Shown here: piece by piece, positions 1 to 64,000 of the stretch | Layout of the letters: each line of letters begins with the position of its first letter | Numbering within the stretch: the first letter of the stretch is position 1 | DNA from: an uncultured Bacteroidota bacterium | Lineage (GTDB): Bacteria; Bacteroidota; Bacteroidia; Flavobacteriales; Flavobacteriaceae | DNA length: 64,000 nucleotides | Reading direction: 5' to 3' | Assembly (NCBI GenBank): GCA_902557655.1 | Contig: CACEAZ010000003.1 | Span: forward strand, 1 to 64,000 | Notes under the pieces: model-generated | Told to the model about the DNA's origin: nothing | The model's database searches: none | Seen by the model: the letters and a program-made list of their open reading frames with translations, nothing else | Program-made: the position numbers and the translations under genes

Positions 1-250
1 CAATTCTATTTGTTTCAGAATTAATTATTTCATCTCTTTCCTTAATTAAACGCTTAAGATTTAAAGATATATTTGAATATTCTCCGTCTAATTTATCAGA
101 TTCGTTTTTTAAAATAGCAAGCTTTTCTGAATTGTAATTTGACAAAAATTCTTTAATCTGCTTTACAGAATTAAACCTGTGAATCCCGTTATAATCAAGT
201 TCAGATTTGAGAGATTTGAGAGATTCTGTTATGCCAAATATTAAAGCCAT
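1..250 (-). CDS. hypothetical coiled-coil-like protein, N-terminal part (runs off left edge)
   Basis: Open minus-strand frame from ATG at 248-250 to the window edge: MALIFGITESLKSLKSELDYNGIHRFNSVKQIKEFLSNYNSEKLAILKNESDKLDGEYSNISLNLKRLIKERDEIINSETNRI; charged and heptad-like. Confidence 0.6.
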   Translation of the reverse strand, partial: MALIFGITESLKSLKSELDYNGIHRFNSVKQIKEFLSNYNSEKLAILKNESDKLDGEYSNISLNLKRLIKERDEIINSETNRI

Positions 251-323
251 TGAACAAACAATTTACAATAATTTAAAAAAAATGATTATATTTATCTAAC
301 TAATTGATTTTCAATTAGTTAGA

Positions 324-1709
324 TTATTTCCCGATACAAAACTTTGAGAAAATATTCCCAAGTATTTCATCATTGGAAATTTCACCTGTCAATTCACCCA
401 GATAATAAATGGACTGTTTTATATCAATTGCTAATAAATCTGCTGAAACTTTATCATTAATAGCTGACTTAACCTTATGAATTTCCTCATAGGTTTTATT
501 TAACAAATCATAATGTCTTGAGTTTGATATTGTTGAATTATCTATTTGACTTGTAAGACTATTAATATGAGTTATTATTTCTTCCTTTAGAGCTGAAATA
601 TTAATCTTATTTTTTGCACTTATTGAAATTGGTTTAAATTTAGATAAACTATCTATTTCTACGTTTGATTTCTCATCCTCTTTGTTTAGAACAAGAATTA
701 ATTTTTTTTCAGGAAACTCATCATTAATACCGTTAAGATAATTTATGTAATAATCCATATTTGACGAGTTTAATTGCGAATAATCAATTAAGTAAATTAT
801 TATTTCTGCTTCCTTTATTTTTTTAAAGGTTCTTTCAATTCCAATACTCTCAATTTCATCTTTTGTGGATCTAATCCCAGCAGTATCAATAAACCTACAT
901 ATTACTCCGTTTAAATTTATTTGATCTTCAACAGTGTCTCTTGTTGTTCCTGGAATTGGACTGACAATTGCTCTTTCTTCATTCAATAAAGAATTTAAAA
1001 GTGTAGATTTTCCAGAGTTTGGTTCTCCAGCAATAACAACAGGAATACCATTTTTAATTACATTTCCTGTTTTAAATGAATCAATCAAAGTTTTGAGACT
1101 TAATGATATTCTATCCAATAAAGAAATTAATTCATTCATGTTAGCAAATTCTACATCTTCTTGTGAAAAATCAAGTTCTAATTCAATAAGAGATGCGAAA
1201 TTGACTAATTCAGATCTAAGATCATTGATGTCATTTTTAAAACCACCCCTCATTTGATTCATTGCTAACCTGTGAGATGCTTCAGAATTACTAGAAATTA
1301 AATCAGCAACAGACTCAGCTTGACTTAAATCCATTTTACCGTTTAAAAAAGAACGCATCGTAAATTCACCTGCGTTGGCAATCCTACAATTTTTAGATAA
1401 TAATAATTGAATTATCGATTGCTGAATAAATAAACTACCATGACAAGATATTTCAACTAAATCTTCTCCAGTATAAGACTTAGGATTACGAAATACTGTA
1501 ACTAACACCTTATCAATTGTATTTTTTTTATCGTAAATATATCCAAGTTGAACCTTACTGGATTGTTGATCTTTTAAACTCAATTTTTCTACACCTCGAA
1601 AAAAATTATCTACAATTTCTATGCTTTCTGGGCCAGAAATTCTAATAAGAGAAATTGCTCCTACTCCAGAGGGGGAAGCTAATGCGATTATGTTATCGTT
1701 ATCTACCAA
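324..1709 (-). CDS. mnmE: tRNA uridine-5-carboxymethylaminomethyl(34) synthesis GTPase MnmE
   Basis: N-terminal IIALASPSGVGAISLIRISG, G-domain GEPNSGKSTLLN, DTAGIR, C-terminal FCIGK. Confidence 0.97.
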   Translation of the reverse strand: MVDNDNIIALASPSGVGAISLIRISGPESIEIVDNFFRGVEKLSLKDQQSSKVQLGYIYDKKNTIDKVLVTVFRNPKSYTGEDLVEISCHGSLFIQQSIIQLLLSKNCRIANAGEFTMRSFLNGKMDLSQAESVADLISSNSEASHRLAMNQMRGGFKNDINDLRSELVNFASLIELELDFSQEDVEFANMNELISLLDRISLSLKTLIDSFKTGNVIKNGIPVVIAGEPNSGKSTLLNSLLNEERAIVSPIPGTTRDTVEDQINLNGVICRFIDTAGIRSTKDEIESIGIERTFKKIKEAEIIIYLIDYSQLNSSNMDYYINYLNGINDEFPEKKLILVLNKEDEKSNVEIDSLSKFKPISISAKNKINISALKEEIITHINSLTSQIDNSTISNSRHYDLLNKTYEEIHKVKSAINDKVSADLLAIDIKQSIYYLGELTGEISNDEILGNIFSKFCIGK

Positions 1710-2368
1710 TTTCCGTTAGTTTTAATGTAAAAGTATACAATTGGTATCAATAGAACCGCTACTGTAAACATATTATTAATTAATAAAATTGGCGAAATAA
1801 GTAAAGTAGCAAAGAAACCAGCTATAGCTCCTCCCAAATGTGCTTCATGCCCAATATTATCATTACGTTGTTTCATTGAATAAATTGAATAAAACAAATA
1901 ACCAATTCCAAAAAGATAACCTGGCATCGGAATGATAAAAAAGAATAGTGTCATACTTGGGTTAAGTAATATAGATGCATACACTATACCCATAACCGCG
2001 CCACTTGCGCCAACAGCATTATAATTTAATTTGTTTTTATTTAACCTGTAAGTTAATATGTTACCAAAAATTAAACTTGTAAAATAAATAATCAAAAAAT
2101 TCATTTCACCCACCCTATAAATCACTGAATCAGCAAAAAAATAAAAAGTAAACATATTGACGATCAAGTGAGTAGTGTCAACATGTAAAAACCCAGATGA
2201 AAGATATCTTATCCTCTCACCACGTTTTATGTAAGAAGGGTTGAATTTGTATTTGTTGAAAAAATTAATATCATTAAAACCCTTGTATGAGAAATAAATA
2301 TTTAGAATAATAAGAAGAATTGCTACAGAGTTCACAGATAATTTCCTTAATCGTGTCAAATATAACAT
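1703..2368 (-). CDS. rhomboid family intramembrane serine protease
   Basis: GASGAVMGI catalytic Ser motif, HVDTTHLIVNMF, EAHLGGAIAGF catalytic His; multiple hydrophobic TM segments. Confidence 0.93.
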   Translation of the reverse strand: MLYLTRLRKLSVNSVAILLIILNIYFSYKGFNDINFFNKYKFNPSYIKRGERIRYLSSGFLHVDTTHLIVNMFTFYFFADSVIYRVGEMNFLIIYFTSLIFGNILTYRLNKNKLNYNAVGASGAVMGIVYASILLNPSMTLFFFIIPMPGYLFGIGYLFYSIYSMKQRNDNIGHEAHLGGAIAGFFATLLISPILLINNMFTVAVLLIPIVYFYIKTNGNW

Positions 2369-2390
2369 ATATTTGTCTCAAATTTATTTA

Positions 2391-3272
2391 ATGGATAGAC
2401 TGGTATTCATCATTACATACCCATTTATTTGGCTAATTTCTAAGCTGAACTTTTCGTCTATTTATATAGTTTCTGATCTTCTTTATTACCCTCTATATTA
2501 TATCTTTTCGTACAGAAAAAAGGTGGTTAGAAAAAATCTAGAATTAGCATTTCCAAATAAATCCCTTAAAGAAAGAATAAAAATCGAAAAAGAGAACTTT
2601 AGAAACTTAACCGATATATTTTTAGAAACCTTTAAATCAACTAAGATGGAAGAAGATGAATTGAAGGAAAGGTTTGTTTTTAAAAATCCTGAGGTTCTAG
2701 AAAAAATATATAATAATAACCAGGATGTTATTGTAATGTGCAGTCACTATTGTAGTTGGGAATGGGTTTTTGGAGTAAGAAATATTACACGTTTTAATAT
2801 TAATGCTGTCTATAAACAACTTTCAAATAAGTATTTTGATAAGTTGACAAAATCTAGAAGAAGTCAATACGGTGCTAACATGATCACAACAAAAGATACA
2901 TTTAGGGAAGTAAGTAGGTTGTCAAAGCAAGTGGGATTAAATTTTTATGGATTTGCATCTGATCAATCTCCAAAAAAGAGTAAAGCAGTATACTGGACCA
3001 ACTTTTTAAACAATTATGTCCCGTTTCATATCGGAGCAGAGGTTATTGCGAAAAAATATAATATGGCATTAGTTTTTATGGATGTACAAAAAATTAAGAG
3101 AGGTTTTTATGAAGCCTCATTATCACTAATAACTGATAAACCAAATGAATTTAAAGATTATCGATTAACAGAAGAGTATATCAAACTAGTTGAAAAACAG
3201 GTTACAGAAAAACCAGAATACTACACTTGGACTCACAAGAGATTTAAACACAGGAAAAATAAGCCTATTTAA
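2391..3272 (+). CDS. lysophospholipid/lipid A acyltransferase family protein (LpxL/HtrB-like)
   Basis: RKNLELAFPNKS, HYCSWEW (HX4D/E-like), DQSPKKSKA; track start TTG at 2373 but ATG at 2391 is more likely. Confidence 0.88.
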   Translation: MDRLVFIITYPFIWLISKLNFSSIYIVSDLLYYPLYYIFSYRKKVVRKNLELAFPNKSLKERIKIEKENFRNLTDIFLETFKSTKMEEDELKERFVFKNPEVLEKIYNNNQDVIVMCSHYCSWEWVFGVRNITRFNINAVYKQLSNKYFDKLTKSRRSQYGANMITTKDTFREVSRLSKQVGLNFYGFASDQSPKKSKAVYWTNFLNNYVPFHIGAEVIAKKYNMALVFMDVQKIKRGFYEASLSLITDKPNEFKDYRLTEEYIKLVEKQVTEKPEYYTWTHKRFKHRKNKPI

Positions 3273-4644
3273 CCATATTGATTTCGTCAATAAACTTTGA
3301 GGATAACATATTAGCTTCTTCTTGAGATTTTGCTTCGGAATATACCCTAATTATTGGTTCTGTATTACTTTTTCGCAACTGAACCCAAGAATTTTCAAAA
3401 TCAATTTTTAAACCATCCTCATTGTTAACTTCTTCTTCAGAATATTTTTCTGAAATCTCATTTATTATTTTATCAACATTAACAGTTTTATCAAGCATAA
3501 TTTTATCCTTGCTCATAAAATAACTGGGGTATTTTGACCTTAATTCAGAACATGAAATATTAAGATTAGCTAAATGACTTAAAAACAAAGCAATTCCAAC
3601 TAGTGCATCTCTACCATAATGCAAATCCGGAAGGATTATACCACCATTTCCTTCCCCACCAATAACAGCATTTTTTTTCTTCATTAATTCAACGACATTT
3701 ACTTCCCCTACAGCGCTAAAAAAGTGATTACATCCATTCAAATCTGAAATATCTCTTAAAGCCCTAGATGAGCTTAAATTACTAACTGTATTACCTGGAT
3801 TGTGTTTTAAATAATAATCTGCACAAGCAACTAAAGTATATTCTTCACCAAAAACCTCACCATCTTCAGAAACAAATGCCAAACGATCAACATCAGGATC
3901 GACAACAATTCCTAAATCAGCAACCTCATTCACAACCAGGTTGGACAAATCAGAAAGATTCTCCTTTAAGGGTTCAGGGTTGTGTGGAAACTCACCGGTT
4001 GGATCACAATAAAGTTTAATAGTTTCAACTCCTAGCCTATCAAGTAATTTTGGGATTGCAATTCCGCCAGTAGAATTTACCGCATCAACAACTACTTTGA
4101 ATTTTCTTCTTTTAATTGATTCTGAATCAACAAACGGTAATTTTAGTATTAAATCTATATGAGTATCAATATAAGAGTCGTTAAACGTAACTGAGCCTAA
4201 ATTTATATTTTCATCAAAGGAAGGATTTGAATCTGCTATAGACATCAAATTTTTACCATCCTCTGCATTTATAAACTCACCTTTATTATTAAGTAATTTT
4301 AACGCATTCCATTCCCTTGGGTTGTGACTTGCAGTAATTATAATACCTGCGTCAGCATTTTCAATTGGGACAGCAATTTCGACAGTTGGTGTTGTAGAGA
4401 GTCCTAAACATACAACATCAAATCCCATTTTTGTTAGAGTATCCAAAACTAATCCTTGAACCATTAATCCAGAAACTCTAGCATCTCTTCCTACAACTAT
4501 TTTATTTGATTTAACTCTATTTTCAGATTTAAGCCACAAGCCAAAAGACATAGTGTATAGAACAATATCATTCTTAGTCAGGTCTTCACCTTCTCTATCT
4601 CCAATTGTACCTCTAATTCCTGAAATTGATTTTATTAATGGCAT
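3265..4644 (-). CDS. glmM: phosphoglucosamine mutase
   Basis: SGIRGTIG, TASHNPREWNALK, DPDVDRLAFV, RKSNTEPIIRVYSEA; start refined to MPLIKSISG. Confidence 0.93.
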   Translation of the reverse strand: MPLIKSISGIRGTIGDREGEDLTKNDIVLYTMSFGLWLKSENRVKSNKIVVGRDARVSGLMVQGLVLDTLTKMGFDVVCLGLSTTPTVEIAVPIENADAGIIITASHNPREWNALKLLNNKGEFINAEDGKNLMSIADSNPSFDENINLGSVTFNDSYIDTHIDLILKLPFVDSESIKRRKFKVVVDAVNSTGGIAIPKLLDRLGVETIKLYCDPTGEFPHNPEPLKENLSDLSNLVVNEVADLGIVVDPDVDRLAFVSEDGEVFGEEYTLVACADYYLKHNPGNTVSNLSSSRALRDISDLNGCNHFFSAVGEVNVVELMKKKNAVIGGEGNGGIILPDLHYGRDALVGIALFLSHLANLNISCSELRSKYPSYFMSKDKIMLDKTVNVDKIINEISEKYSEEEVNNEDGLKIDFENSWVQLRKSNTEPIIRVYSEAKSQEEANMLSSKFIDEINMVK

Positions 4645-4726
4645 TAAAATTGTTTTTTGCAAATATACTTTTATTTAAACTACAGTAAAATAATTTGAAT
4701 TTGTAAATTCGGACAAAATATCAACA

Positions 4727-6397
4727 TTGAATAGAATCTTTAAAATTTTAATATTATTAATACTAATTACTTCTTGTAAGAACGATAACCAGGGGGTAAT
4801 TTCAGAAAATGCAATGGTTGTTTCCGCTAGATCAGAAGCAAGTCAAATTGGAATTGATATTTTAAAAAAAGGTGGCAATGCTTTTGACGCAATGGTAGCA
4901 ACGGAGTTGGCTTTGGCTGTATGTTATCCATCAGCAGGAAATATTGGAGGTGGTGGTTTTATGATTTATAGAAAAAATGACGGTGAAGTTGGCGCATTAG
5001 ACTACAGGGAAAAAGCTCCTAAAAAATCGTCAAGAGACATGTACCTTGATGATAAAGGAGAAATCATTGAAGGCTTGAGTATGATTGGCGGTTTATCAAT
5101 TGGAGTACCAGGCACAATTGCGGGAGTCTTTGAAGTTCATGACAAATTTGGAAGCCTACCCATTGAAGAGCTAATAAAACCCGCAATAGATCTTGCGAAT
5201 AAGGGGGTTAATGTAACAGAAAAACAAAGTGAAAAAATAAACGAAAATCTTGAATACTTTAAGTTAGCAAACAAAGAACCCATTCTATTTAGCAACGGAT
5301 TTAAAACCAATGATACAATTAAATATAAAAATTTAGCTTCCACATTAACCAGGATAATGTTAAACGGAAAGGATGAATTTTATAAGGGAGAAACTGCAAA
5401 AAAACTTGTTAAATATATTCAGAAAAATGACGGAATAATTTCCCTAAATGATTTAGAAGATTACAAACCTGTTTGGAGGGAACCTATAATTTTTAACTAT
5501 GACGATTTAAAGATAATTTCTATGTCACCACCATCTAGTGGTGGAATATGTATCAGTCAAATTTTTAAAATGATTGAACCTTATGATTTGAAATCTTACG
5601 GGCACAACTCAGTTGATTACATAAAGCTATTGGTTGAAGCTGAAAGAAGGTCTTTCGCTGACAGAAGCCACTTTCTTGGGGATCCAGATTTTACTGATAT
5701 ACCTTTAAATGATCTGTTAGATAAGGAATATTTAAAAACAAGAATGGAAGATTTTTCGTTTGACAAACCAACTGACTCTAACGAATTATCTCATGGTAAT
5801 ATCAATATTATAGAAAGTGATGAAACCACTCACTATTCTATAGTTGATAAATTTGGAAACGCTATTGCTGCAACGACAACACTTAACGGTTCTTATGGAT
5901 CTAAACTTTATTGTGAAGAGTTAGGTTTCTTTCTAAATAATGAAATGGATGACTTTTCTAGTAAACCAGGATTTCCAAACATGTATGGACTAATTGGAGG
6001 TGAAGCTAATAAAATTGAACCCGAAAAAAGAATGTTAAGTTCAATGACCCCTACAATTGTAGAAAAAAACAATAAACTCTTTATGACATTAGGTACACCA
6101 GGTGGATCAACAATAATCACTTCTGTAATACAAACTATACTTAATGTACATGAGTTTAAAATGGGTATGAATGAAGCAGTAAACTCTCCTAGATTCCATC
6201 ATCAATGGATGCCAGATTCAATCAGAATTGAATCTGAAAGATTTGATAATAAAACAAAAAATGCACTTATAAAATCTGGATATAAATTAAATGACAAGGG
6301 ATCAATAGGAAGAGTTGATGGAATATTAATTAACTCACAGAATAAACTTGAAGGAGGAGCGGATAAAAGAGGTGATGATACTGCTATTGGATATTAA
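4727..6397 (+). CDS. ggt: gamma-glutamyltransferase
   Basis: GGNAFDAMVATELALAVCYPSAGNIGGGGFM, catalytic DETTHYSIVDKFGNAIAATTTLNGSYGS, GTPGGSTIIT; lipoprotein-like N-terminus (LITSC); TTG start. Confidence 0.95.
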   Translation: MNRIFKILILLILITSCKNDNQGVISENAMVVSARSEASQIGIDILKKGGNAFDAMVATELALAVCYPSAGNIGGGGFMIYRKNDGEVGALDYREKAPKKSSRDMYLDDKGEIIEGLSMIGGLSIGVPGTIAGVFEVHDKFGSLPIEELIKPAIDLANKGVNVTEKQSEKINENLEYFKLANKEPILFSNGFKTNDTIKYKNLASTLTRIMLNGKDEFYKGETAKKLVKYIQKNDGIISLNDLEDYKPVWREPIIFNYDDLKIISMSPPSSGGICISQIFKMIEPYDLKSYGHNSVDYIKLLVEAERRSFADRSHFLGDPDFTDIPLNDLLDKEYLKTRMEDFSFDKPTDSNELSHGNINIIESDETTHYSIVDKFGNAIAATTTLNGSYGSKLYCEELGFFLNNEMDDFSSKPGFPNMYGLIGGEANKIEPEKRMLSSMTPTIVEKNNKLFMTLGTPGGSTIITSVIQTILNVHEFKMGMNEAVNSPRFHHQWMPDSIRIESERFDNKTKNALIKSGYKLNDKGSIGRVDGILINSQNKLEGGADKRGDDTAIGY

Positions 6398-6402
6398 AAA
6401 TT

Positions 6403-9231
6403 ATGAGTGAAGAAGTAATTTCAATTTACGGAGCAAAATCCAATAATCTAAAAAATATAGATCTTAAAATTCCAAGAGATAAGCTGGTTGTAATAACTGG
6501 TTTATCTGGAAGTGGTAAATCTTCATTAGCTTTTGACACACTTTATGCAGAGGGTCAAAGAAGATATATTGAAACTTTTTCTGCATATGCTAGGCAATTT
6601 CTTTCAAAACTTGAAAGACCCGATGTTGATAAAATTGAAGGTCTATCTCCAGTGATATCCATTGAACAAAAAACTGTAAACAAATCACCTAGATCAACTG
6701 TTGGAACAACAACCGAAATATATGATTTTCTGAGATTACTATATTCGAGATGTTCAGAAGCATATAGTTACGTTTCTAATAAAAAAATGGTTAGCTATAC
6801 AACCAAACAAATTTTAGAGCTTGTTGAGTCAGTTTATAACGGCAAGAAAATTATTTTGCTTGCTCCTGTTGTCAAATCTAGAAAGGGTAATTATCAAGAT
6901 TTGTTTCAACAGATTATAAAAAAAGGATTTACCCAATGTAGAATTGATGGAAAAATCTGTGACATAAATAACAATACCAGTTTAGAGAGATATAAAAATC
7001 ATGATATTGAAATTGTTATTGATAAATTATATCTAAAAAAAGGTAACTTTTCAAAAAAAAGACTAAAAGACAGTGTTGAGACATGTTTTTTTCACGGAAG
7101 TGATTCAATTTTAATAATTGATAATGATTCAAATGATGCAAGATATTTTAGTTTGAATCTTATGTGTGAAGAATCTGGAATTTCATATGAATTACCAGAG
7201 CCAAACAATTTCTCGTTTAATTCACCTAGAGGTGCTTGTAAAAAATGTAAAGGAATCGGTGTATTAAAAGAAGTTGACTTAAAAAAACTTATCCCAGATG
7301 ATTCTTTGTCAATTGATAATGGCGGAATAGAGCTAATAAGCAATAAAAAATCCTGGGTTTATAAGCAAGTTAAATTAATTTCTAAAAAATTAAATTTCTC
7401 CCTAAGTGATCCTATAAAAAATATTCCAAAAAGTGGAATGAATGCAATTTTATATGGCTTAAAAGATGAATTGATTGTTGAGAACAAATCAATAGGAGTA
7501 AATATTGACTACTCGATTTCTTTTGAAGGGATATGCAACTTTATTACTGAACAATATAAAAATAACGAATCAACCCGATTAAAACGATGGGCAAGTAATT
7601 TCTTTAAAGATGTAATATGTGATAGTTGTAATGGCTCAAGATTAAAAAAAGAGTCATTGTATTTTAAAATTGATAACAAAAACATCAATGACATTGTTAA
7701 TTTAGAAATTAAAGAACTACAAAAATGGTTTATTGAGCTCCCTAAAAAACTAAACAAGAAACAATTAATTATTTCAAATGAAATCGTAAAAGAAATAAAT
7801 GAAAGGTTGGCCTTTTTAGAAAATGTTGGATTAAGTTATTTAACACTAAACAGAACATCGAAATCTTTATCTGGAGGAGAAAGCCAAAGAATTCGATTGG
7901 CATCACAAATTGGATCACAGTTAACTGGAGTTTTATACATACTTGATGAACCTAGTATTGGACTTCATCAATCAGACAATAAAAGACTTATAAATTCCTT
8001 AATAAATTTAAAAGATATTGGAAATTCAATAATAGTTGTTGAACACGATAGGGATATGATATTGAACGCCGATCATATTATTGATATTGGACCCTTTGCT
8101 GGAAAAGAAGGTGGTGAAATAATTTTTTCAGGAACAAAAAAAGAACTTTTAAAAAGCAAGTCTTTGACAGCTGAATACATAAACAATAAATTAAAGATTG
8201 ATAAACCAGAAAAAATTAGACCTGGAAATGGAAAGTTTATTGAATTAATTGGATGTACTGGCAACAATTTAAAAAATGTAGATTTAAAAATTGCTTTGAA
8301 TACATTGACAGTTGTAACTGGTGTTTCTGGGAGTGGAAAATCAACATTAATTAATGAAACATTGTTTCCAATAATCCATAATAAAATATACAAGGCTGAA
8401 AAAAATATCCATAGCTACAAGAAAATTGATGGACTTGAATCAATTGATAAAATTGTAAATATCAATCAATCACCAATAGGTAGAACACCTAGAAGTAACC
8501 CTGCTACATACTGTGGAGTTTTTTCTGAAATAAGGAATTTGTTTTCTAAATTAAATGAGTCAATTATTAGAGGTTATAAAGCCGGAAGATTCAGTTTTAA
8601 CGTAAGCGGTGGAAGATGCGAAGAATGTAAAGGTGCAGGTTTAAAATTAATTGAAATGAACTTTCTCCCTGATGTTTTCGTTGAATGTGAAGTTTGCATG
8701 TCTAAAAGATTCAACAGAGAAACTTTAGAAATAAAATACAAAGGGAAATCCATTAATGATGTACTTGAAATGAGTATAAATGAGGCAACAGAATTTTTTG
8801 AACACATTCCTAAAATATATCGCAAATTAAAAACCATAAAAGATGTTGGTTTAGGATACTTAACATTAGGACAACAAAGCACTACCCTCTCCGGAGGTGA
8901 AGCTCAGAGGATAAAACTTGCAACTGAACTTAGTAAAAGAGATACGGGAAACACATTATATGTTTTGGATGAACCAACCACTGGTTTACATTTTGAAGAT
9001 ATCAGAATTCTTTTGACTGTAATAGAGTCATTAATATCAAAAGGAAATACTGTAATTATTATAGAACACAACATGGATGTAATTAAAAGAGCTGATCATA
9101 TAGTTGATTTAGGTCCTGAGGGAGGTAAAAATGGCGGAAATATTTTATTTCAAGGCAATATTAATGATTTTTTAAAATGTAAAAAAAGCTCTACATCCAG
9201 TTTCCTAAAAAAAAGAACTAACTTAGATTAA
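6403..9231 (+). CDS. uvrA: excinuclease ABC subunit A
   Basis: Two ABC ATPase modules (GLSGSGKSSLAFDTLYAEGQRRYIETFSAYARQFL; GVSGSGKSTLINETL), zinc CxxC motifs, LSGGEAQRIKLA. Confidence 0.98.
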   Translation: MSEEVISIYGAKSNNLKNIDLKIPRDKLVVITGLSGSGKSSLAFDTLYAEGQRRYIETFSAYARQFLSKLERPDVDKIEGLSPVISIEQKTVNKSPRSTVGTTTEIYDFLRLLYSRCSEAYSYVSNKKMVSYTTKQILELVESVYNGKKIILLAPVVKSRKGNYQDLFQQIIKKGFTQCRIDGKICDINNNTSLERYKNHDIEIVIDKLYLKKGNFSKKRLKDSVETCFFHGSDSILIIDNDSNDARYFSLNLMCEESGISYELPEPNNFSFNSPRGACKKCKGIGVLKEVDLKKLIPDDSLSIDNGGIELISNKKSWVYKQVKLISKKLNFSLSDPIKNIPKSGMNAILYGLKDELIVENKSIGVNIDYSISFEGICNFITEQYKNNESTRLKRWASNFFKDVICDSCNGSRLKKESLYFKIDNKNINDIVNLEIKELQKWFIELPKKLNKKQLIISNEIVKEINERLAFLENVGLSYLTLNRTSKSLSGGESQRIRLASQIGSQLTGVLYILDEPSIGLHQSDNKRLINSLINLKDIGNSIIVVEHDRDMILNADHIIDIGPFAGKEGGEIIFSGTKKELLKSKSLTAEYINNKLKIDKPEKIRPGNGKFIELIGCTGNNLKNVDLKIALNTLTVVTGVSGSGKSTLINETLFPIIHNKIYKAEKNIHSYKKIDGLESIDKIVNINQSPIGRTPRSNPATYCGVFSEIRNLFSKLNESIIRGYKAGRFSFNVSGGRCEECKGAGLKLIEMNFLPDVFVECEVCMSKRFNRETLEIKYKGKSINDVLEMSINEATEFFEHIPKIYRKLKTIKDVGLGYLTLGQQSTTLSGGEAQRIKLATELSKRDTGNTLYVLDEPTTGLHFEDIRILLTVIESLISKGNTVIIIEHNMDVIKRADHIVDLGPEGGKNGGNILFQGNINDFLKCKKSSTSSFLKKRTNLD

Positions 9232-9236
9232 AAAAT

Positions 9237-9923
9237 ATGAGCGAGAGAAGAAACAAGAAATGGAATGAAACAAAAACTAATGACTCCTGGTCAATTTTTA
9301 AAATCATGGGGGAATTTGTTGAAGGATATGAAAAGTTAAGTGCGATTGGACCTTGTATTTCTATTTTTGGATCAGCTAGAACAAATTCTAATCATAAATA
9401 CTACAAGCTTACAGAGGATATTTCAAAAGCTATCGTTGAACGTGGCTATGGTATAATTTCAGGTGGTGGACCCGGTATAATGGAAGCTGCAAATAAAGGT
9501 GCAAGCAGTGTCAAAGGAAAATCTGTTGGTCTATGTATAAATTTACCTTTTGAAGACACAAATAACAAATACATTGATAAGGACAAACAGCTAAAATTTG
9601 ATTACTTTTTTGTAAGAAAAGTTATGTTTGTTAAATATGCACAAGGTTTTATTGTAATGCCTGGTGGTTTTGGAACTTTAGACGAGCTTTTTGAAGCCAT
9701 CACATTAATTCAGACATATAAAGCTGAAAAATTTCCTATTATTTTAGTGGGTAGTGAATTTTGGAATGGATTAATTGATTGGATGAAAAAAACATTACTT
9801 GCAGAAAATAAAAATATCAGTGAAAATGATCTTGATTTATTCCAAATTGCTGATACCAAGGAAGAAGTAATACAAATCCTTGAAAAGTTCCATAACAACT
9901 ATAATTTCAGTCCAAATTTTTAA
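9237..9923 (+). CDS. LOG family / TIGR00730 Rossmann-fold protein (lysine decarboxylase-like)
   Basis: SGGGPGIMEAANKGA and MPGGFGTLDELFEAITLIQT motifs. Confidence 0.94.
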   Translation: MSERRNKKWNETKTNDSWSIFKIMGEFVEGYEKLSAIGPCISIFGSARTNSNHKYYKLTEDISKAIVERGYGIISGGGPGIMEAANKGASSVKGKSVGLCINLPFEDTNNKYIDKDKQLKFDYFFVRKVMFVKYAQGFIVMPGGFGTLDELFEAITLIQTYKAEKFPIILVGSEFWNGLIDWMKKTLLAENKNISENDLDLFQIADTKEEVIQILEKFHNNYNFSPNF

Positions 9924-9975
9924 GGTTTTTTTCAGGTTATAATCTTCAAAATCCAACCAATTTCATGTAATTATA

Positions 9976-10006
9976 TTGCATATGCATGCATGTTTGAGTA
10001 AATTTG
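9976..10006 (+). promoter_or_regulatory. putative Bacteroidetes-type promoter upstream of the keto-acid dehydrogenase gene
   Basis: TTG (9976-9978), 20-bp spacer, TAAATTTG (9999-10006) matching TTG/TAnnTTTG; start codon at 10029. Confidence 0.55.
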
Positions 10007-10028
10007 CATGCTGCTATCCTAGATTTCT

Positions 10029-12425
10029 ATGCAATTAAAAAATAATAAAAAGTCTATATCGTTCGAAGAATTTAAAGACGAGATACTCAATGACTATAGG
10101 TTAGCATATACAAGTAGAGAATGTAGTATTATTGGAAGAAGAGAAGTTCTTACAGGTAAGGCTAGCTTTGGAATATTTGGTGACGGAAAAGAATTGCCAC
10201 AAATAGCCATGGCTAAGTTTTTTAGAAAAGGTGATTTTAGATCTGGTTATTATAGAGACCAAACTTTTATGTTCTCATTAAATGAAGTCACTCCAACACA
10301 ATTCTTTGCAGGTCTTTATGCTCATACTGATTTAGATCATGACCCAATGAGTGCTGGTAGACAGATGGGAAGCTCTTTTTCAACACATAGTTTAGATGAA
10401 AAATATGAATGGAAAGACTTAACAAAACAATTTAACTCTAGTGCAGACCTTTCCCCAACCGGAAGTCAAATGCCTAGACTACTTGGTTTAGCTCAAGCCT
10501 CAAAAATATATAAAAATGTAAAAATTTCTAACTCAGAAAAGTTTTCTGATAATGGTAATGAAATTGCATGGGGTACAATCGGAGATGCCTCAACTAGTGA
10601 GGGTCATTTTTTTGAAAGCATTAATGCCGCAGGAGTTATGCAAATTCCTATGATTATAAGCATTTGGGATGACAATTATGGTATTTCCGTTTCTTCAGAA
10701 TACCAAACAACAAAAGGTGACATTTCAGAAGTGTTAAAAGGATTTCAAAAAGATAAGAATAGTAATGGATTTGAGATATTTAAGGTAAAAGGATGGGATT
10801 ATGTTGAGCTGATGAAAACTTACCAAAAAGCAGAAGAAATTTGCAGAAAAAATCATACTCCTGTAATTATACATGTTAATGAATTAACACAACCCTTAGG
10901 TCACTCAACCTCTGGGTCTCACGAAAGATACAAATCAAAAGATAGACTTAAATGGGAAAAAGAATATGACTGTATCCTAAAGATGAGGGAGTGGATTCTT
11001 GAAAATAAATTAATAACCAAGACCGAATTAGAAAAAATAGAATCTGAAAGTAAGGATGAAGTTAGAAAAGCAAGAAGTAATGCTAAATCTAATTCTTTAG
11101 GGGAAACTATCGTAAACATTAAAAATTTTAATAAATTTTTTAAAGAAAATATTGATTTTAAAAATCAAAATATAAGTAACATTTTAAATTCTTTAAATGA
11201 AATAAAAGAGCCTTCTAAAAAAGATCTTTTTAGTTCTGTAAATAAAATCTACAGAGAAATGTTATTAAATAAACGTCAAAAATCTTCATTGATTAATGAC
11301 TGGCTAATTAAATTAAAAGAAAAAATTCAGTATGATTATAGTTCACATTTGTACAGTGAATCTTTATATAGTCCTAAAAATATTCAAGCTGTAAATCCAA
11401 CTTATGATGATAAACATGAGCTTGCTGACGGCAGAATTATTCTCAGGGATAATTTTGACAAAATTCTTGAAAAAAATCATAATGTAGTGATTTTTGGTGA
11501 AGATGCCGGTTTGATAGGTGGCGTAAACCAAGCTTTAGAAGGTCTTCAAGAAAAATACGGTGAGTATAGGATTTTTGACACTGGAATTAGGGAGGCAACA
11601 ATTATTGGACAAGGAATTGGATTGGCCCTAAGGGGATTAAGGCCAATAGCTGAAATCCAATATTTAGATTATTTATTGTATGCAATACAAATAATGAGTG
11701 ATGATTTGGCAACTTTACACTACAGAACTAGGGGGAAACAAAAAGCACCTCTCATTATAAGAACAAGAGGTCATAGATTAGAAGGGATATGGCATGCGGG
11801 TTCACCTATGGGTGGAATGATCAATTTATTAAGGGGAATTTATTTGCTAGTTCCAAGAAATATGACAATTGCAGCTGGGTTTTATAACACATTACTTTCC
11901 AGCGATCAACCTGCTGTGGTGGTTGAATGTTTGAATGGTTACAGGACTAAGGAAAAAAAACCAAACAACATGGGTGATTTCAAAATTCCTATTGGTAAAA
12001 CTGATACTGTCAAAGAAGGTAAGGATATTACAGTGGTTTCATATGGATCAACGTTAAAGCTTGTTGAGGATGCTTCAAAAGAACTTGAAAAGCTTAATAT
12101 AGATTGTGAAATAATTGACTGTCAGTCTTTGATTCCTTTTGATCTTGATCATGAAATAAAATTAAGTGTAGAAAAAACAAACAGGTTACTAATTGTTGAT
12201 GAAGATTTTTCAGCAGGTGCAAGCGCATATATCTTGGATAGACTTATTAATGAACAAAATATTTATGATTTATTGGATAGCAAACCCTCAACTCTTTCCG
12301 CCAAAGACCACAGAACAGCATATGGAACCGATGGAGATTATTTTTCAAAACCGTCAATTGACGACATCTTCAATAAGATATATTCAATAATGAATGAATC
12401 TAATCCTGAAAAATTTTCTTATTAG
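10029..12425 (+). CDS. fused alpha/beta E1 component of 2-oxoacid (branched-chain / 2-oxoisovalerate) dehydrogenase
   Basis: E1-alpha TPP region GDASTSEGHFFESINAAGVMQIPMIISIWDDNYGISV followed by E1-beta FGEDAGLIGGVNQALEGLQEKYG...RIFDTGIREATIIGQGIGLA in one ORF. Confidence 0.93.
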   Translation: MQLKNNKKSISFEEFKDEILNDYRLAYTSRECSIIGRREVLTGKASFGIFGDGKELPQIAMAKFFRKGDFRSGYYRDQTFMFSLNEVTPTQFFAGLYAHTDLDHDPMSAGRQMGSSFSTHSLDEKYEWKDLTKQFNSSADLSPTGSQMPRLLGLAQASKIYKNVKISNSEKFSDNGNEIAWGTIGDASTSEGHFFESINAAGVMQIPMIISIWDDNYGISVSSEYQTTKGDISEVLKGFQKDKNSNGFEIFKVKGWDYVELMKTYQKAEEICRKNHTPVIIHVNELTQPLGHSTSGSHERYKSKDRLKWEKEYDCILKMREWILENKLITKTELEKIESESKDEVRKARSNAKSNSLGETIVNIKNFNKFFKENIDFKNQNISNILNSLNEIKEPSKKDLFSSVNKIYREMLLNKRQKSSLINDWLIKLKEKIQYDYSSHLYSESLYSPKNIQAVNPTYDDKHELADGRIILRDNFDKILEKNHNVVIFGEDAGLIGGVNQALEGLQEKYGEYRIFDTGIREATIIGQGIGLALRGLRPIAEIQYLDYLLYAIQIMSDDLATLHYRTRGKQKAPLIIRTRGHRLEGIWHAGSPMGGMINLLRGIYLLVPRNMTIAAGFYNTLLSSDQPAVVVECLNGYRTKEKKPNNMGDFKIPIGKTDTVKEGKDITVVSYGSTLKLVEDASKELEKLNIDCEIIDCQSLIPFDLDHEIKLSVEKTNRLLIVDEDFSAGASAYILDRLINEQNIYDLLDSKPSTLSAKDHRTAYGTDGDYFSKPSIDDIFNKIYSIMNESNPEKFSY

Positions 12426-13429
12426 TTTACGTCAACTATTTTACTTATTAATTCATTTAACAACTCAGGAGTAGCCTTTTTAATCTTTACACCCTTTGAA
12501 TACATATCATAATCTCTAATTATTGAAATTATCTTAACCACTCCTCTAAGACTATAATTTTTTGAAGCTATGGAATATTCATTTAAAAAATAAGGGTTTA
12601 CTCCTATCAAAGAAGCCATTCTTTTCTGATCAACTGAGGGATTAGAGTGATAAACTAAAAGATTATTGAAAAAATTAAAAATTGTAGAAATAGTCACCAC
12701 TAAAGGATTAGAGTTTGGGTTATCAGAAAAATATTTAGATATCTGTATCGCTTTAACATATTTTTTTTCGCCAATTGCTCTTCTTAACTCAAAATTGTTA
12801 AACTCTTTAGAGATTCCAATATGCATTTCAATGTCGTCAGAAATGATATTTTTATCATCTTTTTTTATAGTTTTTAATTTCTCAATTTCATTATCAATTT
12901 TACTTAGGTTGTTTCCAAGATGTTCATTGATAAGGATAATTGATTTTCTGTCAATATTATAACCGCTACTAGTTAATTTTTCTGAAATCCAATTTTGAAC
13001 CTGATTATCATAAAGTCTTTTAGATTCAAAAACTTTTCCAATTTTAGAAATTTCTTTAAATAATGCCTTTCTTTTATCAATTGTTTTGTGCTTATAATTA
13101 AGTATTAAAATAGTAGAGTTAAGAGGGTTCTTAATATAAGAAATCAAGCTGTCAATAGATCTGGATAAGTCTTGCGCCTCCTTAATTAAAACAATTTGAA
13201 AAGGTGACATTAAGGGATATTTTTTACAAATTGATACGATTTGATCAACCGAAGTGTCTTTACCATATAAAATGTTTAAATTAAACTCTTTCTCATCATC
13301 AGATAAAATATTTTGAATAAATAAATTGGTTATATTGTCAATGAAAAATTCCTCCTCGCCCATTAACAAATAGACAGGAGATAGTTTTTTTAATTTTATA
13401 TCGTTTTTAATTTCAGAAATACTAGTCAC
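12422..13429 (-). CDS. holA: DNA polymerase III subunit delta
   Basis: SPVYLLMGEEEFFIDNI, YGKDTSVDQIVSICKKYPLMSPFQIVLIKEAQDL; family length and organisation; GTG start. Confidence 0.92.
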   Translation of the reverse strand: MTSISEIKNDIKLKKLSPVYLLMGEEEFFIDNITNLFIQNILSDDEKEFNLNILYGKDTSVDQIVSICKKYPLMSPFQIVLIKEAQDLSRSIDSLISYIKNPLNSTILILNYKHKTIDKRKALFKEISKIGKVFESKRLYDNQVQNWISEKLTSSGYNIDRKSIILINEHLGNNLSKIDNEIEKLKTIKKDDKNIISDDIEMHIGISKEFNNFELRRAIGEKKYVKAIQISKYFSDNPNSNPLVVTISTIFNFFNNLLVYHSNPSVDQKRMASLIGVNPYFLNEYSIASKNYSLRGVVKIISIIRDYDMYSKGVKIKKATPELLNELISKIVDVN

Positions 13430-13442
13430 AAATTAAATTTAA

Positions 13443-13886
13443 ATGTTAAAATTATCATTCCCAAATTATGAATTTAGATTAAAAAAAATTGATGAAAAGA
13501 GATTTATTTTTGACGAAATTAGAAAAAAATATATCGAATTAACCGCTGAAGAATGGGTAAGACAAAACTGTATAAAATTTCTGATAAATGAAAAAAAATA
13601 TAAAAGTCAATTAATCGCTGTTGAAAAAAAAATAATTCTCAATAACTTGACCAAGAGGTTTGATATTATTGCATATGATAACAATGGTGATCCAAATTTA
13701 CTCGTTGAGTGCAAAGCGCCTAATATTGCTATTAGACAGGAAACATTTGATCAAATTCTTAGTTACAACAGAGTTATAAATTCAAAATATCTTATGATTA
13801 CAAATGGAATTATTCATTATTATTGTAAAATTGACAATATTGATAATAAAATCAATTTTTTAAAAGATATACCAAATTATAAATGA
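13443..13886 (+). CDS. type I restriction enzyme R-subunit N-terminal-domain (HsdR_N-like) orphan protein
   Basis: LTAEEWVRQN, RFDIIAYDNNGDPNLLVECKAPNIAI nuclease-like motif (D..ECK); no hsdM/hsdS nearby. Confidence 0.85.
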   Translation: MLKLSFPNYEFRLKKIDEKRFIFDEIRKKYIELTAEEWVRQNCIKFLINEKKYKSQLIAVEKKIILNNLTKRFDIIAYDNNGDPNLLVECKAPNIAIRQETFDQILSYNRVINSKYLMITNGIIHYYCKIDNIDNKINFLKDIPNYK

Positions 13887-14872
13887 AGTTAGGCGTCGTC
13901 ATATTAAATTGGAATGGTAAAGAACTACTCGAAAAATTTATTCCTAGTATACTAAAATATACTCCAAAAGAACATAGTGTTTATGTAGTTGATAATGGAT
14001 CTGACGACCGATCAATAGAATTTGTAAAAAACACATTTAGTGATATTAAGATTATTCAATTGGATAAAAACTATGGCTTTGCTAAAGGTTATAACTTAGG
14101 TTTAAGCAAAGTGGAAGAAGAAATCATATGTTTACTCAATAACGACGTAGAAGTTACTGCAAACTGGACAGAAAGTATATTAAAACAATTTAAAACTGAT
14201 TCAAATACCGCAGTCATTCAACCAAAAATGCTTAATTATAATGATAAAAGTTATTTTGATTACGCAGGTGCCGCAGGTGGATATTTAGATAAATACGGCT
14301 ATCCATATTGTCGAGGTAGAGTTTATGACAAAATAGAAAAAGACAATTGTCAGTATGACCAAGAAAATATAGAAATTTTTTGGGCCTGTGGAGCTTGTTT
14401 TTTTATAAGAAATTCAGTCTTTAAAGAAATGAATGGATTTGATGAACTATTTTGGGCACATATGGAAGAAATTGACTTGTGTTGGAGAATTAAAAATAAA
14501 GGGTTTTCAATAAAATATAACCCACATTCAATAGTTTATCATGTTAATGCAGCTACATTAAACCACGACAACCCAGAAAAAACATTTTTAAACTTTAGAA
14601 ATAAGTTATTTATGTTGAGTAAAAATAGCAGAGGTAATTTATTTTTTCTGATGGTTCAAACGCTTATAATTGATTTTATAGTCTCAATTTTTTATCTGTT
14701 TAACAAGGGGTTAAAGCACTTTTCTGCAATAATTAAAGCATATTTATCGTTTTATAAACATATTAACCAGTTAATGGATTTTAGAAATAAAAACGAAAGA
14801 AAAATAAAACATTATAAGATTTATTCAATAATGTTTAAATATTTAGGATTAAAAAGAGTAAAATCTCTCTGA
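13883..14872 (+). CDS. glycosyltransferase family 2 protein
   Basis: VVILNWNGKELLEKFIPSI, VDNGSDDRS, LLNNDVEV, MEEIDLCWRIKNKGF. Confidence 0.93.
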   Translation: MKLGVVILNWNGKELLEKFIPSILKYTPKEHSVYVVDNGSDDRSIEFVKNTFSDIKIIQLDKNYGFAKGYNLGLSKVEEEIICLLNNDVEVTANWTESILKQFKTDSNTAVIQPKMLNYNDKSYFDYAGAAGGYLDKYGYPYCRGRVYDKIEKDNCQYDQENIEIFWACGACFFIRNSVFKEMNGFDELFWAHMEEIDLCWRIKNKGFSIKYNPHSIVYHVNAATLNHDNPEKTFLNFRNKLFMLSKNSRGNLFFLMVQTLIIDFIVSIFYLFNKGLKHFSAIIKAYLSFYKHINQLMDFRNKNERKIKHYKIYSIMFKYLGLKRVKSL

Positions 14873-14928
14873 ATTAAATTTTCTTTTTCCTAATTTTACT
14901 AATATCAATTAACCATAAATATTTTAAA

Positions 14929-15780
14929 ATGAAAAAAACATTTTTTTTAAGCTTGATTACACTTTTTATAATGTCTTCATGTGTGAGTAAAAAAGAATTT
15001 ACGTCTTTAGAGAACAGACACAAAAAAACACAAGATCTGTTAAACACAGCTACTGTAAAATTAAATGCATGTTTGGAAGAAAAAACAACTTCTGAAACAT
15101 TAGCCAACGCATACAAAGATCAGCTATCTGACCTCAAAAGAAGAAATGACCAATTATTTGTTCAAAGTCAAGACTATTTAGAGTTAACAGCTAAAGGAGC
15201 TGAAAATCTAGAAAAAACTTTAGAAAGTATTAAAGAAAAGGATTTAAAAATTACGCGTATTCAAGATGCACTTAACAGAAAAGACAGCGTTACTTTTGCT
15301 CTTGTTACGAGTCTTAAAAAAGAAATTGGCATAAATGATCCTGATATTGAGGTTAATGTTGATAAAGCTGTAGTATTTATTTCTCTTTCAGATAAACTAC
15401 TTTTTAAATCAGGAAGCTACGAAGTATCACAAAGAGCTAAAGAGGTTCTTGGAAAAGTTGCTACAGTTGTAAACGGGAAACCTGACTTTGAGTGTATGGT
15501 TGAGGGTCACACTGACAGTAGATCATATAATGGTGGAGTTTTAATTGATAATTGGGATTTAAGTGTAAAAAGAGCAACTTCAATTGTAAGAGTTCTTGAA
15601 GATTTAGATGTTAATTCTGGAAGGTTAATCGCAGCAGGTAGAAGTTATTATGATCCTCTTGTTGATAACGATACTGCTGAAAACAGATCGATTAATAGGA
15701 GAACTAGAATTATTATTATGCCTAAAATTGATCAGTTTTATGATATGATTGAAAAAGAAATGCAGAGTTTAGCAAACTAA
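14929..15780 (+). CDS. OmpA family outer-membrane lipoprotein
   Basis: Signal and lipobox (FIMSSCVSKKEF), coiled region, C-terminal OmpA domain (LLFKSGSYEVSQRAKEVL...VEGHTDSRS...NRRTRIIIMPK). Confidence 0.93.
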   Translation: MKKTFFLSLITLFIMSSCVSKKEFTSLENRHKKTQDLLNTATVKLNACLEEKTTSETLANAYKDQLSDLKRRNDQLFVQSQDYLELTAKGAENLEKTLESIKEKDLKITRIQDALNRKDSVTFALVTSLKKEIGINDPDIEVNVDKAVVFISLSDKLLFKSGSYEVSQRAKEVLGKVATVVNGKPDFECMVEGHTDSRSYNGGVLIDNWDLSVKRATSIVRVLEDLDVNSGRLIAAGRSYYDPLVDNDTAENRSINRRTRIIIMPKIDQFYDMIEKEMQSLAN

Positions 15781-15803
15781 TCTAATAGGTTATTAAACTT
15801 TAT

Positions 15804-15834
15804 AAAAAAACCCGCGTTAATGCGGGTTTTTTTA
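15804..15834. terminator. bidirectional rho-independent terminator between convergent genes
   Basis: AAAAAAA CCCGC gttaat GCGGG TTTTTTT; overlaps the stop codon of the minus-strand helicase gene. Confidence 0.92.
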
Positions 15835-18087
15835 TGCTATAATTTTAAGTTTAGAAAACCTCAAGAGCAACTTTTTTGTTCCAGCTTTTTCAAATAGTAT
15901 TTCTGCTTTTTGATTATCAGATACCCCTTCAATATAAATCACTTTACCTTTTCCAAATCTATCATGAATAACGATATTTCCGACAGATAGTTTGTTGTCA
16001 AATAGATTTGAATTAATCGAACTCTTCTTAATTTTTACAAAGTTCTTAGGAGGTCTTGTCTCTGGTTTTTTATATCTAATTCCTACTTTATTAAAACTAG
16101 GCTTGTTGGAAAAAGGAAAATTAGAGGATTTTTGAATAATATTTCTTTGAATATATTCATCTTTAATTTCATTTATAAACCTACTTTGCTCAGAATCAAC
16201 AAGCTTTCCCCATCGATACCTGGACAACACATAAGAAAGAAATACTTTTTTTTCAGCTCTTGTTAAGGCTACGTAAAAAAGTCTTCTCTCCTCCTCAAGT
16301 TCGTTTCTGGAATTAAGGTTCATTGCACTAGGAAATAAGTTTTCTTCTAATCCAACAATGTAAACGTAAGGAAATTCTAGTCCTTTTGCTAAATGTATTG
16401 TCATTAGAGAAACTTTATTTCTATCATCATCCTCATTATCCTGATCTGTTGCCAATGCAATATTTTGTAAAAAAGAAGAAACACTCTTATCTTCAAATTC
16501 ATTGTTATCTACAAAATCTTTTATACCGTTCAATAATTCTTCAATATTTTGAATTCTATTAACCCCTTCTAATGATTCATCTTTTTTATACAAGTTATAT
16601 AAACCCGATTGTTTTAAAACTTCTTTAGTAACATCAAAAACATTCAAGTTTTCTGTGTTCACCTTCAAGCTTTCAAGCATTATAACAAAATCAAGTAATT
16701 TGTTTTTTGTGGAACTATTTAATATTTCTGTTGATTTTGAAAAATCTTTAATAAAACTATAATCAGAAACATTTAACTTTTTGGCTTCAATGGTTATTTT
16801 GTTAAGAGTCGTCTGGCCAATTCCTCTTGCGGGAAAATTAATTATTCGTTTAAAAGCCTGTTCATCCTCAGAATTTATTAGCAATCTTAAATAAGCTAAT
16901 ACGTCTTTTATCTCCTTTCTTTGATAAAAAGAAAGACCTCCATATACTCTATAAGGTATATTTTTCTTTCTCAGCGCATCTTCAAAAGATCTTGATTGAG
17001 CATTGGTTCTATACAATATTGCAAAATCTTTATTATTTAGCTGATTTTGCATTTTAGTTTCAAAAATTGAACTAGCTACAAACCTTCCCTCCTCACCGTC
17101 TGTTAATAATTTATTTACGCTAATTTTTTCACCGGATTCATTTTCAGTCCAAACACTTTTTTTAAGTCTTTTCTGATTATTTTCAATTAAACTATTTGCT
17201 GCGTTCACAATATTTTTTGTGGATCGATAATTCTGCTCCAGTCTAAAAAGTTTTGAATCAGGAAAGTCTTTTTGAAAATTTAAAATATTATTGATATTTG
17301 CTCCTCTAAAACTATAAATACTTTGAGCATCATCTCCTACAACACATATGTTTTGGAATTTATCAGAAAGAGCTTTAATAATTAAATATTGAGAATGGTT
17401 CGTGTCCTGATATTCATCAACCAATATATATTTAAAAATATTTTGGTATTTAGCTAATGTTTCTGGATACTTAGAAAGCAGTTCGTTGGTTTTTAACAGC
17501 AAATCATCAAAATCCATAGCACCTGCTTTAAAACACCTGTCAACATACTCTTTATAGATTTGATTAAAACTTGGTCTATTTGAAATCTTATCTGAAAGTA
17601 ATAATTCATCATCATTGATATAACTTTCAGCTGAAATAAAATTATTTTTCATTGATGATATTCTAGAAAATATCGATTTATATTTATAATTGTCTTTATC
17701 TAAATTTAATTCCTTTATAATTCTACCAACAAGCTTTTGCGAATCATCAGTATCGTAAATTGTAAAATTAGAAGTGTAGCCAATTTTATGTGCTTCAATT
17801 CTTAAAATTCTTGCAAAAACAGAGTGAAAAGTTCCCATCCATAAATTTCTTGCTTCACCCCCAACAATATTAGCAATCCTTTCTTTCATTTCTTTGGCAG
17901 CTTTATTTGTAAAAGTCAGGGCTAAAATATTGAATGGGTCTACACCCTCTGTCATTAGATAAGCAATCTTATAAGTAAGAACTCTTGTTTTACCTGATCC
18001 AGCTCCGGCAATTACAATCATTGGGCCATCCTTTTGAAGGGTAGATTCTAGTTGTGATTTGTTTAAATTTTTAAGGAAATTTTCCAA
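15832..18087 (-). CDS. UvrD/PcrA family ATP-dependent DNA helicase
   Basis: Walker A IVIAGAGSGKTRVLTYKIAYLM, VDEYQDTN, VVGDDAQSIYSFRGA, SLMTIHLAKGLEFPYVYIVGLEENLFPS. Confidence 0.96.
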   Translation of the reverse strand: MENFLKNLNKSQLESTLQKDGPMIVIAGAGSGKTRVLTYKIAYLMTEGVDPFNILALTFTNKAAKEMKERIANIVGGEARNLWMGTFHSVFARILRIEAHKIGYTSNFTIYDTDDSQKLVGRIIKELNLDKDNYKYKSIFSRISSMKNNFISAESYINDDELLLSDKISNRPSFNQIYKEYVDRCFKAGAMDFDDLLLKTNELLSKYPETLAKYQNIFKYILVDEYQDTNHSQYLIIKALSDKFQNICVVGDDAQSIYSFRGANINNILNFQKDFPDSKLFRLEQNYRSTKNIVNAANSLIENNQKRLKKSVWTENESGEKISVNKLLTDGEEGRFVASSIFETKMQNQLNNKDFAILYRTNAQSRSFEDALRKKNIPYRVYGGLSFYQRKEIKDVLAYLRLLINSEDEQAFKRIINFPARGIGQTTLNKITIEAKKLNVSDYSFIKDFSKSTEILNSSTKNKLLDFVIMLESLKVNTENLNVFDVTKEVLKQSGLYNLYKKDESLEGVNRIQNIEELLNGIKDFVDNNEFEDKSVSSFLQNIALATDQDNEDDDRNKVSLMTIHLAKGLEFPYVYIVGLEENLFPSAMNLNSRNELEEERRLFYVALTRAEKKVFLSYVLSRYRWGKLVDSEQSRFINEIKDEYIQRNIIQKSSNFPFSNKPSFNKVGIRYKKPETRPPKNFVKIKKSSINSNLFDNKLSVGNIVIHDRFGKGKVIYIEGVSDNQKAEILFEKAGTKKLLLRFSKLKIIA

Positions 18088-18201
18088 TAGAAATAATTTG
18101 GAGTTAAATTAAATATTGTTAGACATATTTGAGGTTTATATTTAACTTATTTATAAACAAATTTTAATCTTTTTGTAATTAAAAATATTAAATTTAATCT
18201 G

Positions 18202-20307
18202 ATGAATAGTGATATTTTAAATACTTCGATAGAATTTTTAAAAGGTGTTGGTCCAAACAGAGCAAAACTACTTAATGGTGAACTAAAAATTTCAACATTT
18301 AAAGATTTACTTTTTCAATTTCCTTTTAGATATATTGATAAAACCTCATACCACAAAATATCAGAAATTCAATCCATCAATTCTGAAATTCAGATTATCG
18401 GTAAAATCTCTGATTTAAAAGAGGTAGGAATCGGTAAAAAGAAAAGACTTGTAGCTAAATTTATTGATGATACCGGGAGTATTGATCTTGTATGGTTTAA
18501 AACCAATAGATGGTTAATTGATTCCATCAAATTAAACACCGAGTACATCGCATATGGAAAGCTTAATTCTTATAACGGTAAACATTCAATTGCTCACCCC
18601 GAACTTGAATTATACAACAATGAAAACGTTAAAAAAAGAACAAAATTAACTGCTGTTTATCCGTCTACAGAATTATTAAATAGAAGAGGTATTACAAATA
18701 AGGTCATACTTAATTTGATCGAAGAATTATTAATAACATTAAATAATAAGATTGATGAGAATTTACCCACTTATCTTAAGCAGAAGTTTAATCTATTAGC
18801 TAGAAGAGAAGCTTTAATTATAATTCACAAACCAAGAAATCTAGATGAATTAAAAAAAGCTATTTATAGATTAAAGTTTGAAGAAATATTTTTTCTCCAA
18901 ATCAGATTAATCAAAAAAAATATTAACAGAAAAGAAAAAATAAAAGGATATAAATTTAATGTAATTGGGAAAGAATTTGACAAGTTTTTCAAAGATCATC
19001 TTTCTTTTGAATTAACAAACGCACAAAAAAGAGTTTTAAAAGAAATTAGAAGAGATTTAGGAAGCGGAGCACAGATGAATAGATTGTTACAAGGAGATGT
19101 AGGTTCTGGAAAAACAATTGTTGCATTTATGTCCGCTTTGATAGCTATTGGAAACGGTTTTCAAGCCTGTATAATGACCCCAACAGAGATTTTGTCGCAC
19201 CAACATTATAATAAGTTTAAAGATATATGTAAGTTATTGAATATCAATGTAAAAACACTAACTGGATCAAGTAAAGCTAGATATAAAAAAGAGGTTAAAG
19301 AAAGCTTAATTAAAGGAGAAATTGATTTATTAATAGGTACACATGCTTTAATTTATGACGGAGTAGATTTTAAGAACTTGGGAATAGCAATAATTGATGA
19401 ACAACATAAGTTTGGTGTAGCGCAGAGGAGTAAACTCTGGCATAAAAATAAATTACCTCCACATGTTTTAATTATGACAGCTACTCCGATTCCAAGGACG
19501 CTTGCCATGTCTGCGTATGGAGATTTAGATATGTCTGTAATAAATGAATTACCACCAGGAAGAAAAGACATAAAAACAATACATCAATCCAATAGAGATA
19601 GACTTAAGTTAATTCACTTTTTAAAAGATGAAATTAAAAAAGGAAGGCAGATATATGTTGTCTATCCGTTAATAAAGGAGAGTGAAAAATTAGATTTTAA
19701 AGATCTATTGGATGGGTATGAAAGTTTTTCTAGAGATTTTCCAATGCCAAAATACCAATTATCAATTGTTCATGGAAAAATGAAGAATGAAGATAAAGAC
19801 TATGAAATGCAGAGGTTTATCGAAAACAAAACACAGATATTAGTCTCAACAACTGTTATCGAGGTAGGAGTTGACATACCAAATGCAACAGTTATGGTTA
19901 TAGAAAGTGCTGAAAGATTTGGACTTTCCCAACTACATCAACTCAGAGGTCGAGTTGGCAGGGGTGCACATAAAAGTTACTGTTTTTTGATTACTGGGAA
20001 TAAACAAACAAAGGAGAGTAAAATTAGAATGGAAACAATGGTTTCAACTAATGATGGTTTTATAATTGCTGAAAAAGATTTAGAATTGAGAGGGCCTGGA
20101 AACATAATGGGCACACAACAAAGTGGAGAAATGCCATTAAGGATAACAAATTTAATTGGGGACTCTAAATTAATCCAGAAAATAAGACTTCTTGCTGAGA
20201 AAATTTTAGAAAAAGACCCTAAACTAACAAACCCTAATAATAGCTTGATTTTAAGCTATTTAAAACAAATTATAGATAAGAAAAATATATGGGAATATAT
20301 TAGTTAA
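18202..20307 (+). CDS. recG: ATP-dependent DNA helicase RecG
   Basis: LKGVGPNRAKLL, LLQGDVGSGKTIVAF, DEQHKFGVAQR, MTATPIPRTLAM, RGRVGRG, GTQQSG. Confidence 0.97.
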   Translation: MNSDILNTSIEFLKGVGPNRAKLLNGELKISTFKDLLFQFPFRYIDKTSYHKISEIQSINSEIQIIGKISDLKEVGIGKKKRLVAKFIDDTGSIDLVWFKTNRWLIDSIKLNTEYIAYGKLNSYNGKHSIAHPELELYNNENVKKRTKLTAVYPSTELLNRRGITNKVILNLIEELLITLNNKIDENLPTYLKQKFNLLARREALIIIHKPRNLDELKKAIYRLKFEEIFFLQIRLIKKNINRKEKIKGYKFNVIGKEFDKFFKDHLSFELTNAQKRVLKEIRRDLGSGAQMNRLLQGDVGSGKTIVAFMSALIAIGNGFQACIMTPTEILSHQHYNKFKDICKLLNINVKTLTGSSKARYKKEVKESLIKGEIDLLIGTHALIYDGVDFKNLGIAIIDEQHKFGVAQRSKLWHKNKLPPHVLIMTATPIPRTLAMSAYGDLDMSVINELPPGRKDIKTIHQSNRDRLKLIHFLKDEIKKGRQIYVVYPLIKESEKLDFKDLLDGYESFSRDFPMPKYQLSIVHGKMKNEDKDYEMQRFIENKTQILVSTTVIEVGVDIPNATVMVIESAERFGLSQLHQLRGRVGRGAHKSYCFLITGNKQTKESKIRMETMVSTNDGFIIAEKDLELRGPGNIMGTQQSGEMPLRITNLIGDSKLIQKIRLLAEKILEKDPKLTNPNNSLILSYLKQIIDKKNIWEYIS

Positions 20308-21493
20308 TACTTAATGAAACAATTAGCTCTTCAAAATCTTTCTTAAACTCCTCATACTTTATCCCTGTTGCAGGCCCATTAAAGCCTGTGTGAATTCTCC
20401 TTACTTTTTTATTTTTATCTACCACTATCAAGGTTGGGTATGAGATTAGCGTGTCTAATGATTCAAGTTTTTCTAAAGCAATAGATTTGTCACTTGACCC
20501 ATATTGAGCTAAAAGCAAATCATAATTAATATTTAAACGGTTTTTTAATTTTTTTAAATTATTCAAAGCCTGTTCTTTATTTTTGGCAAATTCAAAAGCA
20601 ATTGAAACTAGCATAATATCATCAAACTTTTCTACTAGTTTTGATAAATATCGAGACTCGTCCAAACAGTTTGGACACCATGAACCCATTAACTGGATTA
20701 GCATTATCTTTTTATCAAATTTCTTATCCGAATTAGAAACGATTTGACCTTCTATATTTTCAAAACTAAATTTAAACTCATTATAACCGTCTTTCATTTT
20801 TGTCAATCCATAAGGGTCGGGTAATTCAAAACCAGCATCCTTAAACCCCTTAAATGGAACTGCATTATAATTTCCCGTATATAAATAACCGCTTAAAGTG
20901 TCCTTATTCAAATACCCATCCATCATATAGGCTCTATATCCGTTAAAATTTGACATACTAAATCTATTACCCCTTACAACCCCCTCCATATAGCCATAGT
21001 CACCTGTCTCGGTTCTAACTGTTCCATTAATATTTTGTGATTTTTGATTTATCATCATTTGAGAATCAAAAATATTTTTCTCTTCTGGATTGAATACGAT
21101 ATGCCAATTCCCAGAAAAATTATCATAAATATCATCGTTGTCAATCACAAACCTGTCTTTTCCTAAAAATGCAGAAAAAGATGCTCTTCTGTTTAAACTT
21201 TCATTGTAATATACCCCTTTAATTGAATCACTATAGTCTTTGTACATGATAAAATCTTCAAAAATAAAAGAGGATAACCTAGAGGAGTCACCTGCAACAG
21301 AATTAATCTGTAGAGTAACCTTTTCAGTCGAATTAGTAATATGAATCAATGAATCATTTAAGGAAAAATTAAACGGAATATTAATAGAATCATTGGCTTT
21401 AAGAAAACCAACATATTTGTCATCAACAGTTGTGTTATTCACACAACTAAATACTAAAAATAAAAGTGAAAAATAAATGATGTTTCTAAACAC
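20300..21493 (-). CDS. TlpA-like thioredoxin-fold lipoprotein
   Basis: LVFSCVNN lipobox; C-terminal QLMGSWCPNCLDESRYL (WCPNC active site), SYPTLIVVDKNKKVRRIHTGF. Confidence 0.9.
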   Translation of the reverse strand: MFRNIIYFSLLFLVFSCVNNTTVDDKYVGFLKANDSINIPFNFSLNDSLIHITNSTEKVTLQINSVAGDSSRLSSFIFEDFIMYKDYSDSIKGVYYNESLNRRASFSAFLGKDRFVIDNDDIYDNFSGNWHIVFNPEEKNIFDSQMMINQKSQNINGTVRTETGDYGYMEGVVRGNRFSMSNFNGYRAYMMDGYLNKDTLSGYLYTGNYNAVPFKGFKDAGFELPDPYGLTKMKDGYNEFKFSFENIEGQIVSNSDKKFDKKIMLIQLMGSWCPNCLDESRYLSKLVEKFDDIMLVSIAFEFAKNKEQALNNLKKLKNRLNINYDLLLAQYGSSDKSIALEKLESLDTLISYPTLIVVDKNKKVRRIHTGFNGPATGIKYEEFKKDFEELIVSLSIN

Positions 21494-21562
21494 ATGCTAA
21501 ATATCAGCAAAATATAATTATTAAAAAAAACTTTTTGATTTCATTAGACTCCTAGTATTATA

Positions 21563-21570
21563 TATATTTG
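21563..21570 (+). promoter_or_regulatory. putative promoter -7 element for pheT
   Basis: TATATTTG matches TAnnTTTG; TTG upstream at a slightly long spacing (about 23 bp). Confidence 0.4.
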
Positions 21571-21592
21571 CTACTAACTCATAATTTTCCTA

Positions 21593-24019
21593 ATGAAAAT
21601 ATCATATAATTGGCTAAAAGAGTATCTTGATATTAAAGACAACTATGAATTGGTTGGTGAAAAGTTAACTGATCTCGGTTTAGAAGTCGAAGGAATAATT
21701 AAATACGAGTCCATTCCAGGTGGTTTAGAAGGAGTTGTCATTGGTAAAACTAAGTCAATAAGAAAACATCCAAACGCAGATAGATTAAACATAACCACTG
21801 TGGATATAGGTGATGACAAAGATCTTCAAATTGTTTGCGGAGCACCCAATGTTGACAAAAATCAAACAGTTGCCGTTGCAACTTGTGGAACAACACTTTT
21901 TCCAAATAACGAGAAATTAAAGATTAAAAAAAGTAAAATAAGAGGAGAGGAAAGTAATGGTATGATATGTGGGCAAGATGAATTAAATCTTGGAGAATAT
22001 GACGATGGTATTATGATACTTGACGATAAATTTAAAGCCGGCACCCCCCTTAAGAATATTTTCGATATAGAAAGTGACTGGATCTACGAAATAGGTCTTA
22101 CACCGAATAGAGCTGATGCTATGAGTCATTATGGAGTTGCTAGAGACTTAAGAGCTCGCTTGTTGCACGAAGGAATGAAGATTGAACTTAAAACTCCCTC
22201 AGTTAGTAATTTTAATGTAGATAAAAGAACTAAAAATATTAAAGTTAATATTGAGGATGAATCCATAACCAAAAGATATTGCGGCATTATCATGGAAAAT
22301 ATTTCTGTTGAAGATTCTCCAAAATGGCTTCAAAACAGATTAACATCTATTGGGATAACTCCGATAAACAACATTGTAGACGTTACAAATTTTGTAATGC
22401 ATGATATAGGACAACCTCTTCATGCATTTGACTATGATAAAATTGAAGGAAATTCCATAAACATTAAAAGGAATAAAAAAGAAATAAAATTTACCACCCT
22501 TGACGAAGTTGAACGTAAGCTAACCAAAAATGATCTAACGATTTCTGACGGAAAAAAACCAATGTGTTTGGCGGGTATATATGGAGGTATTCATTCTGGT
22601 GTTTCAAATGAAACATCAACGATTTTTTTAGAAAGTGCTTATTTTGATCCAATTACTGTTAGAAAAAGCGCAAAGTATCATAATATTAATTCAGATTCTT
22701 CCTACAGATTTGAAAGAGGAATTGATCCAAATACAACTAAGTATGCGTTAAAAAGAGCTGCTTTATTAATTAAAGAAATTTGTAAAGGATCATTAATATC
22801 ATGTGATGTAATTGATCTTTACCCTAAAATTGAGGAAGATACCCAGATAATCCTTGGTTTCAATAAAATTGAAAAAACAATTGGACAAAAGATCGAAAAA
22901 GAAATTATTAAAAAGATTATAACCTCGTTAGATATTAAAATAAACAGCATAACAGAGTCGAACCTTGGCTTATCTATACCTCCGTTTAGAAATGATGTAA
23001 CCAGAGAAGCAGATGTAATCGAGGAAATATTAAGAATTTACGGATATAATAATATCAAATCTTCATCAAAAATCAATCAATCACTAAGACTTGAGAAAGT
23101 CAACCTAAAAGAAAAGTTATCCAACTCTATTGCCAACCACCTAGTCTCGTTAGGTTTTCATGAAATAATGACCAACTCATTAATATCAAATAAGGAAAAT
23201 GAATTAAATAAAGATGAGTTAGAATATAAAAATGTAGATATTATTAATTACTCAAGTATTGAACAATCTCAATTAAGGAATTCTTTAATTTTTTCTGGTT
23301 TAAACGCTATCAAACATAATATAAACAGGAAAAATAGTGATTTAAAATTGTTTGAATTTGGTAAAGAATATTTTTCGAACAAAGAATCTTATATTGAAAA
23401 TGAAAAACTAGTAATTTTTATACACGGAAATAAAAATAAAAATAACTGGAATTCAAAGGAGGTGAAATCAGATTTTTATTTTCTTAAAGGAGTAGTCAAA
23501 TCAATAACTGATAAAATTGGATTTTCTAATCTAAAAAATAAACCAATTTCTTCAAATAATATTCAAGAGGGAGAAAGTTTGTTTTTTAATAAGTCCGAGA
23601 TAGTTAAATATGGCATTTTAAATAGCGCCATTTGCAATCAACTTGAAATTGAATCCAGCGTGTATTATGCAGAATTTGATATGAATAATATTTTAAAAAA
23701 ATCTTTTAACAAACCAATTTTATATAAGAAGATTTCTAAATTTCCAGTAGTTTCAAGAGACTTATCAATTTTAATCGACGATAATATTAAATATGAAAAA
23801 ATTCATAATGCTGTAAGACAGATTAACATGAAGTTGATTAAAGAAGTGTCATTATTTGATGTTTACAAGGGTGATAAATTACCTGAAAATAAAAAAAGCT
23901 ATGGTTTAGCATTTAAAATTCTTGACAACGAGAAAACTTTATCTGAGGAAATAATTGAAGATTTAATGGATAAAATTATTTCTAAATTGAAAAAAGAATT
24001 TAAAGCAGAGCTACGATAA
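21593..24019 (+). CDS. pheT: phenylalanine--tRNA ligase beta subunit
   Basis: MKISYNWLKEYLDI, tRNA_bind IVCGAPNV, LTPNRADAMSHYGVARDL, FPVVSRDLSILID FDX-ACB domain. Confidence 0.97.
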   Translation: MKISYNWLKEYLDIKDNYELVGEKLTDLGLEVEGIIKYESIPGGLEGVVIGKTKSIRKHPNADRLNITTVDIGDDKDLQIVCGAPNVDKNQTVAVATCGTTLFPNNEKLKIKKSKIRGEESNGMICGQDELNLGEYDDGIMILDDKFKAGTPLKNIFDIESDWIYEIGLTPNRADAMSHYGVARDLRARLLHEGMKIELKTPSVSNFNVDKRTKNIKVNIEDESITKRYCGIIMENISVEDSPKWLQNRLTSIGITPINNIVDVTNFVMHDIGQPLHAFDYDKIEGNSINIKRNKKEIKFTTLDEVERKLTKNDLTISDGKKPMCLAGIYGGIHSGVSNETSTIFLESAYFDPITVRKSAKYHNINSDSSYRFERGIDPNTTKYALKRAALLIKEICKGSLISCDVIDLYPKIEEDTQIILGFNKIEKTIGQKIEKEIIKKIITSLDIKINSITESNLGLSIPPFRNDVTREADVIEEILRIYGYNNIKSSSKINQSLRLEKVNLKEKLSNSIANHLVSLGFHEIMTNSLISNKENELNKDELEYKNVDIINYSSIEQSQLRNSLIFSGLNAIKHNINRKNSDLKLFEFGKEYFSNKESYIENEKLVIFIHGNKNKNNWNSKEVKSDFYFLKGVVKSITDKIGFSNLKNKPISSNNIQEGESLFFNKSEIVKYGILNSAICNQLEIESSVYYAEFDMNNILKKSFNKPILYKKISKFPVVSRDLSILIDDNIKYEKIHNAVRQINMKLIKEVSLFDVYKGDKLPENKKSYGLAFKILDNEKTLSEEIIEDLMDKIISKLKKEFKAELR

Positions 24020-25633
24020 TTAATACATTGACTGTCTTAACTCTTTGATCTTATCACTACTCATATACTCGTCAAAACTCATGTACCTATCTATCACTCC
24101 TTTAGGGGTAAGCTCTACTACCCTATTAGCTATTGTTTGAGCAAACTGGTGATCATGAGTAGATAAAAGAACAGTGCCTTTAAATTTATTTAAAGAGTTA
24201 TTAAAAGCTGTTATACTTTCTAAATCTAAGTGATTTGTGGGTTCGTCCAGGATCAAAACATTAGCTTTTTTCATCATCATTTTTGAAATCATACACCTAA
24301 CCTTTTCACCACCAGACAAAACGGTGCACTTTTTAAGAGCCTCTTCACCAGAGAAAATCATTTTTCCTAAAAAACCTCTTAAATAAACCTCTTCTCTTTC
24401 CTCCTCAGTTTTTGCATAATTTCTTAACCAATCAACCAATGAAATATTTTTACTAAAAAATTCACTATTATCTAATGGTAAGTATGATTGATTTGTTGTT
24501 ACACCCCAGTTAAATTTACCTGTATCTGATTTTAAATTATTATTGATAATTTGAAAGAAACTGGTAGTTGCTCTAGAATCTTTAGAATATAATAAGACTT
24601 TATCACCCTTAGCTAAATTCAAATCTATTTTACTAAAAAGTAATTCATTTTCAATAGATGTCGATAAATCTTCAACATTTAGAATTTGATCACCTGCTAC
24701 TCTTTCCCTTTCAAAAATGATTGCAGGATACCTTCTACTTGATGGCTTAATTTCATGAATATTAAGCTTCTCAATCATTTTTTTTCTACTAGTAGCTTGT
24801 TTACTTTTGGCTACATTAGCACTAAATCTAGCTATAAACTCCTCTAATTCTTTCTTTTTTTCTTCTGCTTTTTTGTTTTGCTGTGCTCTTTGTCTAGCAG
24901 CTAATTGTGAGGATTCATACCAAAAAGTATAATTACCAGAATAATGATTGATTTTACCAAAATCAATATCAGAAATATGGGTACAAACTGAATCAAGAAA
25001 ATGTCTATCGTGTGATACAACTATTATACAATTATCAAAATTTGCAAGGTACTCTTCAAGCCACGTAATGGTTTCATAATCAAGATCATTTGTGGGTTCA
25101 TCCATGACCAAAACATCAGGATTTCCAAACAAAGATTTTGCTAAAAGTACCCTAACCTTAAGTTTAGGATCTATATCGGTCATTTTTAGTGAATGCAGAG
25201 ATTCTTTTACCCCCAAGTTTGACAATAAAGAGGCAGCATTACTTTCCGCATTCCAGCCATCCATTTCTTCAAACTTTACCTGTAAGGATCCGATTTTATC
25301 AGCATTTTCGTCGGAGTAATTTTCATACAAACCGTCAATTTCTTTTTTAATTTTATAAAGTGATAAGTTTCCCATTATCACAGTTTCAAGAACAGAATTA
25401 TCATCAAATAATGTATGATCCTGCTCAAGCACTGACATCCTTTTTCCAGGCTCAAGATGAACATGGCCAGATGTAGCATCCATTTTTCCGCTTAATATTT
25501 TAAGAAACGTAGATTTACCAGCTCCATTCGCCCCAATAATACCATAACAGTTTCCGTTATTAAAAGTTGTGTTTACGTTGTCGAAAAGAACTCTCTTTCC
25601 AAATTGAATAGATAGATTAGAAACTGAAAGCAT
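24020..25633 (-). CDS. ABC-F family ATP-binding cassette protein
   Basis: Two ABC domains: GANGAGKSTFLKIL, VLSGGEKVRCMISKMMM, MDEPTNDLDYETI, LDEPTNHLDLESI; no TM segments. Confidence 0.95.
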   Translation of the reverse strand: MLSVSNLSIQFGKRVLFDNVNTTFNNGNCYGIIGANGAGKSTFLKILSGKMDATSGHVHLEPGKRMSVLEQDHTLFDDNSVLETVIMGNLSLYKIKKEIDGLYENYSDENADKIGSLQVKFEEMDGWNAESNAASLLSNLGVKESLHSLKMTDIDPKLKVRVLLAKSLFGNPDVLVMDEPTNDLDYETITWLEEYLANFDNCIIVVSHDRHFLDSVCTHISDIDFGKINHYSGNYTFWYESSQLAARQRAQQNKKAEEKKKELEEFIARFSANVAKSKQATSRKKMIEKLNIHEIKPSSRRYPAIIFERERVAGDQILNVEDLSTSIENELLFSKIDLNLAKGDKVLLYSKDSRATTSFFQIINNNLKSDTGKFNWGVTTNQSYLPLDNSEFFSKNISLVDWLRNYAKTEEEREEVYLRGFLGKMIFSGEEALKKCTVLSGGEKVRCMISKMMMKKANVLILDEPTNHLDLESITAFNNSLNKFKGTVLLSTHDHQFAQTIANRVVELTPKGVIDRYMSFDEYMSSDKIKELRQSMY

Positions 25634-25665
25634 GTTAGATTTTTAATTTTGCGCAAAAATAGAAA

Positions 25666-26319
25666 TTAATTCCCTTTTTTATGATCTTTTAAAAATTTAT
25701 CTAAACCTATATCTGTCAAAGGATGCTTTAATAAGCCTGTGATGGATGATAATGGAGAGGTTATTACATCAGCACCGATTTTAGCACAATCTATGATATG
25801 CATCGTATGCCTAATTGAAGCAGCAAGAATTTCCGTTTCAAAACCGTAATTATCATAGATATCTCTGATTTCGGAGATTAAATTTAAACCGTCAGTAGAT
25901 ATATCGTCCAACCTGCCTAAAAATGGAGAAACGTATGTGGCACCTGCTTTAGCAGCTAACAAGGCTTGACCGGCAGAAAAAACAAGAGTGACATTGGTTT
26001 TAATTCCTTTGTTAGAAAAATATTTAGCTGCTTTTACACCGTCTTTAATCATTGGGAGTTTTACAACAATTTGATCATTTAGTGAAGCTAACTCCTCACC
26101 TTCCTTAACCATGTTAGTAAAATCTGTAGCAATAACTTCTGCTGAAACATCCCCATCGACAATTTTACAGATATCTTTATAATGTTTTAAAATATTTTCT
26201 TTTCCAGTAATTCCCTCTTTGGCCATCAATGATGGATTTGTAGTTACCCCGTCTAAAATACCAAGATCTTGAGCCTCTTTAATTTGCTCTAGATTGGCAG
26301 TGTCAATAAAAAATTTCAT
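25666..26319 (-). CDS. transaldolase / fructose-6-phosphate aldolase family
   Basis: [70 protein letters not shown]; about 217 aa, short TalC/MipB-like form. Confidence 0.95.
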
Positions 26320-26382
26320 AAGGATTGTTTTACCAAATTTACAACAAAATGTATAAGAAAAATATGATAATTTTATTAAAAT

Positions 26383-27183
26383 TTAAAAAAGTTTCAACAC
26401 CAAATATTCAAAGACTTTTTGAGGTAAAATAAATTTTAAAATAATGCCAAATCTTTCTAAAAAAGAACCTGAAATATATTTTATTTTTGGTTTATCTGTG
26501 TTAATTACCTTATAGATTAATTTAGCTACTTTAATCGGGTCTGCTCCTTTTTTAATATTATCATTCATTTTATCAAGTGATGATTTATAAGTAGTCTCAT
26601 AACTTGAACCCTTAATAATTGGTGAATGAAATCTGCCCTTTGATATATTTGTCAAATAATCTCCAGGTGCAACACAGACAATATTTATGTTAAAATCTTT
26701 GACCTCCATATTTAGTGTTTCTGAGATGATATCAAGAGAAGATTTACCTGCACTATATATTGATCTAAATGGAGTTCCAATATGACCGGCAATAGAAGTA
26801 ATATTTATAATTAATCCTGAATTGTTTTTTCTCATGTGAGGGAGAACTTTTTTCATAATATTAATCGGTCCATATAAATTAGTTTTGAAATGTTTTTCAA
26901 TTTCTTGGTTTGGTGTTTCTTCCATGGGACCGGTAATTCCTACCCCAGCATTATTAATTAAGATATCTAACTTTCCATGCTTTGAAATCACTTTATCAAT
27001 ACAAGTGTCAATGGAATGAATCGAGGTTACATCTAACTGTATTAGATTAAAATTAAGATTTTTGTGATTTTCAATATTTCTACTTGTTCCGTATACTATA
27101 TAATCATCTTTGGAACTTAGAAAAGATGCAATTGCCCTACCAATTCCAGATGAACCCCCAGTAATTAAAATAATTTTTGACAT
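26383..27183 (-). CDS. SDR family NAD(P)-dependent oxidoreductase
   Basis: ITGGSSGIGRAIASFL, NNAGVG, ITSIAGHIGTPFRSIYSAGKSSLD (S...YxxxK). Confidence 0.94.
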   Translation of the reverse strand: MSKIILITGGSSGIGRAIASFLSSKDDYIVYGTSRNIENHKNLNFNLIQLDVTSIHSIDTCIDKVISKHGKLDILINNAGVGITGPMEETPNQEIEKHFKTNLYGPINIMKKVLPHMRKNNSGLIINITSIAGHIGTPFRSIYSAGKSSLDIISETLNMEVKDFNINIVCVAPGDYLTNISKGRFHSPIIKGSSYETTYKSSLDKMNDNIKKGADPIKVAKLIYKVINTDKPKIKYISGSFLERFGIILKFILPQKVFEYLVLKLF

Positions 27184-27189
27184 ATTAAT

Positions 27190-27293
27190 AAAAAAATGGC
27201 AAGCTATCTACATCACACTGCTACAACCGAATACCTTTGCTGTGTTCCCACCCTGGAGGATTAATCAGGAGCTAGTTGTGTAGGACTTGCCAT
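27190..27293 (-). ncRNA. ffs: signal recognition particle RNA, small bacterial type
   Basis: Minus strand ATGGCAAGTCCTACACAACTAGCTCCTGATTAATCCTCCAGGGTGGGAACACAGCAAAGGTATTCGGTTGTAGCAGTGTGATGTAGATAGCTTGCCATTTTTTT; SRP core CCAGGGTGGGAACACAGCAA, closing stem ATGGCAAG/CTTGCCAT, U-tract end. Confidence 0.93.
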
Positions 27294-27295
27294 TT

Positions 27296-27327
27296 CAAAT
27301 ATACAATTAAATAAAATTAGAGAACAA
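27296..27327 (-). promoter_or_regulatory. putative promoter of SRP RNA
   Basis: On the minus strand TTG (27327-27325), 21-bp spacer, TATATTTG (27303-27296), placing the start near 27292, the 5' end of the predicted RNA. Confidence 0.65.
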
Positions 27328-27373
27328 TAAATTTTGAGTATGTTTAAAAATATAGCTTAAATTTGAGGTTGTA

Positions 27374-28459
27374 ATGAAAGTTGTTAAAACATATATATTT
27401 ATAATATTACCAATTGTTCTTATCACGATTATTTCCTGTAATGGGGTTGACCAAAGTGCTGCTGTTTCAATTTCTCATAATATTATAAAAGGAAAAATTA
27501 AATTGGATGACACCTTAAAAATCAAAGTAAATTTTTTAAAAACCAAAAGTTTTAAAAACAATGATTTTAATGATTTATTGTTTTACTTGAAATCTAACAA
27601 TAATAATTACGAATTAAAACCATCTTTTTACAACAAAGAAACTAACGAATATTTTTTTGTTCTAAATGAATTTAAATTAGGAAAAAAAGAACTCAAAATC
27701 TCATTAAATAACATTTATGAAAGATTGAATTTTACGCTACTTAATGATGTTCGCCCTGTGATATATAATTATGAAATTATAAATATTTTTAACAGAAAAA
27801 GAAATAATTACACCCAGGGCTTCGAATTTTATAATGACACTCTTTATGAAAGTGTTGGTCAGTATGGTAAGTCAAAACTGATTAAGGTTGATTTTAAAAA
27901 CGGAAAACACCTAAAAGAGTTAAAATTACCGGCTAAATATTTTGCAGAAGGAATTACTATTTTAAATAACAAAGTACATTTATTAACCTGGAAAGAAAAG
28001 GTTGGATTTGTTTATAATCTCGACAATTTTAATCAAATTAAAACATTTGATTACAATGAAAGTAAAGAAGGTTGGGGTATCTGTAATGACGGAAATTCAT
28101 TATATAAGAGTGACGGTACTGAAAAAATATGGATATTGGACAAAGAAACTTATGAGGAGAAAAATTTTATTGAGATATACACTAATAAAAACAAAGTCGT
28201 TGGCTTAAATGAACTAGAATGGGTAGAAGGTAAAATATTTGCAAATAGATATCTTTTCAACGGGTTGGCTATTATTAATCCAGAAAATGGAGGTGTTGTA
28301 GGGGTTGTTAACTTATCTGATCTCAAAAATAAAGTTACACAACATGAAAATTTAGATGTAATTAATGGAGTTGCATATAACCCAAAAAGAAAAACAATTT
28401 TTGTCACCGGTAAAATGTGGGATAAAATTTTTGAAATTAAAATTTTACAAAATGAATAA
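27374..28459 (+). CDS. glutaminyl-peptide cyclotransferase family lipoprotein
   Basis: Lipobox IISCNG; NNYTQGFEFYNDTLYESVGQYGKSKL, LNELEWVEGKIFANRY, VINGVAYNPKRKTIFVTGKMW. Confidence 0.9.
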   Translation: MKVVKTYIFIILPIVLITIISCNGVDQSAAVSISHNIIKGKIKLDDTLKIKVNFLKTKSFKNNDFNDLLFYLKSNNNNYELKPSFYNKETNEYFFVLNEFKLGKKELKISLNNIYERLNFTLLNDVRPVIYNYEIINIFNRKRNNYTQGFEFYNDTLYESVGQYGKSKLIKVDFKNGKHLKELKLPAKYFAEGITILNNKVHLLTWKEKVGFVYNLDNFNQIKTFDYNESKEGWGICNDGNSLYKSDGTEKIWILDKETYEEKNFIEIYTNKNKVVGLNELEWVEGKIFANRYLFNGLAIINPENGGVVGVVNLSDLKNKVTQHENLDVINGVAYNPKRKTIFVTGKMWDKIFEIKILQNE

Positions 28460-30050
28460 TTTTTATCAATTTATTTTAAAAACTTCATTCGTTATAATAA
28501 TCCTTTCTTTTTGGAATAGCTGTAATGATGAAATCAATTTTGAATTAAACGAAAATTTATTAGAATTTTCAAAGGATACAGTATATCTAGACACTGTATT
28601 TACTAATATAGGATCTAGCACATATAATCTAAAAGTTTATAACAATTCCAGTGACAATATTATAATCCCTGAAATTAAGTTAGCAAATGGTCAGGGTTCA
28701 TATTACAGGCTAAATGTTGACGGAATATATAACCAAAATGATGAAAATGGAAAAAGGTTTGAAAACATTGAGCTTTTAGCTAACGATAGCTTATACATAT
28801 TTGTTGAAACCACAATAGATATAAACGAAATAAACAATCTTCAACAATCCTTTTTATATCAGGACAAAATTGAATTTTTAAATCTTAATAATACACAATA
28901 TGTTGAATTGGTTACTTTGGTTAAAGACGCTGTTTTTATATATCCTGAAAGATATGAAGATAATCAGGATTATACATACGAAACGCTTTCAATTGATTTT
29001 AACGGAGACGGGGTAAACGAAGAAACCAATATTAGAGGTAGTTTTTTAACAAATGAAGAGCTTAATTTCACCAACGAAAAACCCTATGTGATTTACGGCT
29101 ATGCTGCTGTGAATAGCGGAGATGAATTAATTATTGAAAAGGGATCAAGAATACATTTTCATGAAAATTCTGGAATTATTGTTACACAGGGAGCTAGTAT
29201 AAAAACGTACGGAGAAATTAGTTTAGATTCTGAATTATATGAAAATGAAGTGATTTTTGAAGGTGATAGGCTTGAACCATCATTTGAGGATATTCCTGGT
29301 CAATGGGGTGCGATTTGGTTGTTAAATGGTAGTATAGAAAACGAATTTAATTACACTACAATTAAAAATAGCTCTATAGGAATATACACTGTTGGAGGTC
29401 AAAATGATTCTGAATATCAGTTGAGCTTGAAAAATGTAAAAATATTCAATTCTAGTAATTTTGGGGTTCTTGCGAGATCCTCGTCTATTTTTGCAGAAAA
29501 CACCATTATCAACAAATCTGGTCAATCATCATTTGCAGCTACCTACGGAGGGAATTATAATTTGAACCATTGTACAATTTCTAATTATTGGAATTTAGGA
29601 TTAAGACAATATCCATCTTTATTGGCAAATAATTTTTTTATTGACTCTGACGAAAATGAATTTGTAAACGAAAATTTTCAGCTATCAATAAGTAATTCAA
29701 TAATAACTGGTAATCAAAATATTGAATTTCTAATCGAACAACTAGGAAACCAAAATCTTGATTTTAATTTTATTAACTCTTTAATCAAATTTAACGATGT
29801 AAGTGATTACTTTTCTGATGAAATCAATTATGATTTTTCAAATTCTGAAAAGTACAATAATATCTATCTAAATTTAAATGTAAGTTTTATCGAACCCTTT
29901 GAAAATGATTTAAGAATTGATCAAAATTCTGAAATAATAGGATTAGGAAGTTTTGAATTTGCTGAAATTACACCGTTTGACATTCTAAATACTAATAGAT
30001 TAAATTCTCCAGATCTTGGAGCTTATCAGCATATTATTATAGAAGATTAA
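28452..30050 (+). CDS. right-handed beta-helix-like lipoprotein (hypothetical)
   Basis: FWNSCND lipobox; asparagine-rich polymorphic-repeat-like C-terminal half ([29 protein letters not shown]); start refined to MNNFYQ (8-nt overlap with upstream CDS). Confidence 0.8.
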
Positions 30051-31321
30051 CCAGCAAAAAGTGGTCTTTTTTTCATAAAATCAATTACTTGAGAACCGAT
30101 TTTATGCAAAGAGTCCAAATCGTTGTGATTAATAATTGCTCTGTCAATAAAATCTACAATTATACCCATATCCTCCTCTTTTAATCCTCTCGTAGTTATC
30201 GCAGCAGTACCTACTCTAATTCCTGACGTTACAAAAGGGGATTTATCATCGAACGGAACCATATTTTTATTTACGGTGATTTCAGCAGTACCTAATATAG
30301 CCTCTGCATCTTTTCCTGTTATATTTTTATTTCTTAGGTCAATTAACATCATGTGATTGTCCGTACCTCCAGAAATAATATTATATCCCCTTTTTAAAAA
30401 TTTATCTGACATTACCTTTGCATTTTTTTTGACCTGAAGAATATAATGTAAAAACTCATCTGAAAGAGCTTCTTTGAAGGCAACAGCCTTAGCAGCAATA
30501 ACATGTTCTAGGGGCCCACCCTGATTTCCTGGAAAGATTGCTGAATCTAAAAGCGATGACATCTTCCTTAAATTGCCATTTTTGAGTCTTTTACCAAATG
30601 GATTATCAAAATCATTACCCATTAAAATTAAACCACCCCTGGGGCCTCTTAGGGTTTTATGGGTTGTAGTGGTTACAATATGACAATGTGGAATTGGATC
30701 ATTTAAAATACCTTTTGCTATCAAACCTGAGGGGTGTGAAATATCTGCTAAAAGTAGAGCATCAACAGAATCGGCAATTTTTCTGAATCTTTTGAAATCA
30801 ATATCTCTAGAATATGCTGAAGCTCCTGCGATAATCATCTTAGGCATTTCTTCTTTTGCAATTTTTTCAATTTCATCGTAATCTAGCATTCCTGTATTCT
30901 TATCTACACCATAAAAGACAGGGTTATATAATTTACCAGAAAAGTTTACACTAGATCCGTGGGTTAAATGACCACCGTGTGACAAATCAAATCCTAATAT
31001 CTTATCCCCTGGATTTAGACAAGCGAAAAAGACAGCAGAATTTGCTTGACTTCCAGAATGTGGCTGGACATTAGCCCAGCAAGCACCAAATAACTTCATG
31101 GCTCTTGAAATAGCTAAGGATTCAATTTCGTCTACAACCTGACAACCACCATAATATCGTTTACCTGGATAACCCTCAGCATATTTGTTGGTTAATATTG
31201 AACCTGTAGCAGACATTACCTGATCACTCGTAAAGTTTTCAGATGCAATTAATTCAATTCCTTCAATTTGACGTTTTTTTTCATCATCAATTAAACTAAA
31301 TATCTCCTTATCTTTTTGCAT
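30047..31321 (-). CDS. glyA: serine hydroxymethyltransferase
   Basis: [53 protein letters not shown]. Confidence 0.98.
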
Positions 31322-31424
31322 ATTTGTATATATAACTAATTAATACAAAATTAATCAATTGATAAAAAAAAATATTAGAATTAATAACATTAATAGATTA
31401 CTTATTAATACTTAATTAACAGTT

Positions 31425-32585
31425 ATGAATCATAAACATATTATAATATTATTCCTTTCAATATGCTTTAGCTGTAGTCCTGTAAAAAAAATAAATGAAA
31501 ATGTTATTTCTGGAGAATTTGACAAAGCAATTAATAAAACTATTGATCAATTAAAAAAAACAAAAAAGAAAAAGAAAAAGGATCAATATGAATTAATCCT
31601 TAAAGATATTTTTAATAGATCAGTAATTAAGTCTCAAAATAAAATTTCAAGTTTAAAAAAAGACAGAAATCCTGAATTTTACTATGAAATTTATCTTGAA
31701 TATCAAAAGTTAATTGATAGACAAAATAAATTGATGAATATTTCATCAAGTAGTTTAAGATTTGATTTTAAAAATTACGATAATGATCATATAGAATTTA
31801 GATACAAAACTTCAGATTATTTTTTGGAGCTTTCAAAATCGCTAATTTCAAAAAACGATAAGTTAGCTTACAGAAATGCCTACGATTATTTATTTATAAT
31901 AGAATCCATAAATCCAAATTATTTGGAAACTAGATCGTTAATTGATTTATGCTTATCAAGAGGAAAAGATCATATTTTATTGAATGTTTTGAACGAATCA
32001 AATTCAGTCATCTACAAAGAACTTCAAAAAGATATTTTAAACATTAACGGTTATGATATAAATTCTAAATGGAAATCTTTTCACAGTACAAAAGATGATT
32101 ATAACGGAAATATAGATTTTTATATTGATTTGGCATTTAAAGCATTTATCATCTCACCGGAACGGATTCTTGAAAAAGAAAATGTAAAAGAAAAAAACAT
32201 TAAAGATGGTTATACTTATCAATTAGATGATAACGGAAATGTGATGAAGGATAGTTTAGGAAATGATATTAAAATTGTTAAAATTGTTAAAATTTTTGCT
32301 AATACCAAGGAATTCAGTCAATCAAAATCTGCTAAAGTTATTGCTGAGGTAAGATACTATGACAACAAAAAGAATTTAATCGAAAAATTCCCACTTGAAA
32401 GTGAATTTTGGTTTAGAAATATATATCTTGAATTTTCAGGAGATAAAAGAGTTTTAAGCAAAAAAGATAAAAGACTTCTTAAAGGAGGGTTTTTACCTTT
32501 TCCACCAGATGAAGTTTTACTATTTAATAATTCTGAAAATATCAAACAAAAATTAAAAAATATAATATATAATTCAACAGAATAA
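31425..32585 (+). CDS. hypothetical lipoprotein
   Basis: Signal peptide and lipobox (ICFSCSPVKK); Lys-rich; no family confidently recognised. Confidence 0.75.
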   Translation: MNHKHIIILFLSICFSCSPVKKINENVISGEFDKAINKTIDQLKKTKKKKKKDQYELILKDIFNRSVIKSQNKISSLKKDRNPEFYYEIYLEYQKLIDRQNKLMNISSSSLRFDFKNYDNDHIEFRYKTSDYFLELSKSLISKNDKLAYRNAYDYLFIIESINPNYLETRSLIDLCLSRGKDHILLNVLNESNSVIYKELQKDILNINGYDINSKWKSFHSTKDDYNGNIDFYIDLAFKAFIISPERILEKENVKEKNIKDGYTYQLDDNGNVMKDSLGNDIKIVKIVKIFANTKEFSQSKSAKVIAEVRYYDNKKNLIEKFPLESEFWFRNIYLEFSGDKRVLSKKDKRLLKGGFLPFPPDEVLLFNNSENIKQKLKNIIYNSTE

Positions 32586-32591
32586 TATATC

Positions 32592-33050
32592 ATGAAAAAT
32601 AAGGTTCATATAATAAACAAGAAAGCAAAATTTGAATACATTCTAAATGATTCGTTTATTTCTGGTATTGTATTAACCGGATCTGAGATTAAATCTATCA
32701 GAAATAACAAAGTTTCAATAAGAGAAGGATTCTGTAAATTTTTAGAAGATGAACTATTCATAATTAATATGAATATTGAAAAATATGAATTTTCTAATGA
32801 TGAAGTGTATAACCCAAAGAGACAAAGAAAATTATTATTAAATAAAAAAGAGTTGGGTAAACTTAAAAAATCTGTTGAACAAAAAGGCACCTCAATTATT
32901 CCTTATCGATTATTTATAAATGATAAGGGATTTGCAAAGATTGAAATATTCACAGCTACAGGTAAAAAATTATTTGACAAAAGATCTTCTATTAAAGAAA
33001 GAGACAATAAAAGAAGCTTGGAAAAAATAAACAAGAAAAGAAGGGGTTAA
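32592..33050 (+). CDS. smpB: SsrA-binding protein SmpB
   Basis: INKKAKFEYILNDSFISGIVLTGSEIKSIRNNKVSIREGFCKF...KKLFDKRSSIKERDNKRSL. Confidence 0.97.
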   Translation: MKNKVHIINKKAKFEYILNDSFISGIVLTGSEIKSIRNNKVSIREGFCKFLEDELFIINMNIEKYEFSNDEVYNPKRQRKLLLNKKELGKLKKSVEQKGTSIIPYRLFINDKGFAKIEIFTATGKKLFDKRSSIKERDNKRSLEKINKKRRG

Positions 33051-33692
33051 TTATTTTATATTTTTTAACATAGGAACAAACTGAAAATCACCAAAAATTT
33101 TAGTTTCAAAATCTGATTCAGATAATTTAGTCAACAATTTCATTTTTTGAACCTCATCCCCTACTGGAATTACCATTCTGCCTCCAATTTTTAATTGTTT
33201 GATTAATTCTTCTGGAATTTCAGATGCACCTGCAGTAACAATAATCGAATCGTATGGTGCTTCTTCAGAATATCCAAGATAACCATCGCCATAGATCATT
33301 TTTTTTGGACGATAATTAATTGATGGCAAAAAAGCAGAAGTTTTCCTATAGAGTTCTTTTATTCTTTCTATTGTATATACTTTTGCACCCATATAACATA
33401 GTATTGCAGCCTGATACCCGCTTCCTGTCCCAATTTCTAGTATTTTATGATCTTTTTTAACATTTAATAATTCTGTTTGAAAAGCTACTGTAAATGGCTG
33501 AGATATTGTTTGTCCTGATGCAATGGGAAATGCTTTGTCTTGGTATGCGTGATCCAAAAATCCTGAATCCATAAATAAATGTCTTGGAACACTTTTAACG
33601 GCTTCTAATACAGAATTATCTTTAATCCCTTTTGTTTTTAAATCTAAAACAAGTTTGTTTCGTAGTCCTTTGTGTTTAAAAGAATCTTGCAT
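33051..33692 (-). CDS. pcm: protein-L-isoaspartate O-methyltransferase
   Basis: VPRHLFMDSGFLDHAYQDKAFPIASGQTISQPFTVAFQTELL, EIGTGSGYQAAIL. Confidence 0.96.
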   Translation of the reverse strand: MQDSFKHKGLRNKLVLDLKTKGIKDNSVLEAVKSVPRHLFMDSGFLDHAYQDKAFPIASGQTISQPFTVAFQTELLNVKKDHKILEIGTGSGYQAAILCYMGAKVYTIERIKELYRKTSAFLPSINYRPKKMIYGDGYLGYSEEAPYDSIIVTAGASEIPEELIKQLKIGGRMVIPVGDEVQKMKLLTKLSESDFETKIFGDFQFVPMLKNIK

Positions 33693-33756
33693 TCAATATT
33701 TTAAAATTAAATTTAAAACATATTAGTATCAAAATATTAAATTTGTAAAAAAAAAT

Positions 33757-34713
33757 ATGCTAAAAGTAGGGGTTGTTGGTTGTGGCCATTTAGGAAAAAT
33801 TCATACTAAACTTTTATCTGAATCTGAAAATTATAAACTGATCGGTATATACGATAAAGATAATGAGGAATCGATTCGAGTTTCTAATGAATTCAAATGC
33901 ACATCCTTTGAAAGTTTTGATTCACTTTTAGATTCAGTAGATGTTATAGATATTGTTGCACCAACTCCTTTTCATTTCAATTATGCGAAACAAGCCATTA
34001 ATAAAAACAAGCATGTGTTCATAGAAAAACCTGTCTCCACCACATCTAAAGAATCAGAAGAACTTATAAAATTAGGAGATTTAAAAAATGTCAAGATACA
34101 AGTTGGGCATGTTGAAAGGTTCAATCCTGCATTCACTAAAGTTGAGAGTGAAATTAGTAAACCGATGTTTATAGAATCTCACAGACTTGCAAAGTTTAAC
34201 CCAAGAGGAACTGATGTTTCTGTGGTTTTAGATTTAATGATTCACGACATAGATATAATTTTAAAAACTGTAGATTCAAAAGTCAAAGATATTTTATCAA
34301 GTGGAGTTTCTGTTATCAGTGAAACTCCTGATATAGCAAACGCTAGGATTGAATTTGAAAACGGATGCGTGGCTAATCTTACTGCAAGCAGGGTTTCATT
34401 AAAAAATATGAGAAAAACCAGATTTTTTCAAACTGGGAAATATATCTCAGTTGATTTCTTAAATAAAGAATCTGAAATAGTTAAAATTGATTCAGGTAAT
34501 AATGCTATTCCTATAATGACGCTTGAATTAGCAAACGGAATCAAAAAAAATATTGTTTTTAATAAACCTAAAATAAAAGATAATAATGCGATATTAGATG
34601 AGCTAAATAGTTTTGCTGAATCTATCAATGAAAATAAAGTTCCAAAAGTTAATATTACTGATGGTCACAATGCATTAGATATAGCTCTAAAAATAATTGC
34701 AAATTTTAAATAA
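33757..34713 (+). CDS. Gfo/Idh/MocA family oxidoreductase
   Basis: VGVVGCGHLGKIH, HVFIEKPVSTTSKE, VGHVERFNPAF. Confidence 0.94.
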   Translation: MLKVGVVGCGHLGKIHTKLLSESENYKLIGIYDKDNEESIRVSNEFKCTSFESFDSLLDSVDVIDIVAPTPFHFNYAKQAINKNKHVFIEKPVSTTSKESEELIKLGDLKNVKIQVGHVERFNPAFTKVESEISKPMFIESHRLAKFNPRGTDVSVVLDLMIHDIDIILKTVDSKVKDILSSGVSVISETPDIANARIEFENGCVANLTASRVSLKNMRKTRFFQTGKYISVDFLNKESEIVKIDSGNNAIPIMTLELANGIKKNIVFNKPKIKDNNAILDELNSFAESINENKVPKVNITDGHNALDIALKIIANFK

Positions 34714-34714
34714 A

Positions 34715-35599
34715 ATGAAAAATATCTCTGTCATAGGTTGTGGTACAATGGGTAATGGTATCGCACAAACATTTGCTCAGTTTAATTATAATGTTATTCT
34801 GTATGATATAAATAAAGAGGCTTTAGACAAAGCTATACTTGTAATTAATAAGAATCTTGGAAGAATGGTCATAAAAGATGTTATTTCTGATGAAAAAAAG
34901 AATATTACGCTAAAAAATATAACTACAACTACAGATTTTAACATGATAAAGAAGTCTGATTTGGTTATTGAAGCAGTAAGCGAAAATCTAGATTTAAAAA
35001 AGTCAATTTTTAAAAAATTAGACTTAGAATGTGATAAAGATACAATCTTAGCTTCAAACACGTCCTCAATTTCTATAACCGAATTAGCAGAATCTACTAG
35101 TAGAAAGGATAAAGTTATAGGGATGCATTTTATGAACCCAGTACCCATTATGAGCCTAGTGGAGATAATAAACTCAAAGCATACAAGTACATTAACTACG
35201 AAAATAATTATTGAAATATCTGAAAAACTAGGAAAAATTCCCTTAACAGTTAATGATTATCCTGGTTTCATTTCTAACAGAATCCTCATGCCAATGATTA
35301 ATGAAGCAATCGAGGCATTGGAAGATGGAGTGTCAACTGTTAAGAACATTGATGGAATTATGAAATTAGGTATGGGTCATCCAATGGGCCCCTTACAATT
35401 AGCTGATTTAATAGGTTTAGATGTTTGTAAATCTATACTAGAGGTTATGTTTAAAGGAATTAATAAAAACAAATACGTGCCAAATAAATTACTAATTGAA
35501 CTTGTAGAAGATGGAAAGCTTGGGGTTAAATCTGGAGAAGGTTTTTATGATTATAGTAACTCAAAAAAAGCTGAAACAATTTCAAAAAGATTTTGTTAA
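34715..35599 (+). CDS. 3-hydroxyacyl-CoA / 3-hydroxybutyryl-CoA dehydrogenase
   Basis: ISVIGCGTMGNGIAQTFAQFNYNVILYDI, HFMNPVPIMSLVEII, GFISNRILMPMINEA; start refined. Confidence 0.95.
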   Translation: MKNISVIGCGTMGNGIAQTFAQFNYNVILYDINKEALDKAILVINKNLGRMVIKDVISDEKKNITLKNITTTTDFNMIKKSDLVIEAVSENLDLKKSIFKKLDLECDKDTILASNTSSISITELAESTSRKDKVIGMHFMNPVPIMSLVEIINSKHTSTLTTKIIIEISEKLGKIPLTVNDYPGFISNRILMPMINEAIEALEDGVSTVKNIDGIMKLGMGHPMGPLQLADLIGLDVCKSILEVMFKGINKNKYVPNKLLIELVEDGKLGVKSGEGFYDYSNSKKAETISKRFC

Positions 35600-36249
35600 T
35601 GATTACGGAAAGATTAAATAAAATCAACAACGAAATACCATCAAACGTAAAATTAATTGCTATTTCAAAAACTAAGTCTATAGAAGAAATTTTACAAGCT
35701 TACGATCACGGTCAAAGAATATTTGGTGAAAACAAAGTTCAAGAAATGACCGAAAAATACAGTTCGCTTCCTAAAGATATTAAATGGCATATGGTAGGTC
35801 ATGTTCAAAGAAATAAAATCAAATATATGGCCTCGTATGTGGACTTGATACATGGAATTGATTCTTTTAAATCATTAAGAACAATTAATAAAGAAGGTGA
35901 AAAAAATAATAGGATTATAAAATGCCTATTACAGCTAAAAATATCAAGTGAATCAACGAAATTTGGCTTAGAAATTGACGATTTAGAAAAAATCATTCAA
36001 TCTCCGGAATATAAAAATTTATCTTTTGTAAAAGTATGCGGCATAATGGCAATGGCAAGTTTTTCCACTGATTTAGAATTAGTCAGAGAAGAATTTAATA
36101 TTGCGAGTAAATTATATAATAGAATAAAAAAAGTAAATAGTGATTTTCAGATATTATCTATGGGAATGAGTAATGATTACGAAATAGCCATTGAAGCTGG
36201 AAGCAATATGATTAGAATTGGAAGTTTAATTTTTGGTTCAAGAAATTAA
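35599..36249 (+). CDS. YggS family pyridoxal phosphate-dependent enzyme
   Basis: LIAISKTKSIEEI, FGENKVQEMTEKY, WHMVGHVQRNKIKY, LSMGMSNDYEIAIEAGSNMIRIGSLIFG. Confidence 0.95.
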   Translation: MITERLNKINNEIPSNVKLIAISKTKSIEEILQAYDHGQRIFGENKVQEMTEKYSSLPKDIKWHMVGHVQRNKIKYMASYVDLIHGIDSFKSLRTINKEGEKNNRIIKCLLQLKISSESTKFGLEIDDLEKIIQSPEYKNLSFVKVCGIMAMASFSTDLELVREEFNIASKLYNRIKKVNSDFQILSMGMSNDYEIAIEAGSNMIRIGSLIFGSRN

Positions 36250-36254
36250 TAAAT

Positions 36255-36788
36255 ATATACTCGGTAGTAGACATAGAGACAACAGGTGGTAAATTCAGTG
36301 AAGAGAGAATCACTGAAATAGCCATATATAAAATGGATGAATATGAGAATATATCTAAATTTCATAAGCTTATCAATCCTCAAAAAAAAATTCAACCTTT
36401 TGTTAAAAAACTAACAGGCATTACGGATGAGATGCTTTATGATAAGCCCCTATTTTCTGATTTTGCAAAGGAAATAGATGATTTAACAAAAAATAGCATA
36501 TTTATCGCCCATAATGTAAATTTTGATTACCGAGTTTTAAAAGAGGAATTTAAAAGAATTGGTCTGAATTTTAAAAGAAAATCTCTTTGTACAATAGAAT
36601 TATCTAAATCCGTTTTTCCGCATGAAAAATCTTATAGTTTGGGGAAACTTGTTTCTAGTTTAGGCATTGAAATTAAAAATAGACATAGAGCAGATGGAGA
36701 TGCAATGGCAACTTTAAAACTTTTTAAAAAAATATGTTTAAACCTTAATAAAAAACAGTTAGAAAAATTCATTAAAATTAATCAATGA
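36255..36788 (+). CDS. DnaQ-like 3'-5' exonuclease (exonuclease domain protein) with apparent non-canonical start
   Basis: Frame is open upstream of the track's ATG (36333) and encodes ExoI motif IYSVVDIETTGGKFSEERITEIAIYKMDE; ExoII IFIAHNVNFDYRVL; ExoIII HRADGDAMATLKL. No ATG/GTG/TTG upstream in frame; start probably ATA at 36249 or 36255. Confidence 0.85.
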   Translation: MYSVVDIETTGGKFSEERITEIAIYKMDEYENISKFHKLINPQKKIQPFVKKLTGITDEMLYDKPLFSDFAKEIDDLTKNSIFIAHNVNFDYRVLKEEFKRIGLNFKRKSLCTIELSKSVFPHEKSYSLGKLVSSLGIEIKNRHRADGDAMATLKLFKKICLNLNKKQLEKFIKINQ

Positions 36789-37684
36789 AAAAGCAATTAA
36801 TAACTATTGTTGGCCCTACTGCAGTAGGAAAAACCGAATTAGCTATTAAGTTAGCCAATCATTTCAATACGGAAATAGTTTCTGCTGATTCAAGACAATT
36901 TTATAAAGAATTAAATATAGGAACGGCCAAACCTACTAAAAAAGAACTAGAGTTAAACAAACATCACTTAATCGATAATATTTCAGTATCCCAGGAATAT
37001 AATATCTCCCAATTTGAAAAAGATGCTGACATACTAATTAATAAAATTTTTTTAAAAAACGATTACGCAATTCTTGTTGGAGGTTCTGGATTATATATAG
37101 ATGCTGTTCTTTACGGTATAGATAATATTCCTGAAGTTGATCCCTCCATAAGAAAAAAATTAAATGATGTATTTGAAAAAAAAGGAATAGATGAATTATT
37201 ATCAAAATTATCTATACTAGATAATGAAAGTCTAAAAACAATTGATGTTAATAATCCTCGTAGGATTATAAGGGCATTAGAAGTTACCATATCAACTAAA
37301 AAACCATATTCAGCATTTCTAAAATCGAAAAATAGGAAATCAAAATACAATAATATAATAATTGGCCTAAATAGAAATCGATCTGAGCTACATGAAATAA
37401 TAAATAAAAGAGTAGATAAAATGATAAAAGTAGGTCTAATTGATGAGGTAAGTTCTCTAATTGATTTTAAAGAGCTAAATGCTTTAAATACAATTGGTTA
37501 CTCAGAGATTTTCAAATATTTAAGTAAGGAATACTCTTATGATGAAGCAATCGAAAAAATCAAAACTAATTCTAGGAGATATGCAAAAAGGCAATTAACG
37601 TGGTTTAACGCAAACAAATCAATAAATTGGTTTATTGACGGATATGATTTCATTGATATTATTAAACTTATAGAAACTACTTAA
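36785..37684 (+). CDS. miaA: tRNA dimethylallyltransferase
   Basis: ITIVGPTAVGKTELAIKLA, SADSRQFYKELNIGTAKP, NTIGYSEIFKYL. Confidence 0.97.
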   Translation: MKKQLITIVGPTAVGKTELAIKLANHFNTEIVSADSRQFYKELNIGTAKPTKKELELNKHHLIDNISVSQEYNISQFEKDADILINKIFLKNDYAILVGGSGLYIDAVLYGIDNIPEVDPSIRKKLNDVFEKKGIDELLSKLSILDNESLKTIDVNNPRRIIRALEVTISTKKPYSAFLKSKNRKSKYNNIIIGLNRNRSELHEIINKRVDKMIKVGLIDEVSSLIDFKELNALNTIGYSEIFKYLSKEYSYDEAIEKIKTNSRRYAKRQLTWFNANKSINWFIDGYDFIDIIKLIETT

Positions 37685-38375
37685 CTATAAGTCTAAACCC
37701 TTCACCGTGAATATTATTTATGGTAACATTAGGATCCTTTTGTAACTGTTTCCTAAGTTTTGCAATATATACATCCATACTTCTTGACGTAAAATAATTA
37801 TCATCATGCCAAATCCTAGTTAATGCTAATTCTCTAGGCATTAAATCATTTTTATGAATTAACAATAGCTTAAGCAACATGTTTTCTTTTGGAGACAACT
37901 TAACTTCTTTCTCTTTATTATATGTTAAATGACGCAATTTAGAATTAAAGTGAAAAGAACTGAAACTAAATTCTATTTCTTCAGATTCAATTATTGATGA
38001 CAACTTATTTCTTTTAAGTATAGCTTTTATTTTGAATAAAAGCACATCGCTATCAAAGGGTTTTTTCAAATAATCGTCTGCTCCAACCTTATAACCTTTT
38101 AAAACATCTTCTTTCATTGACTTGGCAGTTAAAAAGATAATCGGCATATCAGGTGACAAAACTTTTATTTCTGAGGCTAATGTAAAACCATCTTTATATG
38201 GCATCATTACATCTAAAATGCAAAGGTTAAATTCAAATTTTTTAAATTTTTCAAAACCTTCCATTCCATTTTTGGCTAAAATTACATCATATTCATTCAT
38301 TTTTAAAAAATCTCTTAATATGATACCAAAATTTGGATCATCTTCAACCAATAAAATTCTTTTTTTATTATTCAT
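37677..38375 (-). CDS. OmpR-family response regulator
   Basis: RILLVEDDPNFG, CILDVMMPYKDGF, KKPFDSDVLLFKI; winged-helix C-terminus. Confidence 0.96.
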   Translation of the reverse strand: MNNKKRILLVEDDPNFGIILRDFLKMNEYDVILAKNGMEGFEKFKKFEFNLCILDVMMPYKDGFTLASEIKVLSPDMPIIFLTAKSMKEDVLKGYKVGADDYLKKPFDSDVLLFKIKAILKRNKLSSIIESEEIEFSFSSFHFNSKLRHLTYNKEKEVKLSPKENMLLKLLLIHKNDLMPRELALTRIWHDDNYFTSRSMDVYIAKLRKQLQKDPNVTINNIHGEGFRLIVK

Positions 38376-38381
38376 AATTAT

Positions 38382-39974
38382 TTATTTAAATAAACCCAAT
38401 TGAATTGAAAAAACGCTTCCTTTCCCTAAGGTACTTTCAACATTTATATTTCCATTATGGAAATCTATAATTTTTTTAACATATGCTAACCCCAAACCAT
38501 GCCCCTTAACATCGTGTACATCACCAGTCTGTTTTCTGTAAAATTTATCAAAAATCTTTGACTGAACCGATTTTGTCATCCCAATTCCGTTGTCTTCAAT
38601 ATCTACAATTACTTTGTCATTTATATTTTTTGTTTTGATCAAAATTTGAGGTCTATTGTTATTATATTTTGCTGCATTATCAAGAATATTAACAAAAACA
38701 TTTATCAAATGAGTCTCGTTACCAACAATTTGAGTATTCTCTGCCTCATTATCAAAGCTAATTTTACCATTTTTACTTTCTACAATTAGACTTAAATGTG
38801 AGATGGCCAAATTTATTATGTCATCTAAATCATGCCTACTCTTTTCAATATTCAATTCGTTTTTTTCTAAGTGACTTATCATCAATACATTTTCGACTTG
38901 ATCATGCATACGATTATTTTCATCATAGATCATTTTAAGATACTTTTTTACTTTTTTCTTATCAATAATAGTTTTTGGGTTTTTAATAGCTGAGAGAGCT
39001 AGATTTATTGTAGCAATTGGTGTTTTGAACTCATGGGTCATGTTATTGATAAAATCCGTCTTTATTCTGGAAATCTGTCTTTGTCTTAGAAGTAGAAGAA
39101 TAGTAGTTATGTATGCAATAATTATTATTGATGTAAAAATTACCGAAGTAATAATTAAAGAAATTACCGAAGAAAGTAAAAACGGTGTTTTATCTGGAAA
39201 GGCTACTCTTAATGTATAATCACTAAGATTATTTTCGTCCTTGAAAATTACAGACTTATACTGTGAATTTGGATTTTCAAAATTAAGTGACTTAATATTC
39301 GTTATACTATCCTTATTGAAAATAGCATATTCAAAGTCTATATCAATATTCATTTTTTTAAAATTTGAGATTAAAATGTTTTCAAATTCGTCTAAATCAC
39401 CTATTCTTTCATCTATTGAATTTCTTTTTGCTAAATCATTGTATGCTGTTTCAAATAAAATTTCTTTACTCTTGGAGATGCGTCCAACTTTCATCAAATA
39501 TTCTTCGGGGCTTAATGAGTTGTTATCCAATTTTTGACTACTGTAAATTTTCTCTTCTCTTTCATTAGACAATCTAGTGATTGTAATATTATCTTTATCA
39601 GTAATCATATTAAAAAAATCATCATAATACCCCCTATTTTGAGGAATTAAGATATTTTCTTCAATTACACCATTTTTATAGACAATTGTTTCTCTATTAA
39701 TTGGATCTTCGTTAACTATATAAAGATTCTTAATACTTGTTGTATCAACTTCTGATTGACTATTAATAAGATCCCTGAATTTTCTAACATATCTTCTAAA
39801 CTCTACCCTTTCTGCCATAGAAGATGATTGGTTTAAAACATAGTTTACGTTAGAGGTAAATTGTGTGTTGTTATTCTCGTAGTTCTGAATAATAAAGTAA
39901 GATTGTATGAATATTATACCTACTAGAGAAATACTCATCATAAACAGTAAAAATATAAATACTTTTTTACTCAT
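38382..39974 (-). CDS. sensor histidine kinase
   Basis: Two TM segments; H-box FINNMTHEFKTPIATI; VFVNILDNAAKYN; DIEDNGIGMTKSVQSKIFDKFYR; GHGLGLAYVKKI. Confidence 0.96.
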   Translation of the reverse strand: MSKKVFIFLLFMMSISLVGIIFIQSYFIIQNYENNNTQFTSNVNYVLNQSSSMAERVEFRRYVRKFRDLINSQSEVDTTSIKNLYIVNEDPINRETIVYKNGVIEENILIPQNRGYYDDFFNMITDKDNITITRLSNEREEKIYSSQKLDNNSLSPEEYLMKVGRISKSKEILFETAYNDLAKRNSIDERIGDLDEFENILISNFKKMNIDIDFEYAIFNKDSITNIKSLNFENPNSQYKSVIFKDENNLSDYTLRVAFPDKTPFLLSSVISLIITSVIFTSIIIIAYITTILLLLRQRQISRIKTDFINNMTHEFKTPIATINLALSAIKNPKTIIDKKKVKKYLKMIYDENNRMHDQVENVLMISHLEKNELNIEKSRHDLDDIINLAISHLSLIVESKNGKISFDNEAENTQIVGNETHLINVFVNILDNAAKYNNNRPQILIKTKNINDKVIVDIEDNGIGMTKSVQSKIFDKFYRKQTGDVHDVKGHGLGLAYVKKIIDFHNGNINVESTLGKGSVFSIQLGLFK

Positions 39975-40037
39975 ATATCAAATTTATCATTTAATAGAAT
40001 AGGATTTTTATATTTAATAAAAGATTAACAATAAAAA

Positions 40038-40613
40038 TCAAATGTGAAGCAAGTGAATTTGAAACAATTTTTTTTCCAAATCCTTAATTGAAGTGTTTTT
40101 TACACAATAGTCTGATTTTGAACATTTTACATCTTGATCAATTTGACTATTTAAAATTAAGTCAATTTTAAATTTTGAATAATTTCCTCTTAATTTCAAT
40201 CTTTTATAAATTTCATCGACCGGTGTTTTAATACAAATAATTTTATCGAAATCAGATTCTGAATTATTTTCAAATATAAGTGCTGCCTCGTATATGCAAT
40301 ATTTAAAATCTTGTTTATTTAGCCAATTAAGATATTCTTTTTTAACCTTTGGATGGACTAGATCATTTATAGATTTTAATAATTTTTCGTCTTTAAATAT
40401 AACATCTGAAATATATTGTCGGTTTAGCACATTATTTTGATATGCATTATCTCCGATGAGTTTAATAATTTCAGATTTCAAGAAATCATCTTCATTCATT
40501 AATTTCTTTGCATAGTCATCTGCTATGAAAATAGGAACTCCTAGGGATGAAAAATATTTTACAGCGGTTGATTTACCACTACCTATTACTCCTGTAACGC
40601 CAATTTTAATCAT
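40038..40613 (-). CDS. coaE: dephospho-CoA kinase
   Basis: KIGVTGVIGSGKSTAVKYFSSLGVPIFIADDYAK; LVHPKVKKEYLNW. Confidence 0.95.
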   Translation of the reverse strand: MIKIGVTGVIGSGKSTAVKYFSSLGVPIFIADDYAKKLMNEDDFLKSEIIKLIGDNAYQNNVLNRQYISDVIFKDEKLLKSINDLVHPKVKKEYLNWLNKQDFKYCIYEAALIFENNSESDFDKIICIKTPVDEIYKRLKLRGNYSKFKIDLILNSQIDQDVKCSKSDYCVKNTSIKDLEKKLFQIHLLHI

Positions 40614-41542
40614 TCTAAAATAATTATTTGAATTTGACTTGTATTTAAACGAACATTTTTAACAAATGAAGGCTTTTTAACAATTTTAGCTTTTAAAATA
40701 TTTTCAGAATCAGTAGAGTCATAAACACATTCAATTCTAAAATCTATCGGGTTAACCTCAACATAGTCATTTATGCTAATAATGTACTTAATACTAAGTT
40801 CCTTTGGATAATAATTGAATATTAAATTATCTGATTTGGTTAAAATATTTACAGGAACTTTAATAATTTCTTCAGTGTATTGGTCTACCTCTAACGAATA
40901 ATCAATTGTGTTTTTAGATAAAACAATGTTTTCTGGATCAGGATTTAAAATACTTATATTTGATACAATATCTTTATTAATACCCTCAAAACTAATTGAA
41001 TCAGTTTCTAGATATTTTAATTCTGATAACAATTCATCAGGTCCAGTAACAACAACTGAGTCGGGTAATATTACAGGGCTCTTAAAACTTTCAAAACCTG
41101 ACTGATAATTTATATAAATATTGTTTTTAACAGCAATTTTTTTAGAAATGTAATTGTCAAAAAAGAAGAATATTGAATCCTCATTAATTGCTAATAAATC
41201 AACAGATGAATTGAAATCAAGTTTTGTGTCTAAAAAATTATCTCGTTGATTCCATAAAAAAGAGTTTTTAATTTCTTTTAATTTTTTAATCGAAATTTTT
41301 AGCTCTGGGTTGTTAAAGTAATATTTAGCTAAGCTAAAGCCATTACCCCTTAATCTTAACATAATACTATCATGAGATTGACTAAAAACTATCTTATCAT
41401 TTGGGTAATCTGTAGGGGTTAATTTAAAGATAATATCTTTATCATAGACTGAACTTAATTTACCTATGACAGACGTTGATATTGCTAATATTAAAAACCC
41501 GACATAAACATTAAACTTGCCCTTATTTGAAAAAAACTTCAT
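40610..41542 (-). CDS. YbbR-like domain protein (CdaR-type)
   Basis: N-terminal TM; VVTGPDELLSELKYLETDSISFEGINKD YbbR-like repeats; coupled to coaE with 4-nt overlap. Confidence 0.75.
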   Translation of the reverse strand: MKFFSNKGKFNVYVGFLILAISTSVIGKLSSVYDKDIIFKLTPTDYPNDKIVFSQSHDSIMLRLRGNGFSLAKYYFNNPELKISIKKLKEIKNSFLWNQRDNFLDTKLDFNSSVDLLAINEDSIFFFFDNYISKKIAVKNNIYINYQSGFESFKSPVILPDSVVVTGPDELLSELKYLETDSISFEGINKDIVSNISILNPDPENIVLSKNTIDYSLEVDQYTEEIIKVPVNILTKSDNLIFNYYPKELSIKYIISINDYVEVNPIDFRIECVYDSTDSENILKAKIVKKPSFVKNVRLNTSQIQIIILE

Positions 41543-41545
41543 TAT

Positions 41546-42550
41546 TTAATTAAAAAACATATTTGGAAAAACCTTTTCAACATCTTTATTTCTATATAAT
41601 TTAAGCATTAAATATGACTTTAAAAACCCGCATCCATATCCAAAAAATTGTATAATAGTTGTTATGATAGACAATAGACCCACAATTGGATTATTTTTAA
41701 TAGAGGACAAAAGAAAAATTAACGAAAAATAAAGCATAAAAATAGAAATTAAAACATAGTCTAATCCTAAAGTGGCTAACACTATAGAAATCAATAGAGT
41801 CAAGGAAAATAAAGCTGGGAACCAATATATAATCTTCTTAGTTTTTTTATGCCATAAGTTTAAAATAGAGCGAGCAATACCAAACTTATAAACTTGTTTA
41901 AAAAAACTAGTAATCGAAATTCTTCTTTTGTGAAATACCTTAATATCAATGTATAATCCTGTTGTGAAACCCATATCGTTTAATCGTATTGACAGATCAG
42001 GGTCTTCACCAGGGTGAATTTTACCAAACCCTCCACTTTTATTAAAAGCTTCTTTAGAAATACCCATATTAAAACTTCGGGGTTGAAAATTTTTAGAGTT
42101 ATTACCCCCTCTTAAATGCCCTGTAGTAATGAATGATGTCATAGAAAAACTAACCGCTTTTTGAAAATTACTAAATGATTCGTGAGAATCGTCAACTCCA
42201 CCGAAACAATCAAAATAATTATTTTTTAAATTACTCATTAATGAAAGCATATAATCTTCAGGAAGTATACAATCAGAGTCAAGTATTATAAAATAATTTC
42301 CTTTGGCTTTTCTCATACCAAAATTTCTAGAATCTCCAGGTCCTGAATTATCTTTGAAATAATAGCTAATATTTAATTTATCTTTAAAAAAATTAATAAT
42401 TTTCTTTGAATCTAAATTGGACCCATCTTCTACTATTACAATTTCAAAATCTTTTGATCCTTGTAAATTTTTAAAACTAATCAGTAGTTCCTTAATTTCC
42501 TGTGGTCTATTATATACCGGTATTATAAAAGAAATGTCCTTGTTTAGCAT
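41546..42550 (-). CDS. glycosyltransferase family 2 protein
   Basis: SFIIPVYNRPQEIKELLISF, VEDGSNLDS, ILDSDCILPEDYM, GEDPDLSIRL; C-terminal TM helices. Confidence 0.94.
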   Translation of the reverse strand: MLNKDISFIIPVYNRPQEIKELLISFKNLQGSKDFEIVIVEDGSNLDSKKIINFFKDKLNISYYFKDNSGPGDSRNFGMRKAKGNYFIILDSDCILPEDYMLSLMSNLKNNYFDCFGGVDDSHESFSNFQKAVSFSMTSFITTGHLRGGNNSKNFQPRSFNMGISKEAFNKSGGFGKIHPGEDPDLSIRLNDMGFTTGLYIDIKVFHKRRISITSFFKQVYKFGIARSILNLWHKKTKKIIYWFPALFSLTLLISIVLATLGLDYVLISIFMLYFSLIFLLSSIKNNPIVGLLSIITTIIQFFGYGCGFLKSYLMLKLYRNKDVEKVFPNMFFN

Positions 42551-42570
42551 TCTGTAAAATTAAGCAATAA

Positions 42571-42604
42571 AAAAAAGGGTTTAGAAAACTAAACCCTTTT
42601 TTTA
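42571..42604 (-). terminator. rho-independent terminator of the T9SS protein gene
   Basis: AAAGGGTTTAG aaaa CTAAACCCTTT perfect hairpin flanked by A/T tracts. Confidence 0.9.
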
Positions 42605-42622
42605 AAATTTGGTTAAATTAAT

Positions 42623-44224
42623 TTATTTGACAATTAATTTAGAAACGCTAGTCTTACCAGCTATAGTTACCCTTGCAGTGTAAAAACCACTTACAAGATT
42701 AGTTACATCTAAATCATCGTTAAATAATGTTGTAGAAATAACTTTTCTACCGTTGATATCAAATACCTCAACAAATTTATCACCATTCATTGAAGTAGCT
42801 ATCGTTACATAATTTCCAACAACAGGATTTGGATAAATCCTTAGATCCTCAATTTCGTTGTCTTCGACTCCTAGTGTACTTGAAACACTTAGAGTAAAGT
42901 CACCAACGTTAGAACTAAAGCCTTCAACCATTATATGATAAGTACTTACACCGTCATTAGCAAATGTAAGTTGTGAATTAAGACCACTACTTGCACATTC
43001 TGATCCCATATCATCATTATAAGTAATTTGTTCTCCTGTACAAGAATCAAAGACTCTAAGATATGTGTCAAACGGACTTCCACAAGTAGTGATTGTTACA
43101 TCATCTGCAGAAGTTGATGCATATGTGTACCATACATCACCTGAAGTATTACTTGTAACATTAACATCATCTGTAGCGCCATTAGTGGTGCCATAAATAA
43201 CATCACCATCAGCAACTGGAATAGCGTTTTCACATAAATCATTTTCTGGCGGTAAATAACTAGTAGTCCACTCCGCTGGGGCATCATTGCTTGGAATATA
43301 ATCACTTGATATACCTTCACCACAATTAGATTGCATTGCAAAATAGTATGTAGTTGCAGGAGTTAAACCATCTAAAGATGCTGGGAAACTCTCAAATGTA
43401 TAAGACATTGCTGATCCGTCACCAGGTGTGAATGTTGCTTCACTGTATTCAACGGTATAACTTGTAATCGACTCTGAATTTGTTCCGTCAAATTCTACTC
43501 CTGTAGCGTTCATTGTCCATGCTGTAATTTCCGGCGAATAACATGCTGGTTCTGTACAGTTAGCTTCAACAGCAGCAACCTCTCCGTGAAATCCAGATGC
43601 CAATTCTAAACCTGCACCATCAACAATAGACCAAGAGACCTCACTCGTATATGAACCAGTAGTCCAATTTGTAAGTGTGATTTCAGCACCTTCAACTGCA
43701 CTAAACACGAAGTCTTCAGTACTAGCCTGATTAGATTGACCTGCATCAGCTGCTGTAATTGCAGCAGCAACAACTTCTCCGTCAACAGAAAGATCTACTG
43801 TAGATCCATTCCAACCATCTCCCCAAGCATCATTCATTACAAATGTATGATCGCAGGTCGGCGGTGGTGGACAATAACCAACACCAGCGCCAAGATCTCC
43901 AAAAGATCCAGCTGCTAATTCTGTGCCAGCTCCGTCAAGAAGTAGCCATGAAATCTCACCATCATATGAACCACTAACCCAGTTATCAAGTGCAATATCT
44001 GAATCAGTAGATGCAGTAAATGATATCTCTTCAGATGAAGTTTCAGCATTTGCTGCAGCTGCAACGGTTAAAACACCGTCTACGAAAATGTCGACAGATG
44101 CTCCATTCCAACCATCTCCCCAAGAATCATTCATTACAAATGTATGATCACATTGAGCAGAAACAGTAAAAAATGAAGTAAGTAAAAATATAAGTGTTAA
44201 AAAGTAATTTTTTTTCATATTCAA
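42623..44224 (-). CDS. secreted T9SS type A sorting-domain protein with two tandem CDHTFVMNDxWGDGWNG domains, an FN3-like domain and a PPC-like domain
   Basis: Signal peptide; duplicated CDHTFVMND(S/A)WGDGWNG(A/S); FN3-like LTPATTYYFAMQSNCGEG; C-terminal LRIYPNPVVGNYVTI...VEVFDINGRKV...LVSGFYTARVTIAGKTSVSKLIVK. Confidence 0.93.
   Translation of the reverse strand: MNMKKNYFLTLIFLLTSFFTVSAQCDHTFVMNDSWGDGWNGASVDIFVDGVLTVAAAANAETSSEEISFTASTDSDIALDNWVSGSYDGEISWLLLDGAGTELAAGSFGDLGAGVGYCPPPPTCDHTFVMNDAWGDGWNGSTVDLSVDGEVVAAAITAADAGQSNQASTEDFVFSAVEGAEITLTNWTTGSYTSEVSWSIVDGAGLELASGFHGEVAAVEANCTEPACYSPEITAWTMNATGVEFDGTNSESITSYTVEYSEATFTPGDGSAMSYTFESFPASLDGLTPATTYYFAMQSNCGEGISSDYIPSNDAPAEWTTSYLPPENDLCENAIPVADGDVIYGTTNGATDDVNVTSNTSGDVWYTYASTSADDVTITTCGSPFDTYLRVFDSCTGEQITYNDDMGSECASSGLNSQLTFANDGVSTYHIMVEGFSSNVGDFTLSVSSTLGVEDNEIEDLRIYPNPVVGNYVTIATSMNGDKFVEVFDINGRKVISTTLFNDDLDVTNLVSGFYTARVTIAGKTSVSKLIVK
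43805..44152. repeat. near-identical DNA blocks inside the T9SS gene (43805-43855 and 44102-44152)
   Basis: tccattccaaccatctccccaag[c/a]atcattcattacaaatgtatgatc[g/a]ca, 297 bp apart (99 codons), only two mismatches over about 51 nt. Confidence 0.9.
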
Positions 44225-44332
44225 TTTTTTAGTAAATAATTAGTAATATCCTAAAATATTAAAAAACAATGAATTAGAAGTAAAAAATATGTGAATAATT
44301 TAGACTTAAATTAGGAATATGATAAAAATCTA

Positions 44333-45148
44333 TTAAGAATTTTCAATTATATCCATTATTCCATCACTAACACCCATATTACTAAATCCTCCATCATTGT
44401 AGAGGTTTTGAAGAGTTACCCTTCTAGTTAAATCACTAAATAAAGTTATAGTGTAATTAGCACAATCCATGGCAGTTGCATTACCAAGAGGTGACATTTT
44501 ATCAGCATACTTAATGAAGCCATCAAAACCCTTGACTCCCTTACCAGCTGTTGTTGGTGTAGGAGATTGAGAAATTGTGTTGACTCTAACTTTTTTGTCT
44601 TTTCCAAAGAAGTAACCAAAACTCCTTGCAACACTCTCTAAAAATGCCTTGTTATCAGCCATATCATTATAATCTGGAAAAACTCTTTGGGCAGCCATAT
44701 ATGACAAAGCTACAATACTTCCCCATTCATTCATAGCATCATTTTTATAAAGAGTTTGCATAACTCTATGGAAAGACATAGCAGAAACATCTAATCCTTT
44801 GTGAGTCCAATCATAATTTTGATCAGTGTAGGACTTTCCTTTTCTCACATTAATTGACATGCCAATGGAATGCAGAACAAAATCTAATTTTCCTCCCAAT
44901 ATCTCCATGGAATCTGAAACTAATTTTTCCAAATCTTCTAAGGATGTCGCATCAGCAGGGATTACTTTGGAATTTGTTTTTTCTGCTAGTTCGTTAATTT
45001 GGCCCATTCTCATTGCCACTGGCGCATTGGTTAAAACAAATGTTCCTCCTTCTTCAAAAACCCTTTCAGCAGTTATCCACGCAATTGAATTTGGATCTAA
45101 CGCTCCGAAAATAATTCCTTTCTTTCCTTTAAGTAAACCGTGTGACAT
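44333..45148 (-). CDS. fabI: enoyl-[acyl-carrier-protein] reductase (NADH)
   Basis: MSHGLLKGKKGIIFGALDPNSIAWITAERVFEEGG; SYMAAQRVFPDYNDMADNKAFLES; start refined from the track. Confidence 0.95.
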   Translation of the reverse strand: MSHGLLKGKKGIIFGALDPNSIAWITAERVFEEGGTFVLTNAPVAMRMGQINELAEKTNSKVIPADATSLEDLEKLVSDSMEILGGKLDFVLHSIGMSINVRKGKSYTDQNYDWTHKGLDVSAMSFHRVMQTLYKNDAMNEWGSIVALSYMAAQRVFPDYNDMADNKAFLESVARSFGYFFGKDKKVRVNTISQSPTPTTAGKGVKGFDGFIKYADKMSPLGNATAMDCANYTITLFSDLTRRVTLQNLYNDGGFSNMGVSDGIMDIIENS

Positions 45149-45179
45149 ATAAATATTTTTAATTTTAGTAAATATAAGA

Positions 45180-46832
45180 TTAATTAAGTAACTGTTTTGC
45201 ATGAATAAACGCTGATTCTGAAGCATTATTACCCTCTAACATTTTTGCTATCTCGACAATTCTATCATTTTCGTTTAATCTCAACATCATTGTTTTGGTA
45301 ATTCCCTCCTCGTCAGATTTATAGATTTTAAAATGAGATTCACCCATGGCAGCAATCTGAGGTAAATGAGTGATAGAAAAGGTTTGAAGTTTAGAGCCAA
45401 GATTCTTCATAATTATTCCCATTTTTTTAGAAATCTCTCCCGAAACACCTGTGTCAATTTCATCAAAAATAATTGACGGCAACTGATTATAATTTGCCAT
45501 TATGGACTTAATAGCTAGCATTATTCTTGACATTTCTCCTCCGGATGCAGCTTCTTTTATTTTTTTAAAGTCATACCCTTTGTTAGCTTTAAATAAAAAC
45601 TGAATTTCATCCATTCCCTTTTTATAAAAATTGTCGCAAGGAATTAAATCTATTTTAAATTTAGAGTTTTTCATTCCTAAATCTGTTAAAACGTTTTCAA
45701 TACGACTAATAAAGTCCGGAATAACCAAAAGTCTATTCTTATGTATTTTTTGGGCAACTACTTTTAATCTATCTTTTAATAACAAACATTCCTTTTCAAG
45801 AAAAGATATTTTATGATCTATATTTTCAGTCGATTCAACCTTTAAGGCTAATTTATCTCTGAATTCAACTAGATCTTCTATAGTAGATATTGAATGTTTT
45901 CTAAATAAGTTATTTATTGAATCAATTTTATCAATTACAGTATTTAATTTTTCTGGATTTTGTTCTAGGGAATTTAAAATAGAATCGATCTCAAAAGCTA
46001 TATCATCTGTTTCAATTTTTAAGGAGATAATTCTGTCTAAAATAGATTTATATTTTTCAGAGTTCTCAGAAATTTTTGTAATAGAATTTTTAAGTTTTAA
46101 CAGATTAGATAAAATACCTAATTCCTCGTTATTAATTAATTGACTGCTAAAGTTTAGTTCACTTGAAATCTCTTCAAAATTTGAAAGGGAACTCTGTATA
46201 TTTTCTAAATCTTCTAAATTCTCATTTAACACATTGGAACTGTCAATTTCATCAAGAATAAATCGATTGTAATCAATTGACTGAATTAAGTTTTTTCTTT
46301 CATCAACAAAGGAGTCTAAATCAATTTTTTTTGTTTTGTAAGATTGAAGTAAATTTTCATATTCTAAAACATTACTGTTGTTATTAGAAATAATATCTAA
46401 AATATTAAATTGAAAATCGTCATCTAATATTTCTAAATTTTGATATTGAGAATGAATATCGATAATCTTTGAGCCTATTGCGGATAATTGACCCAAATTA
46501 ACAGGGCTATCATTAATAAATGCTCTAGATTTTCCTGAAGATGATATTTCTCTTCTCAAGATAGTTTCAGTATCGTAATCTAACTCTTGCTGATCAAATA
46601 TGGATTTTAAGTTATAAGAACCAATATCAAAAACTCCCTCAATAATACACTTCTGTGACTTATCTCTATTAACAGACAAGTCCGCTCTTTTACCTAAAAT
46701 TAGTGAAATACCCCCGACTAATATCGATTTTCCAGCACCTGTCTCACCAGTAATGACTGTAAAACCGTTATTAAAAGAAACAGAAAGCTCATCAATTAAC
46801 AAGTAGTTCTTAATGGATAAAGATTTTAACAT
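45180..46832 (-). CDS. recN: DNA repair protein RecN
   Basis: MLKSLSIKNYLLIDELSVSFNNGFTVITGETGAGKSILVGGI; AASGGEMSRIMLAIKSI; IIFDEIDTGVSGEISKKMG. Confidence 0.97.
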   Translation of the reverse strand: MLKSLSIKNYLLIDELSVSFNNGFTVITGETGAGKSILVGGISLILGKRADLSVNRDKSQKCIIEGVFDIGSYNLKSIFDQQELDYDTETILRREISSSGKSRAFINDSPVNLGQLSAIGSKIIDIHSQYQNLEILDDDFQFNILDIISNNNSNVLEYENLLQSYKTKKIDLDSFVDERKNLIQSIDYNRFILDEIDSSNVLNENLEDLENIQSSLSNFEEISSELNFSSQLINNEELGILSNLLKLKNSITKISENSEKYKSILDRIISLKIETDDIAFEIDSILNSLEQNPEKLNTVIDKIDSINNLFRKHSISTIEDLVEFRDKLALKVESTENIDHKISFLEKECLLLKDRLKVVAQKIHKNRLLVIPDFISRIENVLTDLGMKNSKFKIDLIPCDNFYKKGMDEIQFLFKANKGYDFKKIKEAASGGEMSRIMLAIKSIMANYNQLPSIIFDEIDTGVSGEISKKMGIIMKNLGSKLQTFSITHLPQIAAMGESHFKIYKSDEEGITKTMMLRLNENDRIVEIAKMLEGNNASESAFIHAKQLLN

Positions 46833-46875
46833 TGAAGAAATTTAATGATTACTAAAATTAATAATTGTATTTTAA

Positions 46876-47766
46876 TTAGAAACTAATATTTCTCCATTTA
46901 TCAGAATGATTTGAAGCAATTTTACTTAAAGTGGAAATAAGGTTTGTAACTGGAACCTTTGGTCCTGCACTAAAAATATCTAATATTTCATCAGCTTTTG
47001 TATCAAAAAAAACTCTCATGATATATGAATTTGGCCTTCTTCTATCCATTTGGCCTAATAATATGATGGATTCAACTATTGATTCTTTAGCGGCTTTCGG
47101 TTGGGTTGCCATTATATCTAAACCCTTTATATGAAAATCATACATGGTTTTTCTATATTCTTTGTAAGTAGTTGATAAAATATTATCTATTAAATAATAA
47201 CGAGATTGTAATCCATCGCTCGGTCCCCAACCCCGAAAACCTTTTTGTTGAGAAAAATCTAATATTTTTTGAGCTTTATTAAAATATTGAGTTCCAGAAT
47301 TTAGTTCAAAAGTATCTGAATCTATTCCAAGAATCATGTTGATGTGAAAAGCAATTACTGAAACTAAATTGTTTTCAAATTGGTTCTCGTTAAAAGAAAG
47401 ATTTTGGTACTCTTGATATCTAAAGGAAAAATTTCTATCGTTAAAATTATAGACCAACGAATTATACGATGAATTGTATATAGGTCTGGAGGACTGAATT
47501 TGAATTGTGCCTTGGAAAATATCATTTTCATAGGAATTTATATTAATGAACATTGAACAGTCAATTTTTTCATTAGGTCTAACTGATTTCCCTGTCCAAC
47601 TGTTGTTATTTACAAACTCTGACAATTGTGTTTCTAAAGTTTTAAAAACTTGAAGGTTTTCATCACCTGTTTGTCTGGCATCAACAATAATATCACAATT
47701 TAATTCTTGAGAATATAAATGTGAGAAACTCAATACAAATAATAAATAAAAAAATTGTCTCAACAT
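46876..47766 (-). CDS. porD: DUF4835 / PorD-like type IX secretion system protein
   Basis: Signal peptide; SQELNCDIIVDARQTGDENLQVFKTLETQLSEFVNNNSWTG; FRGWGPSDGLQSRYYLIDNIL. Confidence 0.85.
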   Translation of the reverse strand: MLRQFFYLLFVLSFSHLYSQELNCDIIVDARQTGDENLQVFKTLETQLSEFVNNNSWTGKSVRPNEKIDCSMFININSYENDIFQGTIQIQSSRPIYNSSYNSLVYNFNDRNFSFRYQEYQNLSFNENQFENNLVSVIAFHINMILGIDSDTFELNSGTQYFNKAQKILDFSQQKGFRGWGPSDGLQSRYYLIDNILSTTYKEYRKTMYDFHIKGLDIMATQPKAAKESIVESIILLGQMDRRRPNSYIMRVFFDTKADEILDIFSAGPKVPVTNLISTLSKIASNHSDKWRNISF

Positions 47767-47768
47767 AT

Positions 47769-48962
47769 TTAGATTATATGATTAAAAATATCCTTTGCAA
47801 CAGCCGATTTTTTCTTTAAATCATAGTTGAAAACTTCATTTTTTGAATTAATGATACTCACCTTGTTTGTTTCATATCCAAAACCAGCCCCCTCATCATT
47901 AAGTGAATTTAAAATAATTAAATCTAAGTTTTTGTTTAAAAGCTTTTTTTTGGCATTTTCAAACTCATTTTCATTTTCTAACGCAAAACCAACTAAAAAC
48001 TGCTCTGATTTAATTTTTCCCAACTCATAAAGGATATCCTGTGTCTTTTTTAACTTTATATTTAATTCTTTATTGTCCTTTTTTAATTTTTTTTCTGAAA
48101 AATTTAGAGGTTTATAATCACTAACTGCAGCTGACATAATTACAATGTCAGAATCATCAAAAAAGCTCAATGTTTTTTGTAACATTTCATCACTTGATTT
48201 GATTTTAACTAATTTTATTTTATTTGAAGGTAAATCTATGTTACTAGGACCGCTAATTAATGTTACATCTGCTCCTAAATTAATTGCCTCTTTTGCAAGA
48301 GAATATCCCATTTTCCCAGTAGAGTGATTTGAAATAAATCTAACGGGATCTATTTCTTCAATTGTTGGGCCTGCGGTAATTAAAACCTTTTTGTTCTTTA
48401 AAGGCAAATCTAATGAGAAATGATCAATTAAAAAATCAATAATTTCATTTGGTTCAGGAAGTCTACCTTCTCCAACCAAACCACTTGCTAATTCACCAAC
48501 TTTAGGGGGGATTAAAACATTACTGTATGATTGTAATTGTGAGATAGATTTCTTTGTAGATTTATGCTTATACATATCTAAATCCATTGCTGGGGCAAAA
48601 AATACTTTAGATTTACACGACAAGTAAACTGCAATCAAAAGATTGTCACAATTACCATTAGCCATTTTGAATAAAGTATTTGCTGTAGCTGGGCACACTA
48701 TCATAAAATCACACCAAAGACCAAGGTCAACATGATTATTCCAGACACCGTCTTCATCATCAGATTTAAAAGTTGAATAAACTGGATTGTTTGAAACTGT
48801 GGACAAAGAAAAAGGGGTAACAAAGTCTTTTGCACTTTCGGTCATCACAACCTTAACATTAGCACCCTCCTTAATAAAGGCTCTTACTATATTAGGACTC
48901 TTATAAGCAGCAATACCACCCGAAATACCTAGTAGGACATTTTTACCGCTTAAAACTGACAT
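47769..48962 (-). CDS. coaBC: bifunctional phosphopantothenoylcysteine decarboxylase/phosphopantothenate--cysteine ligase
   Basis: VLLGISGGIAAYKSPNIVRAFIKEGANVKVVMTESAKDFV; PAMDLDMYKH; ITAGPTIEEIDPVRFISNHSTGKMGYSLA. Confidence 0.97.
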   Translation of the reverse strand: MSVLSGKNVLLGISGGIAAYKSPNIVRAFIKEGANVKVVMTESAKDFVTPFSLSTVSNNPVYSTFKSDDEDGVWNNHVDLGLWCDFMIVCPATANTLFKMANGNCDNLLIAVYLSCKSKVFFAPAMDLDMYKHKSTKKSISQLQSYSNVLIPPKVGELASGLVGEGRLPEPNEIIDFLIDHFSLDLPLKNKKVLITAGPTIEEIDPVRFISNHSTGKMGYSLAKEAINLGADVTLISGPSNIDLPSNKIKLVKIKSSDEMLQKTLSFFDDSDIVIMSAAVSDYKPLNFSEKKLKKDNKELNIKLKKTQDILYELGKIKSEQFLVGFALENENEFENAKKKLLNKNLDLIILNSLNDEGAGFGYETNKVSIINSKNEVFNYDLKKKSAVAKDIFNHII

Positions 48963-48967
48963 TATAT

Positions 48968-49297
48968 TTATTCTTCGATTTCCTCTTTACTATCTCTGTG
49001 ATAAACTTTATCGTCTAACCATTCTTGAATAGCAACAGCATGAGGTTTAGGAAGTTTTTCATAAAACTTAGAAACTTCAATCTGTTCTTTATTTTCAAAA
49101 ATCTCCTCAAGACTGTCGTTGTAAGTTGCAAATTCCTCTAATTTTTCAATAAGTTCCTTTTTTACATCACCTTTAATCTGCTCAGCCCTTTTTGAAATAA
49201 TTGAAATTGCTTCGTATATATTGTCAGTTTGACTTTCAATTTCATTACGATTATAAGTTTTTGTGGTTTGAGCTGCTTTTGAATTTTTAATATCCAT
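48968..49297 (-). CDS. rpoZ: DNA-directed RNA polymerase subunit omega family protein
   Basis: SQTDNIYEAISIISKRAEQIKGDVKKELIEKLEEFATYNDSLEEIFENKEQIEVSKFYEKLPKPHAVAIQEWLDDKVYH; position between bamD and coaBC typical of Flavobacteriia. Confidence 0.88.
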   Translation of the reverse strand: MDIKNSKAAQTTKTYNRNEIESQTDNIYEAISIISKRAEQIKGDVKKELIEKLEEFATYNDSLEEIFENKEQIEVSKFYEKLPKPHAVAIQEWLDDKVYHRDSKEEIEE

Positions 49298-49308
49298 TAT
49301 TTTTTAAA

Positions 49309-50094
49309 TTAAATATTATTAAGTTTTACCAGTTCCTCCATTTTGATTTCCATTTCCTTCATAAATTTGGATTCTTGATAGTTATTTTTAAAAGAATTGT
49401 AATAACTAATAACGTTATTGATTCTTTCACTTTGTTTCCACACTACGCTATTAATAGCTAATTTATAGGCAGAATCAAATCTGTAATATAATGCTTTCTC
49501 CCTTAGTTCAGAACCAGGAAAATCAACTAGAAAATTATCAAATGATTTGATAGATGCTTCATAGTCTGTTAGTACATTGTATTGAAGCGCAATACTGTAC
49601 TCTTTAAATTCTAATCTATAGTCCAATTCAAAAATTAATTCATTAGCATCGTTAATTAATTTTGAATCAGGATATGTGTTTATGAATTCTTGCAATTTAT
49701 CAATTGCAATTTTAATGTTTTCCGGATCTTTTGAAAATACGGGAGCCATTAAGTAGTAACTTTTGGCTCCAAGAAATGCCATTTCCTCAACTTTTTCACT
49801 ATCAGGATAAGAGTTGACAAATCTTTCCATCTGATAAGAGGAACTATTATAATCTTTAGTGTTGTAAAAACACATTGCTTGCATGTAAGAAAGCTTCTGG
49901 GCTTGCGGCTTGCCTCTGTACTGAGGTAATATTTGGGCGAATAATCTGGAGGCTTTAGTAAACTTTTCGTTATCAAACAACTCGGTCCCTAAATTAAACT
50001 TTACTGAAATTTCATCAGTATTTAAGGCTTTTTGATATTCACTACAGGAAAGAGCGAACATAATTATCGATAAAGTGTATATAACTCTTCTCAT
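49309..50094 (-). CDS. bamD: outer membrane protein assembly factor BamD
   Basis: Lipobox FALSCSEYQKAL; TPR-like YMQAMCFYNTKDYNSSSYQMERFVNSYPDSEKVEEMAFLGAKSYY. Confidence 0.9.
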   Translation of the reverse strand: MRRVIYTLSIIMFALSCSEYQKALNTDEISVKFNLGTELFDNEKFTKASRLFAQILPQYRGKPQAQKLSYMQAMCFYNTKDYNSSSYQMERFVNSYPDSEKVEEMAFLGAKSYYLMAPVFSKDPENIKIAIDKLQEFINTYPDSKLINDANELIFELDYRLEFKEYSIALQYNVLTDYEASIKSFDNFLVDFPGSELREKALYYRFDSAYKLAINSVVWKQSERINNVISYYNSFKNNYQESKFMKEMEIKMEELVKLNNI

Positions 50095-50143
50095 ATTTTA
50101 GGGTGTTCAAAATTATGAATTAATTATGGATAAAAAAACATAG

Positions 50144-50665
50144 TTAACCAATCTTATTTAATCCTTTCAAATATTTTTTTAATTCTTTGCCAAAAATATC
50201 AACAAAATTAGGATTAATATCTATTATGAAGTCGTTTAAATTTTGATCGTAATTTGATAAACCAATTTTGAAAAATGCCCTAGAACAAGCGGTAGCATAA
50301 TTAAGTTCTAAATTATCGTTTTTATAATAACTAATTAATGCATCAAAATCCGAGTCAATAAACTCTTGCAAATCTAGATTTTTTATTACCCCGTTCCATC
50401 CAAAATCTTTGGCTTCGAAATAAGAGTCCCAATGATTTTGTTTTGTGTCAGTATCCGTTAGGAAAGTAATAAACTTAATCTTGTTTTCATTTATACCGTA
50501 GCTCTTAAGAATATTTATCAATTTATCATATTGCTTAAACTCGCCAATATTTACAATAACCCCAACAGATTCAATTTTTTTATTTTCAACAGATTGAACT
50601 CTCGATTCAATTGCTCTTTTTATGAATTTTCTGTTGGATCTGTTCTTAAGGAATTTTATAAACAT
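50144..50665 (-). CDS. conserved hypothetical protein (flavobacterial DUF6913-like)
   Basis: 173 aa; KDFGWNGVIKN and FIDSDFDALISYYKNDNLELNYATACSRAFFKIGLS; family assignment from memory only. Confidence 0.65.
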   Translation of the reverse strand: MFIKFLKNRSNRKFIKRAIESRVQSVENKKIESVGVIVNIGEFKQYDKLINILKSYGINENKIKFITFLTDTDTKQNHWDSYFEAKDFGWNGVIKNLDLQEFIDSDFDALISYYKNDNLELNYATACSRAFFKIGLSNYDQNLNDFIIDINPNFVDIFGKELKKYLKGLNKIG

Positions 50666-50716
50666 ATTTTAGTTTAATTAAAACAAAAATAACTAATTTA
50701 ACTATGTTTTTTTAAT

Positions 50717-51469
50717 ATGAGAATATTTTCATTTTACTTATTATTTATTTCTCTACTTTTTCAGGGTTGCTTTGAAACAAATAACAATTCCTTTGATGGT
50801 AAAAATATTTCTATTAACTCTGAAATTAAAGTTGATTCAAGTATTATAAATTTTTACTTACCCTACAAATCTAAACTTCAAGATGGATTAATGAATAGAC
50901 CCATCTCCTACTCATTAAAAACGTATAAGAAAAATGATGGAATTTTAAATAGTTCATTAGGAAATATGTTTGCTGATGCAACATATGATTTAATAAATCC
51001 AATTTTTAAAGATAAAACTGGAAATTCCATAGATGTTGTTTTATTAAATAATGGAGGAATAAGATCGATTATTTCTCAGGGGCCAGTAAGTGAAAAAACT
51101 GCCTTTGAATTAATGCCTTTTGAAAATAGTATTGTAATTGTAAAATTAGATGGAAATTCAATTAAAAAAATGGTTGATTATTTAGTAAAAGTTAGACTTC
51201 CTCATCCGATTAAGGGACTTGAGATTATTTTAAACAAAGATTATAGTGTTGAATCTGTTTTACTAAATAACAATCCAATAGATGAAAATAAAAACTATTT
51301 TGTAGCTACCACCGATTATCTTCTTGATGGCGGAGATAAAATGTACTTTTTAGCTGAATCAAAAGAAACTACAATAATAGATTACAAAATGAGGGATGTG
51401 TTGATTGATTATTTTATTAAAACAGACACCCTAAAACTTAAAACAGATAACAGGTTTATAATTAATTAA
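50717..51469 (+). CDS. 5'-nucleotidase C-terminal-domain lipoprotein
   Basis: Lipobox FQGCFE; GNMFADATYDLI, LLNNGGIRSIISQGPVSEKTAFELMPFENSIVIVKLDG. Confidence 0.9.
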   Translation: MRIFSFYLLFISLLFQGCFETNNNSFDGKNISINSEIKVDSSIINFYLPYKSKLQDGLMNRPISYSLKTYKKNDGILNSSLGNMFADATYDLINPIFKDKTGNSIDVVLLNNGGIRSIISQGPVSEKTAFELMPFENSIVIVKLDGNSIKKMVDYLVKVRLPHPIKGLEIILNKDYSVESVLLNNNPIDENKNYFVATTDYLLDGGDKMYFLAESKETTIIDYKMRDVLIDYFIKTDTLKLKTDNRFIIN

Positions 51470-52381
51470 ATGGATAGGAGAAAGTTTTTAAAGAATTCTG
51501 TATTTGGGTCCTTAGCCTTGGGGTCTACAATACATAATTACAGTTGTGAAACTAGTGATTTAAAAAAAATCACCATTCTTCATACAAATGACGTTCATAG
51601 TCATATTGAGCCTTTTTCTTCAGAACATTCTGAATTTCCGAATCAAGGAGGTTTTGAAAGAAGATCAACCATAGTTAATTCGATTAGAAACAACAACCCA
51701 AATACATTGTTGTTTGACGCAGGAGATATCTTTCAGGGCACCCCTTATTTTAATTTTTTTAACGGAGAGTTAGAGTTTAAATTAATGAGTTTACTTAAAT
51801 ATGATGCTGTGACCATTGGAAATCATGATTTTGATAACGGAATCACTGGATTGTATGAACAAATGCCAAAAGCATCTTTTGATTTTTTAATATCAAATTA
51901 TGATTTCTCAAACACTATTTTAGAAGGTAAAACCAAAAATTATAAAATCTATAATAAATCTGGAATTAAAATTGGAGTTTTTGGACTTGGAATTGAACTA
52001 GAAGGTTTGGTAACTAAAGAGCTATACAAGGAGACTAAATATTTAGATCCCATAGAAATATCAAGAGATATTTCTAACAGATTAAAATTTGAAGAAAATT
52101 GTGACTTGATCATCTGCCTGTCACATTTAGGTTATAAATATGACAACCTTCCTGAAAGAGTATGTGATTATAATCTTGCTAAAAAATCAAATCATATTGA
52201 CCTAATAATTGGAGGACATACACATACTTTTATGGATAAACCAATTGTTTTAAAAAATGAAAAAGGGAATGATGTTATTATAAATCAAGTTGGATGTTTC
52301 GGTCTGTATCTAGGACAAATTGACTTTTTCTTTGACCGTAATAATAAAAGGTCATTTAGGTCATCCGTACTTAAAATATAG
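51470..52381 (+). CDS. metallophosphatase / 5'-nucleotidase N-terminal-domain protein with twin-arginine leader
   Basis: MDRRKFLKNSVFGSLALG Tat-like leader; ILHTNDVHSHIEPF, DAGDIFQGTPYF, TIGNHDFDNG, IIGGHTHTF. Confidence 0.93.
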   Translation: MDRRKFLKNSVFGSLALGSTIHNYSCETSDLKKITILHTNDVHSHIEPFSSEHSEFPNQGGFERRSTIVNSIRNNNPNTLLFDAGDIFQGTPYFNFFNGELEFKLMSLLKYDAVTIGNHDFDNGITGLYEQMPKASFDFLISNYDFSNTILEGKTKNYKIYNKSGIKIGVFGLGIELEGLVTKELYKETKYLDPIEISRDISNRLKFEENCDLIICLSHLGYKYDNLPERVCDYNLAKKSNHIDLIIGGHTHTFMDKPIVLKNEKGNDVIINQVGCFGLYLGQIDFFFDRNNKRSFRSSVLKI

Positions 52382-52383
52382 TA

Positions 52384-52608
52384 CTATTTTCCGTTTTGGA
52401 TAGGGTTTGAATCAGGCATTACCTTATTCAATATAGTGTAAACAGGACAAAATTTTGTAAAAGGACTTATTATCTGTAATACCGCAACTCCAACAGCTAC
52501 CCAAATCCAGTCTAAACCAAACTGATTAGCTAAGGCAATTGAACCTAAATATAACAACCCAACTATCCCATCGTGTACTCTTACTTTTATAATATCTTTT
52601 TGATTCAT
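52384..52608 (-). CDS. YgaP-like / DUF2892 inner-membrane protein
   Basis: RVHDGIVGLLYLGSIALANQFGLDWIWVAVGVAVLQIISPFTKFCPVYTIL. Confidence 0.88.
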   Translation of the reverse strand: MNQKDIIKVRVHDGIVGLLYLGSIALANQFGLDWIWVAVGVAVLQIISPFTKFCPVYTILNKVMPDSNPIQNGK

Positions 52609-52631
52609 GATAAGTTTAATTTTAATTGTTT

Positions 52632-54650
52632 CTAAAATAATAAATTTTGACCAGAAACTAAGTTGGTTAGTTCATTTTCAGAGATAATATTTATATTGAG
52701 TTTTTCAGCTTTTAGCTTTTTACTAGGTCCCATATTTGCACCTGCAACTAAATAACTTGTTTTTGATGATAAAGAAGATGATATTTTACCTCCGTTTGTT
52801 TCAATAAATCTTTTCAATTCATCCCTAGAAAAATTTGAAAAAACTCCAGAAATGACAAAAGATTTTCCCGCCAATATTGAAGATACATTTTTATCTGAAT
52901 CATCAATTTCAAACCTAACACCGTTTTTCTTCAACTTATTAATAATTTGAATGTTATCATTATCTAAAGCAAATTCTAGTATACTATTTGCAATCTTTTC
53001 ACCAATTTCATCAACCGATATTAACTCATCGAAACTGGTGTTTAACATATTGTCGATGCTTTCAAAATATTTTGCTAACTTTTTAGCAACGGTTTCTCCA
53101 ACATATCTAATACCTAATCCATATAAAACCCTCTCAAATGGAATTTTTTTTGACTCAATAATTCCCTCTAACAAATTGTTAGCACTTTTATCAGCCATGC
53201 GATCTAAATGAACTACTTGGTCAAATTTCAAATCATAGAGATCTGAATAATTCTTGATTAAATTTGCATTAACTAGCAGAGCTACGGTTTCTTGACCTAA
53301 ACCTTCAATATCCAAAGCTTTCCTAGAGATATAATGCTGTATTCTACCTATAATTTGAGGTTTACACCCGTTATAATTTAGACAGTAGTGATTGGCTTCC
53401 CCTTCCAACCTGTGTAGTTTAGAACCACATTCAGGACAATATTCTGGAAATTCAAATTTCTTGGAATCCACTGCTCTTTTTGACTTATCAACATTTGTAA
53501 TTTTTGGTATAATATCTCCGCCCTTTTCAACATAAACAAAATCTCCAACTCTAATATCCATAGATTCAATAAAATCAGCATTATGAAGTGATGCGCGTTT
53601 TACAATTGTTCCTGCTAAATTTACAGGCTCTAAATTAGCGACAGGTGTTATTGAACCTGTTCTTCCAACCTGAAAAGAAATACTATTTAACCTGGTGCCC
53701 GTATTTTCAGGCTTAAACTTGTAGGCCATTGCCCATCTTGGAAATTTCGAGGTAAAACCAAGAACTTCCCTCTGATAAAAATCATTTACTTTTAAAACAA
53801 CCCCATCTATTTCAAATGGTAATTCAGATCTATTTTTTTCCCAGTTTTCTATAAATCCAAATATTTCTTCAATTGAATCACTATGTATATAGTTTTGAAA
53901 AACATTGAATCCTATATTTTTGGCTTTTTCTAAAAAATCAATTTGATTTTTAAATAAATTAGGATCTTCAACAGAATAAAGCAGACATTCTAACGGTCTT
54001 TTTGAAACCTCCTTACTATCTTGTAATTTTAAACTACCTGAGGCTGTGTTTCTTGGATTTTTGAAAGGTTCCTCACCATTATAAATTCTTACCTTATTTA
54101 GCTCATTAAATCCATCAATAGGCATTACAACCTCACCTCTAGCTTCAAAATTATTTGAGAAATTACCAATTAACTTAAGCGGGACAGTGGGAATGGTTTT
54201 TATATTGGCTGTTACGTCGTCTCCTTTCACTCCATCTCCTCTGGTTACTGCTTTTATCAATTCGCCATTGTTATAGAGTAAATTAATAGAAACACCGTCA
54301 AATTTTAATTCACAGGTATATTGAACAGGCTCTTCTATTATCTTTTTAATTCTTTTCTCCCAATCTTTTAAATCTTCTAATGAGTAAGAGTTATCTAGGG
54401 AGTACATTGGGGTTTCATGAACAGATGTATTAAAAGATTTTGTAACCTCACCACCTACTCTTTGAGTTGGAGAGTTTTTATCAAAAAATTCAGGATTTGA
54501 TTTTTCCAAGTCATTTAACTCCTTGAGCATCATATCAAAATCATAATCAGAAATTAGAGGGTCATCAAGAACATAATATCTATAATTATGATCATGAAGT
54601 TTTTTTCTAAGACTAAAAATTTTTTCTGATATATTCATTACATTTATCAA
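52632..54650 (-). CDS. ligA: NAD-dependent DNA ligase LigA
   Basis: YYVLDDPLISDYDFDMMLKEL; active site CELKFDGVSINLLY; zinc finger CPECGSKL...HYCLNYNGC; C-terminal BRCT. Confidence 0.98.
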   Translation of the reverse strand: MINVMNISEKIFSLRKKLHDHNYRYYVLDDPLISDYDFDMMLKELNDLEKSNPEFFDKNSPTQRVGGEVTKSFNTSVHETPMYSLDNSYSLEDLKDWEKRIKKIIEEPVQYTCELKFDGVSINLLYNNGELIKAVTRGDGVKGDDVTANIKTIPTVPLKLIGNFSNNFEARGEVVMPIDGFNELNKVRIYNGEEPFKNPRNTASGSLKLQDSKEVSKRPLECLLYSVEDPNLFKNQIDFLEKAKNIGFNVFQNYIHSDSIEEIFGFIENWEKNRSELPFEIDGVVLKVNDFYQREVLGFTSKFPRWAMAYKFKPENTGTRLNSISFQVGRTGSITPVANLEPVNLAGTIVKRASLHNADFIESMDIRVGDFVYVEKGGDIIPKITNVDKSKRAVDSKKFEFPEYCPECGSKLHRLEGEANHYCLNYNGCKPQIIGRIQHYISRKALDIEGLGQETVALLVNANLIKNYSDLYDLKFDQVVHLDRMADKSANNLLEGIIESKKIPFERVLYGLGIRYVGETVAKKLAKYFESIDNMLNTSFDELISVDEIGEKIANSILEFALDNDNIQIINKLKKNGVRFEIDDSDKNVSSILAGKSFVISGVFSNFSRDELKRFIETNGGKISSSLSSKTSYLVAGANMGPSKKLKAEKLNINIISENELTNLVSGQNLLF

Positions 54651-54697
54651 GTTACATTGTAATAAAAAAACTACTCTAAGATAGTAAATTGAAGCTC

Positions 54698-56278
54698 ATG
54701 AATGCACTTAAAATAACTGTTTTTTTTATATTTTTTTCCCATATAAACATTCATTTTTCTCAAAATAATAAGATCATTCCTGAACCCTATGAACAAACCA
54801 TTAAGCAAGGGTTTTTTTATTCGATTGAAAGTCCAGATATTATTACAGAATCTGATTTTAATTCTGCTACTACTCTTCTAAAAGATGCTCTTAAAAAATT
54901 AAACTTTAAGTCTGATAAAAAATCAAAAAATATTATAAAATTTATAATAAATAAAAATCTTGACATTGAGGAGTATACTCTTTCTATCAATCCAAAAGAA
55001 ATTCAAATTGAGGCATCGTCTAATCTTGGGGCTTTACATGCCTTCCAATCACTAAATCAATTAATTTTATTTAATAATAAAAAAGGGGTTTTAAAGATTC
55101 AATCTCAGATAATCAATGATTCTCCAAGATTTAAATATAGAGGAATGCATCTTGATGTAGGAAGACATATGTATTCTGTAGATTTTATAAAAAAATACAT
55201 AGACGGATTGGCTATGCTTAAGTTTAATAATTTTCATTGGCATTTGACTGAAGATCAAGGGTGGAGGGTTGAAATAGAGAAATATCCAGAGCTAAATAAT
55301 ATTGGTTCATTCAGGGATTCTACATTAACTGGTCATTACACTGATAAACCATGGCAGTTTGATAAAACTAGGTATGGAGGTTATTACACTAAAAAAGAAA
55401 TTAATGAGGTCGTCAGTTACGCTAGCGATAGAGGAATTAATGTTATTCCAGAAATTGAAATGCCAGGTCATTCACAGGCTGCCGTGTCCTCATATCCAGA
55501 ACTTGGATGTACTGGTGAGCAAGTTGGAGTTGCTCCATTATGGGGTGTATTTAAAGAAATTTATTGTAGTAAAAATGAAACTTTTGATTTTTTAGAAGAT
55601 ATTATTGACGAAGTAGTTGAACTTTTTCCGGGGAAATACATACATATTGGTGGTGACGAAGCACCTAAAACAAATTGGAAAGCGTGTGGAAATTGTCAAA
55701 ATGTGATTGAACGTGAAGAATTAAAAGATGAACATGAATTACAGAGCTATTTTATCACTCGAATGGAGAAGTACATTAATTTAAAAGGAAAGCAAATCAT
55801 TGGGTGGGATGAGATCTTAGAAGGTGGATTAGCTCCTAATGCAACAGTTATGTCATGGAGAGGTGTTTCAGGTGGTATAGAAGCTGCAAAAATGAATCAT
55901 GAAGTAATTATGACTCCAAATGCAACTTGTTATCTAGATCATTATCAAGCAAAAGACACTGACAATGAACCCCTTGCGATTGGTGGTTATACCCCAATTG
56001 AAGAGATTTTCAATTATGAGCCCATCCCTAATGAATTGGATAAAAGTCTTCATACATATATTATTGGAGCTCAGGGAAATGTATGGACGGAATACATGAA
56101 AACAAGCAAACAAGTTGAGTACATGGTTTTTCCAAGAATATTTGCATTATCAGAAGTAGTATGGTCAAAAAATAAACCATCATTTGAAGTATTTGAAAAA
56201 AAGGTAATTGACTTCTACCCTATTTTAAATGATATGGACATAAATTACTCTAAACACTTAGAAAGATTGGAACAATGA
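54698..56278 (+). CDS. beta-N-acetylhexosaminidase (GH20)
   Basis: RGMHLDVGRHMY, FHWHLTEDQGWRVEI, HIGGDEAPKTNWKAC, IIGWDEILEGGLAPNATVMSWRG; track TTG start replaced by ATG at 54698. Confidence 0.95.
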   Translation: MNALKITVFFIFFSHINIHFSQNNKIIPEPYEQTIKQGFFYSIESPDIITESDFNSATTLLKDALKKLNFKSDKKSKNIIKFIINKNLDIEEYTLSINPKEIQIEASSNLGALHAFQSLNQLILFNNKKGVLKIQSQIINDSPRFKYRGMHLDVGRHMYSVDFIKKYIDGLAMLKFNNFHWHLTEDQGWRVEIEKYPELNNIGSFRDSTLTGHYTDKPWQFDKTRYGGYYTKKEINEVVSYASDRGINVIPEIEMPGHSQAAVSSYPELGCTGEQVGVAPLWGVFKEIYCSKNETFDFLEDIIDEVVELFPGKYIHIGGDEAPKTNWKACGNCQNVIEREELKDEHELQSYFITRMEKYINLKGKQIIGWDEILEGGLAPNATVMSWRGVSGGIEAAKMNHEVIMTPNATCYLDHYQAKDTDNEPLAIGGYTPIEEIFNYEPIPNELDKSLHTYIIGAQGNVWTEYMKTSKQVEYMVFPRIFALSEVVWSKNKPSFEVFEKKVIDFYPILNDMDINYSKHLERLEQ

Positions 56279-56898
56279 TTATTGAAGTATGTGCTGATTC
56301 CTATGAATACGCTGAAAAAGCTGAAAAAGCAGGTGCAGACAGAATTGAGCTGTGTAAACACCTATATTTAGACGGATTAACTCCAAACTATAAAACTGCA
56401 AAAAAAACAATTGACACATTAAACATCCCTGTATTTGTATTAATTAGACCCAGGCATGGTGATTTCAATTATTCTGAAAAAGAATTTGAGCTAATGAAAG
56501 CTGATATCGTTAAATTCAAAGAAATGGGCTGTAAAGGAATTGTTTCAGGTATTTTAAACAATGATAATACAATAGATATTAAAAGAACTAATGAGTTGGT
56601 TAACTTATCTAGACCCTTGGAATTTACTTTTCACAGGGCATTTGATGTGGTGACTGATCCGCTAAAAGAATTAGAAAAACTCATCCAATTAGGCGTTGAG
56701 AGGGTTTTAACTTCTGGACAGAAACAAAAAGCAGTCAAAGGAATAGAATTACTGAAAGAATTAAAAAAAAATGCAAAAGATAAAATTATAATAATGCCTG
56801 GAAGCGGAATTAATAAATTAAATATTATGAATTTTAAATCTTTTAATGAAATTCACGGATCATTTAAAAATGAAATTAATACTAATGTTTTGCTTTAA
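56275..56898 (+). CDS. cutC: copper homeostasis protein CutC family
   Basis: EVCADSYEYAEKAEKAGADRIELCKHLYLDGLTPNY; FVLIRPRHGDF; FHRAFDVVTDPL; PGSGIN. Confidence 0.95.
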   Translation: MIIEVCADSYEYAEKAEKAGADRIELCKHLYLDGLTPNYKTAKKTIDTLNIPVFVLIRPRHGDFNYSEKEFELMKADIVKFKEMGCKGIVSGILNNDNTIDIKRTNELVNLSRPLEFTFHRAFDVVTDPLKELEKLIQLGVERVLTSGQKQKAVKGIELLKELKKNAKDKIIIMPGSGINKLNIMNFKSFNEIHGSFKNEINTNVLL

Positions 56899-57715
56899 TA
56901 AATCTTGGAAATCCTGCAAAATCTTTTTTAACAGAAAAATTTAATTTACTATTTAACAATTCGGTTTTTAATTCACTACTAAACCTTTTATTTATTTCAA
57001 AATAAATCATTCCCTTACTTTTTAGACCATATTTTGAAAAATTAATAATTTCCAGGTAATATTTTAAAGGTTCATTATCATCAACAAAGAGAGCTAAATC
57101 TGGTTCAAAATCTAATACATTTTGTTTCATTATTATTTTTTCAGATTCTAATACATAAGGAGGGTTTGAAACAATAACATCATATTTTTTATCGGATTTA
57201 TATTTAAAAATATCAGCATTAATAAAATTAACCTCAACATTATTCAATTTCGCATTTTTCTTAGCAACTTCAAGTGCGTCTTTTGAAATATCAATTGCGG
57301 TAACTTTTGCATTAGTTAGATTTTTAGCAAGGCTTATAGCAATGCAACCACTCCCCGTCCCTATGTCTAAAATATTTTTTCCGTCTAAATCTTCTTTTAA
57401 CATTAATCTAACCAACTCTTCAGTTTCAGGCCTTGGAATTAAAACGGAACTATTAACCTTAAATTCCATATCCATGAAGCTTGTCTTACCTAAAACATAC
57501 TGTATGGGTTCATGAGTTTTTAATCTTTCTAATGCACTTTTAAAAAGTGTTTGATTTGATTCATCTAAATCAATCTCATTAGCTAAAAGAATTTTTGATC
57601 TAGAGATTTTTAAGTAATCCTCTGACAATAAATTAAAAATAGAGTTCAACTCATCCATTTCATAAATCGATGAAAGCTCTGAAATCATTTTTAATTTAAA
57701 ATCTTGTAATGTCAT
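56882..57715 (-). CDS. prmC: peptide chain release factor N(5)-glutamine methyltransferase
   Basis: PIQYVLGKTSFMDMEFKVNSSVLIPRPETEELV; LDIGTGSGCIAISLA; VSNPPYVLESE. Confidence 0.96.
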   Translation of the reverse strand: MTLQDFKLKMISELSSIYEMDELNSIFNLLSEDYLKISRSKILLANEIDLDESNQTLFKSALERLKTHEPIQYVLGKTSFMDMEFKVNSSVLIPRPETEELVRLMLKEDLDGKNILDIGTGSGCIAISLAKNLTNAKVTAIDISKDALEVAKKNAKLNNVEVNFINADIFKYKSDKKYDVIVSNPPYVLESEKIIMKQNVLDFEPDLALFVDDNEPLKYYLEIINFSKYGLKSKGMIYFEINKRFSSELKTELLNSKLNFSVKKDFAGFPRFIKAKH

Positions 57716-58209
57716 TGTAGCTTCTTAGTCATATGTACATCACAATTATGATGACTAGTATCACCCATTGGTCCCTTTAAATTTTCAAAACCAAATATTT
57801 TATACAGATGGTGAGATGTTTTCAAAGCCGATGTTGATTCTAGATAACAAACATCGTACTTAACTTCCTTTGCAAAGTCTAAGCATAATCTCAAAAGATA
57901 CTTACCTAATCCTTTTCCTCTCAATGAACTATGAAAATAAAACTTTTGGAGCTCACATATATTATCATCAATGCCACTAAGTTGCTTTATACCACAGCCT
58001 CCAAAAACACTTCCCTCCTTTTCAACTACATAATATATAGATCTAGAATCTTGGTAAGCCTCATACATACTTAAGGTTTCTTTATCGGCATACGCTGTTC
58101 CAACTAAAGGTAATCCTAACTCATAAAATACTCCCTTTATAACGTGACATACTTGCTCGTTATCATTCTTCTCAATAACCCTTATGTTATATCCATCATA
58201 TTGAAGCAT
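57712..58209 (-). CDS. GNAT family N-acetyltransferase
   Basis: ELQKFYFHSSLRGKGLGKYLLRLCLDFAKE; ESTSALKTSHHLYKIFGFE. Confidence 0.93.
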   Translation of the reverse strand: MLQYDGYNIRVIEKNDNEQVCHVIKGVFYELGLPLVGTAYADKETLSMYEAYQDSRSIYYVVEKEGSVFGGCGIKQLSGIDDNICELQKFYFHSSLRGKGLGKYLLRLCLDFAKEVKYDVCYLESTSALKTSHHLYKIFGFENLKGPMGDTSHHNCDVHMTKKLQ

Positions 58210-58228
58210 TTTATACTATTTTTGTATT

Positions 58229-59251
58229 GTGAATATACACGAAAAATATATTAGTAGATGTATTGAGCTTGGTAAATTGGGCATAGGAAATACTTATCCT
58301 AATCCAAGCGTTGGGTGCTGCATAGTCTTAGATGATAAAATTATTGGAGAAGGTAATACTTCAAAGGCTGGTGGAAACCATGCAGAGGTTAATGCAATAA
58401 ATTCGGTTGAGGATAAATCACTTTTGAAACTTTCTACTATATATGTGACACTGGAACCATGTTGTCATCACGGAAAAACACCTCCATGTGTTGACAAAAT
58501 TATTGCATTTGGAATGAAAAAAGTGGTAATTGGAATCAAAGACCCTAACCCACTTGTTTGTGGAAAAGGAATTGAAAAACTAAAAGAAAATGGAATTGAA
58601 GTAATTTCAGGAGTTTTAAAAAAAGAGTGTGTAGAACACCATAAAAGATTCCTCAGCTTCATTATAAATAAAAGACCATATATAATTCTTAAGTGGGCAG
58701 AAACCGCTGACGGACATATTGCCCCAAAACAAAAGGATATTAACGAACCCTATTGGATTTCTAATTCAAAATCAAGAGAATTAGTACATAAGTGGAGAAG
58801 TATAGAACAAGCAATTTTAGTTGGTGCTCAAACGATTCGTCAAGATGATCCAAGACTAACAACAAGAGATTGTGAAGGGAAAAATTGTGATATATATATA
58901 TTGTCAAAAAAAGGACTTAAAAAAGATTATAAAATTTTCAATCAAGACTCAAAAGTTACAGTTCTTGACGAAGAAGAAATTAACTTTAATAAAAAAATAG
59001 CTAAACAAATATGCGATAAACTTTATGACGATAAAATTCTTTCTGTCATTATTGAAGGAGGAACTAAAACATTATCAAATTTTATCGATTCTGATATGTG
59101 GGATGAAATGAGAGTTTTTAAAACTCAAGAGATATTAGGAGATGGAGTTAAAGGGCCTAAAATAAAATTCAATGCAAAAAGAAAAGTTCAAATTGAAAAC
59201 AACATACTTGAATATCACTTAAACAATGGGGTAACTTTTTCCAGCATATAA
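58229..59251 (+). CDS. ribD: bifunctional riboflavin deaminase/reductase RibD
   Basis: GNTYPNPSVGCCIVLDDKIIGEG, GGNHAEVNAI, TLEPCCHHGKTPPC; reductase domain IIEGGTKTLSNFI. Confidence 0.96.
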   Translation: MNIHEKYISRCIELGKLGIGNTYPNPSVGCCIVLDDKIIGEGNTSKAGGNHAEVNAINSVEDKSLLKLSTIYVTLEPCCHHGKTPPCVDKIIAFGMKKVVIGIKDPNPLVCGKGIEKLKENGIEVISGVLKKECVEHHKRFLSFIINKRPYIILKWAETADGHIAPKQKDINEPYWISNSKSRELVHKWRSIEQAILVGAQTIRQDDPRLTTRDCEGKNCDIYILSKKGLKKDYKIFNQDSKVTVLDEEEINFNKKIAKQICDKLYDDKILSVIIEGGTKTLSNFIDSDMWDEMRVFKTQEILGDGVKGPKIKFNAKRKVQIENNILEYHLNNGVTFSSI

Positions 59252-59619
59252 TCAGGACATCTTACTGGTCTTTTTGTTTTTTTATTTAAAAAAGCAAGTA
59301 CAGTACTTCCCTTTACAACTATATCATTTTCCCTTTTTATAATGTAGTTAAAGATTAATCTTGAAGTCGGAATTTTATCTAGCTCCACGCTAACATCTAA
59401 CTCATCGTCAAAATATGCAGGCTTTAAATATTGTACATTTAGTTTAGAAACCGGTAAAATAATTCCAGACTTTTCCATTTCACTGTAAGACAAACCAAGA
59501 TTTGAAATCCATGAAATTCTAGCTTCTTCAAAATAATTTACATAACTTCCGTGGTGTACCAAACCCATTTGATCTGTTTCACAATAACGTACTTTTATTC
59601 TTTTAGAAAATTTTTTCAT
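59215..59619 (-). CDS. acyl-CoA thioesterase (YbgC/4-HBA-CoA thioesterase-like hotdog)
   Basis: RYCETDQMGLVHHGSYVNYFEEARISWI. Confidence 0.94.
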   Translation of the reverse strand: MKKFSKRIKVRYCETDQMGLVHHGSYVNYFEEARISWISNLGLSYSEMEKSGIILPVSKLNVQYLKPAYFDDELDVSVELDKIPTSRLIFNYIIKRENDIVVKGSTVLAFLNKKTKRPVRCPDYMLEKVTPLFK

Positions 59620-59627
59620 TATTCACA
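59619..59627 (+). promoter_or_regulatory. DnaA-box-like 9-mer in the dnaA/thioesterase divergent region
   Basis: TTATTCACA fits TTWTNCACA; a single site, followed by a strongly A/T-rich tract. Confidence 0.35.
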
Positions 59628-59817
59628 AAAAAAAGGGTTAAAAACTGATTATTTTTTAATGATTAAAACCTCGAAAAAAAAAATTTAAAAAACAACCCTT
59701 TTTAATTTTTTTTTTAAAAAATTTGTTTACATATTTGTTATTCAAGTTTTGGTAGACGTATGAATCCATACTAAATCAAAAGTGGACTTAAATTCTGACA
59801 ATTTAATTATTTAATAA

Positions 59818-61245
59818 ATGAATGTAAATGCTAATTCTGTGTGGTCTGACTGTCTTAAGTTTATTAAGGACAACATTCAACCACAAGCTTACAAGACATG
59901 GTTTGAGCCAATTAAAGCAATTAAATTAGCAGACAAAGTTTTAAGCGTTGAAGTTCCAAGCAAATTCTTTTACGAGTGGCTAGAAGAACATTATGTGAAG
60001 ATTTTAAAGGTAGCATTACAAAAAACACTTGGTGATGATGCCAAACTTGTTTACATAATTAAAATGGAAAACACTTTTGGGAATTCACAAGCATTCACTG
60101 AAAAGATTCCTAGCTCAAACAGTTCTTCCTTTTCTGCGCAAAATGCAACAACTCCTATTAATAGATCTGTTCCAGAATTAAAAAACCCGTTTATTATTCC
60201 GGGAATAAAAAATGTTAAAGTTGAGTCTCAATTAAATCCTAATTACACATTTGAAAATTTCTTAGAAGGTGATTCAAATAGGCTTGCAAGAAATGCAGGG
60301 ATAGCTGTAGCTAACAAGCCAGGTGGAACTTCATTTAACCCATTTTTAATATTTGGTGGAGTTGGATTAGGAAAAACTCACTTAGCAAATGCAATTGGGA
60401 TCGATATCAAAAAAAGGTATCCTGAAAAAACTGTTCTTTACACAACCGCTGAAAAATTTACTCAACAATATATTGAAGCTGTAAAAAAGAATAATAGAAA
60501 TGATTTTATTTACTTCTATCAAATTATTGATGTTTTAATCATCGATGACATTCAATTCTTTTCTGGTAAACCCGGAACACAAGATGTGTTTTTCCACATA
60601 TTTAATCATCTACACCAAAACGGTAGACAGGTGGTATTGACAAGTGATAAGCCACCTGTTGACATGCAGGATATAGAGCTTAGGTTATTATCCAGATTTA
60701 AGTGGGGTCTTTCCGCTGAGCTACAGAAACCAGACTTTGAAACTCGAGTTTCAATTTTAAAAAATAAACTTTACCGTGACGGAATTGAAATGAACGAAGA
60801 TGTGATTCATTACGTTGCAAAAAACATCAAAAGTAATGTTCGTGAATTAGAGGGTGCGATAATTTCACTAATAGCTCAGGCTTCTTTTAACAGAAAAGAA
60901 ATTAACATTGCATTGGCAAAAGAAATTATAGAAAAATTTGTAAAAAACACTAAGAGGGAAGTATCTATTGATTACATTCAAAAGATTGTTTCTGACTATT
61001 TCCAAATGGATATACCTACTCTTCAATCAAAAACAAGAAAAAGACATATTGTACAGGCTAGACAACTTGCAATGTTTTTTGCAAAGAAATATACCAAAGC
61101 TTCATTAGCAAGTATCGGCTCTCAAATTGGAAAAAGAGATCATGCAACTGTTCTGCACGCTTGTAAAACTGTAGATAATTTATCCTCAACTGATAAGCAA
61201 TTTAGAAAGTTTGTTGAAGATCTTGGAAAGAAACTTTCTGTTTAA
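59818..61245 (+). CDS. dnaA: chromosomal replication initiator protein DnaA
   Basis: N-domain WSDCLKFIKDNIQPQAYKTWFEPI; NPFLIFGGVGLGKTHLANAIG; DVLIIDDIQFF; C-domain RDHATVLHACKTV. Confidence 0.98.
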   Translation: MNVNANSVWSDCLKFIKDNIQPQAYKTWFEPIKAIKLADKVLSVEVPSKFFYEWLEEHYVKILKVALQKTLGDDAKLVYIIKMENTFGNSQAFTEKIPSSNSSSFSAQNATTPINRSVPELKNPFIIPGIKNVKVESQLNPNYTFENFLEGDSNRLARNAGIAVANKPGGTSFNPFLIFGGVGLGKTHLANAIGIDIKKRYPEKTVLYTTAEKFTQQYIEAVKKNNRNDFIYFYQIIDVLIIDDIQFFSGKPGTQDVFFHIFNHLHQNGRQVVLTSDKPPVDMQDIELRLLSRFKWGLSAELQKPDFETRVSILKNKLYRDGIEMNEDVIHYVAKNIKSNVRELEGAIISLIAQASFNRKEINIALAKEIIEKFVKNTKREVSIDYIQKIVSDYFQMDIPTLQSKTRKRHIVQARQLAMFFAKKYTKASLASIGSQIGKRDHATVLHACKTVDNLSSTDKQFRKFVEDLGKKLSV

Positions 61246-61257
61246 ATAGCCTCCACA

Positions 61258-61965
61258 ATCAAAGGAAACTTATATATAATACCTAGTTCAATTAGTGAAA
61301 TCAATCTCTTTCCAGAGATCAATAAAACGATAATAAACTCTATTGATTATTTTGTAGTAGAGAATATTAAAGTGTCCTTTGGCTTTGTTAAAAAAATATG
61401 TCCAGATAAAATTCTAAATTATGAGAATTTTGAATTACTTAATGAAAAAGATCCAGTTCAAACTTCACAACAACTTAAGCCATGTTTAGAAGGTAAAGAT
61501 ATTGGCCTGCTTACGGATGCAGGTTGTCCAAATATAGCAGATCCCGGATCTAAATTAATTCTCCATGCACATCAAAACGATATCAATGTCATACCTCTTG
61601 TTGGCCCATCCTCTATTTTACTTGCAATGATGAGCTCTGGCTTAAATGGAAATAACTTTAGTTTTAACGGGTATTTTCCTGTAGATAAAAATGAGAGAAT
61701 AAAGAGGATAAAACAATTAGAGATTTTATCAAAAAATCATAATCAATCACAAATTTTTATTGAAACCCCTTATCGGAATAAAGCATTATTTGAAGATTTA
61801 ATAAAAAGTTTAAATGACAACACATTGTTGTGTGTAGCAACAAACATAGGTTCTAAAAAAGAAAGGATTAAGACTTTATCAGTTAATGAATGGAAAAGAA
61901 AAAAATTGAATTTAGAGAAAGATCCTACAATTTTTATATTTCACTGGGGAGATCTTATTTTTTAA
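61258..61965 (+). CDS. RsmI-like / tetrapyrrole methylase-fold SAM-dependent methyltransferase with apparent non-canonical start
   Basis: GLLTDAGCPNIADPGSKLILHAHQNDINVIPLVGPSSILLAMMSSGLNG; FIETPYRNKALFEDL. Frame is open from the dnaA stop: (IAST)IKGNLYIIPSSISEINLFPEINKTIINSIDYFVVENIK; the track GTG start (61372) would drop this conserved N-terminus. Confidence 0.87.
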   Translation: MKGNLYIIPSSISEINLFPEINKTIINSIDYFVVENIKVSFGFVKKICPDKILNYENFELLNEKDPVQTSQQLKPCLEGKDIGLLTDAGCPNIADPGSKLILHAHQNDINVIPLVGPSSILLAMMSSGLNGNNFSFNGYFPVDKNERIKRIKQLEILSKNHNQSQIFIETPYRNKALFEDLIKSLNDNTLLCVATNIGSKKERIKTLSVNEWKRKKLNLEKDPTIFIFHWGDLIF

Positions 61966-62992
61966 TTCCTTTGCTATTTAAATACCTGTGAAATTTCCTT
62001 GCATTTCTTTTATGTTCAGAAAGTGATTTGGCAAAACTATGATATCCAGGATTGCTTGGGTCAGCAGCGAAAAAATAATAATTATGTTTTTCATAGTTTA
62101 AAACTGCATCAATGGCTTGAATTGAAGGCATTGAAATAATCCCAGGCGGTAAACCATAGTATTTATAAGTGTTATATGGTGAATCAATTCTTAAATGTTT
62201 ATTTAAAACTCTTCGAATAATCGTGTTTTTATATTCCTCAAGCTGATATGCAGCAAATTTCACAGTTGGATCAGCCCCTAACTTCCAGTTATCATTCAAT
62301 CTGTTTATATAAACTCCAGCTATTTTTCGTAATTCGATATTCTGTTTAGACTCTTCATAAACAATCGATGCAAGAATCATTACCTCATTTCTAGTTAAGC
62401 CTATTTTATTTGCTTTTTCTACCCTATTGTTATTTTGCCAAAACTTAGTGTATTCTTCAAACATTCTTTTGTTAAACTTTTCAACACTTGTATTCCAGAA
62501 AAAATTGTAACTGTTTGGAATATACATTGATAATATATTCCTTTCATCAAAACCTCTTTCTTTAAAAAATTCTGTTTTAAATGAATTTAAAAAAGAAACA
62601 CTATCAGCTTCAATTTGATTTGAAATTTTTCCTGCTAAATCATTTAAGTCAACAATATTATTATAAATTACATTGACTGTTATGTTATTTGACCTTAATG
62701 AATTAATAATCTCGTTATTATTCATCCCATTTTTAATTTGATATTTACCTGGTTTTACATTGTATTTCTTTCGTTTAGCTAAAACATCGAAATCATCTAC
62801 ATTTAATACATAGGATTCAATTTGATTTAGCAGCTGATTGTAAGAAGTCCCGGTTTTAATATATAAATCTTTAGATTTTTCATCAAATGAGGTATTTGAT
62901 TTAAACATAACTTTATAAACATACAAGGAAAATGACCCCATAAAGATCAATCCTAAAGCAACTATTAAAATTACTATTCTCTTTATGTACAT
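61955..62992 (-). CDS. mltG: endolytic transglycosylase MltG
   Basis: MYIPNSYNFFWNTS, LASIVYEESK, AGVYINRLNDNWKLGADPTVKFA, YNTYKYYGLPPGIISMPSIQAIDAVLN. Confidence 0.96.
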   Translation of the reverse strand: MYIKRIVILIVALGLIFMGSFSLYVYKVMFKSNTSFDEKSKDLYIKTGTSYNQLLNQIESYVLNVDDFDVLAKRKKYNVKPGKYQIKNGMNNNEIINSLRSNNITVNVIYNNIVDLNDLAGKISNQIEADSVSFLNSFKTEFFKERGFDERNILSMYIPNSYNFFWNTSVEKFNKRMFEEYTKFWQNNNRVEKANKIGLTRNEVMILASIVYEESKQNIELRKIAGVYINRLNDNWKLGADPTVKFAAYQLEEYKNTIIRRVLNKHLRIDSPYNTYKYYGLPPGIISMPSIQAIDAVLNYEKHNYYFFAADPSNPGYHSFAKSLSEHKRNARKFHRYLNSKGIKK

Positions 62993-63492
62993 ACGAATTG
63001 ACTAATTGAATTAAAATTAAATTTTTTGGAAAGTGATTTAGTGTATTCTCCGTTAAATGAAACTTTTCTAAAACCTACAGACTCAAAACATTTTATACTA
63101 GCTAAATTTTTATTTGAAATATTACAATAAAGATTCTTGATTTTTAATCTTTTTAAAGTGTATTCAACGAGAATATTAAGTGCTAAAGATCCGTACCCCT
63201 TGGATCTGTTATTTTTTTCAGCAATAATCAAGCTTACACCTGACCTACTATTTTTAAAATCAATATCAAATAAGTCTATAAAACCAATTCTAAAGTGATC
63301 GGATTTTTTACAAATAACCAGTCTTAATTGCTTGGATAAATTAATTGGAAGTTTTGATTGATTTATAAGTAATTTGAGTTCCTTAATTTCAAATTTAGAA
63401 ATCGTATTAGAAGATTTCCAATTTTCATGATCATTTTCCACATAATTGAGAAATGATAAGTCACTGTCGTTTAATTTTCTAAGGTAGATCAT
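62983..63492 (-). CDS. GNAT family N-acetyltransferase
   Basis: SGVSLIIAEKNNRSKGYGSLALNILVEYTLKRLKIKNLYCNISNKNLASIKCFESVGFRKV. Confidence 0.93.
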   Translation of the reverse strand: MIYLRKLNDSDLSFLNYVENDHENWKSSNTISKFEIKELKLLINQSKLPINLSKQLRLVICKKSDHFRIGFIDLFDIDFKNSRSGVSLIIAEKNNRSKGYGSLALNILVEYTLKRLKIKNLYCNISNKNLASIKCFESVGFRKVSFNGEYTKSLSKKFNFNSISQFVCT

Positions 63493-64000
63493 TTGTCTAT
63501 ATTATATTCTCCCGAGTATACCTGCTCTACTCCACCTGAAAGCCATATGTCCGAATAGGTTGACTCGATTTTTTTTAAGGAAACTTTCAACTCTCCACCT
63601 TTAGTATAAATTAGAACTTTGTCATTCTTGATTTTTGAATTAATATCTAAACAAACTGCTAATGCTACTGCTCCTGTGCCACATGAAAGAGTTTCATCTT
63701 CAACTCCTCTTTCATAGGTTCTTAAATTGACTTCTTCATTTGAAACAGAGAAATAGTTAATGTTTACACCCTTAGTAAAGTTTTTTTTAAAATGATTTTT
63801 AATAGATTTTGATTCATCAATGATATCAAAATTGTTAATGTCAGATTTTTGAATTAATAAATGTGGAGAACCTGAATCAACAAAAGTTGCATTGTACCCA
63901 TTATTAAAATGTTTAATTTTTAAAGCATCAATATTATTCATTTTAACGCTGATCGCATCATCAATTATTTTTGCCTGATGGATTCCATCAATTGCTTCAA
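63489..64000 (-). CDS. dapF: diaminopimelate epimerase (N-terminal part beyond right edge)
   Basis: VDSGSPHLLI, GVNINYFSV, RTYERGVEDETLSCGTGAVALAV; frame stays open to the edge upstream of the track ATG (EAIDGIHQAKIIDDAISVKM), including the DG.H.A motif of DapF. Confidence 0.94.
   Translation of the reverse strand, partial: EAIDGIHQAKIIDDAISVKMNNIDALKIKHFNNGYNATFVDSGSPHLLIQKSDINNFDIIDESKSIKNHFKKNFTKGVNINYFSVSNEEVNLRTYERGVEDETLSCGTGAVALAVCLDINSKIKNDKVLIYTKGGELKVSLKKIESTYSDIWLSGGVEQVYSGEYNIDK

Follow-up and report, generated by a model that had tools for sequence, protein, structure and literature searches.

Where does translation of the gene behind dnaA begin? The window, which is the whole stretch of 64,000 nucleotides that we analysed, comes from contig C3 of an assembly of 1.386 Mb (45 contigs, 81.7% complete). 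Past the stop codon of dnaA, the same reading frame stays open between 61246 and 61965, without an ATG, GTG, or TTG until the GTG at 61372. The features of this locus are:

59818..61245, forward strand: dnaA coding sequence, ending in the TAA stop at 61243-61245 (509 bits to TIGR00362)
61246..61257, forward strand: the 12 nt, ATAGCCTCCACA, that separate dnaA from the methyltransferase gene
61258..61260, forward strand: ATC, the proposed start codon of the methyltransferase (ATC, ATT, or ATA in all 18 congeners, never NTG)
61258..61965, forward strand: gene for a predicted SAM-dependent methyltransferase, a 1WYZ-like paralogue of RsmI (235 codons)
61372..61374, forward strand: GTG, the first NTG downstream of that ATC (NTG is not conserved here among congeners)

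We propose that this frame encodes an intact, conserved methyltransferase that is translated from an AUH codon (AUU, AUC, or AUA), here the AUC at 61258, with formylmethionine from the ordinary initiator tRNA. We give this reading, which is built on comparisons of sequences, a probability of about 0.83.

The product of the frame matches TP_methylase, and the match falls 3' of GTG 61372. The best match with a solved structure is 1WYZ (residues 5–229 align to residues 5–233; E = 3e-51); 5HW4, which is RsmI from E. coli, is more distant, with an alignment that begins at residue 3. Given this full-length similarity, we identify the protein as a predicted SAM-dependent methyltransferase of the 1WYZ type. 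The initial annotation had called it RsmI-like. This is right as to the family: the protein shares its fold with RsmI (the 16S rRNA C1402 2'-O-methyltransferase) and with the 1WYZ-type paralogue. But it is closest to 1WYZ, and it scores only 86.2 bits against the RsmI model TIGR00096, whose cut-off is 167.9. A distinct gene on contig C11 of the same genome, which has an ATG start, is a better candidate for RsmI.

We compared the locus across 18 genomes from one genus, including the window's own (68–100% protein identity); one of these assemblies is a single-cell genome, AG-390-P14. The codon that aligns with the family's initiator methionine is ATC in nine of the genomes, ATT in seven, and ATA in two, and it is followed directly by AAA GGA or AAA GGT. 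The ATH codon holds this position in all 18 while the preceding gap varies, both in length (10, 11, or 12 nt from the dnaA stop) and in sequence (the gaps are unrelated). With these gap lengths, every possible frame relation to dnaA occurs (0 in four genomes, +1 in 12, and +2 in two), so conservation of the protein begins at the ATH codon. The full frame of 235 codons is present in every congener. Across the first 41 codons, the differences are mostly synonymous (dN of 0.10–0.26, with dS saturated or above 1); by this measure, purifying selection acts on the gene from codon 2. In 15 homologues from other genera, an ATG lies a few codons 5' of the same N-terminal motif.

A mixture of ATA, ATT, and ATC without ATG would also fit an internal isoleucine codon, so our case depends on the absence of any upstream codon at which translation could start. 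An in-frame NTG upstream of the ATH is absent from all 18 congeners. The initial annotation's observation that the frame has no canonical start before GTG 61372 is correct, and all 18 congeners share the lack of an NTG there. That annotation had named relatives with ATG at 61246 or 61258 as what would count against its reading: no congener has NTG at the 61258 codon, and ATG is seen in the 15 homologues from outside the genus. On the genus tree, the third base of the ATH codon must have changed at least four times in the methyltransferase, as well as at least three times in an exonuclease gene and at least once in hemW (both described below), and none of these changes is to G. This turnover without G supports constraint on the codon, although an internal isoleucine codon would look alike and the pattern does not by itself prove initiation. 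Taking the comparison as a whole, we infer that initiation takes place at the AUH codon, and we regard the pattern of codons as real and not as an error.

Could translation begin instead at the ATA at 61246, which abuts the dnaA stop, or at some other codon of the gap that is not NTG? We consider this unlikely, although the four congeners whose gap is 12 nt do have TAAATA in frame. At congener locus L005, an ATA follows the stop but does not share the frame of the methyltransferase, and most congeners have no ATA there; only the 61258 codon is common to all. We rejected ATA 61246 since it is neither shared nor in frame across the congeners. The initial annotation had offered both ATA 61246 and ATC 61258, and it is the second that stands.

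An internal NTG start, which would give a shorter enzyme, is less probable still. GTG 61372 does exist in the window, and it precedes the TP_methylase match. But the position of the first NTG after the ATH differs among the genomes (codon 38, 40, 59, 60, 76, 84, 113, or 123), and in the two congeners where it is at codon 113 or later (113–123), half of the domain would be lost. Furthermore, purifying selection holds across the first 41 codons, which align to the N-termini of 1WYZ and 5HW4. We rejected this alternative because the positions of the NTG codons are not conserved. With the first NTG as far in as codons 113–123 in some congeners, internal starts would not be functional.

Slightly more doubtful again is a DnaA-methyltransferase fusion, formed by readthrough of the dnaA stop (an idea of the initial annotation) or by a nearby frameshift. 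The frames are continuous over the TAA in the window and in three congeners, and most of the other congeners have an A-rich run, GGTAAAAAACTC, near the end of dnaA, in the −1 direction that would be needed. But no single recoding event fits all of the frame relations (0, +1, and +2), and outside the genus the relatives carry the methyltransferase as a gene of its own with an ATG start. The variable frame relation among congeners led us to reject the fusion.

That the gene is decaying, or that the assembly or the sequencing is in error, can practically be dismissed: the window's assembly is incomplete (81.7%, in 45 contigs), but the feature is common to 18 separate assemblies, including the single-cell genome, all 18 have a full-length frame under purifying selection, and the G-to-A errors that had been suspected do not suit a codon that is usually ATC or ATT.

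We also searched for other genes of this kind by comparing stop-to-stop frames from about 98% of the window's genome with those from 1.18 Mb of congener G004. Among 861 ortholog pairs, we listed the frames that are conserved 5' of the first NTG and judged them by eye; shadow ORFs, which dominated the initial scan, were filtered out. This yielded five real genes with an AUH-type start: infC, the methyltransferase, a DnaQ-like exonuclease, murQ, and hemW. A scan of this kind had been advised by the initial annotation. The five are a minimum for these two genomes because a gene whose AUH start has an NTG nearby would be overlooked; 738 of the ortholog pairs share an NTG within the first 60 aligned codons. 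The additional features are:

35575..36249, forward strand: yggS-like gene upstream of the exonuclease, given as a stop-to-stop ORF (TAA at 36247-36249)
36255..36257, forward strand: ATA, 5 nt past the stop of the yggS-like gene, where the exonuclease is proposed to start
36255..36788, forward strand: gene for the DnaQ-like 3'-5' exonuclease, the second AUH-start gene in the window
G000:C14:7779-8909: hemW, with a proposed ATA or ATC start
C3:69835 (also given as C3:69856): murQ, with a proposed ATT or ATA start, separated in the window's genome from the stop before it by 11 nt
C3:72819: infC, with an AUH start of a known class

The aligned start of the exonuclease is ATA, ATT, or ATC at all 16 congener loci, which bears out the companion case (ATA 36255) in the initial annotation. 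An in-frame TTG or GTG occurs inside the end of the yggS-like gene at 10 of these 16 loci, and only the other six exclude an upstream NTG outright. For hemW, the start is ATA or ATC at 17 of 17 congener loci. For murQ, the aligned codon is ATA or ATT in 13 of 13 congeners, and no murQ with an ATG start was matched in any of 21 genomes from the genus. Comparison among congeners thus supports the claim that initiation at AUA or AUC near an upstream stop occurs in more than one gene of this lineage.

We noticed that the exonuclease has about 177 amino acids in the window and that its best homologues outside the genus, within the family, sit in open frames some 360–470 amino acids long. The exonuclease of this genus seems to have lost its C-terminal part. 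Separately, the stretch 5' of the first ATG of ORF 4117 (G000:C15:12222-12330; G004:C2:80147) is near-identical in two congeners, with 17 of 18 residues the same in the frame that we read; this could be a conserved leader or a regulatory RNA.

Is the selection of start codons relaxed across the lineage, as the initial annotation had suggested? Five genes in 861 pairs speak mildly for this, whereas the translation machinery looks ordinary. The acceptor-end mismatch and the GGG:CCC anticodon stem are both present in the initiator tRNA, the decoding-site (P-site) sequence and the CCTCC tail of the 16S rRNA are normal, and IF3 is present, ordinary, and 83–100% identical within the genus. Because these components look ordinary, nothing in them points to a general loss of start fidelity, and we rejected altered translation machinery as an explanation.

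Instead, we propose that ribosomes completing dnaA would halt 12 nt 5' of AUC 61258, and that some of them, or 30S subunits newly recruited to this junction with its weak structure, would start at the AUH codon without a Shine-Dalgarno sequence. The output would be low and would be bound to the translation of dnaA and to the level of IF3. The mRNAs of Bacteroidetes are without Shine-Dalgarno sequences, and initiation in F. johnsoniae is favoured by A at −3 (PMC6847099). The methyltransferase's ATH codon has A at −3 in 16 of the 18 congeners. Folding energies at the junction are −2 to −8 kcal/mol (the background mean is −7.9), and an Rfam search for a structured RNA at the junction gave only a sub-threshold match. 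Scored against the context of the genome's own ATG starts, the window's ATC site falls at the 6th percentile; hemW, murQ, and infC score well.

IF3 represses non-canonical starts, as established for infC and sigR, and it discriminates against infC-type AUH starts (PMC5472188). Because IF3 discriminates against AUU, AUC, and AUA, we expect the output of the methyltransferase to be low. The distance from the upstream stop is 12 nt for the methyltransferase, 5 nt for the exonuclease, 11 nt for murQ, 2 nt for hemW, and 21 nt for infC. The short gaps in four of these genes are suggestive only, because about 38% of all same-strand neighbours in the genome have gaps of −20 to 15 nt. From these considerations we infer coupling to upstream termination, an effect of IF3, and low expression.

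The AUU, AUC, or AUA start of infC is conserved across species and is also found in the window's genus. But the product of infC is the discriminating factor, and the gene is autoregulated, while the other genes described here encode enzymes. A second precedent is sigR from Streptomyces, whose start is GTC in 32 of 34 cases and GTT in the other two, and which gene callers misannotated (PMC5472188). In both sigR and our genes, a non-canonical start is held across a genus with turnover at the third base. Unlike our genes, sigR uses GTC or GTT, has an extensive ribosome-binding site, and was tested experimentally; the starts described here are AUH codons in a phylum where no Shine-Dalgarno sequence is expected, and they are proposed from sequence comparison. 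In Staphylococcus, cvfC1 starts with AUU and ccpN starts with AUA, both with extended Shine-Dalgarno motifs; AUU and AUA starts reduce expression, and the start of cvfC1 is conserved among staphylococci (PMC13009471). An AUU start of pcnB from E. coli is cited in the same paper (Binns and Masters 2002, cited in PMC13009471). Like our genes, these are genes other than infC with AUU or AUA starts, but the Staphylococcus sites need the extended Shine-Dalgarno motif, and our sites lie 2–12 nt after an upstream stop without one. Our literature search, which did not reach most subscription papers, found no report of AUH starts in Bacteroidetes.

Very few bacterial genes are known to have conserved AUU, AUC, or AUA starts, and several of those rely on strong Shine-Dalgarno sites. 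What sets this case apart is that several enzyme genes in one genus appear to have genus-wide AUH starts without the use of Shine-Dalgarno sequences, with recurrence at hemW across the family. With several AUH genes just after stops in a lineage without Shine-Dalgarno sequences, termination-coupled tolerance of non-AUG starts and output set by IF3 become testable. In practice, gene callers that consider only NTG will miss or shorten genes with AUH starts.

It is conceivable, if rather doubtful, that Bacteroidota without Shine-Dalgarno sequences keep infC, hemW, murQ, the exonuclease, and the 1WYZ-type methyltransferase as a low-expression AUH regulon that is controlled by IF3 and coupled to termination, with AUH recurring at hemW throughout the family.

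In 400 genomes of Flavobacteriaceae, strict patterns found ATH at the start position of hemW in 29 genomes (22 genera) and NTG in 203 (143 genera). The window's genus accounts for three of the 29, and the other 26 are spread over about 21 genera. One of these 26, G026, was the only one read for the absence of an upstream NTG: its hemW begins within TAA GCC ATC TCA GGA, with no NTG upstream. ATC is the commonest ATH codon at hemW, in 24 of the 29 genomes.
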